DNA from: Nitriliruptoraceae bacterium
GTDB taxonomy: Bacteria > Actinomycetota > Nitriliruptoria > Nitriliruptorales > Nitriliruptoraceae
Direction: 5' to 3'
Length of the DNA: 38,580 nt
Assembly: GCA_007136095.1 (NCBI GenBank)
Contig: SLHP01000105.1
Coordinates: 1 to 38,580 of the forward strand
Within the stretch, counting starts at the first letter, position 1; every line of letters begins with the position of its first letter. Below the pieces are notes generated by a model. The model did not search any database. It was not told the origin of the DNA and saw only the letters and a list, made by a program, of their open reading frames with translations. This document shows, in pieces, positions 1 through 38,580 of the stretch. Position numbers and translations under genes: made by a program.

Positions 1-762
1 GTCATGGCGCTGTGGGCACGGCGGCTCCCCGAGACGCTCCGGCCGACCGACCGTCTGCCGTTGCGGTTCGGCCGGATCGCCCGCGCGGCGGGATCGGTCG
101 TGACCAACCGGCAGGCGCTGCTCTACACGCTGGCGCTGACGGCCCTCTACAGCGTCTTCACGTCCTACATCGCCAGCTCGGAGAACATCTTCGTCGGTGT
201 CTTCGACCAGGCGCGCCTGTACCCGATCATCTTCGGTGGGCTCGCCGGAACCATCGGCCTGTCGATGCTGTTGAACGCGCGGATCGTCCGCAGCGTCGGC
301 ACCCTGCGCCTGGCCCACATCGTCCTGTTCGGCTACCTCGGCGTGGCGGCCGTGCTCGTCATGCTGGCCGTGCTGACCGACGGTCGGCCACCGCTGTGGC
401 TGTTCCTCATCGGTGTGGCGGCGATGCTGTCGGCCCATGCCCTCTTGATCCCGAACTTCACGACCATCGCGCTGGCCCCGCTCGGCCACATCGCCGGAAC
501 CGCCTCGTCGGTCGTCGGCGGGATCCAGTTGGGTGTCGGCGCCTCGCTGGGCCTGTTGTTGGATCGCACCTTCGACGGCAGCGTGCTGCCCCTGTCGCTC
601 GGTTTCCTCGGGTACGGCATCGTCGCCCTCGGGCTGGTGCTGGCCGCCGAACGCGGGAAGCTGTTCGGCCAACTCGAAGGCCGGCAACTGCTGGTCGCTC
701 CCGCGCAGTTGCCTCCTGCCCCGGTCCCGCAGGTCCGGTCTGGCCGATCGGACGGCACCTGA
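1..762 (+). CDS. MFS drug-efflux transporter, 3' part (Bcr/CflA type)
   Basis: This is the C-terminal half of a proton-driven efflux pump in the cytoplasmic membrane. The reading frame is open from the first base, so the gene begins upstream of the window; the Met at base 4 need not be a start. Near the beginning is the LPETL sequence that in Bcr/CflA-type pumps closes the sixth membrane helix, followed by a basic cytoplasmic loop (about residues 10-35). Six hydrophobic helices follow at roughly residues 38-58, 75-95, 102-124, 133-150, 160-185 and 195-215. A polar tail rich in Pro and Gln ends at the TGA at 760-762. The substrate cannot be read from the sequence. The family call rests on the LPETL loop and the helix pattern; another drug:H+ antiporter subfamily is possible. 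Confidence 0.75.
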   Translation, partial: VMALWARRLPETLRPTDRLPLRFGRIARAAGSVVTNRQALLYTLALTALYSVFTSYIASSENIFVGVFDQARLYPIIFGGLAGTIGLSMLLNARIVRSVGTLRLAHIVLFGYLGVAAVLVMLAVLTDGRPPLWLFLIGVAAMLSAHALLIPNFTTIALAPLGHIAGTASSVVGGIQLGVGASLGLLLDRTFDGSVLPLSLGFLGYGIVALGLVLAAERGKLFGQLEGRQLLVAPAQLPPAPVPQVRSGRSDGT

Positions 763-1065
763 GGCCGGGACGCTGAGCGGTGCGCTACGCTGCACCTACG
801 CGTCAGAGCGATCCGGCGCGGAACACGTCCGCCGCGCCCCCGGTGAAACCGGTCCAGGCAAGCTGGCTCTCGGCTCCCGGGAAGCTGCGGCGATCGATCC
901 CGACCGGCCATCCGCCGGTCCGTCGCACGCGTGTTCACCGCACGCGACCACCCGCGACCCGGCCCACACACGGGCCATCCTTGCTGCCGCGTGTCCGCGG
1001 CCGGATCCACCGGCCCGCACAACGACACCCCGACCCGCCGGACCGGCGGGCATCTGGAGTACCAC
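763..1065. other. Intergenic leader before the RNA helicase gene
   Basis: This 303-base stretch between the efflux pump stop and the helicase GTG has no convincing gene. A small inverted repeat GGTGC/GCACC (779-783 and 792-796) surrounds the sequence gctacgct, which could hold a -10-like TACGCT. Genes for DEAD-box helicases often have long leaders, so part of it may be 5' untranslated RNA. I could not match it to a known riboswitch. Confidence 0.35.
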
Positions 1066-2442
1066 GTGACCACCTCCTTCGCCGACCTCGGCGTTCCGAA
1101 CGACCTGACCTCAGAACTCCACAAGCTGGGATTGGATGCGCCATTCGCCATCCAGACCCTGTCCCTGGCCGACGCGCTGCAGGGACGCGACATCTGTGGC
1201 AAGGCCCCGACGGGCTCGGGCAAGACCCTGGCCTTCGCCATCCCGCTGGCCGTGCTCACCGAGCGCGCCAAGCCGGGCCGCCCCCGCGCACTCGTGCTCG
1301 TCCCCACCCGTGAGTTGGCCGCCCAGGTCCGCGAGGTCGTCGAGCCGCTCGCGCGGGTCCGCGGCCGTCGTGTCGCGACCGTCTACGGCGGCACCAACAT
1401 CCGCCGCGATCAGGACCGTCTGCGCCGCGGCATCGACATCCTCGTCGCCACGCCCGGCCGTCTGGCCGATCTGGTCCAACGACGCGACTGTGACCTGCAG
1501 GACGTCGACCTCGTCGTCCTCGACGAAGCTGACCGCATGGCCGACATGGGCTTCCTCCCGGAGGTCAAGCGTCTGCTGGATGCGACGTCCTCGGATCGCC
1601 AGACCCTGCTGTTCTCGGCCACGCTCGACGGCGACGTCGACACGCTGATCCGGCGCTACCAGCACGACCCTGCCCGTCACGCCGTCGCGGCCAGCAAGGA
1701 CGCCCACGTCGACGTGCGCCACGTCTTCTGGCCCGCCGAACGTGACCAGCGTCGCCGTCTCACCGGCGACATCGTGCGTCGGATGGGTTCGGCGATCGTG
1801 TTCACCCGGACCAAGCACGGCGCGGACCGTCTCGCCAAGCAACTCAAGACCGACGGGATCTCGACCGCCGCCATCCACGGCAACCGCAGCCAGAACCAGC
1901 GTGAGCGCGCCCTGGCGCAGTTCACTGACGGGCACGTCTCGACGTTGGTCGCCACCGACGTCGCCGCCCGCGGCATCCACATCGACGACGTCGACGTGGT
2001 CGTGCACTACGACCTCCCGGGTTCCGACAAGGACTACGTGCACCGGTCCGGACGCACCGGTCGCGCCGGTGCGCTCGGGCTGGTCGTCTCGCTCGTCGAC
2101 TCGACCCAGGGCAAGGAGACCGCGGACATCCAGCGGTCACTCAAGCTCCCCGAAGGTCTGCACCACATCGACCTCGACCAGTTGACGGCGGGTGCCTTCC
2201 CGGAGCCGTCGATCACCCTGGACACGCGCCCGGTCAAGACGACCAAGGGCGGCGGCAACGGCGGCGGTGCACCCCGCGCGAACCGGGGTGGCTCCGGCCG
2301 CTCGAACGGTTCGAACGGTTCCAGCCGGTCGAACGGTTCCGGCGCGGGACGCGGCAACGGCTCCGGCGGTCCGAAGGGCGGCGCGCGAAGCAGCGCGAAG
2401 CGCAACTCATCCGGCTCCGCTGGTCGCGCCCGCCGCCGCTAG
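1066..2442 (+). CDS. DEAD-box ATP-dependent RNA helicase (RhlE-like)
   Basis: This cytoplasmic helicase, 458 residues, unwinds short RNA duplexes using ATP, for ribosome assembly or RNA turnover. The set of motifs is complete: motif I APTGSGKT (residues 47-54), PTREL, TPGR, the DEAD box (153-156), SAT, ATDVAARG and HRSGRTGRAG. The last 80 or so residues are a low-complexity tail of Gly, Asn, Ser and Arg with repeated SNGS units, like the RNA-binding RGG tails of such enzymes. The start is the GTG at 1066, with GGAG at 1056-1059 six bases upstream; the Q-motif region follows at once, and the open frame upstream has no helicase homology. The stop overlaps that of the convergent methyltransferase within the tetranucleotide CTAG at 2439-2442. 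The exact helicase subfamily is uncertain. Confidence 0.93.
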   Translation: MTTSFADLGVPNDLTSELHKLGLDAPFAIQTLSLADALQGRDICGKAPTGSGKTLAFAIPLAVLTERAKPGRPRALVLVPTRELAAQVREVVEPLARVRGRRVATVYGGTNIRRDQDRLRRGIDILVATPGRLADLVQRRDCDLQDVDLVVLDEADRMADMGFLPEVKRLLDATSSDRQTLLFSATLDGDVDTLIRRYQHDPARHAVAASKDAHVDVRHVFWPAERDQRRRLTGDIVRRMGSAIVFTRTKHGADRLAKQLKTDGISTAAIHGNRSQNQRERALAQFTDGHVSTLVATDVAARGIHIDDVDVVVHYDLPGSDKDYVHRSGRTGRAGALGLVVSLVDSTQGKETADIQRSLKLPEGLHHIDLDQLTAGAFPEPSITLDTRPVKTTKGGGNGGGAPRANRGGSGRSNGSNGSSRSNGSGAGRGNGSGGPKGGARSSAKRNSSGSAGRARRR

Positions 2443-3026
2443 CAACCAGCCGCCCGACGCAGGACCGCCCGAGCCTCGTGGCGGTCCTCGTCGGTCCAGC
2501 CCTCGCTGAGCTCCAGCACCTCGATGCCGTCGAGGGTGGAGGTGAACGCCTCCATCTGGCCCTCCTCGAGCAACCAGGACCGACCTGGCCGGTCCCGACG
2601 TTCGAGGGTTCTCACCGTCGGTTGGCACAGCAGTGCGACGCCGCCGACGCCCAACCGACCGATGGCCTCCCGCCACACCTCGGTATCGAGGTAGGCGTGT
2701 GACAGGACGAGGCTGAACGGACCGGCCGGCAACGGCTCGACGCCGAGCTCGATCCGACGGACGTCCAGCTCCACACCTGCGGCGTCCGCCCTGGCCCCTG
2801 CCCGGGCACAGGCGGTGTCCGAGACGTCGGTCAGGGTCACCTCGAAGCCGCGACGGGCGAGCCAGATCGCGTGGCGTCCAGCTCCGCCGGCGAGGTCCAG
2901 GGCCCGACCGCCGTCGGGGAGCAGGTCGGCTCGGTCGGTGAGGAACGCCGACGGCTCGCTCGGCGGTGGCCGCTCTCCGTACCGCCGGTTCCACCGTTCG
3001 CGCGGGTGCCGCGGGTCGTCAGCCAC
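2439..3026 (-). CDS. Class I SAM-dependent methyltransferase
   Basis: A soluble protein of about 195 residues. It has a Rossmann-type SAM-binding domain: motif I reads LDLAGGAGRHAIWLA (residues about 43-57), followed by the acidic end of beta-2 in VTLTDVS. The opening, RWNRRYGERPPPSEPSAFL, is typical of small methyltransferases of the thiopurine/tellurite-resistance (TehB-like) group, in which the W-x-x-R-Y segment precedes the cofactor site. The substrate is unknown. Three GTG codons lie in tandem at 3032, 3029 and 3026; the last is chosen because GAGG (3032-3035) is five bases before it. The gene is convergent with the helicase, sharing four bases at the stops, and divergent from glutaminase. 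The methyltransferase fold is secure, the TehB-like label only likely. Confidence 0.85.
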   Translation of the reverse strand: MADDPRHPRERWNRRYGERPPPSEPSAFLTDRADLLPDGGRALDLAGGAGRHAIWLARRGFEVTLTDVSDTACARAGARADAAGVELDVRRIELGVEPLPAGPFSLVLSHAYLDTEVWREAIGRLGVGGVALLCQPTVRTLERRDRPGRSWLLEEGQMEAFTSTLDGIEVLELSEGWTDEDRHEARAVLRRAAGC

Positions 3027-3126
3027 CACCACCTCGATGCTGTCGGAGTCCGGACGGTAGTCGTCGACGGCTCACGCCATCGGGACCGCGCCGCACGGAT
3101 CCGGCCGACGGACCAGGGTTGCGCCC

Positions 3127-3144
3127 GCCACACCCGGGTGTGGC
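3127..3144. promoter_or_regulatory. Perfect 18-bp palindrome upstream of glsA
   Basis: GCCACACCCGGGTGTGGC reads the same on both strands and ends 35 bases before the glutaminase start, where a promoter should lie. It has the size and symmetry of an operator for a dimeric repressor. It lies in the gap between the divergent methyltransferase and glsA, so it could act on both. It could also form a hairpin in a transcript. Confidence 0.5.
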
Positions 3145-3179
3145 CTGCGAGGATGGCCCCGCGACCCAGGAGCCCACGC

Positions 3180-4169
3180 ATGTCCATGACGACACCCGAC
3201 GGCAACGATGCCGTGCCCGGATCCGGCGCCAGCGACGGAGACCGGATCGACGCGGTCCTCAGGCAGGCTGCGGACATCGCCCGTCCAGCGGCGAAGGATG
3301 GGCACGTCGCCGACTACATACCGGCCCTCGCCGGCGCGAACCCCGACGGCTTCGCCATCGCCATGGTCGATCTCGATGGCACGGAACACCTGCACGGCGA
3401 CGTCGACGTGACGTTCCCGATCCAGAGCATCTCGAAGGTGTTCTCGCTGGTGCTGGCGATGCAGAAGGCCGATGCCTCCTCCAGCGTGCGTGACGAACTG
3501 TGGTCGCGTGTCGGACGCGAACCGTCGGGTGATCCGTTCAACTCGCTGGTGCAGCTCGAGCACGAACAGGGCATCCCCCGCAACCCGATGATCAACGCCG
3601 GCGCGCTGGTGATCGACGATGTGCTGCTCGATCACTGCGAGGATTCGAAGCGCTCGACGCTCGAGCTGCTGGAGTTGCTCGCCGGTGAGTCCCTGACGGT
3701 CGACCGGGACGTCTACGACTCGGAGCAGGGCTCCTCCACCCGCAACCGCGCGATGGCCAACCTGATGGCCTCGTTCGGCAACCTGCGCCACTCGGTCGAC
3801 GAGGTCATGGACCCGTACGTCTACGCCTGCGCCATCTCGATGAGCGCCCGGCAGCTGGCCCGCGCCGTCCGGTTCCTGGCCAACGACGGGATCGAGCCGG
3901 ACTCCGGAGAGCGGATACTGACGCCCCGGCACGCGAGGCGGGTCGCGGCGATCATGTTGACCTGTGGGACCTACGACGCGTCCGGCGAGTTCGCCTACAG
4001 CGTCGGACTGCCTTGCAAGAGCGGGGTCGCCGGGGGGATCGTCGGCGTGGTTCCCGGCCGGATGGGTATCTGCGTCTGGTCCCCACCGCTGGACGGCTCG
4101 GGGAACTCGCGGGCCGGCCGTATCGCGCTGCACGAGATCGCCGAACGCCTGGACCTGTCGGTGGTGTGA
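3180..4169 (+). CDS. glsA: Glutaminase
   Basis: Hydrolyses L-glutamine to glutamate and ammonia in the cytoplasm. The 329-residue protein belongs to the serine-dependent, beta-lactamase-fold glutaminase family and has its expected length (about 310-330). The catalytic S-x-x-K motif is seen in FPIQSISKVFSL, Ser83 and Lys86, and further family signatures include NPMINAGA and the C-terminal KSGVAGGI. The ATG at 3180 is chosen over an in-frame ATG at 3186 because AGGAG (3168-3172) lies seven bases upstream. Its roles in the family are nitrogen supply and acid resistance through released ammonia. The gene stands alone; a strong hairpin separates it from the convergent deaD gene. The identification is firm, the physiological role inferred. 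Confidence 0.94.
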   Translation: MSMTTPDGNDAVPGSGASDGDRIDAVLRQAADIARPAAKDGHVADYIPALAGANPDGFAIAMVDLDGTEHLHGDVDVTFPIQSISKVFSLVLAMQKADASSSVRDELWSRVGREPSGDPFNSLVQLEHEQGIPRNPMINAGALVIDDVLLDHCEDSKRSTLELLELLAGESLTVDRDVYDSEQGSSTRNRAMANLMASFGNLRHSVDEVMDPYVYACAISMSARQLARAVRFLANDGIEPDSGERILTPRHARRVAAIMLTCGTYDASGEFAYSVGLPCKSGVAGGIVGVVPGRMGICVWSPPLDGSGNSRAGRIALHEIAERLDLSVV

Positions 4170-4174
4170 GCCAC

Positions 4175-4193
4175 CGGCCGCGTGACGCGGCCG
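4175..4193. terminator. Bidirectional hairpin terminator between glsA and deaD
   Basis: CGGCCGCG, loop TGA, CGCGGCCG forms a perfect eight-pair stem in the 37-base gap between two convergent genes. There is no U-tract, which is common for terminators in very GC-rich bacteria. Confidence 0.65.
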
Positions 4194-4206
4194 CGGATCC
4201 GAGGGT

Positions 4207-5940
4207 TCAGGCGTCCCGGTCCGGCCGGACCGTGGTCTTGCGACCGCGGATCGTGGTCCGACGCAACACGCGGATGACCTCGTCGGACGACGTCCTCGGG
4301 ACCTCCACCAACGAGAAGTTCGGCGTGATCTCGATGTTGCCGATCTCGCGACCGTTCAGTCCGGACTCGTTGGCGATCGCTCCGACCAGGTCCTTCGGGC
4401 GGATGCCCTGGCTGCGCCCGACGCCGATGTAGATGCGGGCCATGTCCGGTGCCGGTCCGGGCCGCGCACCGTGCGACGATCCACTGGACGGGCCCTTCCT
4501 GCCGCCCGGGGAGCCCTTGCCGCCCGCAGATCCCTTGCCGCCCCCGCCCTTCTTGCCACCATCGTGAAGCCGCACCTCGGGGAGTTCGGCGTCGTCATCG
4601 TCACTGCCGCCAACCGATTCGTGCGCAATCGAGATGGCGGCGAGGGTCAGTTCCATGAGGTCGAACTCGTCGCTCAGGGATTCGATGACCCCGCGGAAGC
4701 GGTCGAGATCGTCGTCGGCGACCATCCGCTCGTGGAGTGCCTCACGGGTGAGCTCGAGCCGGCGGGCGCGCAGATCCGCGACCGACGGCACCGATTCGAC
4801 CTCCATGCGTTGCCGCGTGTGGTGCTCGATCGCCCGGAGCAGCCGCGTCTGGCGGGGTTCGACCAGCGTGATCGCGACCCCTTCGCGCCCGGCGCGTCCC
4901 ACCCGGCCGATGCGGTGGACGTACGACTCCGGGGCCGACGGCACGTCGTAGTTGATGACGTGGGTCAGATGGTCGATGTCCAGGCCGCGCGCGGCGACGT
5001 CCGTCGCGACCAGCAGGTCCGCTGTTTCGCTGCGGAGTCGCTCCATCACCCGGTCACGTTGCTCCTGGGTCATCCCACCGTGCAGCGCTTCAGCGCGGTA
5101 CCCGCGACCGTTCATCACCTGGGTCAACTGGTCGACCTCGTTGCGTGTCCCGCAGAACACGAGCGCGGCCGACGGGGCCTCCATGTCCAGCACCCGGCCG
5201 AGCGCCGCCGGCTTGTGGGCCCGCGCCACGACGTAGGCGCTCTGACGGATCAGGGGCGTGTCGCTGTCGTCGGTCGCCTCCCGACCGATCGTGATCCGCA
5301 CCGGTTCGTGCAGGTAGCGCCGCGCCAGACCATCGATGCGGGGCGGGAGGGTGGCGGAGAACAGCATCGTCTGGTGGTACTCGGGGGTCCGCGCCATGAT
5401 CGCATCGAGGTCCTCGGAGAAGCCCATGTCGAGCATCTCGTCGGCCTCGTCGAGCACCACCACCTCGAGGTGGTCGAGCACCAGCGTCCCGCGGTTGATG
5501 TGGTCGACGGCCCGCCCCGGCGTGGCGACGACCACGTCGATCCCCCGGTTGAGCTCCTTGAGTTGGCGCCAGATCGGCTGGCCTCCGTAGACCGGCAGGA
5601 CACGCGCGCGCAGTTGCTGCCCGTAGGTGTGGATCGCCTGCGAGACCTGCATGGCGAGTTCTCGGGTCGGAACCAGGATGAGGGCGATCGGATGACGGCC
5701 ACGCTCCCCCTCGGTCAGGCGCTGCAGGATCGGCAGCGCGAACGCGGCCGTCTTGCCGGTTCCCGTGGCCGCCTGGCCCAACAGGTCACGCGCCTCGAGC
5801 AGCGGCGGGATCGCCGCACGCTGGATCGGCGTCGGCTCCTCGTATCCGAGCTGTTCCAGGGCCTGGAGCAGTTCCGGCCGCAACGCGAGCGCGTCGAACC
5901 CCATCGCATCGGTGGACGTGTCGTCGGTGGTGCTGGTCAT
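4207..5940 (-). CDS. deaD: DEAD-box RNA helicase with DbpA-type RNA-binding domain
   Basis: An RNA helicase of 577 residues, typical of the cold-shock/ribosome-assembly helicases CsdA/DeaD. The core holds GFDALALRPELLQAL and the PTPIQ Q-motif, motif I AATGTGKT (57-64), PTREL, TPGR, DEAD, SAT, ATDVAARGLDI and HRIGRVGRAG. A helical extension (about 390-470) and a Gly/Lys/Ser-rich linker with repeated GGKGS units lead to a DbpA RNA-binding domain (about 500-577, starting MARIYIGVGRSQGI), which has an RRM-like fold. The start ATG at 5940 has GAAGGAG five bases upstream; the frame stays open further upstream but without homology. The upstream region has a perfect inverted repeat (5978-6001). With the helicase at 1066 this makes two DEAD-box enzymes in 6 kb; they differ in their tails, so they are not a recent duplication. 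Confidence 0.94.
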   Translation of the reverse strand: MTSTTDDTSTDAMGFDALALRPELLQALEQLGYEEPTPIQRAAIPPLLEARDLLGQAATGTGKTAAFALPILQRLTEGERGRHPIALILVPTRELAMQVSQAIHTYGQQLRARVLPVYGGQPIWRQLKELNRGIDVVVATPGRAVDHINRGTLVLDHLEVVVLDEADEMLDMGFSEDLDAIMARTPEYHQTMLFSATLPPRIDGLARRYLHEPVRITIGREATDDSDTPLIRQSAYVVARAHKPAALGRVLDMEAPSAALVFCGTRNEVDQLTQVMNGRGYRAEALHGGMTQEQRDRVMERLRSETADLLVATDVAARGLDIDHLTHVINYDVPSAPESYVHRIGRVGRAGREGVAITLVEPRQTRLLRAIEHHTRQRMEVESVPSVADLRARRLELTREALHERMVADDDLDRFRGVIESLSDEFDLMELTLAAISIAHESVGGSDDDDAELPEVRLHDGGKKGGGGKGSAGGKGSPGGRKGPSSGSSHGARPGPAPDMARIYIGVGRSQGIRPKDLVGAIANESGLNGREIGNIEITPNFSLVEVPRTSSDEVIRVLRRTTIRGRKTTVRPDRDA

Positions 5941-5977
5941 GATGACTCCTTCAGACCGGCAGTATGCCTCGCGACGG

Positions 5978-6001
5978 GTGCGGGACGGTGACGTCCCGCA
6001 C
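5978..6001. promoter_or_regulatory. Inverted repeat in the deaD upstream region
   Basis: GTGCGGGAC and GTCCCGCAC pair perfectly over nine bases with a six-base spacer. On the deaD strand it lies 38-61 bases before the start codon, just upstream of a possible -10 (CATACT) and the ribosome binding site. It may be an operator or a hairpin in a longer leader. A second small repeat, GCACC-atc-GGTGC at 6063-6075, lies nearer the divergent flavodoxin gene. Confidence 0.4.
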
Positions 6002-6140
6002 AGCGTGGCCACCTTGGGACGATGGACCGGGCGGGAGGTGCCCTTGTCCTCTGTGGTCGGGCGCACCATCGGTGCATCCTTGAAGTCGTGAGGTGGAGCC
6101 GGTGGTTCGCACCTCAGCCCGGTGATGGAGGAGGAGTCCC

Positions 6141-6671
6141 ATGCGCGCCCTGGTGGTCTACGAATCGATGTTCGGCAGCACCCGCATCATCGCCGAAGCG
6201 ATCGCGATCGGGTTGTCGACGCAGGGGGTCGATGTGGAAGCCTCCGAGGTGGGCACGACATCGCCACGGGTCGAGGACGATATCGACCTGCTGGTCGTCG
6301 GAGCACCGACCCACACCTTCACCCTGAGCCGTCCCCAGACCCGCTCGGCCGCAGCCGACCAGGCGGCGGCGCCGCTGGTCTCGACGGGCATGGGGCTGCG
6401 GGAATGGTTGAACAAGCTGCCGCGTGGCGGAGACATGGCCGTCGCCGCGTTCGATACGCATGCGGACAAGAAGGTGCCGGGATCGGCGTCGCGCGCCGCC
6501 CACCGACGACTCCGCCGCCGCGGGTACCGCACGGTCCTGCCGGCCGAGTGCTTCTACGTCGCCGGCATGCAGGGACCGCTGGTGGACGGCGAGATCGACC
6601 GTGCCCGCACCTGGGGCGCGGAGCTGGCGATCACGCTGCAACAGTCCCACGGCGCCCGCGCGACCGGCTGA
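6141..6671 (+). CDS. Flavodoxin-like protein
   Basis: A 176-residue cytoplasmic protein with a flavodoxin fold that probably binds FMN and carries electrons or has oxidoreductase activity. The N-terminus, ALVVYESMFGSTRIIAEAIA (residues 3-22), is the phosphate-binding loop of flavodoxins (here S-M-F-G-S-T). DLLVVGAPTHTFTLSRP (about 53-69) is the second flavin-contacting loop, and the segment near AAFDTHADKK matches the third. Length agrees with long-chain flavodoxin-domain proteins. An unusually strong GGAGGAGGAG (6127-6136) precedes the ATG. It is divergent from deaD. Partner proteins are not encoded next to it, so its pathway is unknown. Confidence 0.85.
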   Translation: MRALVVYESMFGSTRIIAEAIAIGLSTQGVDVEASEVGTTSPRVEDDIDLLVVGAPTHTFTLSRPQTRSAAADQAAAPLVSTGMGLREWLNKLPRGGDMAVAAFDTHADKKVPGSASRAAHRRLRRRGYRTVLPAECFYVAGMQGPLVDGEIDRARTWGAELAITLQQSHGARATG

Positions 6672-6779
6672 TCCACACGCACACCGGCGCACTACCTTGG
6701 ACCGGCGGCTGCGGGTGGCACGAGACACCTCCGGGGACACGACCACCCCGACGTGCCGCCTCGCCGGCCCGGAGTCCCG

Positions 6780-7751
6780 ATGTCACGTTCGACCCCGGCG
6801 CAGCCGCAGCGTGCGACGGCACGGAGCGGCATCCTGCTGGCACTGCTGTCGGCAGCCACGTTCGGGTCGTCCGGGCCGATGGCGAAGGCGCTGATCGAAG
6901 CCGGCTGGACCGCCGGCGCCGCGGTCCTGGTGCGGCTCGGCGGGGCGGCGGTGCTGCTCACCATCGCTGCCGCATTCATGCTACGGGGCCAGCGGTGGCG
7001 GCTCCATGCCGGCTCGGCCCGCACACTGCTGCTCTACGGGCTGATCGCCATGGCCCTCACCCAGTTGGCGTTCTTCAACGCGGTCCGCACGTTGGACGTC
7101 GGCGTCGCCCTGCTGTTGGAGTTCCTGGCACCGGTCCTGTTGCTCACCTACACCTCGCTGCGCGCACGGACGCTGCCGAGCCGGCCGACCCTGATCGGTG
7201 CCGGACTGAGCCTGGTCGGCCTGGTCTTCGTCCTGGACCTCACCGGAGCATCCTCGCTGGATCCCGTCGGCGTGCTGTGGGGACTGCTCGCAGCCTGCGG
7301 ACTGGGTGGGTTCTTCATCCTGTCCGAGCGGCGCGATGACGACCTCCCGCCGCTGGTCATGGCCGCCGGCGGGACCGCGGTCGGGGCGGTGGCCATCGCG
7401 GTGGCTGGCCTGATCGGTGTGGTCCCCCTGGCCTTCACCGCGACCGACACCGTGCTCGCCGGTGGCGCGGTGAGCTGGATCATCCCGGCAGCCTGGCTGG
7501 TCCTGATCTCGACCGCCGCCGCCTACCTGAGCGGCATCGGAGCGATCCGCCGGCTCGGATCACGGTCCGCGTCGTTCGTGGCACTGACCGAGGTGCTGTT
7601 CGCGGTGCTGGTCGCCTGGATGCTGCTGGCGGAACTCCCCGGCCCGCCCCAGTTGCTCGGCGGCGCATGCATCATCGGTGGCATCGTGCTGATCCAACGC
7701 CACCGCCGCGTCCCACCACCACCCACACCCGCCCCCGCGATCGACGCCTGA
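6780..7751 (+). CDS. EamA/RhtA-family exporter (DMT superfamily)
   Basis: A 323-residue inner-membrane protein with about ten helices formed by two EamA repeats, as in RhtA (threonine/homoserine efflux) and related metabolite exporters. Helix 1 carries LLALLSAATFGSSGPMAKALIEAGW, the usual family opening; repeat 1 includes ALTQLAFFNAVRTLDVGVALLLEFLAPVLL, and repeat 2 ends SFVALTEVLFAVLVAWMLLAELPGPPQLLGGACIIGGIVL. The ATG at 6780 has GGAG (6771-6774) five bases upstream, which favours it over the in-frame GTG at 6753. A Pro-rich tail closes the protein. Substrate not determinable. Its stop is three bases from the end of the PIG-L remnant on the other strand. Confidence 0.9.
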   Translation: MSRSTPAQPQRATARSGILLALLSAATFGSSGPMAKALIEAGWTAGAAVLVRLGGAAVLLTIAAAFMLRGQRWRLHAGSARTLLLYGLIAMALTQLAFFNAVRTLDVGVALLLEFLAPVLLLTYTSLRARTLPSRPTLIGAGLSLVGLVFVLDLTGASSLDPVGVLWGLLAACGLGGFFILSERRDDDLPPLVMAAGGTAVGAVAIAVAGLIGVVPLAFTATDTVLAGGAVSWIIPAAWLVLISTAAAYLSGIGAIRRLGSRSASFVALTEVLFAVLVAWMLLAELPGPPQLLGGACIIGGIVLIQRHRRVPPPPTPAPAIDA

Positions 7752-7754
7752 CGC

Positions 7755-8030
7755 TCACCGCAGGAACTCCGGATCCGCCATGGGATGCTCGCCGACCCCC
7801 CAGGTAGGTCCGGTGCTCGGCCCGGGAGGCGATCGCGAGGTCGATCGAGTCGCTCACATCGACCGCGTGACCGGAGCGCGGCGATCCGGTCACCAGGACA
7901 CGGTGATCCGCCGAGTTGCGCGACCCTGGCGCCCCCGGTCCTCGCGGTGGTTGATCGTCACCGCCGTGTCTGGGCGACGGCGCCGGATGGCTCCCGTGCG
8001 GTCGTCGGGATGCGCGACCACGGCCAGCAC
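7755..8030 (-). pseudogene. Decayed PIG-L/LmbE-type deacetylase
   Basis: Fragments of a PIG-L N-acetylglucosaminyl deacetylase lie in order on the minus strand. VLAVVAHPDD (GTG at 8030, with a GGGGGAGG sequence just upstream) is the N-terminal metal-binding segment, but the Glu that normally follows is replaced by Arg. It is joined almost directly to AIRRRRPDTAVTINHRED, which belongs to the middle of the family. After a stop and in another frame comes HAVDVSDSIDLAIASRAEHRTYL (7804-7872), and in a third frame VGEHPMADPEFLR ending at 7755. Intact members have about 240-280 residues, so roughly two thirds is missing, through internal deletions plus frameshifts. Metal-dependent activity must be lost. 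The reading rests on remembered family motifs. Confidence 0.7.
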
Positions 8031-8603
8031 CCGCCCGACCTCCCCCGCGAACACCGCGGCGCTGTCGAACAGGGTGGTCCCGGCCGTGAAGTCCCGATGC
8101 TCCGGCGTGACGTCGTCGAGGTCGATGTGGGCCGTGCCCGACCCGTCATGACGGGCCAGGACCAGTCCGACCGGTACGGCGTCACGAAGCACGACCCAGG
8201 CCAGGCGATCGTCCCGTAAACCCGCGAGCCCGGGTTGCGACCGACGGATGTCCTCCGCGTGGAACGCGAGGAACCGCGGGAGGTACACCCCGCTGATCGG
8301 CCACCGGAGGACCTCGAAGTACGCGTCGGCCGACCGATCGCGCAGGATCCGGCTCAGGTGGTAGCCGTGGACCAGGATGATGGCGACGTTGGTCACGATG
8401 ACCGGGACCGAACCGATCAGCACGGCGTCGACGGAGGACACGACCGCACCCACGAACCCGATGATGCGCAGGCGCAGGACCCAAGCCATCACGAGGCTCA
8501 GGACCACCAACGGCGACACGAGGTAGCCGACCAGTTCGTCGAGCAGAGCGGTGCCGCGCTTGCGTGCCAGTACTGTCGCAGACGCTCCCGCCCGCCCCGA
8601 CAT
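7890..8603 (-). CDS. Membrane protein (YgjV-like), 3' end probably replaced
   Basis: The predicted 237 residues start with three hydrophobic helices (about 22-42, 45-62 and 64-82), whose pattern LVMAWVLRLRIIGFVGAVV...GSVPVIVTNVAIILVHGYHL resembles the small inner-membrane YgjV family. A soluble part follows with LDDVTPEHRDFTAG, like the acetyltransferase-type tail seen in some of these proteins. The last 50 or so residues, from VLAVVAHPDD on, are PIG-L remnant in the same frame, so the gene appears to have lost its own 3' end and to read through. The start ATG at 8603 has no clear ribosome binding site and is only 12 bases from the start of the divergent MFS gene, so it may be leaderless. Function unknown; the product may be non-functional. 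Confidence 0.55.
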   Translation of the reverse strand: MSGRAGASATVLARKRGTALLDELVGYLVSPLVVLSLVMAWVLRLRIIGFVGAVVSSVDAVLIGSVPVIVTNVAIILVHGYHLSRILRDRSADAYFEVLRWPISGVYLPRFLAFHAEDIRRSQPGLAGLRDDRLAWVVLRDAVPVGLVLARHDGSGTAHIDLDDVTPEHRDFTAGTTLFDSAAVFAGEVGRVLAVVAHPDDRTGAIRRRRPDTAVTINHREDRGRQGRATRRITVSW

Positions 8604-8615
8604 CCGAGGTTGATC

Positions 8616-9809
8616 ATGGTCAGGTCGGCGGGCGCTGCCAGCGGCCGCCGTGCGATGGTGATCGCGTCACTGGCCACGGTGGCCGGCAGCCTGCCGGTCT
8701 TCTTCACGGCCGCGATGGCGGTGCAGGTCAGCCACGACCTGAACTTCGGGACGGTCGGGATCGGAGCGGCGGTCGCCACGTTCTTCGGGACGATGGCGCT
8801 CACCTCGATGTACCTGGGCCGTGTGGCCGACCGGCTCGGCGCCACCCGGTCGCTGCGCATCGCATCGTTCGGCGCCGGGGTCTCCGCGCTCGGCATCGCC
8901 ACCTCGGCGCGGGCGTGGTGGGCACTGGCCGGGTGGCTGGTCGTGTCCGGAACCGCGGCCGCACTCGCCCAACCGGCCGCCAACCGGTTGCTGATCAACC
9001 GTGTGCGGATCACACGCCTCGGCACCGCCTTCGGACTGAAACAGTCCGCACCGCCGACCGCATCGATGCTCGCGGGCCTCAGCGTCCCGGTCATCGCGCT
9101 GACGGTCGGTTGGCGCTGGGCGTTCGCCGTCGCAGCCATCGCGGCGGTCGCGATGGCGATCGCGGTCGGTCCCACACCCTCGAGTGCCCCTGCGCCGGTC
9201 GCACGCAAGGGGCGGCAGAAGCTCCAACCGCTGCGCGACCCTGGGACGCTGCTGCTGCTCGCCACGGGTTTCGGACTGGGCTTCGCCAGCAACTCCGCGG
9301 TCCTGGCCTTCTTCGTCGATGCAGCGACGCGATCAGGTCTGTCCTCATCGGCCGCGGGTCTGGTCTTCGCGGCGTCCAGCCTGGCGGCGATCATCGTTCG
9401 GGTCGTGGCGGGGATCGCCTGCGACCGCCTGACCTTCCGTCCCCTGCGCCTGTGCGCGGCACTCCTGACCACCGGCGCGGTCGGGGTCGCGCTCCTGGCC
9501 GCGGGCGGTCCCGGCCTGGTGCCGGTCGGCGGGATCATGGCGATCGCCGGGACCTGGGGGTTCCCGGGGGTCTTCTGGTTCGCCGTACTCCGGGCCTATC
9601 CGCAGACACCCGGCAGGATCACCGGCGCGATGGCCCCGGCGTCGGTCGGTGGGGTGCTCGGCCCCATCGGGTTCGGTGTACTGGCCGCGAACGTCAGTGA
9701 CGGGGCGGCATGGTGGGCGACCGCAGGGGTCGCGCTACTGGCCGCGCTGGCGATGCTGTTCGGTGCGCAACGGCTCGCTGCCGATGCACCACCGCCCGCC
9801 ACCACTTGA
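8616..9809 (+). CDS. MFS transporter
   Basis: A 397-residue major facilitator with twelve predicted helices in two halves, separated by a basic, Pro-rich loop around residues 190-205 (ARKGRQKLQPLRDPG). Between helices 2 and 3 the signature YLGRVADRLGATRSLR matches the G-x-x-x-D-R-x-G-R-R loop of the superfamily. The C-terminal half contains ASNSAVLAFFVDAATRSGLSSSAAG, typical of CynX/NimT- and monocarboxylate-like carriers. The start ATG at 8616 has GAGG (8606-8609) six bases upstream. It is divergent from the membrane-protein gene with only 12 bases between start codons, so its promoter must lie inside that neighbour. Substrate unknown. Confidence 0.87.
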   Translation: MVRSAGAASGRRAMVIASLATVAGSLPVFFTAAMAVQVSHDLNFGTVGIGAAVATFFGTMALTSMYLGRVADRLGATRSLRIASFGAGVSALGIATSARAWWALAGWLVVSGTAAALAQPAANRLLINRVRITRLGTAFGLKQSAPPTASMLAGLSVPVIALTVGWRWAFAVAAIAAVAMAIAVGPTPSSAPAPVARKGRQKLQPLRDPGTLLLLATGFGLGFASNSAVLAFFVDAATRSGLSSSAAGLVFAASSLAAIIVRVVAGIACDRLTFRPLRLCAALLTTGAVGVALLAAGGPGLVPVGGIMAIAGTWGFPGVFWFAVLRAYPQTPGRITGAMAPASVGGVLGPIGFGVLAANVSDGAAWWATAGVALLAALAMLFGAQRLAADAPPPATT

Positions 9810-9857
9810 GCCCTGGCGTCGGCAGAGGCCGACCGCGTTGCGCCGTGCCCACATCCA

Positions 9858-9886
9858 CTGCAGGCGACTTGCAGGGTTCCTGCAAG
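9858..9886. promoter_or_regulatory. Three TGCAGG half-sites upstream of the stress protein gene
   Basis: CTGCAGG (9858-9864) and TTGCAGG (9869-9875) are direct copies, and CCTGCAA (9879-9885) is the inverted copy. Together CTTGCAGG-gtt-CCTGCAAG (9868-9886) is a perfect eight-base inverted repeat. It is about 150 bases before the universal stress protein gene and 60 after the MFS stop, so it is either an operator or a short terminator. Confidence 0.4.
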
Positions 9887-10037
9887 GCCCCCATGGGCAT
9901 CCTGCGCACGGTCGCGGGAGAGGCGACCCGGATCGGCACCCGCCGATCCGCCCGGACGCACCGTCACGGTCCGTCCCGTCCGTCTCGTCCGTCCCGGAGC
10001 GCGTCCGGGTGGCGACAAGCTGTCAGGAGACTCGCGT

Positions 10038-10469
10038 ATGGGAATCGTCGTCCTCGTAGGAATCGACGGCAGTGATGCCGGGCGACGGGCGGTGACCTTC
10101 GCCCGGGATCGAGCGAAGGCCCTCAACGGCGAGGTGGTGCTGGCACACATCATCCCCTGGTCGCCGTACTCGTTCACGACGCCGGAGGAGAACGAGGAGC
10201 GCCCGAAGCGGCGCGCCGCCGAGCTCGCCGCCGCCGAGGAGCAGATCATGAAGCCGGCGATGGAGATCGTCGGCGATGAGGTCAAGTGCACGCCGATCTG
10301 CAAGCACGGTGACCGTGTCGAGCTGTTGATCCAGTTGGCCCGCGAACACGACGTCAGCCACATCCTCGTTGGGCGCACCGGTGAGAGCCGGCTGCGCAAC
10401 GCGTTCTTCGGCAACGTGCCGGCGCACCTGATCCAGGTGGCCGATGTCCCCGTGACGGTGGTCCCATGA
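10038..10469 (+). CDS. Universal stress protein (UspA family)
   Basis: A 143-residue single-domain Usp. It opens with VVLVGIDGSDAGRRAVTFA, the first strand and helix with the Asp that contacts ATP, and has the nucleotide-binding G-x-x-G motif late in the protein (VGRTGESRLRNAFFGNVPAHLIQVADVPVTVVP), so it is probably an ATP-binding type. AGGAG (10025-10029) lies eight bases before the ATG. Its TGA overlaps an in-frame ATG of the sodium:alanine symporter gene (ATGA), showing one transcript and possible coupling. Usp domains often work with transporters, either fused or adjacent; here a regulatory role for the symporter is plausible but inferred. The gap before it has imperfect tandem CGTCC-type repeats around 9967-9996. 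Confidence 0.92.
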   Translation: MGIVVLVGIDGSDAGRRAVTFARDRAKALNGEVVLAHIIPWSPYSFTTPEENEERPKRRAAELAAAEEQIMKPAMEIVGDEVKCTPICKHGDRVELLIQLAREHDVSHILVGRTGESRLRNAFFGNVPAHLIQVADVPVTVVP

Positions 10470-10486
10470 GCAACGCAGGAGCGAAC

Positions 10487-11968
10487 GTGACCGACATGAT
10501 CCTGGCCCAGAGCATCGATGAGCGCATCAGCAACGCCATGGACCCGGTGTCCAGCGTCATCGAAGGCATCGTCTTCTACTCGGTACCCGTCGCCGGCGTG
10601 AACCTGCCGCTGATCGTGCTGTGGCTGGTCGCCGCCGGTGCCTTCTTCACCGTCTACCTCGGCTTCCTGAACATCAAGGGGCCGAAGCACGCGGTCGACC
10701 TGGTGCGGGGCCAGTACACCAGCCCGGATGACGCGGGCGAGGTGACCCACTTCCAGGCCCTGGCGACCGCGGTGTCCGGCACGGTCGGGCTCGGCAACAT
10801 CGCCGGGGTCGCCGTCGCGATCGCGATCGGTGGACCCGGCGCGACCGTGTGGATGATCTTCGCCGGCTTCCTCGGCATGTCCAGCAAGATGGCTGAATGC
10901 ACCCTTGGTGTGAAGTACCGCCGGACACGTCCCGACGGCACCGTCTCCGGCGGCCCGATGTACTACCTGGAGAAGGGTGTCGCCGAGGTGACCGGCAAGG
11001 TCAAGACCGGCAAGTTCCTGGCGATCTTCTTCTCGATCGCGTGCATCGGTGGCGCCATCGGCGGCGGGAACATGTTCCAGGCCAACCAGGCCACCGCGCA
11101 GATCATCGCGGTGACCGGTGGGGCGGACAGCCCGATCGTCAACCTGCGTTGGGTCGTGGGTCTGGCGTTCGCCCTCGCTGTCGGCGCGGTCATCATCGGT
11201 GGGATCAAGTCGATCGCCAAGGTCACGGAGAAGCTGGTGCCGATCATGGCAGCGGTCTACCTGGCCGCGGCTGCGGTCGTCATCCTGTTCAACATCCCGG
11301 CGATCCCCGCGGCGGTCGGTGAGATCTTCGCCAGCGCCTTCGGCTTCGGCAGCGTCGGTGGTGGCCTGGTCGGCGCCCTGATCGTCGGTTTCCAGCGTGC
11401 CGCCTTCTCCAACGAGGCCGGCATCGGTTCGGCAGCCATCGCTCACTCGGCGGTCAAGACCAACCACCCGTCGACCGAAGGACACGTCGCACTGCTCGAG
11501 CCCTTCATCGACACCGTCATCGTGTGTACGGCGACGGCCCTGATCATCGTGATCTCGGGTGCCTACCTGGATCCGGTCGCCGGCGAGTTGGGCGGTGTGG
11601 CACTGACCTCTGCGGCGTTCGCGACGGTGTTGCCGTGGTTCCCGAACGTGCTCGCGATCGCGGTGATCGCGTTCGCATTCTCCACGATGCTCACGTGGAG
11701 CTACTACGGCATGAAGGCGACCGGCTACCTGTTCGGTGACAGCGAGGTTGCCGAGACCGCCTTCAAGCTCATCTTCTGCATCTTCGTGGTCATCGGCGCG
11801 TCCCTGTCGCTCGGGCCGGTCATCGGCATCTCGGACTCGATGATCTTCCTCATGGCCATCCCGAACGTGATCGGGATGTACCTCCTGGCGAAGTCGCTCA
11901 AGAAGGAGATCCACGGCTATCGCGCCGACATCGCGGACGGCACGATCGCCAAGGTCGCCGAGCACTGA
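10487..11968 (+). CDS. Sodium:alanine/glycine symporter (AGCS family)
   Basis: A 493-residue inner-membrane carrier that imports alanine or glycine with sodium. Family signatures are plain: VAAGAFFTVYLGFLNIKGPKHAVDLVRG, FQALATAVSGTVGLGNIAGVAVAIAIGGPGATVWMIFAGFLGMSSKMAECTLGVKYR, and GFQRAAFSNEAGIGSAAIAHSAVKTNHPSTEG. About eleven helices are expected. The GTG at 10487 is chosen because AGGAG (10477-10481) lies five bases upstream; an in-frame ATG at 10466 overlapping the stress protein stop is the alternative and would add seven residues. It forms an operon with the Usp gene and ends in a strong hairpin. Sodium-driven uptake suits a marine or saline habitat, but that is inference. Confidence 0.93.
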   Translation: MTDMILAQSIDERISNAMDPVSSVIEGIVFYSVPVAGVNLPLIVLWLVAAGAFFTVYLGFLNIKGPKHAVDLVRGQYTSPDDAGEVTHFQALATAVSGTVGLGNIAGVAVAIAIGGPGATVWMIFAGFLGMSSKMAECTLGVKYRRTRPDGTVSGGPMYYLEKGVAEVTGKVKTGKFLAIFFSIACIGGAIGGGNMFQANQATAQIIAVTGGADSPIVNLRWVVGLAFALAVGAVIIGGIKSIAKVTEKLVPIMAAVYLAAAAVVILFNIPAIPAAVGEIFASAFGFGSVGGGLVGALIVGFQRAAFSNEAGIGSAAIAHSAVKTNHPSTEGHVALLEPFIDTVIVCTATALIIVISGAYLDPVAGELGGVALTSAAFATVLPWFPNVLAIAVIAFAFSTMLTWSYYGMKATGYLFGDSEVAETAFKLIFCIFVVIGASLSLGPVIGISDSMIFLMAIPNVIGMYLLAKSLKKEIHGYRADIADGTIAKVAEH

Positions 11969-11997
11969 TCGGCGCATCGTTCGACTGATCGACCCTG

Positions 11998-12021
11998 GGG
12001 GGCGCCGCTCGCGGCGCCCCC
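11998..12021 (+). terminator. Hairpin terminator after the sodium:alanine symporter
   Basis: GGGGGCGCCGC and GCGGCGCCCCC pair with almost no loop, 30 bases after the symporter stop. There is no T-run. It probably ends the Usp-symporter transcript. Confidence 0.7.
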
Positions 12022-12195
12022 TCCGGCCGTTGCGACCCAACCGTGACGCGCGCGCAAGGCGCGCACGCCGGGCATCGCGGCGCTCCGTGGCGAGCCGGGT
12101 GAGTACCTCGACCGGTTGACCATCCCCCTTTCGACAGAGGCCGGGGACTGGACCCGTCGCGCGGCTGTGACCGTGATGATCGGACCCGTACGGAC

Positions 12196-13293
12196 TCAGC
12201 CGTTGGCGCGACCGAACCCGACGACCCCACGGCGGGTCAGTCCGTCGTGGCGGATACGCACGTTGTTGCCGCTGTTGGGCGCCTCGACGACCTTCCCGTC
12301 ACCGATGTACATCGCGACGTGGCTGATCGGCGAGTGGTAGAAGACCAGGTCTCCTGGTGTGAGTTCACTGCGAGAGATGCGCGTCGTCGCGTTGTACTGC
12401 ATCCGTGACGAACGGGGCAGGGTGACGCCGGCGGCGGCCCAGGCGAACGAGGTCAACCCGGAGCAGTCGAAGCGGTGCGGCCCGCTGGCACCCCACTGGT
12501 AGGGCTTGCCGAGCTGTGCGAGCGCCACCTCGACGGCCTTCGCCGCCGGCGCGCTGGCCGCCTTCTCAGCCTCGCGCTTGGCCTCCGCCTCAGCCTCGGC
12601 CTTCGCGGCGGCCTCGGCTTCGGCCTCCTCACGGGCAAGCTGTTCCTCGTATTCCTGCTTGCGCTCGTCGAATGACGCGAGCTCCTGGCGCTCGACGAGG
12701 TCGAGGGCCCGGGCGAAGAACATCGCCGCGTGGACCCGCTGCAGGTTGTCGCGACCACAGAAGTTCAGGAGGTCACAGCCGTTCGCGATGCCGGCCTGGG
12801 CGACCGCGGCGATCGCGGTCGCGTGCACACCGGAAGCATCCTCGAAGTAGATCACTTCGTCGGGGGCATCCGGGAGCTCGAACCCCTTGGAGAGCATCGA
12901 CGCCAGCTGCGCGCGGGTGATCGGGTCGTTCGGGCAGTACCGGCCGTCACCACATCCTGCAGAGAGGCCGACGGCCGCGACGGCATCGATGGCCGCCTCG
13001 TGCACGTTGCCCTCGGCGTCGCTGAAGCGGCCCTGCTCGATGCTCATCGCCGGTGGCAGGTTGAGGGCGTTGTTCAGCATCGTTGCGACCTGACCGCGTG
13101 TCACCTCGTCGGTGGCACAGAGCAGGCCGTCACCACAGCCCTGGACGACGCCCTCAGACACCAGGGCCCTGACGGCATCGTGGCCGGTTCCGTTCACGTC
13201 CTCGAAGCTGTGGTCGGCCGATGCGCCGGACGTGGTGACGAGGAGCAGGAAGAACATGGCGGGCAGGATGAGTACGACGCGGCGAACGGTCAC
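12196..13293 (-). CDS. Exported SLH-repeat protein with NlpC/P60 peptidase domain
   Basis: A 365-residue secreted cell-wall hydrolase. The start is the GTG at 13293, with GGAG five bases upstream; it gives a clean signal peptide, VTVRRVVLILPAMFFLLLVTTSGASA, cut before DHSF. Three S-layer-homology repeats follow (about 28-80, 90-140 and 150-200), each with a Cys pair near its middle (GCGDGLLC, GCGDGRYC, GCDLLNFC) and a T/R-x-Q helix. A charged coiled-coil of Glu, Ala, Lys and Arg (about 208-255) leads to the NlpC/P60 domain, with catalytic Cys in FDCSGL and His in ISHVAMYIGDG. It should cut peptidoglycan stem peptides while tethered to the wall by the SLH repeats. The gene is transcribed alone. 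The Cys pairs suggest disulfides in the wall. Confidence 0.93.
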   Translation of the reverse strand: MTVRRVVLILPAMFFLLLVTTSGASADHSFEDVNGTGHDAVRALVSEGVVQGCGDGLLCATDEVTRGQVATMLNNALNLPPAMSIEQGRFSDAEGNVHEAAIDAVAAVGLSAGCGDGRYCPNDPITRAQLASMLSKGFELPDAPDEVIYFEDASGVHATAIAAVAQAGIANGCDLLNFCGRDNLQRVHAAMFFARALDLVERQELASFDERKQEYEEQLAREEAEAEAAAKAEAEAEAKREAEKAASAPAAKAVEVALAQLGKPYQWGASGPHRFDCSGLTSFAWAAAGVTLPRSSRMQYNATTRISRSELTPGDLVFYHSPISHVAMYIGDGKVVEAPNSGNNVRIRHDGLTRRGVVGFGRANG

Positions 13294-13370
13294 GGGTACT
13301 CCGAAGATCATCGTCGACGCTCGGGTTGGGGGGTACGCGAGCGCAGCCGAACATCGATCTGCTTGGGGGG

Positions 13371-13403
13371 CTGTGCCTCGGCGGAACATGCCGAGCGGCA
13401 CAG
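13371..13403 (-). promoter_or_regulatory. Long hairpin upstream of the SLH-NlpC/P60 gene
   Basis: CTGTGC+CTCGGC and GCCGAG+GCACAG pair over twelve bases with a two-base bulge and a seven-base loop. It starts 78 bases before the GTG at 13293, so it could be part of the leader RNA or an operator. It does not match the c-di-AMP riboswitch often found before such genes. Confidence 0.4.
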
Positions 13404-13802
13404 TCGACGTGTCGTTCTCGTCCGGCCGGGGACCACGCAGGTGACATCCGGGAGCGCGGGGCGGAACGCTAGGCGGTGCTGACGACGCCCCGGTTGGTTC
13501 TCGGGCCGAACGGCCACTGTCCCACCCTCCCCAGGGAGATAGATCATGGCCGAACGGACAGGCTTCGTTCTCGGTCCTGAGGGCACGTTCGGGCCGTTCG
13601 ACCCCGCGGGCCGGATCACCGCTGCGCCCTGCGTAGAACGCACGGAGGTTTCACCGCCACGGATCCAGCGGGTCTCTGCAGTCGCACATCCCGCAGCGTC
13701 CAGCGAGCGCCCCATCCGTGGGCCACTGCGCCCGCGATGTGCAAGGCTGCGCCCGGCAGATCGGCACGATCAGGGTCCTCGCACCCGGCTGGGAGATGTG
13801 AG
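13404..13802. other. Divergent intergenic region with one doubtful small frame
   Basis: About 400 bases lie between the leader of the SLH-NlpC/P60 gene and the permease. A small frame on the plus strand begins with ATG at 13546, after AGGGAG seven bases upstream, and reads MAERTGFVLGPEGTFGPF; it runs on to 13881 and so into the permease in another frame. I see no family match, and the second half is Arg/Pro-rich in the way of non-coding frames here. Only the first 40 residues look protein-like. The promoters of both flanking genes must be in this region. Confidence 0.2.
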
Positions 13803-16052
13803 GTGGCCCACGACACGGAGACAGCCGACGGGGCTCGTCGCTACGGGACGATCGAGGGCGTGTTCATCCCGACGCTGCTGACGATCCTGGGCGTCATCCT
13901 GTTCCTGCGCACGGGTTGGGTCGTCGGGAACGCCGGGCTCGCCGGATCGATCGGGATCATCCTGCTCGCGTTCCTGATCACCGGCTTCACCGCGCTGTCA
14001 CTGGCCTCCATCTCGACCAACGTCACCCCGGAAGCCGGCGGTGCCTACGCGCTGATCGCACGCTCCTTCGGCGTCGAGGCCGGGGGTGCCGTCGGCGTGC
14101 CCCTCTACCTCTCGCAGAGCCTGGTCATCGTGCTCTACGTCTTCGGGTTCCGCGACGGCTGGCTCGCGATATTCCCGGGCCATCCACCGCTGGCCATCGA
14201 CGTCGCGATGGTCGCCGTCCTGGTCGCCATCGTGATGATCAGCACGAAGGCGGCGTTCCGCACCCAGTTCGTGATCCTGGGCATCGTCGCGGTCGCGCTG
14301 GGCTCCATGGCGATCGCCGCGTTCACGGAACCTTGGACCCACACGCCACCGACCTTCGGGGAGTTCCCGGGCGCACCCGAGGATGGGTTCCCCGGCACAG
14401 ACGTGTGGGTCGTGTTCGCCGTCTTCTTCCCTGCCACGACCGGCATCATGGCGGGTCTGAACATGTCAGGAGAGCTACGTGATGCTCGCCGCAGCATCCT
14501 GCGTGGAACCCTGGCAGCGGTCGCGGTCAGCCTGGTGATCTACGTCGCGGTGGCCGTCTGGCTCGCCTTCGCGGCGCCAACATCGGAACTGATCAGCAAC
14601 TACTTCGCCATCGTGGATCTCTCCGCATGGGCGCCGGCGGTCCTGGCCGGTCTGCTGGCGGCGACCTTCTCCTCCGCGTTGGCCTCCCTCGTGGGAGCCC
14701 CGCGGATCCTGCAGGCGCTGGCAGCACACCGCGTCACCCCGGCGGCCTCCTGGTTGGCGACCCGCGATGGACGGGGCGAACCACGCCACGCACTGCTCGT
14801 GACCATCGCCATCGTGGGCGCCGCGGTCCTGCTGCGCGACCTGAACGCCATCGCCCCCGTGATCACCCTGATCTTCCTGATCACCTACGGCGCCATCAAC
14901 CTCGCCGTCCTCGCCGAGACCGTCGTCGACCTCCCGAGCTACCGACCGACCTTCCGCGTGCACTGGATCGTGCCACTGCTGGGAGCGCTCGGGTGCGTGG
15001 GCACCATGTTCGTGATCAACGCCTGGTTCACGTTGGTCGCCGCGGTCGCGGGCGGCGCCGTCCTCCTCTGGCTCGCGCGACGTGACCTCGAACGCCCGGT
15101 CACCGACATCCGTGGTGCGATGCTGGTCGCGCTCGCGCACTGGGCGACGCGAACGGCGCGACGCGCGCCGCCGTCGGACGAGCGGACGTGGTCACCACAC
15201 CTGCTGGTACCGGTGTGCGATCGCGAGGAGCTCGAGCGGGCACGACGCTGGCTCCCCAGGCTCACACTGCCCGGCGAGCCCGTCCGGTTGGTCGCCATCG
15301 ACGCCGACGAGATCGACGGATCGCTGGACGAAGACATCGTGGCGCTCCGGGACCGACTGGAAGAGGACGGTCTGGATCCGGGCACGACCCGGGTCGAAGC
15401 GGCTCAGGCCGAACGGGGACCCGCGGTGGCGCTCCTGGCGACCGGCGATGAGGGGGATCCGCATGCAGCCAACCTGCTCCTGGCCGGGTTCCCCGAGGAT
15501 CCGGACCACGACGCCCCGACCCGACTGCTCCTGCGACAGGCGTTCGAGATGGATGTCGGCGTCGTGCTGCTTCCCACCCGACCACCACGACTCGATGAAG
15601 CGGAACCTGCAGGGGACGACCCAGCGGCGGACGAGGATGCGGATGATGCAGCCCCCGTCATCGCCCTCTGGCTACGGGGTCAGGGACCGGACTGGCACGT
15701 CGGCGACCACCTCCCCCACTCAGACCTCGCCCTGCTGCTGGCCTACCGGCTGGTCCGCTCCTCGGAGGCGGAGCTGACCCTGGTGACCGCGGTCGACGGC
15801 ATGCAGGACACCGAACCCGCCGAGGGCTACCTCCGTGAGGTCGCCGAGATCGCACGTCTCCCGGGGCCGCCCCACGTCAGCGTCATCCCGCACCCGTTCG
15901 CACGGTCGCTCGAACATGCTCCGCCCGCGAGCCTCCACGTGATGGCGTTGTCGACACAGGTCGACTTCCACTGGCTACGCGAGGTCCGCGAACGCCTCGA
16001 CGCTCCCTGCCTGTTCGTCCGCGACTCCGGGGTCGAGAACGCGTTCGCGTGA
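13803..16052 (+). CDS. Cation-chloride-cotransporter-like APC permease
   Basis: A 749-residue membrane protein of the SLC12-like branch of the amino acid/polyamine/organocation superfamily. The start of the membrane part, GTIEGVFIPTLLTILGVILFLRTGWVVGNAGLAGS, strongly resembles helix 1 of Na-K-Cl cotransporters. TPEAGGAYALIARSFG and FFPATTGIMAGLNMSGELRD are further signatures. Twelve helices occupy about residues 15-430. A soluble C-terminal domain of some 300 residues follows, with LLVPVCDREELERARRWLP and an acidic insertion near 600-625, in the place of the regulatory domain of CCC proteins. Its substrates (K+, Na+, Cl- or amino acids) cannot be told from sequence. The GTG at 13803 has GGGAG (13791-13795) seven bases upstream. 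Confidence 0.85.
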   Translation: MAHDTETADGARRYGTIEGVFIPTLLTILGVILFLRTGWVVGNAGLAGSIGIILLAFLITGFTALSLASISTNVTPEAGGAYALIARSFGVEAGGAVGVPLYLSQSLVIVLYVFGFRDGWLAIFPGHPPLAIDVAMVAVLVAIVMISTKAAFRTQFVILGIVAVALGSMAIAAFTEPWTHTPPTFGEFPGAPEDGFPGTDVWVVFAVFFPATTGIMAGLNMSGELRDARRSILRGTLAAVAVSLVIYVAVAVWLAFAAPTSELISNYFAIVDLSAWAPAVLAGLLAATFSSALASLVGAPRILQALAAHRVTPAASWLATRDGRGEPRHALLVTIAIVGAAVLLRDLNAIAPVITLIFLITYGAINLAVLAETVVDLPSYRPTFRVHWIVPLLGALGCVGTMFVINAWFTLVAAVAGGAVLLWLARRDLERPVTDIRGAMLVALAHWATRTARRAPPSDERTWSPHLLVPVCDREELERARRWLPRLTLPGEPVRLVAIDADEIDGSLDEDIVALRDRLEEDGLDPGTTRVEAAQAERGPAVALLATGDEGDPHAANLLLAGFPEDPDHDAPTRLLLRQAFEMDVGVVLLPTRPPRLDEAEPAGDDPAADEDADDAAPVIALWLRGQGPDWHVGDHLPHSDLALLLAYRLVRSSEAELTLVTAVDGMQDTEPAEGYLREVAEIARLPGPPHVSVIPHPFARSLEHAPPASLHVMALSTQVDFHWLREVRERLDAPCLFVRDSGVENAFA

Positions 16053-16088
16053 ACGCGCAACGGTGTCATTCGCCGCGCACACCAGGTC

Positions 16089-16120
16089 GGGGCGGGACCG
16101 CGTGGTCGCGGTCCCGCCCC
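16089..16120. terminator. Strong bidirectional hairpin between the permease and katG
   Basis: GGGGCGGGACCGCG, loop TGGT, CGCGGTCCCGCCCC is a perfect 14-pair stem in the gap between convergent genes. It should stop transcription from both sides despite the lack of a T-run. Confidence 0.8.
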
Positions 16121-16169
16121 GGGTGGCGTGCCACCTCGACGTTGTCGAGGGTCGTTCGTGCGCGATCGC

Positions 16170-18446
<2,277 letters not shown>

Positions 18447-18471
18447 TCAGGCCGTGGACGGATACGGAAGT

Positions 18472-18484
18472 TGGACTGGGTCCA
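18472..18484. promoter_or_regulatory. Candidate Fur-family operator between katG and fur
   Basis: TGGAC-tgg-GTCCA is a short inverted repeat near the middle of the 194-base divergent gap, 69 bases before the fur start. A -10-like TAGCAT (18504-18509) for the fur gene is next to it. It does not match the AT-rich PerR/Fur boxes of low-GC bacteria. The assignment is by position and symmetry only. Confidence 0.35.
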
Positions 18485-18553
18485 GACTAGCAACCGGTCC
18501 TGGTAGCATCCACCCCGCAGGTAGGCCAGCCATCGACCGGAAAGCCACCCGAC

Positions 18554-18964
18554 GTGACCCAGCTGATCGATCGTCTGCGGAGCCGAGGTTGGCGCCTGAC
18601 GGCGCAGCGACGCGTCATCGCCGAGGCGATGAGCGGTGAGCACGTCCACGCGACCGCCGACGAGGTCCTGGGCCGCGCACGGGCGGCGCTGCCCGAGGTC
18701 AGCCGCGCCACCGTCTACAGCACGCTCAGCGAGCTGGTCAGCCTCGGCGAGCTGCTCGAGATCACCCACGCCGACGGCCGCAAGCGCTACGACCCCAACG
18801 TCACCGAGCGCCACCACCACCTGGTGTGCGTGGACTGCGGTCAGATGCTCGACGTCCACGCGGACGACCCGCGCCTCTCCGCAGACCAACGCCACGGCTT
18901 CGAGGTCCTCGACGTCGAGGTCACCTTCCGCGCCCGTTGCCCGGACTGCGCCACCGACGACTGA
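18554..18964 (+). CDS. Fur-family transcriptional regulator (FurA/PerR-like)
   Basis: A 136-residue metal-dependent DNA-binding protein. The N-terminal winged helix spans about residues 1-80 (LRSRGWRLTAQRRVIAEAM, VSRATVYSTLSELVSLGEL). The C-terminal dimerisation domain has the metal-site segment ERHHHLVCVDCG with the first CxxC, and the second CxxC in RARCPDCA; four Cys usually hold structural zinc. The His residues of the regulatory site are present, but I cannot separate PerR- from Fur-type sensing by eye. The adjacent, divergent katG argues for peroxide sensing. Start GTG at 18554, with GGAAAG about nine bases upstream. The next downstream element, in the same direction, is a dehydrogenase pseudogene starting at its stop. 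Confidence 0.92.
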   Translation: MTQLIDRLRSRGWRLTAQRRVIAEAMSGEHVHATADEVLGRARAALPEVSRATVYSTLSELVSLGELLEITHADGRKRYDPNVTERHHHLVCVDCGQMLDVHADDPRLSADQRHGFEVLDVEVTFRARCPDCATDD

Positions 18965-18966
18965 TC

Positions 18967-19634
18967 ACGCCCCGGCCCGCAGCCGGGCAGGTTCGCATCA
19001 AGGTGGCCGCTGCAAGGGTGACCAACACCGATGTGCGGACCCGTGAGGGCGCCTACGGAAGGTCCGATGATCCCAACGCGGTCGTGGGCTGGAAGGGGGT
19101 TGCGATCGACTTTCCACGCGTCCATGACGTCACCGATTCGCCCGTGTCCGATGAGCAGCTGGCGTGTCTGCCGATCGCCTACGGCACGGCGACCGGGAGG
19201 CTCGAACGCGCCAACCTCGGGGCCGTACAGCAGGCCGGAGCATCCCACGTGCTCGTGCGTGACGTGGCCCCGCTCGAGACCCAGCTGGCGGAGGCAGGAC
19301 CCTTCGCCGTCATCGCCGACGTCGTCGGAGGCGCGGCCACTTCGGAGCGGTACTGGGGGCGCTCAGCACGGGCGGGCGCCTGGTCACCTGCGGCGCCGTC
19401 ACCGGCCCGGCCGTGGAGATCGACCTGCGCGTGCTGTACCTGCAACAGCGAACGCTGATCGGATCGACGATGCACACCCCGCAACAGCTCCGTCGGCTCG
19501 TCGAGGACGCCCGTGCCGGACGCCTGGCCCCACCCGTCGCCCGCACCTACCCCCTCACCGAGATCCATCAGGCCCAACAGGATCTCGCGTCCGGTGACCA
19601 CGTCGGCAAGCTCGTGCTCATCCCCCGAGCCTGA
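18967..19634 (+). pseudogene. Broken zinc-type alcohol dehydrogenase/quinone oxidoreductase
   Basis: The pieces of a medium-chain dehydrogenase follow each other just after fur. GQVRIKVAAARVTNTDVRTREGAYG and VVGWKGVAIDFPRV are from the catalytic domain; the next segment, QLACLPIAYGTATGRLERANLGA, should come over 80 residues later, and the Rossmann loop normally following is missing, because the sequence jumps to QQAGASHVLVRDVAPL and FAVIADVVGG. Between 19338 and 19341 one base has been lost; FGAVLGALSTGGRLVTCGAV continues in another frame to the normal C-terminus HVGKLVLIPRA. No start codon with a ribosome binding site is seen. Two internal deletions and a frameshift leave about 220 of some 330-350 codons, so no working enzyme is made. 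Confidence 0.85.
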
Positions 19635-19924
19635 GGCGATCTTCGTTCGCACCATGAGCATTCCACGCCCTGGGGTCACCAGATGCCCGCTGCCTGATGG
19701 TCGCAGCCAGGAACGCTCGAACGCCGCGCCTGTGGTGCAAAGGTGCTCCGTCGCCCCTCGCCCGTCGCGACGCGCCGCGGAACAGCTGGAGCGGCACCGC
19801 CACTGTCTGAGCGAACCACCCCGGTTGGGTGAGCCGCCAGCGCCCGAGCATGCCTACCATCGCCCGGTCAACGGCGCCGAGCGAGACGCAACCCCTTCGT
19901 GCCCGGTGCATGAGGAGGGATGGG

Positions 19925-22288
19925 ATGCAGACCCGGGGCGCGCGCTACCTCGTGTCCGCCCCGGACCAACCCCGGGTACGGCGGGCGGGTGACGTCACCA
20001 GCATCCTCGGTGGCGGTCTGCTCCTGCTTTGGGCGGTGGTGAACCGGGAACGTCTCGGACCGCTCAACCGCGCGCTCGCGGACCTGGTCGACGTGCTACC
20101 GAACTGGAGCCTGGAACCGCTGTCGGTCGTGTACTCCTTCGGCTTCGCCTACGGCGTCGTGGTCCTGGTGCTGCTGCTGACCGGCGGCCGGGCCCGCCGG
20201 GACGCGTTGCGCGACGTGGTCGTGGCGCTGGTGGTGGCCGCGACGATCGGGGTCGTGCTCGTGCGGCTCTTCCACGGAGGGTGGCCCTACATCGTCCCGG
20301 AGCTCGGGATCACCACTCCCGAACGGCAGACGCCGGTGTTCCGCATCGCGGTCACCACCGCGCTGCTGGTCGCGGCCTCCCCCCACCTGGTCCGACCCTT
20401 GCGGCGGGTGGGTTGGGCGATCGTCGCGCTCGCGGTGCTGGCCGGAGCTGGACTGGGTTTCGGGCTCCCGAGCGATGCGGTCGGGGCGGTCGGGGTCGGG
20501 CTGATCGCCGCCGGGGTGACCTTCCTGGGGTTGGGGGCACCGAGCGGTCTGCCGGACCTCACCACGATCGCCGACGCGATGGACCGGCTGGGCGTGCCCG
20601 TGACCGACCTGCGCTTCCCGCCGTCGCGCTCCTGGGGGGTGCGACCGGTCCTGGCGACGACCGCCGACGGCACGCCCGTCCTGCTCAAGGTCTACGGCCG
20701 CGATGCGACCGACCAGCAGCTGCTGGCGAAGCTGTGGCGCACCCTGTGGTATCGGGAGGAGCGGCGCACCTTCACTTTCTCCCGGCTGCAGAGCGTCCAG
20801 CACGAGGCGCTGGTCACCCTGTGGGCCGACCGCGCCGGGGTGCCCGTCCCCGAGGTGCTGACCGCCGGGCGGGCCAGTGACGAGATCGCGCTGCTGGCGG
20901 TGGCGGCTGGCGGGACGCGGCTCGACCGCTTGCCCCCCGAGCAGCTCACCGATCCGCTGCTCCGGGAGCTGTGGGGCCACGTGGCCCGGCTCCACCGAGC
21001 CGGCATCGCGCACGGCTGGCTCGATGTGTCGATGATCCGGATGGTCGACGAACGGCTCCAACTCCACGATCTCAGCGCCGGGACGATCAGCGCGACCGCA
21101 GCGGAGCGTGCCCGCGACGTCGTCGAGCTGCTGTTCTCCACCGCCGCACTGGTCGGTCCCGCCCGGGCCGTCGCGGCCGCTCGTGCCGGACTCGGCGACG
21201 ACAACCTGGTGGCCGCGCTGCCCTACCTCCAGCTCCCGGCCCTCGACGCGGCCACCCGAGCCCGGGCCGACGATCCCAAGGCGCTGCTGCGCGACCTCAC
21301 GAGCGCCCTGACCGATGCGCTCGACCACGAGCCACCCGAACGGGTGGAGCTCCGCCGGATCTCGCCCCGCACCCTGGTGTTCGCCGTACTCGGCATCGTG
21401 GCGGCTCTGGCCATCGTGCCCATGATCGGCGGCATCGACCTGACCTCGGTGGCGACCGAGCTCTCGGATGCCACCTGGTCCTGGCTGCTGCTCGCCTGGG
21501 TCATCGGCCAGGCGGTGTTCGTCACCGAGGCCACCTCGATGTCCTTCGCGAACACCACCTCGGTGCCCTTCCGACCCCTCGTCGTGCTCCAGATCGGCGC
21601 GAAGTTCATCGGGGTCGCCACCCCGGGTGCCACGGGCACGGTGGCGGCCAACGCGGCCTTCCTGTCCCGCTTCGGGGTGTCACGGGCAGCCTCGCTCACC
21701 CAGGCGACGATGGACAGCGTCGGCGGGATCCTCGTCGAGGTGGTGGTCCTCGTCGTGGCTTTCGCCTTCAGCGACCTCGACCTGGGGGTCGACCTCGCCG
21801 GCACGGACCTGGCCCTCGGGCGCCTGGGGATGGTCCTGCTGTTGGTCGTGGCCACCGCGGCGCTGGTCGTCGCACGGGTTCCGAAGTTGAGAACACCCGT
21901 GGTGGCGGTCCTGAACACCATGTGGGAGGCCGCGCGCGGGGTCGTCGCCGACCCCGTGCGGGCGCTCGGCCTCCTCGGCGGCAACCTCGCCACCCGTGTG
22001 GTCCGCGCGCTGGTGCTCTGGATGGTGCTCGTCGCCCTGGACCAGCGGCTCGGTCTGGCGGTGGTGCTGGTCGTGGTGATCGCGACCGGGATCCTGCAGA
22101 CGCTGGTGCCGGTGCCCGGTGGCATCGGGGTGTCCGAGGCGGTGATGACCGGTTTCCTGGTCGCCCTCGGCGTTCCGGAGGCCGCCGCCTTCGCCGCCAC
22201 CGTCGCCTACCGCTTCGTGGTGTTCTACCTGCCGATCGCCCAGGGTGCGGTCGCGATGGTCTGGCTCACCCGACGCGACTACCTGTGA
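19925..22288 (+). CDS. Membrane protein joining a kinase-like domain and a MprF-type flippase domain
   Basis: A 787-residue integral membrane protein in three parts. Residues 20-210 hold about six helices. Residues 225-425 look like an aminoglycoside/LPS-kinase-type fold: LLKVYGRDATDQQLLAKLW has the beta-3 Lys (Lys255), and HGWLDVSMIRM (His363 on) and LHDLSAG (Asp382) are where the catalytic loop and DFG should be, but the loop Asn is Met and the usual H-x-D is altered. Residues 435-780 are a lysylphosphatidylglycerol-synthase transmembrane (flippase) domain with IGAKFIGVATPGATGTVAANAAFL and VPVPGGIGVSEAVMTGFLVALG. Lipid or polyprenyl-glycan transfer across the membrane is likely from the family. 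GGAGG (19914-19918) lies six bases before the ATG at 19925. Confidence 0.82.
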   Translation: MQTRGARYLVSAPDQPRVRRAGDVTSILGGGLLLLWAVVNRERLGPLNRALADLVDVLPNWSLEPLSVVYSFGFAYGVVVLVLLLTGGRARRDALRDVVVALVVAATIGVVLVRLFHGGWPYIVPELGITTPERQTPVFRIAVTTALLVAASPHLVRPLRRVGWAIVALAVLAGAGLGFGLPSDAVGAVGVGLIAAGVTFLGLGAPSGLPDLTTIADAMDRLGVPVTDLRFPPSRSWGVRPVLATTADGTPVLLKVYGRDATDQQLLAKLWRTLWYREERRTFTFSRLQSVQHEALVTLWADRAGVPVPEVLTAGRASDEIALLAVAAGGTRLDRLPPEQLTDPLLRELWGHVARLHRAGIAHGWLDVSMIRMVDERLQLHDLSAGTISATAAERARDVVELLFSTAALVGPARAVAAARAGLGDDNLVAALPYLQLPALDAATRARADDPKALLRDLTSALTDALDHEPPERVELRRISPRTLVFAVLGIVAALAIVPMIGGIDLTSVATELSDATWSWLLLAWVIGQAVFVTEATSMSFANTTSVPFRPLVVLQIGAKFIGVATPGATGTVAANAAFLSRFGVSRAASLTQATMDSVGGILVEVVVLVVAFAFSDLDLGVDLAGTDLALGRLGMVLLLVVATAALVVARVPKLRTPVVAVLNTMWEAARGVVADPVRALGLLGGNLATRVVRALVLWMVLVALDQRLGLAVVLVVVIATGILQTLVPVPGGIGVSEAVMTGFLVALGVPEAAAFAATVAYRFVVFYLPIAQGAVAMVWLTRRDYL

Positions 22289-22567
22289 CCCGAGACGCTT
22301 CGCGGTGGGGTTCCAACGCCGTATGCCGGCGGTTCACGCGCTGTCGCAGGGAGCGTGGTCGGGCAGCGGCTGAACTCGAAGCGCAGTCGGCAGCCCCGAT
22401 GCGCGCGGTTGACGGTTCCGAGATCGAACAGCTCTGCCGGCCTCCGACCCAACGGGTTCGGCCAGGAGCCGCGCTCGTCGAGGCGGCCGGCGACTCACCG
22501 ACCGTCGAACCCTCGGGCGACGCGATCGGCGGAGGCGGTGAAGATCCCGGGGGACGCCATCCCAGGG

Positions 22568-22831
22568 TCACGTGCCGCCGTCGCGCAGCGCGGCTCGTCG
22601 GCTCTCGAACTCGTCGTGGTCGATCTCACCGCGGGCGAAACGCTCTTCGAGAATCTGCAGCGCGTCGGGTTGCGTCCGCCCCGATGGCGGCGACGGCCGG
22701 CCAGAGAGCCTGACGAGGACCCAGACGAGCAGGGCGATCAGGACGGCTGCCAGGAGCACCCAGAGCCAGCCCCACCCGCTCGCCATCCACCACGACATCA
22801 TCCCATCCCGATGGTTCATCCCGGGCATCAT
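22568..22831 (-). CDS. Small SHOCT-domain membrane protein
   Basis: An 87-residue protein with a Met/His-rich start (MMPGMNHRDGMMSWWM), one membrane helix (about 20-42, WGWLWVLLAAVLIALLVWVLVRL) and a SHOCT domain at the end (DALQILEERFARGEIDHDEFESRRAAL). SHOCT domains are short helical units often linked to oligomerisation; the Met and His residues could bind copper outside the membrane. It starts at the ATG at 22831, with GGGAGAGG upstream. It is divergent from the CopB-type ATPase, with a CsoR-like operator and a -10-like TATACT between them, and such proteins often lie in copper loci. A role in copper handling is inferred from this context. Confidence 0.85.
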   Translation of the reverse strand: MMPGMNHRDGMMSWWMASGWGWLWVLLAAVLIALLVWVLVRLSGRPSPPSGRTQPDALQILEERFARGEIDHDEFESRRAALRDGGT

Positions 22832-22880
22832 GTTGCGCCTCTCCCGCGATCGACGTTGCAGGACCGCATGTCTCTTTCAA

Positions 22881-22899
22881 GTATAGGGGGGTAGGGTAT
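22881..22899. promoter_or_regulatory. CsoR-like copper operator and divergent promoter
   Basis: GTATAGGGGGGTAGGGTAT, a G-run flanked by TA steps in an unusually AT-rich patch, resembles the operators bound by the copper-sensing repressor CsoR. On the minus strand it overlaps TATACT (22880-22885), a near-perfect -10 sequence about 50 bases before the SHOCT gene. The ATPase gene starts 32 bases to the right. No csoR gene is in the window. Confidence 0.6.
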
Positions 22900-22930
22900 T
22901 ACATCTCCATCTTGATGGACGCTCCGCAGC

Positions 22931-25054
22931 ATGAAGGCACTGATGATGTCGACCGATCACGACCTCGATGCCGGACACGGTGGCCACGACCACCACGATG
23001 ATCCGCCGCGTGACCCGGAGCCGGACGGCGGCCATGCGGGGCACGATGACGGCCCTGAGGGCCATGGCGGGCATGACGGTCATGGTGATCATGCGGCGAT
23101 GTTCCGTGACCGGTTCTGGTTGTCGTTCGCCCTGACGATCCCGGTGGTGGTGTGGGCACCGATGATCCAGGAGTGGTTCGGCTACACCGCCCCGTCCTTC
23201 CCGGGCAGTACCTGGCTGTCCCCGGTGTTGGGCACGGTGATCTTCTTCTACGGCGGGTGGCCGTTCCTGACTGGAGGGGTGCAGGAGGCGCGTGACCGGT
23301 CCCCGGGGATGATGCTGCTGATCGCGATGGCGATCACGGTGGCCTATGTCGCGTCGCTCGCGAACGTCATCGGGTGGTTCGGCGACGAGCTGTGGTGGGA
23401 GCTCGCGCTGCTGATCTCGATCATGCTGCTCGGCCACTGGCTGGAGATGCGTGCGATCGGCCAAGCCCGAGGAGCGCTCGAGGCGCTGGCCGAGTTGCTG
23501 CCCGACGAGGCGGAACGCGTCACCGAGGACGGCTCGACGCAGACGGTGCGCATCGACGACCTCGACGTCGGGGACGTGGTGCTGGTCCGGCCCGGCGCCC
23601 GCGTCCCTGCCGACGGCACCGTCGTGGACGGTTCGGCGGATGTGGACGAGTCGATGATCACCGGCGAGTCCAACCCCGTCTCCCGTGAGGCAGGCGATCG
23701 GGTGGTCGCCGCCACGGTGGTCGCCGATGCCAGCCTGCGTATCGAGGTCACCGCGACCGGCGATGACACGACGCTGGCGGGGATCGAGCGGATGGTCGCC
23801 GACGCGCAGTCCTCGCGGTCGCGCACCCAGGCGCTGGCCGATCGGGCGGCGGCGCTGCTGTTCTACGTCGCGGTCGCGGCCGGGACCCTGACCGCGCTGG
23901 TGTGGAGCCTGCTGGGCGAGCCCGGGTTCGCGGTCGACCGGACGATCACGGTGCTGGTCATCGCCTGTCCGCACGCGCTCGGGTTGGCGATCCCGCTGGT
24001 GACCTCGATCTCAACGGCCAAGTCGGCCCGGTCGGGGATCCTGGTCAAGGACCGGCTCGCCCTCGAACAGATGCGCAAGATCGACGCGGTGCTGTTCGAC
24101 AAGACCGGCACGCTGACCGAGGGTGCCCACGCGGTCGCCGATGTCGCCACCGCCGACGGCGTCGCCGAGGATGAGTTGCTCGCGCTCGCCGGCGCGGTCG
24201 AAGCCGACTCCGAACATCCGCTGGCGCGGGCGATCCACACCTACGCGACCGGGCGGGTCGAGGTTCCGGCCGCGTCCGGGTTCCGGTCCATGACCGGCCG
24301 TGGGGTCGCCGCAGAGGTCGACGGCGTCGAGGTGGCGGTCGGTGGACCGGCACTGCTGCGCGACCGCGACCTCGAGGTCCCCGACGAGCTGACCGCGACG
24401 ACTGACCGGTGGATCGACCGAGGTGCCGCGGTCCTGCACGTCATCCGTGACGGGCAGGTCATCGGCGCGTTCGCGCTCGAGGACCAGGTCCGTGACGTCT
24501 CCCGCCAGGCCGTCGACCAACTGCACGCCGCCGGGATCACCGTGGCGATGATCACCGGGGACGCCCGCCAGGTCGCCGAGGCGGTCGCGGCCGAGCTGGA
24601 CATCGACGAGGTGTTCGCCGAGGTCCTGCCCGAAGACAAGGACGCCAAGGTCGCCGAACTGCAGGACCGCGGCCTGAAGGTCGCCATGGTCGGGGACGGG
24701 GTCAACGACGCGCCCGCGCTCGCCCGCGCCGACGTCGGCATCGCCATCGGGGCGGGCACCGACGTCGCCATCGAGTCCGCTGGGATCGTGCTCGCCTCCG
24801 ACGACCCCCGCGGGGTGGTCGCGATCCGCACCCTGTCCGCCGCGACCTACCGCAAGATGCTCCAGAACCTGTGGTGGGCCGCCGGCTACAACCTCGCCGC
24901 CATCCCACTGGCCGCCGGCGTGCTCACCCCCATCGGGTTCACCCTCCCGATGGCGCTCGGCGCCGCACTCATGAGCCTGTCCACCATCATCGTCGCCCTC
25001 AACGCCCAACTCCTCCGACGCACCGACCTCCAACCCGGACCCACCAACCCCTGA
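22931..25054 (+). CDS. copB: Copper-transporting P1B-type ATPase, CopB-like
   Basis: A 707-residue copper-exporting ATPase of the cytoplasmic membrane. The N-terminus (about 8-56) is rich in His, Asp and Gly (GHGGHDHHDD, GHGGHDGHGDH) and has no Cys-type metal-binding domain. The membrane metal site is Cys346-Pro347-His348, the mark of the CopB subgroup as opposed to CPC in CopA. The actuator has TGES, the phosphorylated Asp390 is in DKTGTLT, SEHPLA binds ATP and GDGVNDAPAL is the hinge. Eight membrane helices are expected. The start could be ATG 22931, 22943 or 22946; AAGG lies eight bases before the last, so that may be the real one. Regulation is probably by a CsoR-type repressor at the operator just upstream. 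Cu(I)/Cu(II) preference is open. Confidence 0.93.
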   Translation: MKALMMSTDHDLDAGHGGHDHHDDPPRDPEPDGGHAGHDDGPEGHGGHDGHGDHAAMFRDRFWLSFALTIPVVVWAPMIQEWFGYTAPSFPGSTWLSPVLGTVIFFYGGWPFLTGGVQEARDRSPGMMLLIAMAITVAYVASLANVIGWFGDELWWELALLISIMLLGHWLEMRAIGQARGALEALAELLPDEAERVTEDGSTQTVRIDDLDVGDVVLVRPGARVPADGTVVDGSADVDESMITGESNPVSREAGDRVVAATVVADASLRIEVTATGDDTTLAGIERMVADAQSSRSRTQALADRAAALLFYVAVAAGTLTALVWSLLGEPGFAVDRTITVLVIACPHALGLAIPLVTSISTAKSARSGILVKDRLALEQMRKIDAVLFDKTGTLTEGAHAVADVATADGVAEDELLALAGAVEADSEHPLARAIHTYATGRVEVPAASGFRSMTGRGVAAEVDGVEVAVGGPALLRDRDLEVPDELTATTDRWIDRGAAVLHVIRDGQVIGAFALEDQVRDVSRQAVDQLHAAGITVAMITGDARQVAEAVAAELDIDEVFAEVLPEDKDAKVAELQDRGLKVAMVGDGVNDAPALARADVGIAIGAGTDVAIESAGIVLASDDPRGVVAIRTLSAATYRKMLQNLWWAAGYNLAAIPLAAGVLTPIGFTLPMALGAALMSLSTIIVALNAQLLRRTDLQPGPTNP

Positions 25055-25240
25055 ACATGTCGGCGTTCCGGGCCGCGGCACGCACAGCGACCACGTTGTC
25101 TGGTCGGGCCGTTGTCGTCAGGACACCGCCACGCGGGCGTGGCCGGTGGCGGTGGCCCCGGCTCCGAGCGGAAACGCGACGCCCGCTCCCCCTCCGACCA
25201 CACCGACGAGGGTGGCCGTCGGGCGAGCGGGCCTGTCGTG

Positions 25241-25696
25241 TCAGCGGATGTCGATGGTGTGGCGTTGGCTCTGTTCGTTCTTGGGCAGGCGCACGGTCAG
25301 GACGCCCTGCTCGAGGGATGCCTGGATGCCGTCGCGGTCCACCTCGGCGGGCAGCACCACCTCGTGGTGGAGGTGCCCTGAGCTGCGTGTGGAGGCGCGC
25401 ATGGTGCCCTCACGCTCCTGCTCGCTCTCCTGCTCGTCTCGTTCGGCATGGACCAGCAGACGCCGGCCGTCACGTTCGATCTTCATGTTCTCCCGATCGA
25501 AGCCCGGGACCTCGACGTTGACGACGAACTCGTCGTCGCGTTCCTCGAGGTCGGCCAGTGCCGGAGTCCAGTCCCCGACCTCGGTCGAGCCGATGGGCTC
25601 GAACACCAGGCTGCGGAGGCGGTCGAGTTCGTCGAGGAGGTCGGTGGCCCCGGATCGAGCTGGCGTGAGGGTTCTCCGTGGGGCGAGCCGGTTCAG
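25241..25696 (-). CDS. Hsp20 small heat-shock protein, probable CTG start
   Basis: A chaperone of about 151 residues that holds unfolding proteins. The alpha-crystallin domain runs from about 42 to 145: WTPALADLEERDDEFVVNVEVPGFDRENMKIERDGRRLLVHAE, with the domain end GVLTVRLPKNE (G-x-L-T-x-x-x-P in place of the A-x-x-x-n-G-v-L motif) and HTIDIR as the tail. The N-terminus NRLAPRRTLTPARSGATDLLDELDRLRSLVF fits family members. No ATG, GTG or TTG lies at the right place; the CTG at 25696 follows AAAGGAG (25702-25708) at five bases, so it is taken as the start. The frame is open further upstream, but that part lacks family resemblance. The gene is convergent with the copper ATPase. Confidence 0.87.
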   Translation of the reverse strand: MNRLAPRRTLTPARSGATDLLDELDRLRSLVFEPIGSTEVGDWTPALADLEERDDEFVVNVEVPGFDRENMKIERDGRRLLVHAERDEQESEQEREGTMRASTRSSGHLHHEVVLPAEVDRDGIQASLEQGVLTVRLPKNEQSQRHTIDIR

Positions 25697-25715
25697 GGGT
25701 GCTCCTTTCCTTGCA

Positions 25716-25742
25716 GTTCGAGTCAGGTTCGAGCGATCGCTC
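25716..25742 (-). promoter_or_regulatory. Repeats upstream of hsp20
   Basis: GTTCGAG occurs twice as a direct repeat (25716-25722 and 25727-25733), and a perfect palindrome GAGCGATCGCTC (25731-25742) overlaps the second copy. They are 20-46 bases before the CTG start. They do not fit the HspR (HAIR) or HrcA (CIRCE) consensus that I know. A heat-shock operator is possible by position. Confidence 0.3.
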
Positions 25743-25883
25743 TTGCTATGGCCTGCCGTCCACATCAACAACGTCGCACCATCGACCGTGCCCAGACCCG
25801 CGACGTTGAACCAGGGCCGATGGTCCTCGCTGCCGCTCCGGGCCTCGACCGTGAACTCGTCGACGTCGGCGATGCGGTGAGGC

Positions 25884-27233
25884 TCACCGGGGGGAGGCGG
25901 CGGTGAGACGGTCGCCGACGACCCCGAGGGCGACGAGCCCCACGGCGAGAGGGACGAGCGCGGGCAGCGGCAGGCGCAGCGGCATGGCGGGATCGGCGAT
26001 GCCGGCGACGACGAGCCAGCCCACGCCACCGGTGGACAGCGTCACCCCGATCCCGGCGAGGGCCGCCGCCGGACGCGGCGCGAGCCCGGCGGGGCGTGGG
26101 GACGGTGGCGTCTCGAACCGGCCGACGACCGCGACGAGCGCGCCGAGCGTCACCGCGCAGAGCAGCAGCCACAGGGGCCGGGTCGCCCACCACGACCCGT
26201 CGGCGCGTTCGGGCAGCGGCCACAGACCGGTGAGGATCGTCGCGTTGGCGACGGCGAGCATCGCCGTCTGGTGCCACAGGTAGATCGTCATGAGCCGGCG
26301 TCCCGGTAGCGCCACCGCGGTCCAGGGCACGGGTCGCTGGAGCCAGCCGGTGACCCGGCTGCGGGCGAGCAGTGCCACCGCGAGCTGGCACATCCCGAGT
26401 GCCACGAGCGCCGCGCTCGGCGGGTTGAGGTTGTTCGGCAGGTCGGTGCCGGCGATGGGCACCATCGTCAGTGGGTAGGGCCCGGGTCCGATCATCACCA
26501 CGAGCGCGGCGACTCCGGTCAGGCCGATCGCGACCTGCGGCCAGGGGCGCGTCGGCAACCGGTCGTCCGCCCAGAGGTAACCGAGCTGGTGCAGCAGGAC
26601 GTAGACGGTCAGGTAGTTGACCGCGCCGACGGCGGGTTGCCCCTCGATCAACATGGCGTCGGCGAGCGGTCCGAAGCGCAGTATGTCGACGCCCAAGGCA
26701 ATGGCGGCGCAGGCGGCGATGAGCCAGAGCCCACCGGCCCACTCGTGCAGGCGCAGCGTCACCGGGGTCAGGGCGGTGACCAGGAGGTAGGCGGCGAGGA
26801 ACCAGATCGGGACGATCGCGGCGTCGGGGTCCAGGATCATCACGTCCTCGCCGACGGTGGCGCCCAGGACCACCGTGATCGTGATCCAGAGCGCGAGCAG
26901 CGGCAGCAGGGGGCGCAGCAGCCGACGGCTCCGGCGGCGCAGCCAGTCGGCGGCGGGCTCGCCCTCCTCGCGGGCCCGCCTCCAACTCGGCGCGTTGAGC
27001 GCGCCGCCGACGATGAAGAAGATCGGCATGACGTTGAAGAGCAGCGTCGCCCACTGGGTGACCGGGATCGCCTCGAGGATGTAGGTCTCGGCGACCGCGC
27101 CGTCATCGTCGGTGAGCACCCGCGCCATCCAGTGGCCGAGGACGACGACCAGGATGCTCGCGACGCGGAGGAGGTCGAGGTACCGGTCACGGGTGGCCGG
27201 CGTCTGCTCGTGGACCCTCTGTGCAAGGCTCAT
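25884..27233 (-). CDS. Membrane acyltransferase (OafA/acyltransferase-3 family)
   Basis: A 449-residue protein with about ten helices that should transfer acetyl or other acyl groups to a cell-surface sugar or lipid. The first helix has the family pattern RDRYLDLLRVASILVVVLGHWMARVL, with Arg and His of the conserved R-x(10-13)-H motif. LFNVMPIFFIVGGALNAPSW and the basic loop ADWLRRRSRRLLRPLLPLLA follow, and near the end MTIYLWHQTAML carries a second conserved His. The ATG at 27233 gives the correct first helix, but its ribosome binding site is weak. It lies divergent from the P2-type ATPase, with repeats in the shared gap. Acceptor not known. Confidence 0.85.
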   Translation of the reverse strand: MSLAQRVHEQTPATRDRYLDLLRVASILVVVLGHWMARVLTDDDGAVAETYILEAIPVTQWATLLFNVMPIFFIVGGALNAPSWRRAREEGEPAADWLRRRSRRLLRPLLPLLALWITITVVLGATVGEDVMILDPDAAIVPIWFLAAYLLVTALTPVTLRLHEWAGGLWLIAACAAIALGVDILRFGPLADAMLIEGQPAVGAVNYLTVYVLLHQLGYLWADDRLPTRPWPQVAIGLTGVAALVVMIGPGPYPLTMVPIAGTDLPNNLNPPSAALVALGMCQLAVALLARSRVTGWLQRPVPWTAVALPGRRLMTIYLWHQTAMLAVANATILTGLWPLPERADGSWWATRPLWLLLCAVTLGALVAVVGRFETPPSPRPAGLAPRPAAALAGIGVTLSTGGVGWLVVAGIADPAMPLRLPLPALVPLAVGLVALGVVGDRLTAASPR

Positions 27234-27334
27234 CGCGAGGCTGCGGGTCGATGGTGCCTCGCTGCATCCATGGGCGCCTCTCGCGACCTCGTCATCCTTG
27301 CGGCCATACCCGCGGTTGGGCACGCTCTTGGTTC

Positions 27335-27346
27335 GTGCATGTGCAC
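27335..27346. promoter_or_regulatory. Inverted repeat GTGCA-tg-TGCAC
   Basis: A perfect five-base inverted repeat lies in the 173-base gap between the divergent acyltransferase and P-type ATPase genes, directly before the tandem repeats. It may be a repressor site for either gene. Confidence 0.35.
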
Positions 27347-27347
27347 G

Positions 27348-27393
27348 CGAGGACGGCAAGCATCCCCCATCGAGGACGGCAAGCATCTCCCAT
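27348..27393. repeat. Tandem 23-bp direct repeat upstream of the P-type ATPase
   Basis: Two adjoining 23-base units (27348-27370 and 27371-27393) begin CGAGGACGGCAAGCATC and differ at one base, C to T at position 18. They end 13 bases before the ATPase start and just before its ribosome binding site. A duplication of an operator or of leader RNA could explain them. Confidence 0.8.
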
Positions 27394-27406
27394 TGAAGGG
27401 TGCCAG

Positions 27407-30145
27407 ATGTCAGGAGCAGCTGCACACACCACCCCTCCGTCGAGGGAGTCCCGGAGTGCCGACGAGCAGGAACCGCCGCGCGAGGAAGAGGCATGGCAGG
27501 CGCTGACCGCCGAGGACGCCCTCGCGCGATTCGACGCCGACGCCGAGCGCGGGCTCTCCTCGGAGGAGGCCGAGCAGCGCCTCGCCGAGTACGGCCCGAA
27601 CCGCCTCGAGGACTCCGAGGGCCGTCCGTGGTGGCAGACCCTGCTCGATCAGTTCCGCAGCCCGCTCATCTACATCTTGCTCATCGCCGCGGTCGTGACG
27701 CTCCTGCTCGAGGAGTACGTCGACGCCGGGGTGATCGCCGCGGTGCTCGTCCTCAACGCCGTCATCGGCTTCTACCAGGAACGGAAGGCCGAGCAGGCGG
27801 TGCAGGCGCTCATGGAACTCGTCAGCCCGACGGCGACGGTACTCCGTGACGGCCACGAGCAGGAGACCGACGCCGAGCAGGTCGTGCCCGGCGACATCGT
27901 GCTGCTCAGTTCCGGCGGCAAGGTGCCCGCCGACGCCCGCTTACTGCAGGCGTCGTCCCTGCAGATCGACGAGTCGTTGCTGACCGGGGAGTCGACGGTC
28001 GTCGGCAAGGACCCCGAACCCGTCGATGAAGACGCCCCCATCGCCGAGCGCTCGTGCATGGTCTTCGACGGCACCGCCGTGGCCAGCGGGCGGGGGCGTG
28101 GCGTCGTCGTCGCGACCGGTGGGGCCACCGAGCTCGGCAAGATCGCCGAGCAGATGCGCGAAGCAGAAGAGCTCAGCACACCATTGGCTCAGCGCATGGC
28201 GGGCTTCGCCAACATCATCGGGCTCATCATCCTCGTCTCGGTCGTCTTGACCCTGGCCTACGGCCTGCTCCTCGGCGAGCCGCTCGACGAGATGCTGCTC
28301 ACCGCCGCCGCGCTGGCCGTCGCAACCGTTCCCGAGGCCCTGCCGGTCGTACTCACCGTCACCCTCGCCCGCGGGGTGCAGCGCATGGCGCAACGCCGCG
28401 CGATCATCCGTCGTCTGCCCGCCGTCGAGACGCTCGGGTCGGCGACGTTCATCGGCTCGGACAAGACCGGCACGCTCACCCGCAACGAGATGACCGTCCG
28501 GGAGGTGTGGGTCGCGGGGCGTACCCACGACCTCGGAGAGGCACCCGAAGACCCCCGCGAGGCAGAGACGCGGGAGCTGCCGGACGCCGACGCCGACGCC
28601 GCCACGCGCGCAACGCTCGCCAGCGTGCTCGCCAACGAAGCCGAGCTCAAGCTCACCGACGACGGCGTCGAGACCCGTGGGGACCCCACCGAGACCGCCC
28701 TGCTCGTCGCGGCGACGCGTTCGGGCTACGACGTCGAGGCTCTGCGGCGCTCATGGGTCGAACGGGCGCAGATCCCCTTCGAGTCGCAGCGCCAGTACGC
28801 CGCGAGCTACCGCGAGCGCGACGGCGAGCACCACGTCTTCGTCAAGGGCGCCCCCGAGCGGGTGCTCGCGATGTGCCGTGACCTCGCCGGTGACGGGATC
28901 GATGAGGATGCGATCCGCGAGGCGCAGGAGGACATGGCCAGGCGCGGACTGCGCGTCCTCGCGACCGCCCATGCGCGGCTCGACGCTGCTCCCGATCCCG
29001 ACGACCCGGCGGAGCCGGGCGATCTCACTTTCCTCGGCCTCCACGGGCTCCTCGACCCGCCCCGCGAGGGGGTCAAGGAGGCCATCGAGGCGGCCCAGCG
29101 CGCCGGACAGCGGGTGGTGATGATCACCGGGGACCACGCCGCGACCGCCCGCGCGATCGCCCACGACCTCGGCATCGTCGCGGACGAGGACGCCACCGTG
29201 CTCACCGGCCGTGAGATCGGCGACTGCAGCGACACCGACCTCGCCGACGCCGTCGCCGAGGTCGCGGTCTTCGCCCGCGTCGAGCCCGGGCACAAGTTGC
29301 GCATCGTCGAGGCGGCCCAGCAGCGTGGCGAGGTCGTCGCGGTCACCGGCGACGGCGTCAACGACGCGCCGGCGCTCAAGCGGGCCGAAATCGGCGTGTC
29401 GATGGGGCAGGCCGGCACCGACGTCGCCCGGGAGGCCTCTGAGCTCGTCCTCGCCGACGACAACTTCGTGACGATCGAGTCGGCGATCGAGGAGGGCCGC
29501 GTCACCTTCGACAACGTCCGCAAGGTGACGTTCTTCCTCGTCTCCACCGGAGTGGGCACGTTCCTCATCGTCCCTGCGACGTTGCTGCTCGGATGGCCAC
29601 TCATCCTCGTGCCCGCCCAGCTGCTCTGGGCCAACGTCGTCACCAAGGGGCTGCAGGACCTCGCGCTGGCGTTCGAGCCCGGCGAGCCCGACGTGCTCGA
29701 CCAGGCACCTCGGGGCCACCGGGAGCCGGTCGTCACCGGACCCCTGTGGCTCCGCTCGGCGATCACCGGCGCGGTGATCGCCGCGGGCACCCTGCTGATG
29801 TACGGCTGGGCGCTGGCCCAGGAGGCGATGAGCCTCGAGCAGGCGCGTACCGTCGCGCTCAGCACGCTCGTGGTCTTCCAGGCCTTCCACCTCTTCTCGA
29901 GCCGCTCAGAGTTGCGGTCGGTCTTCTCGATGTCGGTGACCGGCAACCGCTTCCTCTTCCTCGCTCAGGCCGGCGCCCTCGTCGTCCACGTCGCAGCCCT
30001 GTACCTGCCGGCGACCCAGTTCGTTCTGCGCGTGGAGCCCATCCCGCTCGGGGCCTGGGGGCTCATCGTCGCGGTCTCGCTGAGCGTCCTGCTCGTCATC
30101 GAACTCGACAAGCTCATCCGCCGCCGGTTCGGACTCGCCGCATGA
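27407..30145 (+). CDS. P2-type cation-transporting ATPase (calcium-ATPase-like)
   Basis: A 912-residue ATP-driven cation pump. The N-terminal domain EEAWQALTAEDALARFDADAERGLSSEEAEQRLAEYGPNRL is the cation ATPase N-terminus, followed by helices 1-2, TGES in the actuator, and helix 4 with PEALPV, which resembles the PEGLP of calcium and manganese pumps. Asp352 in DKTGTLT is phosphorylated, and KGAPERVL and GDGVNDAPAL are nucleotide and hinge motifs. Ten helices fit, the last four in the C-terminal cation ATPase domain. The ATG at 27407 follows AAGGG at six bases, so the open frame upstream is not coding. Ca2+ or Mn2+ export is most likely; Na+ or K+ cannot be excluded. Confidence 0.92.
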   Translation: MSGAAAHTTPPSRESRSADEQEPPREEEAWQALTAEDALARFDADAERGLSSEEAEQRLAEYGPNRLEDSEGRPWWQTLLDQFRSPLIYILLIAAVVTLLLEEYVDAGVIAAVLVLNAVIGFYQERKAEQAVQALMELVSPTATVLRDGHEQETDAEQVVPGDIVLLSSGGKVPADARLLQASSLQIDESLLTGESTVVGKDPEPVDEDAPIAERSCMVFDGTAVASGRGRGVVVATGGATELGKIAEQMREAEELSTPLAQRMAGFANIIGLIILVSVVLTLAYGLLLGEPLDEMLLTAAALAVATVPEALPVVLTVTLARGVQRMAQRRAIIRRLPAVETLGSATFIGSDKTGTLTRNEMTVREVWVAGRTHDLGEAPEDPREAETRELPDADADAATRATLASVLANEAELKLTDDGVETRGDPTETALLVAATRSGYDVEALRRSWVERAQIPFESQRQYAASYRERDGEHHVFVKGAPERVLAMCRDLAGDGIDEDAIREAQEDMARRGLRVLATAHARLDAAPDPDDPAEPGDLTFLGLHGLLDPPREGVKEAIEAAQRAGQRVVMITGDHAATARAIAHDLGIVADEDATVLTGREIGDCSDTDLADAVAEVAVFARVEPGHKLRIVEAAQQRGEVVAVTGDGVNDAPALKRAEIGVSMGQAGTDVAREASELVLADDNFVTIESAIEEGRVTFDNVRKVTFFLVSTGVGTFLIVPATLLLGWPLILVPAQLLWANVVTKGLQDLALAFEPGEPDVLDQAPRGHREPVVTGPLWLRSAITGAVIAAGTLLMYGWALAQEAMSLEQARTVALSTLVVFQAFHLFSSRSELRSVFSMSVTGNRFLFLAQAGALVVHVAALYLPATQFVLRVEPIPLGAWGLIVAVSLSVLLVIELDKLIRRRFGLAA

Positions 30146-30192
30146 GCAGCGCGCTGCCGATCATCGCGAGGGCGAACAGCTCGACGGGGCTC

Positions 30193-30253
30193 CCTGACCC
30201 GGATCACCCCTCGGTCAAGGCGGCAGGATCACCCCTCGTGCCGTGGGGTCAGG
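30193..30253. repeat. Direct and inverted repeats between the ATPase and acyl-CoA synthetase
   Basis: GGATCACCCCTCG occurs at 30201-30213 and again at 30226-30238, exactly 25 bases apart. Both copies lie between CCTGACCC (30193-30200) and GGGTCAGG (30246-30253), which are perfect complements. The stem could act as a terminator for the ATPase gene, or the direct repeats as protein sites for the synthetase gene. Confidence 0.45.
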
Positions 30254-30296
30254 ATGCCGGTAACCGAGCGACCCGACCACGTCGAACGGAGTGAAG

Positions 30297-32096
30297 GTGC
30301 GCGAACACCACGGTCCCGGTGAGGTCGAGGTCGACCGCGAGACCACCCTCGTGGCACGGCTGTTGGCTGACGCGGACGCCCATCCCTCACGCGAGGCGGT
30401 CGCGGTTCGTGATGGCGACGGCTTCGCGTCGTGGGAGCTGGGCGAGCTCGCCAGGCAGATCCGCTCCACCGCGCGGGGTCTGATCGGGCTGGGGGTGCAA
30501 CCGGGCCAGTCGGTGGCGATCATGTCCTCGACCCGCGTCGAATGGACGATCATCGACTACGCGATCTGGGCGATCGGTGCGGTCACCGTCCCGATCCACG
30601 AGACGTTCACTGCAGAACGCGCAGCTTCGATCATCGATGACAGCGCTGCGGTCGCGACCCTCTTCGGATCGCAGGAGCAGGCGGACGGTTTCCGTGCCGA
30701 GGCCGACCGTCCCTCCGGATGCGACCACGTGTTCGTGCTGGATGCCGACGGCCTGGCGCAGCTGCAAGCGCTCGGCGACGGGATCGATAACGACGCCGTG
30801 TCCGACCGTCTCGGCGGGCTCCGCATGGAGCAGACCGCGACGATCGTGTACACCTCCGGCACGACCGGTCGGCCGAAGGGCTGCGTGTGGACCCACGGCA
30901 ACCTGGCCTGGACCGTGGCGCAGAGCATCGCCACGATCGACGAGGTGATCGAAGAGGGGCGCACGACGCTGCTGTTCCTGCCGCTTGCGCATGCGTTCGC
31001 GCGCCTGATCCAGGTCGTGGCCCTGGACACCGGGGTCGTGATCGCCTACTCCGCGGGTCCGGACGAGCTCGCGGACGAACTCGTTCGCTTCCGGCCGGAC
31101 TTCTTCCTCGCCGTCCCGCGGGTGTTCGAGAAACTGTTCGCCCGCGCCGAGTCCGAAGCTCACGCGGGTGGCGCACTTGGCAGCCGCGTGTTCGACCGCG
31201 CCGTCGCCGTCGCGGAGGCGTGGTCGCGCGAGGATGCGACCGGGTCCGTGCGGCTCCCGACCAGGCTCCAGCATGCGGTGTTCGAACGGCTGATCTACCG
31301 CCGGATACGCGCGGTCCTCGGGGGTCGGGTGACCCACGCAATCGTCGGGGGTGATGCGTTCGACGAACGGCTTGCGCATGTGTTCATCGGGATCGGCATC
31401 ACGATCCTGGAGGGCTACGGCCAGACCGAGACGACCGGGCCCGCGGCGCTCAACCGCCTCTCGGCCCGACGGATCGGCACGGTCGGTCCGCCGCTGCCCG
31501 GTGTCACCATCCGGATCGCCGATGACGGCGAGATCCTGGTTCGCGGTGAGAACGTGTTCCAGGGTTACCACGGCAAGGAGGAACAGACCCGTGAGGTGCT
31601 CTCGGCGGATGGCTGGCTCGCAACCGGCGACCTCGGCGAACTCGACGAAGGCTTCCTTCGGTACGTCGGGCGCAAGAAGGAGATGATCGTCACCTCCACC
31701 GGGGAGAACGTCGTCCCCACCGAGCTGGAGGACCAGTTGCGGGCTCATCCACTGATCAGTCACCCGCTGGCCGTGGGGGACGGCCGACCGTTCGTCGGGA
31801 TGTTGTTGTCGCTGGATCACGACGAACTCGCGACCTGGGCGAACGAGCGCGGCAGATCGCCCGATGACCTTCAGCAGCTGATCCAGGACGAGGAACTACG
31901 CGCGGAACTGGATTCGGCGATCGACGCGGTGAACCAGACCGTGTCGCGCCCCGTCGAACGCATCGGCGACTTCCGCATCCTGCCACGCGAGTTGCGCATC
32001 GACGAGGGCGAGCTCACCCCGACCAACAAGGTCAAACGAAAGGCGGTCGAGGACCGCTACCGGGACCTCATCGAAGACCTCTACCGAGACACCTGA
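30297..32096 (+). CDS. Long-chain fatty acid-CoA ligase (AMP-forming)
   Basis: A 599-residue enzyme that joins a fatty acid to CoA by way of an acyl-AMP. The ATP-binding P-loop is YTSGTTGRPKG (residues 185-195), followed by PLAHAFARLIQ, the GYGQTETTG motif, and the hinge with GDLGELDEGFLRYVGRKKEMI; the C-terminal Lys segment TPTNKVKRK is also present. The long insertion and the FLPLAHAFAR motif fit the FadD15/long-chain subgroup. The GTG at 30297 has GGAG (30288-30291) five bases upstream; the GTG at 30291 overlaps that site and is less likely. It precedes the PAS kinase in the same direction but with 325 bases between. A link to the cyclopropane synthase further right is possible but not shown. 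Confidence 0.93.
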   Translation: MREHHGPGEVEVDRETTLVARLLADADAHPSREAVAVRDGDGFASWELGELARQIRSTARGLIGLGVQPGQSVAIMSSTRVEWTIIDYAIWAIGAVTVPIHETFTAERAASIIDDSAAVATLFGSQEQADGFRAEADRPSGCDHVFVLDADGLAQLQALGDGIDNDAVSDRLGGLRMEQTATIVYTSGTTGRPKGCVWTHGNLAWTVAQSIATIDEVIEEGRTTLLFLPLAHAFARLIQVVALDTGVVIAYSAGPDELADELVRFRPDFFLAVPRVFEKLFARAESEAHAGGALGSRVFDRAVAVAEAWSREDATGSVRLPTRLQHAVFERLIYRRIRAVLGGRVTHAIVGGDAFDERLAHVFIGIGITILEGYGQTETTGPAALNRLSARRIGTVGPPLPGVTIRIADDGEILVRGENVFQGYHGKEEQTREVLSADGWLATGDLGELDEGFLRYVGRKKEMIVTSTGENVVPTELEDQLRAHPLISHPLAVGDGRPFVGMLLSLDHDELATWANERGRSPDDLQQLIQDEELRAELDSAIDAVNQTVSRPVERIGDFRILPRELRIDEGELTPTNKVKRKAVEDRYRDLIEDLYRDT

Positions 32097-32421
32097 ACCG
32101 CTCCCGACACCCTCCGAACGGGCCCCAGGTAGGCACGTGGCTGGCCTTGCTCCTGTCCGAGAGGCGGCGAGACCTGCGATCCGCGACGACACACCTGCGT
32201 TCGCTCCGGTTCCACCGAAGGCAGTTCGAACGAGGTCGAGGCTCGCCACCTCGACGCGCACGCGGGCAGTCCGATCGCAAGGGACCCGACCGATCCCCGC
32301 CGAAAGGCCCCGGAAGTCCTGGGTTTCGGCCCTGTTCCGGCAGCGGAGGGTCGTGTTCGCTGAGTGTAGTATCGCGCATGATGTTGTAGGGAAACGACAC
32401 CGCGTGAAGGAAAGGCGCGCT
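32097..32421. other. Intergenic region before the PAS kinase
   Basis: The first 240 bases are GC-rich and show no gene. From 32360 to 32400 the composition becomes AT-richer (gtgtagtatcg, gatgttgtaggg), with TAGTAT (32367-32372) as a possible -10 for the kinase gene, 50 bases before its start. I see no matching -35. A weak repeat GTCGAG/CTCGAC is also present. The open frame here is continuous with the kinase but shows no domain. Confidence 0.35.
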
Positions 32422-33924
32422 GTGGACGTCGACCCTGATCAGTCTGTGCTCGAGGAACGTGATCGGCTCCAACTGCTTGTCGCCAACAGCACCGACATGC
32501 TGGCGCGGCACGCTCCCGATGGGAGCTACCGCTACGTCTCGCCCGCCTGCCGCGAGCTACTGGGCTATGAGCCGGACGAACTGGTGGGCCGCTCGGTGTA
32601 CGAGTTCATCCATGCCGACGATGTCGCCGCGGTCCAGGCTGCCCATGCGGAGGTGTTGGACGGCCCACGGCTGCGGGCGGCGGTGTACCGGATCCGTGAT
32701 CGGCATGGGCGCCACGTCTGGTTCGAGACGACCGGCCATTCGCTGCGCGATCCGGTCACGGGCGAGCTCGTGGAGATCCAGACCAGCTCCCGTGACGTGA
32801 GCTGGCGACAGCAGGTGGAGGCGCGACTGCGTGAGTCCGAGGAACGGTTCCGGCTGGCGATGGCTGACGCACCGATCGGCATGGCCCTGGTGGGCCTCGA
32901 CGGGCGGGCGGTCGAGGTCAACAAGCGGCTGTGCGAACTCCTCGATCGTCCACGCGAAGCGCTGCTCGACCGCGGCTTTCAGGAACTCACCCACCCTGAC
33001 TATCTCGACAACGACCTTGCCTACCTGGAGCAACTGCTGGCCGACGAGATCCCCCACTACGAGCTGGAGAAGCGCTATGTGCGTCCCTCAGGCGAGGTGG
33101 TCTCGGCGCTACTCCGCGTCTCCCTGCTGCGGGATGACGAAGGCGGCCCGCGCTACTTCATCGCACAGATCGTCGATATCACGGAACGTCAGCGGACCCT
33201 TGACGCCCTGGAGACAGCCAGCCACGAGTTGAAGCGCAGCAACGCCGCACTGCGCCGCTACGCCTCGGTGGTCGCTCACGACCTGCGCAGCCCACTTGCC
33301 ACCATCGGTGGGTACGTCGCTCTGTTCCGGGACCACTACGGGGGCCGGCTCGATGAGCAGGGAACGCGGTTGCTGCAGGTCACCGACCGCACCGTGCGCC
33401 AGATGTCCCAGACCATCGAAGGGCTGCTCGACCTGTCGCGGATGCAGAGCGGTGAGCCAGGCCAGGAGGATGTTGAACTCGGCCCGTTGGTGAAGGACGT
33501 GATCGAGACGATCCGCCCCCAGCTCGACACGGTCGATGCCGAGCTACGGGTCGGCACGCTCCCGCGTGTTCGTGGCGACGATGCGTTGCTACGGGTGGTC
33601 TTCCAGAACCTGCTCAGCAACGCGGTCCATCACCGGCATCCCGATCGCCGCCTCGAGGTGGTCATCGACGCGGAACACATCGCACCGTTCTGGCGGTTCA
33701 CGGTCGTCGACAACGGCCGTGGCTTCGATCCTGCAGACCGCGAAGTGCTGTTCGAGTCCTTCGCGCGAGGTCGCAACAGCGACCGGCCGGACGGATCAGG
33801 GATCGGGCTTTCGACCTGCCGGAGCGTCATCGAACATCATCGAGGAACCATCGAGGCGTACCCAGCTGAGCCCGGGGCCCGCTTCGAGTTCACCCTCCCG
33901 GCCCTGCCGGACCGGGAGCGCTGA
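32422..33924 (+). CDS. Cytoplasmic PAS-PAS sensor histidine kinase
   Basis: A 500-residue kinase without signal peptide or membrane helix, so it should sense an internal signal. PAS 1 spans about 12-130 (LQLLVANSTDMLARHAPDGSYRYVSPACRELLGYEPDEL), and PAS 2 about 140-255 (FRLAMADAPIGMALVGLDGRAVEVNKRLCELL), ending with its PAC segment. The HisKA box SVVAHDLRSPLATIGGYV has phospho-accepting His286. The ATPase domain has the N box QNLLSNAVHH, G1 VDNGRGF and G2 GSGIGLS. Start: GTG 32422, with GGAAAGG (32409-32415) six bases upstream; GTG 32404 in frame is the alternative. Its 3' end overlaps the response regulator gene on the opposite strand by 35 bases. HisKA usually pairs with OmpR- or CheY-type rather than NarL-type receivers, so partnership with the neighbour is not certain. 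Confidence 0.92.
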   Translation: MDVDPDQSVLEERDRLQLLVANSTDMLARHAPDGSYRYVSPACRELLGYEPDELVGRSVYEFIHADDVAAVQAAHAEVLDGPRLRAAVYRIRDRHGRHVWFETTGHSLRDPVTGELVEIQTSSRDVSWRQQVEARLRESEERFRLAMADAPIGMALVGLDGRAVEVNKRLCELLDRPREALLDRGFQELTHPDYLDNDLAYLEQLLADEIPHYELEKRYVRPSGEVVSALLRVSLLRDDEGGPRYFIAQIVDITERQRTLDALETASHELKRSNAALRRYASVVAHDLRSPLATIGGYVALFRDHYGGRLDEQGTRLLQVTDRTVRQMSQTIEGLLDLSRMQSGEPGQEDVELGPLVKDVIETIRPQLDTVDAELRVGTLPRVRGDDALLRVVFQNLLSNAVHHRHPDRRLEVVIDAEHIAPFWRFTVVDNGRGFDPADREVLFESFARGRNSDRPDGSGIGLSTCRSVIEHHRGTIEAYPAEPGARFEFTLPALPDRER

Positions 33925-34603
33925 TCCCGTCGGGACCGACACTGCACCGGATCTGCTCCTGCGCGCGCCGTTCCGAAAGCCGGGCGGACAGTGCAGCGGC
34001 TTCCGAGCGCCGCTCCATCTCGAGCTTCCCGAGGAGTCGTGAGCTGTAGTTCTTGACCGTGCGTTCGGTGAGGTAGAGGCGCTCGGCGATCTGACGGTTC
34101 GACAACCCCTGCCCCATCAGCTCGAACACCCGCCGTTCCTGACCCGTCAACTGCTCCAGTGCGGCCTCCTCGGCGGGCAGCGACGACAACTGCTCGAGCA
34201 GCTCCGACACGGCCTGGTCATCGAGTAGCCGTCTGCCCTGCCCCACCGCCGCGATCACCCCCAGGATGTCGGTCGCGCTGCTGTCTTTGCCCTCGTAGGC
34301 AGCCGCACCAGCCAGCGCTGCCGACAACATGGCTCCGGGTTCGGGGAACGAGGTCAAGAGCACACAAGCGGTCGCGGGATAGCGAGCGGTCACCTCCCGA
34401 CACAGCTGGATGCCGTCCCCGTCGGGCAGCACGACGTCGACGATGACGATGTCCGGCCGGCCCCGCTCGATGAGCTCGGACGCCTCGGCGACCGTCCGAC
34501 CCTCACCGATCACCACAAGACCACATTCGGACCGCTCGATGGCGGTCCGCAGGCCGGCGCGGACCACCTCGTGATCGTCCACCAAGACCACCGTGTGGGC
34601 CAC
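33890..34603 (-). CDS. NarL/DevR-type response regulator
   Basis: A 237-residue transcription regulator. The receiver domain (1-125) has acidic Asp9-Asp10, phospho-accepting Asp56 (VIVDVVLPDGDG), the Thr/Ser in LLTSF and Lys in EGKDSS. A linker leads to the LuxR-type helix-turn-helix (about 160-222): LTGQERRVFELMGQGLSNRQIAERLYLTERTVKNYSSRLLGKLEM, which is very close to the DevR/DosR pattern. The start GTG at 34603 follows GGAGGAG. It lies 49 bases behind the small HisKA_3-like gene, probably in one transcript, and its end overlaps the PAS kinase by 35 bases. It may bind the duplicated 15-mer in the divergent promoter region. Signal unknown. Confidence 0.93.
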   Translation of the reverse strand: MAHTVVLVDDHEVVRAGLRTAIERSECGLVVIGEGRTVAEASELIERGRPDIVIVDVVLPDGDGIQLCREVTARYPATACVLLTSFPEPGAMLSAALAGAAAYEGKDSSATDILGVIAAVGQGRRLLDDQAVSELLEQLSSLPAEEAALEQLTGQERRVFELMGQGLSNRQIAERLYLTERTVKNYSSRLLGKLEMERRSEAAALSARLSERRAQEQIRCSVGPDGISAPGPAGPGG

Positions 34604-34652
34604 GTCGCTCCTCCGCTCCGAACGGCCGCGCGCTGTGCACACATCCCGCCGC

Positions 34653-34871
34653 TCACACAGGACGGCCCGACGCGCGACACCGTACCTGCCTGATGAGCCC
34701 GTCGACCTCGATCTCGAGCCGCTCGAGCTCTCGAGCGGCCGCCTCGTCCACGGCACTGATCTGAAGACTGCGCAGCCTCAACGCGACCGCGAACAACCCC
34801 TGTTGGATCGCGTCCAGCCCTTCGTCCAGGACTTCCCTGGGGACTGGCACCGCTTCCACTGCGATGTTCAT
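34653..34871 (-). CDS. Small HisKA_3-like dimerisation protein lacking the phospho-His
   Basis: A 72-residue protein starting at ATG 34871, with GAGGAG just upstream. The middle, DEGLDAIQQGLFAVALRLRSL, lines up with the H-box helix of DevS/NarX-type kinases (pattern DLHDGVIQRLFAVGLRLQSL), but the phospho-accepting His is Leu. The second half, ARELERLEIEVDGLIRQVR, matches the returning helix of the same two-helix domain, which is close to DxxIxEIR in the family. There is no ATPase domain. It is cotranscribed with a NarL/DevR-type regulator. Such a fragment could form a dimer and dock on the regulator or on a full kinase, as an inhibitor or scaffold; that is inference. Similarity is by eye and the protein is short. 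Confidence 0.65.
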   Translation of the reverse strand: MNIAVEAVPVPREVLDEGLDAIQQGLFAVALRLRSLQISAVDEAAARELERLEIEVDGLIRQVRCRASGRPV

Positions 34872-34924
34872 CTCGCTCCTCGCGTCGCAGAACGCCGAAG
34901 CATGTCCTCGGAGCACGCCGATGT

Positions 34925-35026
34925 CTAGGTACCTCGGTCACCGATCGCGTCGTCGGCCGAGCATCCCTCGAACGACCTGCCGGATCACGGAGCGGACCCG
35001 CCCATATCGACGACCGAGGTACCTAG
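34925..35026. promoter_or_regulatory. Divergent promoter region with two identical outward-facing 15-mers
   Basis: CTAGGTACCTCGGTC (34925-34939) and its exact complement GACCGAGGTACCTAG (35012-35026) are separated by 72 bases. Read in the direction of its own gene, each copy is GACCGAGGTACCTAG, ending 53 bases before the small HisKA_3-like gene on the left and 60 bases before the unknown gene on the right. Each copy has an eight-base palindrome AGGTACCT. They may be regulator sites or alternative-sigma promoter elements. Confidence 0.75.
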
Positions 35027-35086
35027 CCACGACCCGTCTCACCGGGTGCCCTGGGTGAGGTCACCGGATCACACCAGGAGACGACG

Positions 35087-35458
35087 ATGTGGCAACACGA
35101 TGAACCCCTCACCGCCGACGGCGCCTCCGCGCCGATCCAGACCCACCGGCACCAGGATGCCTCCGGGCACGTCGCCCTGCTCGCGGCCACGGCGTTGGGC
35201 TTCGCGTACGCACCCACGGCGGACAACGAGACACACACGCACAGGCTCGTAGCCCTCGCCGGTCCAGACCCCGAGTCCCTGACACGAGCGCAGACAGCGG
35301 TGCTGACGCTCGAGGTCGGCTCTGTGGATGCACGTACGGATGCCGCAGCGCTCCTGCGCAGGGCAACCCGAAACGTCGTCGGTCCCTGCGGTGTGGGGCC
35401 CTCAGGCGGTCGGGGCGCCGTCCGGGTCCGCACCGCGGCTACGGAGGTCCGAGCGTGA
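35087..35458 (+). CDS. Unknown protein, first gene of the sigma-factor operon
   Basis: A 123-residue soluble protein that I do not recognise. AGGAG lies six bases before the ATG at 35087, and the gene stands 60 bases after a 15-mer promoter element, so the start is well supported. The sequence has a His-rich N-terminal part (residues 4, 20, 22, 28) and ETHTHRLVAL in the middle, then LTRAQTAVLTLEVGSVDARTDAAALLRRATRN, probably helical, and a Gly/Arg/Val tail. Several His residues might bind a metal, but there is no Cys cluster. Its stop overlaps the next start in GTGA (35455-35458), so the two are probably translated together. A regulator of the downstream sigma factor is one idea. Confidence 0.7.
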   Translation: MWQHDEPLTADGASAPIQTHRHQDASGHVALLAATALGFAYAPTADNETHTHRLVALAGPDPESLTRAQTAVLTLEVGSVDARTDAAALLRRATRNVVGPCGVGPSGGRGAVRVRTAATEVRA

Positions 35459-36285
35459 CCGCACAACGGAACCGAACCGTCCGCAGTCCCGACCACCCTT
35501 CCGGTCGCATGACCCTCGCACGCAGCACGTCACCCACGACCGCAACCAGGTCCTCGCTCCGGTTCCGAGAGCAGCCAGCTGACCACGACGACCACGAAGA
35601 CTCAGACACGGTGCGAACAGAACCCACCAGGGGCCAGACACAGCATGGGCTCCAAGACGTCACCGGGACCCTGGAGCAAGCCGCGCCGACCACCGACACC
35701 CAAGCCCACCGTTCGGCACCCGCGCCACGGCGCCCTTCCCTGCCAGCACCGCTGGACCGCCCTGCACGACTCACCGACCTGTCAGCCACGGTGTGCCAGA
35801 TCCGTGGCCTGCAGCAGATTCATGCCGACGACGCAGCGTTGCAGGACCGGCTACGCCGGACCGCGACAGAACTGGAGTCGCTCATCAGTCACCTGCTGCG
35901 CGCCGACGGCGCTGGATCCCGTCCCGACACGCCGCCGCCCTCGAGCACGCCGCGCCAACGCGCTGCAGAGCACGCGTTCCTCACCTGGCTCGCACAACCC
36001 ACCAGCACCGACGAACTCACACTGGTTGATGGCGATGAACCTGAGCCGATGGCCTGGATCCTTGGCGAGCTCAGCCTGTCGACACGACTGCTACCTGCCG
36101 AGACGGCCGCCGGTCTCAGGCTGCCCGCCGGCACCACCATCGGTCACGCAGCGGCCGAGGTGCTGCTCGCGGTCAAGGATCCGGCCGGGCCACGGTGCCG
36201 CTCGTTCCGGGCCGCCGTGTTCTACCTGCGCGATCTCGACCATGACCACCTCGCCTGGCAAGGCGACGGGCAGGTCGACCGATGA
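35455..36285 (+). CDS. Unknown protein upstream of the sigma factor
   Basis: A 276-residue soluble protein without recognised family. GGAGG lies seven bases before the GTG at 35455. The first 105 residues are polar, rich in Thr, Asp, Arg and Pro, and probably disordered. Residues 105-150 (LTDLSATVCQIRGLQQIHADDAALQDRLRRTATELESLISHLLRA) look like a long helix or helical hairpin. After a Pro-rich linker, residues 165-265 form an ordered part with AFLTWLAQP, PMAWILGELSLSTRLLPAETAAGLRLPAGTTIG and SFRAAVFYLRDLD. The gene ends in ATGA overlapping the sigma factor start. Position suggests an anti-sigma or a co-regulator, though no known anti-sigma domain is seen. Confidence 0.72.
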   Translation: MTAQRNRTVRSPDHPSGRMTLARSTSPTTATRSSLRFREQPADHDDHEDSDTVRTEPTRGQTQHGLQDVTGTLEQAAPTTDTQAHRSAPAPRRPSLPAPLDRPARLTDLSATVCQIRGLQQIHADDAALQDRLRRTATELESLISHLLRADGAGSRPDTPPPSSTPRQRAAEHAFLTWLAQPTSTDELTLVDGDEPEPMAWILGELSLSTRLLPAETAAGLRLPAGTTIGHAAAEVLLAVKDPAGPRCRSFRAAVFYLRDLDHDHLAWQGDGQVDR

Positions 36286-37226
36286 CGCGCACCGTGGGAG
36301 TGACCACCGACCTGGTCCGGCAGTACCTCGACGAGGCCGGGCGCTATGACCTGCTGGACCGGGAACGCGAGGCCGATCTTTCGAAGCGCTACCGGGCGGG
36401 TGCGGCCGCCGATGACCTGCTGGACACCACGACACCGCCTCGCGCACGGGCCGCCCGGCTGCGGCGCATCAGCCGCGATGGTCAACGTGCCAAACAGACG
36501 ATGATCCAGGCGAACCTGCGTCTGGTGATCCCGCAGGCCCGCAGGTTCGCGGGACGGGACCTCGACTTCGTCGAGCTGATCCAGGAGGGCAACCTCGGGC
36601 TGCTGCGTGCGGTGGAGAAGTTCGACCACACCAAGGGCTACAAGTTCTCGACCTACGCCGTGTGGTGGATCCGCCAGGCCCTGCAACGCGGTGTCGCCGC
36701 CCACGCCCGCACCATCCGGATCCCCGGGCACGTCTGGGAGCTGGCCGGCAAACTCCGTGCCGCAGAGACCCAGCTGCGGCAACGCCACGGCATCGATCCG
36801 AGCGACGCGGAGGTCGCTGCGCAGGTCGGGCTGACCCCGGAACGGGCCCAGGAGATCCGCCTCGCCCTGCGTGAGCCCACCAGCCTGGATCAGCCCGTCG
36901 GCGAGGACGGCGACACCACGATCAGCGACCTGCTGGCTGACCTCGACGGCGAGGACCCGGCCGCAACGACAGCGCAGCAGGACACCGTCCGCCAGTTGCA
37001 AGCCGCGCTGTCGCGCCTCGACCCACGCGAACGCACAATCCTGACCCTACGGTTCGGACTCGACGGCAACGGCCCCCGAACCCTCGAGAACATCGGCGAC
37101 CAGATCGGGCTCACCCGCGAACGCATCCGCCAGATGCAGATCCGCGCATTCGCCAAGCTGCGTCAGAGCAACCGACTACGCGATCTGTCCCAGCAACCCT
37201 GGACCCAGGACACGGATGTCGCCTGA
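36282..37226 (+). CDS. Group-2 sigma-70 factor (SigB/HrdB-like)
   Basis: A 314-residue RNA polymerase sigma factor. Region 1.2 is TDLVRQYLDEAGRYDLLDREREADL (9-33); region 2 reads ANLRLVIPQARRFAGRDLDFVELIQEGNLGLLRAVEKFDHTKGYKFSTYAVWWIRQAL, with the -10-recognition helix, region 3 IRIPGHVWELAGKLRAAE, and region 4 LDPRERTILTLRFGLDGNGPRTLENIGDQIGLTRERIRQMQIRAFAKLR. The long acidic region 1.1 of the main sigma factor is missing, so it is a non-essential group-2 factor. The conserved -10 residues suggest promoters near the housekeeping type. Its ATG overlaps the previous stop (ATGA). The cyclopropane synthase gene follows 30 bases later. Stress or stationary-phase control of this operon is likely. 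Confidence 0.94.
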   Translation: MTRTVGVTTDLVRQYLDEAGRYDLLDREREADLSKRYRAGAAADDLLDTTTPPRARAARLRRISRDGQRAKQTMIQANLRLVIPQARRFAGRDLDFVELIQEGNLGLLRAVEKFDHTKGYKFSTYAVWWIRQALQRGVAAHARTIRIPGHVWELAGKLRAAETQLRQRHGIDPSDAEVAAQVGLTPERAQEIRLALREPTSLDQPVGEDGDTTISDLLADLDGEDPAATTAQQDTVRQLQAALSRLDPRERTILTLRFGLDGNGPRTLENIGDQIGLTRERIRQMQIRAFAKLRQSNRLRDLSQQPWTQDTDVA

Positions 37227-37256
37227 GCTCGGATGTTGCTGGGACCGGAGGATGTC

Positions 37257-38540
37257 ATGCTGCAAACGCTGCCCCGATCCCTTCGAACGGCAGGCGACGC
37301 CGCCGAGGTCGCCCGTCGGATGCACGACCGGCTCGCTCGGCATGGACTGGAGCTCCCGGTGCGCCTGTGGGACGGCTCGACGCTCGGGCCGGACCAGATG
37401 CCCTATCGGCTGGTGCTCCCTCACCCATGGTCCGTGCGCCAACTGCTGCCGGCCTCGGACCTGACCGCGGGGGATGTCTACGTCTCCGGGTATCTGGACA
37501 TCGAAGGGTCCCTGATCGACGCGCTCCACCACCTCCACGGAGTACGCAGCGCGACGGACGGAGGCATCCCGCCGCGGACCCGGGTGGCCATGACCCGCGA
37601 CCTGTGGTCGCTACCGGCCCCACCATCCTCCAACGACGATGGTGACGCCACCGCGATCCGCCACCATGACGACGGCGGCAACGACTTCTACCCCCTGATC
37701 CTCGACTACGGGCTTGTCTACTCGTGCGCGATCTTCGACGCCGATGATGCGGCAGCCCCCGCAGAGGACCGCTCGGCACTGACCCGAGCGCAGGTTCGCA
37801 AGCTCGACACCGTCTGCCGCAAGCTGCACCTGCAGCCCGGCGAACGGTTCCTCGACATCGGATGCGGCTGGGGTGCGTTGGCCCTGCATGCCGCGCGCCA
37901 CTACGGCGTCGAAGCCGTGGGCATCACACGGTCACCCGCCCAGGCAGAACTCGCACGAGAGTCCGTGGAGGCAGCGGGACTCGCCGAGCGGATCGAGATC
38001 CGGGTCGCCGACTACCGCGAGGTCACAGAGACCTTCGACGGCATCGCATCGCTCGGCATGGGGGAGCACGGCGGGCACCAGGCGCTGGGTGCCTACGTCG
38101 AGGTTCTGGTGCGTGCACTACGCCCCGGTGGGCGGTTGCTCAGCCAAGGCATCACCACTGGCCGACCCATCGAGGTCCGTGACCTCAGTCAGGCGAAGGC
38201 CACGTTCGTCGGGGCGAACGTGTTCCCGGGAGGGGCGCTGATCCCGGTCGAGGAGATGGTGCGGGTCCTGCATGCCGCTGGCCTCGAGACCCGCGACGTC
38301 GAACAGCTCCGTCCCCACTATGCCCTGACTCTGCGCCACTGGGTCGCGAACCTCGAAGCCGCATGGGACGAAGCCGTGGCCGAGGTCGGCGAACGAACCG
38401 CACGGATGTGGCGGGCCTGCATGTCCGGGTCCGTCATCGATTTCGAGACCGGCGCTCTCGGGGTCGTGCAGATCCTGGCCGTCACGCCCGATGCCAGGCT
38501 GCCACTCGGACGTGACTGGATGCGGCCGACCCGACCCTGA
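37257..38540 (+). CDS. cfa: Cyclopropane-fatty-acid-phospholipid synthase-like methyltransferase
   Basis: A 427-residue SAM-dependent enzyme that should add a methylene bridge or methyl group to unsaturated acyl chains of membrane phospholipids. The N-terminal part (1-140) resembles the lipid-binding domain of CFA synthases (DLTAGDVYVSGYLDIEGSLIDAL). Next come HHDDGGNDFYPLILDYGLVYSCAIF, corresponding to the family's substrate/SAM lid, the SAM motif LDIGCGWG (199-206), and SLGMGEHGG where family members have SxGMFEHVG, here with Gly for Phe and Gly for Val. The ATG at 37257 has GGAG (37247-37250) six bases before. It is last in the sigma-factor operon. In other bacteria cfa genes depend on general-stress sigma factors, which fits. 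Product (cyclopropane or methyl-branched) is open. Confidence 0.9.
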   Translation: MLQTLPRSLRTAGDAAEVARRMHDRLARHGLELPVRLWDGSTLGPDQMPYRLVLPHPWSVRQLLPASDLTAGDVYVSGYLDIEGSLIDALHHLHGVRSATDGGIPPRTRVAMTRDLWSLPAPPSSNDDGDATAIRHHDDGGNDFYPLILDYGLVYSCAIFDADDAAAPAEDRSALTRAQVRKLDTVCRKLHLQPGERFLDIGCGWGALALHAARHYGVEAVGITRSPAQAELARESVEAAGLAERIEIRVADYREVTETFDGIASLGMGEHGGHQALGAYVEVLVRALRPGGRLLSQGITTGRPIEVRDLSQAKATFVGANVFPGGALIPVEEMVRVLHAAGLETRDVEQLRPHYALTLRHWVANLEAAWDEAVAEVGERTARMWRACMSGSVIDFETGALGVVQILAVTPDARLPLGRDWMRPTRP

Positions 38541-38580
38541 GCTCCGCCGCAGAACTCGACCAACAGGTCGCGGTCACCAC

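Follow-up and report, generated by a model that had tools for sequence, protein, structure and literature searches.

Deacetylases of the LmbE-like type carry a metal-site motif defined as HxDD, and their second and third metal ligands are spaced 97-148 residues apart, according to a review of these enzymes (PMC4101496). One family member of solved structure, LnmX (5bmo), is the best solved relative (E 1.5e-65) of a protein encoded intact in genome G011, which matches the PIG-L/LmbE family PF02585 with E 3.1e-25 and whose counterpart is the subject of this report. Bacterial pseudogenes of the deletion type, such as those of Salmonella, have been damaged by deletion and by change of frame and have whole counterparts in relatives; most of the Salmonella examples, 346 of 378, bear only one lesion (PMC2916853). 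The locus described here resembles them in the first respect and differs from most of them in carrying several lesions and in being joined to its neighbor. Its deacetylase pieces align along nearly the whole of an LnmX-like PIG-L/LmbE protein (PF02585), from which they differ in that 78 and 31 codons and both ends are gone and the frame is broken twice. Its other part is like a YgjV-type protein (PF10688) with a GNAT-like tail, in the sense that relatives up to 69% identical match PF10688 and, weakly, GNAT families; it differs from such a protein in that the C-terminal ~40 residues are replaced by the PIG-L remnant and four otherwise invariant residues are changed. Comparison of sequences argues strongly that the locus is the wreck of two genes: a pseudogene of ordinary kind, produced by deletions fairly recently and joined to a neighbor that is itself truncated.

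The window (the whole stretch of 38,580 nucleotides that was analysed) is contig 39 of a fragmented genome from an uncultured actinobacterium (Nitriliruptoraceae, class Nitriliruptoria), 92% complete and spread over 269 contigs that total 3.06 Mb. An open frame encoding 237 residues at 7890-8603, - strand, is the sole frame between a convergent EamA transporter gene (6753-7751, + strand; PF00892, E 1.2e-24; 72% identical to its homologue in G007) and a divergent MFS transporter gene (8616-9809, + strand; PF07690; 59% identical to its homologue in G003). Both flanking genes are whole. The end of the EamA gene is 3 bases from the remnant, and the MFS start is 12 bases from the ATG of the fused frame (window 8601-8618). 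No Shine-Dalgarno-like sequence is present in the bases preceding that ATG. With the two starts 12 bases apart, a further deletion may have taken the stretch in which the membrane gene originally began. In G010 (C1:4222855-4225763), an MFS gene akin to that of the window is present as several tandem pieces, which match the same parts of the query twice; this is perhaps a tandem duplication with decay.

The membrane-protein remnant with its GNAT-like tail occupies 8052-8603 (- strand). Its best relative, in G019, is 69% identical over residues 17-201 and the next, in G007, 63%; the membrane-protein match covers residues ~17-184 of the frame, and PIG-L remains start from near residue 184. The fused frame finds matches in 28 of 61 genomes at E<=0.001, some of them through the PIG-L tail alone. 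That the frame starts as a YgjV-like protein, as the first-pass annotation had it, is indicated through the relatives, three of five scanned exceeding the Pfam cut-off of 23.5 for PF10688 (Imp-YgjV); the frame itself has no match to PF10688 at E<=1 and yields a GNAT match alone, below threshold. GNAT families also match weakly in the second half of four of the five scanned relatives. (This half of the membrane protein, like the two clean in-frame deletions described below, is absent from the first-pass annotation.) The relatives go on for ~40 residues past an HRD..G..LF segment to a conserved HRRYL..GF end (..AHRRYL..MGF..), which the window lacks.

From 8051 to 7758 follow five collinear PIG-L pieces, all on the - strand; aligning them, with frameshifts allowed, to eight intact homologues puts every piece in order. 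The join between the two genes lies at 8045-8057; the exact base is uncertain because V-F-A fits both (around this point the G019 membrane protein reads RVFAADGI and several PIG-L homologues read LF-x-G-D-V-G-R). Piece 1, FAGEVGRVLAVVAHPDD (8001-8051), includes HPDD at 8001-8012, which matches the HxDD metal-site motif. The join of an in-frame 78-codon deletion (7995-8001) separates it from piece 2, GAIRRRRPDTAVTINHRED (7938-7994; 68% identity over 28 residues, E 1.4e-4), and a one-base frame change in a run of five C on the + strand (7930-7937) separates piece 2 from piece 3, GAPGSRNSADHR (7900-7935), which holds the third metal ligand, H. Beyond the join of an in-frame 31-codon deletion (7897-7902) comes piece 4, VLVTGSPRSGHAVDVSDSIDLAIASRAEHRTYLGG (7795-7899; 61% identity over 44 residues, E 2.6e-9); the stop codon of the fused frame is at 7890-7892. 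A second one-base frame change, in a run of six C on the + strand (7795-7801), leads to piece 5, GVGEHPMADPEFLR (7755-7799), which ends in a stop codon (7757-7755), the following ~23 residues of the homologues being gone. Pieces 1, 2 and 5 are in the fused reading frame, and pieces 3 and 4 together in one other frame.

The tail of the fused frame holds VLAVVAHPDD and TAVTINHRED. When the window's own genome is searched with the intact G011 protein, PIG-L matches are found in two places only, next to each other and collinear: 7795-7926 of the window (E 2.6e-9, 61%) and 7920-8003 (E 1.4e-4, 68%). The translated search is, in other words, significant, and the contention of the first-pass annotation that two genes have been joined by deletion, with VLAVVAHPDD and NHRED as PIG-L segments within the frame, is borne out by these matches, by the collinearity of the pieces and by spacing that is missing relative to eight of eight homologues. 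Its lower bound of 7755 is right, in that the last piece ends in a stop there. It also placed further pieces beyond the stop of the frame in two other frames; the pieces exist, but they lie in one other frame (7935 to 7795) and then in the original one (7799 to 7758). Its identification of GGGGGAGG as the former ribosome binding site of the PIG-L gene does not stand: GGGGGAGG is coding, for the G-E of F-A-G-E-V-G-R, and this peptide aligns with the F-x-[GD]-[DE]-[VI]-G-R that most intact homologues have; the frames of these homologues begin further upstream.

The internal lesions are sharply defined by the homologues. Between the last D of HPDD and the D of RRD(L/F) all eight intact proteins have 78 codons, and between the R of SADHR and the residue, an R in most, that precedes VLV or the corresponding triplet all eight have 31; both stretches are missing here, in frame. 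The second and third metal ligands, about 110 residues apart in the intact G011 protein, are brought to about 33 residues with a frame change between them. With the spacing so reduced and the third ligand out of frame, no deacetylase can result. Neither the fused frame nor the downstream frame matches PF02585, and a scan of the whole genome with that family finds two other genes only. What survives is still gene-like: 74 of 96 residues of the pieces are identical to the G011 protein (48-81 of 96 for the intact homologues), of 25 columns that are otherwise invariant they depart at 2 (each of the 14 intact proteins departs at 0-3), and GC content by codon position, 0.786/0.541/0.857, is close to that of the intact EamA gene; decay is therefore recent on this scale. 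Relative to homologues that are intact in close relatives (G001 and G002), the gene carries the lesions by which a pseudogene is recognized.

The joined DNA is confined to one genome. Sought in 35 genomes of the family, it occurs in its own genome and in 0 of the 34 others, and the comparison with related genomes that the first-pass annotation proposed accordingly finds the fused frame unconserved; 25 of the 35 match the DNA partly, through one gene or the other or through short chance stretches. The intact G011 protein has some match in 53 of 61 genomes, many of these being distant PIG-L genes. Full-length homologues at 69-78% identity are present in G001 and G002 (same genus), G006, G007, G022, G038, G039 and G046; among the same-genus genomes, two of three have an intact homologue, and G003 has distant matches only. 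A YgjV-PIG-L neighborhood, considered as the ancestral gene order, is absent from every relative stretch examined around either gene, and in two single-contig genomes that have both genes (G010 and G025) these are about 0.8 and 1.3 Mb apart. (Comparison of whole stretches by tblastx gave GC-rich noise only and was discarded.) In G001, the intact PIG-L gene has a flavodoxin homologue (L025:1383-1913, 69.7%) some 2 kb away, and the flavodoxin gene of the window is about 1 kb from the remnant; the intervening genes differ, and this synteny is for that reason only suggestive.

The identity of the lost enzyme bears on the proposal, made on first reading, that its loss might affect mycothiol synthesis. 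The intact homologue falls below the NCBIfam equivalog cut-offs for BshB1 (63.6 of 182.5), BshB2 (35.9 of 195.25), Mca (28.4 of 277.15) and MshB (23.6 of 224.35), so that family cut-offs lend no support to a mycothiol link. The same genome keeps an Mca gene, which at 300.3 is above the cut-off of 277.15, and an MshB-like gene, which at 220.4 falls slightly short of 224.35. With the Mca and MshB-like genes intact elsewhere and the homologue, nearest to LnmX, far below the thiol cut-offs, a mycothiol defect is not indicated and the proposal is weak. An intact paralogue of the lost subfamily, for which a search had also been suggested, is not found in the genome's own assembly (92% complete).

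The MshB-like gene is itself part of a fusion. On contig 200 of the same genome, a 529-residue frame (L001:520-2109, - strand) encodes an MshB-like deacetylase in residues 62-340 and a flavin reductase domain in residues 363-523. Unbroken fusions of this kind, 59-64% identical and free of inner stops, also occur in G015, G010, G033, G026 and G018, and in other relatives, G001, G009 and G029 among them, the MshB-like deacetylase and flavin reductase are adjacent frames. The fusion is like the wreck in placing two genes in one frame, and unlike it in being kept in five other family genomes, the wreck being in one genome only. The fusion looks selected, to judge by its conservation, and the conserved pairing of a mycothiol-type deacetylase with a flavin reductase may be worth a look.

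A plausible course for the deletion pseudogene can be outlined. A membrane gene and, behind it on the same strand, an LnmX-type PIG-L/LmbE gene would have come to adjoin. A deletion would then have fused the 3' part of the membrane gene to the 5' part of the deacetylase gene, in frame by chance. Comparison with the intact relatives shows that the deacetylase gene is, besides, short of internal stretches of 78 and 31 codons and of ~23 codons at its end, and that its frame is broken at two places. The internal deletions were probably generated by slippage between short matches; to go by the homologues, these would have been GAC or (often) GACCTC for the first and a shared arginine codon for the second.

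Several observations sit less comfortably with decay and have to be weighed. Both frame changes fall on runs of C, of five and of six, where sequencing error is possible for those two lesions, and the genome is in 269 contigs, as might be expected if the contig were misjoined and the frame changes were read errors. Such an artefact would have had to produce, inside 300 bases, the joining of two genes, two clean internal deletions and the loss of a C-terminus, with the flanking genes left whole, and in six intact neighboring genes the nine C/G runs of five are free of frame breaks; we consider it very unlikely. The gene join and both internal deletions are in frame, which for three joins has a chance of 1 in 27, a figure qualified by the fact that their in-frame state is also what first drew attention to the locus. 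The retained pieces, moreover, include well-conserved HPDD, NHRED and ADH, and their departures at invariant columns are no more numerous than those of intact genes. These features would suit a working new protein, a membrane domain with a miniature PIG-L domain, in which the frame is selected and the frame changes are errors or are recoded. Such a protein would have its ligands about 33 residues apart, against 97-148 in known LmbE-like enzymes (PMC4101496); its frame stops at 7890, ahead of the own-frame reading of most of the kept pieces; its GNAT-like tail is cut as well; and it is absent from the 34 other family genomes. It is hard to credit. Scarcely easier to entertain is the variant in which the fused frame once made a membrane-anchored miniature PIG-L-like domain with metal-binding residues, the in-frame deletions not being due to chance, and is now decaying or broken by read errors only.

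A different question is whether the PIG-L gene alone is dead, the membrane protein, ~40 residues shorter and with a foreign tail, still working; this reading overlaps with that of a deletion pseudogene. The protein keeps its helices and the greater part of its GNAT-like domain, and differences from G019 by codon position (0.228/0.136/0.426) follow a coding pattern. On the other hand, the conserved C-terminal HRRYL..GF is gone, a ribosome binding site is not evident, and at 31 columns invariant in 18 relatives the membrane part departs four times (S41W, L50F, F56S and Y59D, all within the membrane half), each relative departing 0-3 times. Near-invariant columns are unexceptional (departures at 8 of 56, compared with 8 of 55 in G003, 7 of 57 in G026 and 16 of 58 in G020). 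The window has no long branch in protein trees built for the membrane part (0.22, against 0.165 for G019) or for EamA, so that the trees alone do not show relaxed selection. Death of the membrane part is, for these two reasons, less sure than that of the PIG-L gene, and its decay can be claimed with less certainty; that it still functions is nonetheless rather unlikely. The product of the fused frame, if it is translated at all, would be a membrane protein whose GNAT-like tail is broken and whose end is meaningless.

The significance of the two-gene deletion pseudogene extends little beyond annotation. Automatic annotation would label 7890-8603 as a hypothetical membrane protein and overlook the dead deacetylase. 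The locus also warns against reading the loss of a PIG-L gene as a mycothiol defect, since other, fitting PIG-L genes are intact in this organism, and it illustrates clearly how a gene is deleted step by step in an actinobacterial lineage that is free-living.

What the first reader, a model, noticed from the sequence alone, without database searches (positions are those of the whole stretch)
34925..35026. Two identical outward-facing 15-mers at the head of both arms of a regulatory cluster
GACCGAGGTACCTAG is present exactly once in front of each divergent unit, pointing outward, at 53 and 60 bases from the start codons. Chance cannot easily give a perfect 15-base match at mirrored positions. 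It implies that one regulator or sigma factor drives both the response-regulator arm and the sigma-factor/cyclopropane-synthase arm. The inner palindrome AGGTACCT suits a dimer such as the local DevR-like regulator.
Basis: partly seen in the sequence, partly recalled or inferred. Interest (0 to 1): 0.72.

Follow-up and report, generated by a model that had tools for sequence, protein, structure and literature searches.

The report
Paired DevR-type operators in divergent promoters
Two matching DNA switches stand back to back between two gene sets in a soda-lake actinobacterium; they are kept in all eight related genomes that carry the neighbouring response regulator, so that regulator very probably turns on both its own operon and the opposite one.

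Summary
GACCGAGGTACCTAG occurs exactly twice in the 3.06 Mb genome, only here, as an inverted pair 53 and 60 bases from two ATG codons. It is the core of a 20-bp box (consensus TCGGTGACCTAGGTRCCTAG) present as an inverted pair in all 8 Nitriliruptoraceae genomes that have the neighbouring response regulator (RR, 33890-34603); no pair was found in the 27 family genomes without it. Box-to-box distance varies (55-92 bp), but a -10-like hexamer lies at one fixed distance from the box in all 16 arms (T at +40 in 16/16). That puts the box centre near -42, a class II activator position. The box fits the M. tuberculosis DevR/DosR consensus at 10/14, and the RR's closest solved relative is DevR. Best reading: a self-contained divergon activated by its own DevR-type RR. 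The sigma factor and cyclopropane synthase are cargo of this genome's right arm, not the conserved core and not the likely reader. The left arm's first gene encodes a 72-aa HisKA_3 remnant that lost its phospho-His but kept the DxxxQ phosphatase motif, predicting built-in negative feedback. RR binding, transcription starts and phosphatase activity are inferred, not shown.

The parts
34925..34944 (-). Left operator, 20-bp box TCGGTGACCGAGGTACCTAG (contains the 15-mer 34925-34939)
   Evidence: exact match, conserved in 8/8 orthologous loci
35007..35026 (+). Right operator, 20-bp box TCGACGACCGAGGTACCTAG (contains the 15-mer 35012-35026)
   Evidence: exact match, conserved in 8/8 orthologous loci
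34899..34904 (-). Putative -10 hexamer CATGCT of the left promoter (A at -11, T at -7)
   Evidence: fixed position +35..+40 from the 15-mer in 8/8 left arms
35047..35052 (+). Putative -10 hexamer TGCCCT of the right promoter (T at -12, T at -7)
   Evidence: fixed position +35..+40 from the 15-mer in 8/8 right arms
34653..34871 (-). L72: 72-aa HisKA_3-type helical hairpin without phospho-His, DxxxQ kept; first gene of the left operon
   Evidence: HisKA_3 match in 8/8 orthologs, profile comparison E 4.5e-11, alignment with full kinases
33890..34603 (-). RR: DevR/NarL-type response regulator, proposed reader of both boxes
   Evidence: Pfam Response_reg + GerE; best PDB match DevR 3c3w, E 7.5e-52
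32137..33924 (+). PAS-PAS-HisKA-HATPase histidine kinase, convergent with the RR; start codon uncertain
   Evidence: Pfam; conserved next to the RR in all 8 loci
35087..35458 (+). R123: small protein of unknown family, first gene of the right operon
   Evidence: found in 7 of 8 loci; in G016 the contig ends first
35455..36285 (+). R276: protein of unknown family, overlaps R123 stop
   Evidence: also in G018 and in part in G002
36282..37226 (+). Sigma-70 family factor (RpoD/SigB-like), overlaps R276 stop
   Evidence: Pfam and NCBIfam; not found at the other orthologous loci
37233..38540 (+). Cyclopropane-fatty-acid synthase-like methyltransferase (alternative ATG at 37257)
   Evidence: Pfam CMAS, NCBIfam CfaB

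Best explanation
The two 15-mers are the cores of two operators for the DevR-type response regulator encoded in the left arm. Each 20-bp operator is centred about 42 bp upstream of its own transcription start and takes the place of a -35 element; a poor -10 hexamer lies at a fixed distance beyond it. When the convergent PAS histidine kinase (or another donor) phosphorylates the RR, the RR binds both boxes and recruits RNA polymerase outward in both directions. This raises its own operon (L72-RR) and the R123 operon, which in this genome continues into R276, a sigma factor and a cyclopropane synthase. L72, the first product of the left operon, keeps the HisKA_3 DxxxQ phosphatase motif but not the phospho-His, so it probably dephosphorylates or sequesters the RR and closes a negative loop. 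Shown by sequence: paired boxes, their conservation with the RR, the fixed -10 spacing, loss of His with DxxxQ kept. Inferred: RR binding, activation rather than repression, phosphatase activity, kinase-RR pairing.
For: Pair in 8/8 RR-bearing genomes and no pair in 27 family genomes without it. Only two sites in the genome, both at the RR locus. Invariant T at +40 in 16/16 arms, A+36 in 8/8 left arms, T+35 in 8/8 right arms; 0 of 20,000 circular-shift trials gave an invariant column. Box matches DevR core at 10/14, P 0.0135, same register in all arms; two listed (predicted) DosR sites align at 14/20 and 15/20 in one register. RR best matches DevR 3c3w. In M. tuberculosis the TSP-proximal DevR site overlaps -35 and DevR is autoregulated (PMC3029386). 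No sigma-70 consensus promoter in the region. L72 evidence: with PMC3510030 and PMC5231405.
Against: No binding, expression or start-site data. The DevR match is imperfect (10/14) and the box lies asymmetrically, with two overlapping dyads. The left box of G029 is weak. Fixed spacing fits an activator best but a repressor over -35 is not excluded. The window copy of L72 alone matches HisKA_3 only at E 0.019, and His loss does not prove phosphatase activity. The kinase is of HisKA type, an unusual though possible partner for a NarL-type RR.
Confidence: 0.72

Rival explanations
1. The boxes are real promoter-proximal operators, but another transcription factor reads them, for example the DosR paralog (~45% identical) found elsewhere in this and related genomes.
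For: The paralog has a similar DNA-binding domain and exists in most family genomes.
Against: Genomes with the paralog but without the local RR have no box pair; the paralog's own locus in this genome has no strong box (best 9.8 bits against 20-33 for true boxes).
Confidence: 0.12
2. The local RR binds the boxes but represses both promoters by covering -35, with relief on a signal.
For: The box overlaps the -35 position, where repressors also bind (geometry).
Against: Precisely fixed spacing to the -10 in 16 arms and the absence of any -35 consensus fit a class II activator; the closest characterised relative, DevR, activates (PMC3029386).
Confidence: 0.1
3. The 15-mers are recognition elements of the sigma factor encoded in the right arm, which autoregulates.
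For: A sigma factor is encoded in the same inferred operon.
Against: The boxes are conserved at loci where the sigma gene was not found; the factor is RpoD-like with regions 1.2-4, for which a 20-bp box about 20 bases before the -10 is not a known element.
Confidence: 0.03
4. The 102-bp segment is a small mobile element (MITE) or a chance inverted repeat.
For: Perfect 15-bp inverted ends about 100 bp apart.
Against: No other copy in the genome; same place in 8 loci with different internal lengths and sequences; none of 60 shuffles gives such a repeat.
Confidence: 0.01

Closest known systems
DevR/DosR operators and divergent promoters of M. tuberculosis (Dev boxes, e.g. tgs1-Rv3131)
   Same: DevR-type RR; 20-bp box with matching register; TSP-proximal box overlapping -35; divergent genes under one regulator; autoregulation (PMC3029386, PMC2275270).
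   Different: Box differs at 4 of 14 core positions; one box per promoter in mirror order rather than closely packed primary and secondary boxes; no regulon outside the locus; partner kinase is a HisKA PAS kinase.
OsdR of Streptomyces coelicolor
   Same: DevR-type RR of an actinobacterium with a palindromic box (PMC5069765).
   Different: Its box AGGGCCGATCGGCCCT matches ours no better than chance (7/16) and a larger regulon is predicted.
HisKA_3 DHp domain of NarX/DesK/DosS kinases and the CheZ-type DxxxQ phosphatase mechanism
   Same: L72 has the two-helix hairpin and the invariant DxxxQ motif.
   Different: L72 stands alone: Leu or Val in place of the phospho-His, no ATPase domain, no sensor domain.

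Membership tests
DevR/DosR-type autoregulated operator | DevR-family RR with receiver and GerE HTH at the locus | tested here: met
   Pfam; 3c3w E 7.5e-52 over residues 5-213
DevR/DosR-type autoregulated operator | Box matching TTSGGGACTWWAGTCCCSAA | tested here: inconclusive
   10/14 core positions, P 0.0135; 12-13/20 for the full box
DevR/DosR-type autoregulated operator | Proximal box overlaps the -35 position of the promoter | tested here: met
   fixed -10-like hexamer at +35..+40 in 16/16 arms, box centre about -42; the start sites themselves are not mapped
DevR/DosR-type autoregulated operator | Phospho-RR binds the box and activates | not testable with these tools
   needs EMSA, footprint and reporter work
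DevR/DosR regulon | Many target promoters over the genome | tested here: not met
   only the two boxes of this locus in the genome
HisKA_3 DHp domain (L72) | Sequence match and two-helix hairpin | tested here: met
   8/8 orthologs match HisKA_3, best 1.3e-6; profile comparison E 4.5e-11; model of two helices, pLDDT 83
HisKA_3 DHp domain (L72) | Phosphorylatable histidine and ATPase domain (working kinase) | tested here: not met
   Leu or Val at the His position in 8/8; ORF of only 60-72 aa in most
HisKA_3 DxxxQ phosphatase (L72) | DxxxQ motif | tested here: met
   D20xxxQ24 invariant in 8/8
HisKA_3 DxxxQ phosphatase (L72) | Dephosphorylates its RR | not testable with these tools
   needs a biochemical assay

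The most novel reading that the evidence does not exclude
The divergon is a new kind of autoregulated circuit: a decayed DosS-type kinase survives only as a stand-alone, His-less DHp hairpin (L72) that acts as a dedicated phosphatase of its DevR-type RR and is made from the same RR-activated promoter, so the RR limits itself, while an unrelated HisKA kinase supplies the phosphate and the opposite arm serves as a slot for changing cargo (here a sigma factor and a cyclopropane synthase).
Probability: 0.35. Interest if true: 0.75.

Novelty: new variant of a known kind. Interest (0 to 1): 0.55.

Why it matters
It shows by genome comparison alone that a bare inverted 15-mer is a two-promoter switch, and gives a DevR-type operator with a fixed promoter geometry in a lineage for which I found no experimental work on regulators. 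If L72 is a stand-alone phosphatase cut out of a kinase, it is a simple, testable case of a two-component system that lost its kinase but kept the off-switch.

Tried and rejected
Sigma-factor recognition of the 15-mer: rejected, because the sigma gene is not found at the orthologous loci and the geometry is wrong. Mobile-element ends or chance: rejected. Wider regulon in this genome: nothing above background. OsdR-type box: no better than chance. AGGT|ACCT as the only dyad: two overlapping dyads score alike, and the DevR register centres on ACCT|AGGT. Helical phasing of the two boxes: 7 of 8 near half-integral turns, but not significant once close relatives are pooled (Rayleigh P about 0.1). 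Fold searches of the L72 and R123 models: no significant match; a two-helix hairpin is too simple to be informative. L72 profile against PDB sequences: only coiled-coil noise. R123: no Pfam or NCBIfam family.

Full report
OBSERVATION. The 15-mer GACCGAGGTACCTAG is present exactly at 34925-34939 (-) and 35012-35026 (+), outward-facing, 53 and 60 bases from ATG codons at 34871 (-) and 35087 (+). The genome (3.06 Mb, 269 contigs, 92% complete) has no further copy with up to one mismatch. A longer pattern with three mismatches finds only these plus background at the rate of the reversed control. None of 60 dinucleotide-preserving shuffles of the window contains a 15-base inverted repeat within 150 bp.

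ORTHOLOGS. Eight genomes of the family (own G000; relatives G018, G002, G016, G022, G006, G019, G029) carry an ortholog of the local response regulator; the seven relatives are 62-89% identical. Named equivalents are Nitriliruptoraceae MAGs with CSSed16 contig names. Each has an inverted pair of related boxes at the same place, between the L72 start and the start of the right arm. Leave-one-out matrices, with the three closest relatives removed together where relevant, rank the two boxes first and second in the local region of all eight and in the whole fragment of seven; the left box of G029 is weak. A family-wide search of 35 genomes with up to two mismatches finds no pair in the 27 genomes without the regulator; single hits elsewhere are about as common as control hits. 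The reported 15-mer is the core of a conserved block TCGGTGACCTAGGTRCCTAG.

PROMOTER GEOMETRY. Box-to-box distance differs among species (start to start 87, 88, 88, 55, 67, 55, 55, 92), and the stretch between box and -10 drifts (5-79% pairwise identity). Yet counting from the first base of the 15-mer as 0, base +40 is T in 16 of 16 arms; in left arms +36 is always A, in right arms +35 is always T. This reads as a -10 hexamer at +35..+40, with T at -7 in both arms, A at -11 on the left and T at -12 on the right. A circular-shift null that moves the three close relatives together gave no invariant column in 20,000 trials. Taking +40 as -7 puts the DevR-register centre (between +4 and +5) at about -42, a class II activator position. 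Leaders of roughly 21 and 28 bases with AGGAG motifs follow (lengths inferred). No sigma-70 consensus promoter is found in the region, as expected if the promoters need an activator.

WHO READS IT. The RR has a receiver and a GerE HTH. Its best solved relative is DevR of M. tuberculosis, 3c3w, E = 7.5e-52, with the TVKNY stretch of the HTH identical. The box matches the DevR core GGGACTWWAGTCCC at 10/14 (P = 0.0135 against shuffles of the box consensus), in one register in the arms, and the 20-bp DevR window coincides with the conserved block. Of four additional DosR motif sites listed in PMC2275270 (predicted sites), two align in one shared register at 14/20 and 15/20 (P = 0.008 and 0.0007 before correction for eight tests). 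In M. tuberculosis the TSP-proximal DevR site overlaps -35, divergent genes share DevR sites, and DevR is autoregulated (PMC3029386). Together with the co-occurrence, this makes the local RR the likely reader. It is not shown.

WHAT IT CONTROLS. The conserved core of the locus is HK (convergent), RR, L72, boxes and R123; in G016 the contig ends before R123 could be checked. The sigma factor and cyclopropane synthase follow R123 and R276 with overlapping or near-touching stop/start codons in the window but were not found at the other loci, some of which are short contigs.

L72. The first gene of the left arm encodes 72 aa. All eight orthologs match Pfam HisKA_3 (best 1.3e-6; the window copy alone 0.019). 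Second-tier hits of its profile are DHp domains in long open frames, many on the same contigs as a DosR paralog. Profile comparison with these kinases gives 97% and E = 4.5e-11. The phospho-His of 'LHD' is Leu or Val in 8/8, while D20xxxQ24 is invariant. The model is a two-helix hairpin, pLDDT 83. pN/pS of 0.38-0.60 indicates a protein under moderate constraint. DxxxQ is required for phosphatase activity of the HisKA_3 kinase NarX, and its His is not essential for it (PMC3510030, PMC5231405). In G016, L72 and RR lie in one open frame. I infer that L72 is a free-standing RR phosphatase or RR-binding modulator that gives negative feedback. Searches of the held library found no described stand-alone HisKA_3 phosphatase; that library is incomplete.

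VERDICT. The finding is real, conserved and well explained as a DevR-type autoregulated divergon. It is a new variant of a known kind; the most novel element is the L72 remnant.

Noticed in passing
34653-34871 (-): L72 is a stand-alone HisKA_3 hairpin with the phospho-His replaced but the DxxxQ phosphatase motif invariant in 8 genomes; predicted response-regulator phosphatase.
   Followed up: yes
L148 (G016:C53) 2838-3881 (-): In G016 the L72 and RR frames are continuous without a stop, so the two could be made as one protein.
   Followed up: partly
35087-35458 (+); L224 (G022:C244): R123 belongs to an undescribed small four-helix family (model pLDDT 94) with paralogs in 12 of 37 genomes; one paralog in G022 lies just before a sigma factor related to the window's, so R123 may be tied to sigma factors.
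   Followed up: partly
34955-34985 (between the boxes): A block GAGCATCCCTCGAACGACCTGC between the boxes is identical in G000, G018 and G002 but absent where the boxes are closer together; no explanation.
   Followed up: no
32137-33924 (+): The kinase next to the NarL/DevR-type RR is a HisKA (PF00512) PAS kinase, convergent with the RR, rather than the HisKA_3 type that usually pairs with such regulators.
   Followed up: partly
16088-16121: A second exact 15-base inverted repeat in the window (CGGGGCGGGACCGCG, 4-base loop), a likely hairpin.
   Followed up: no
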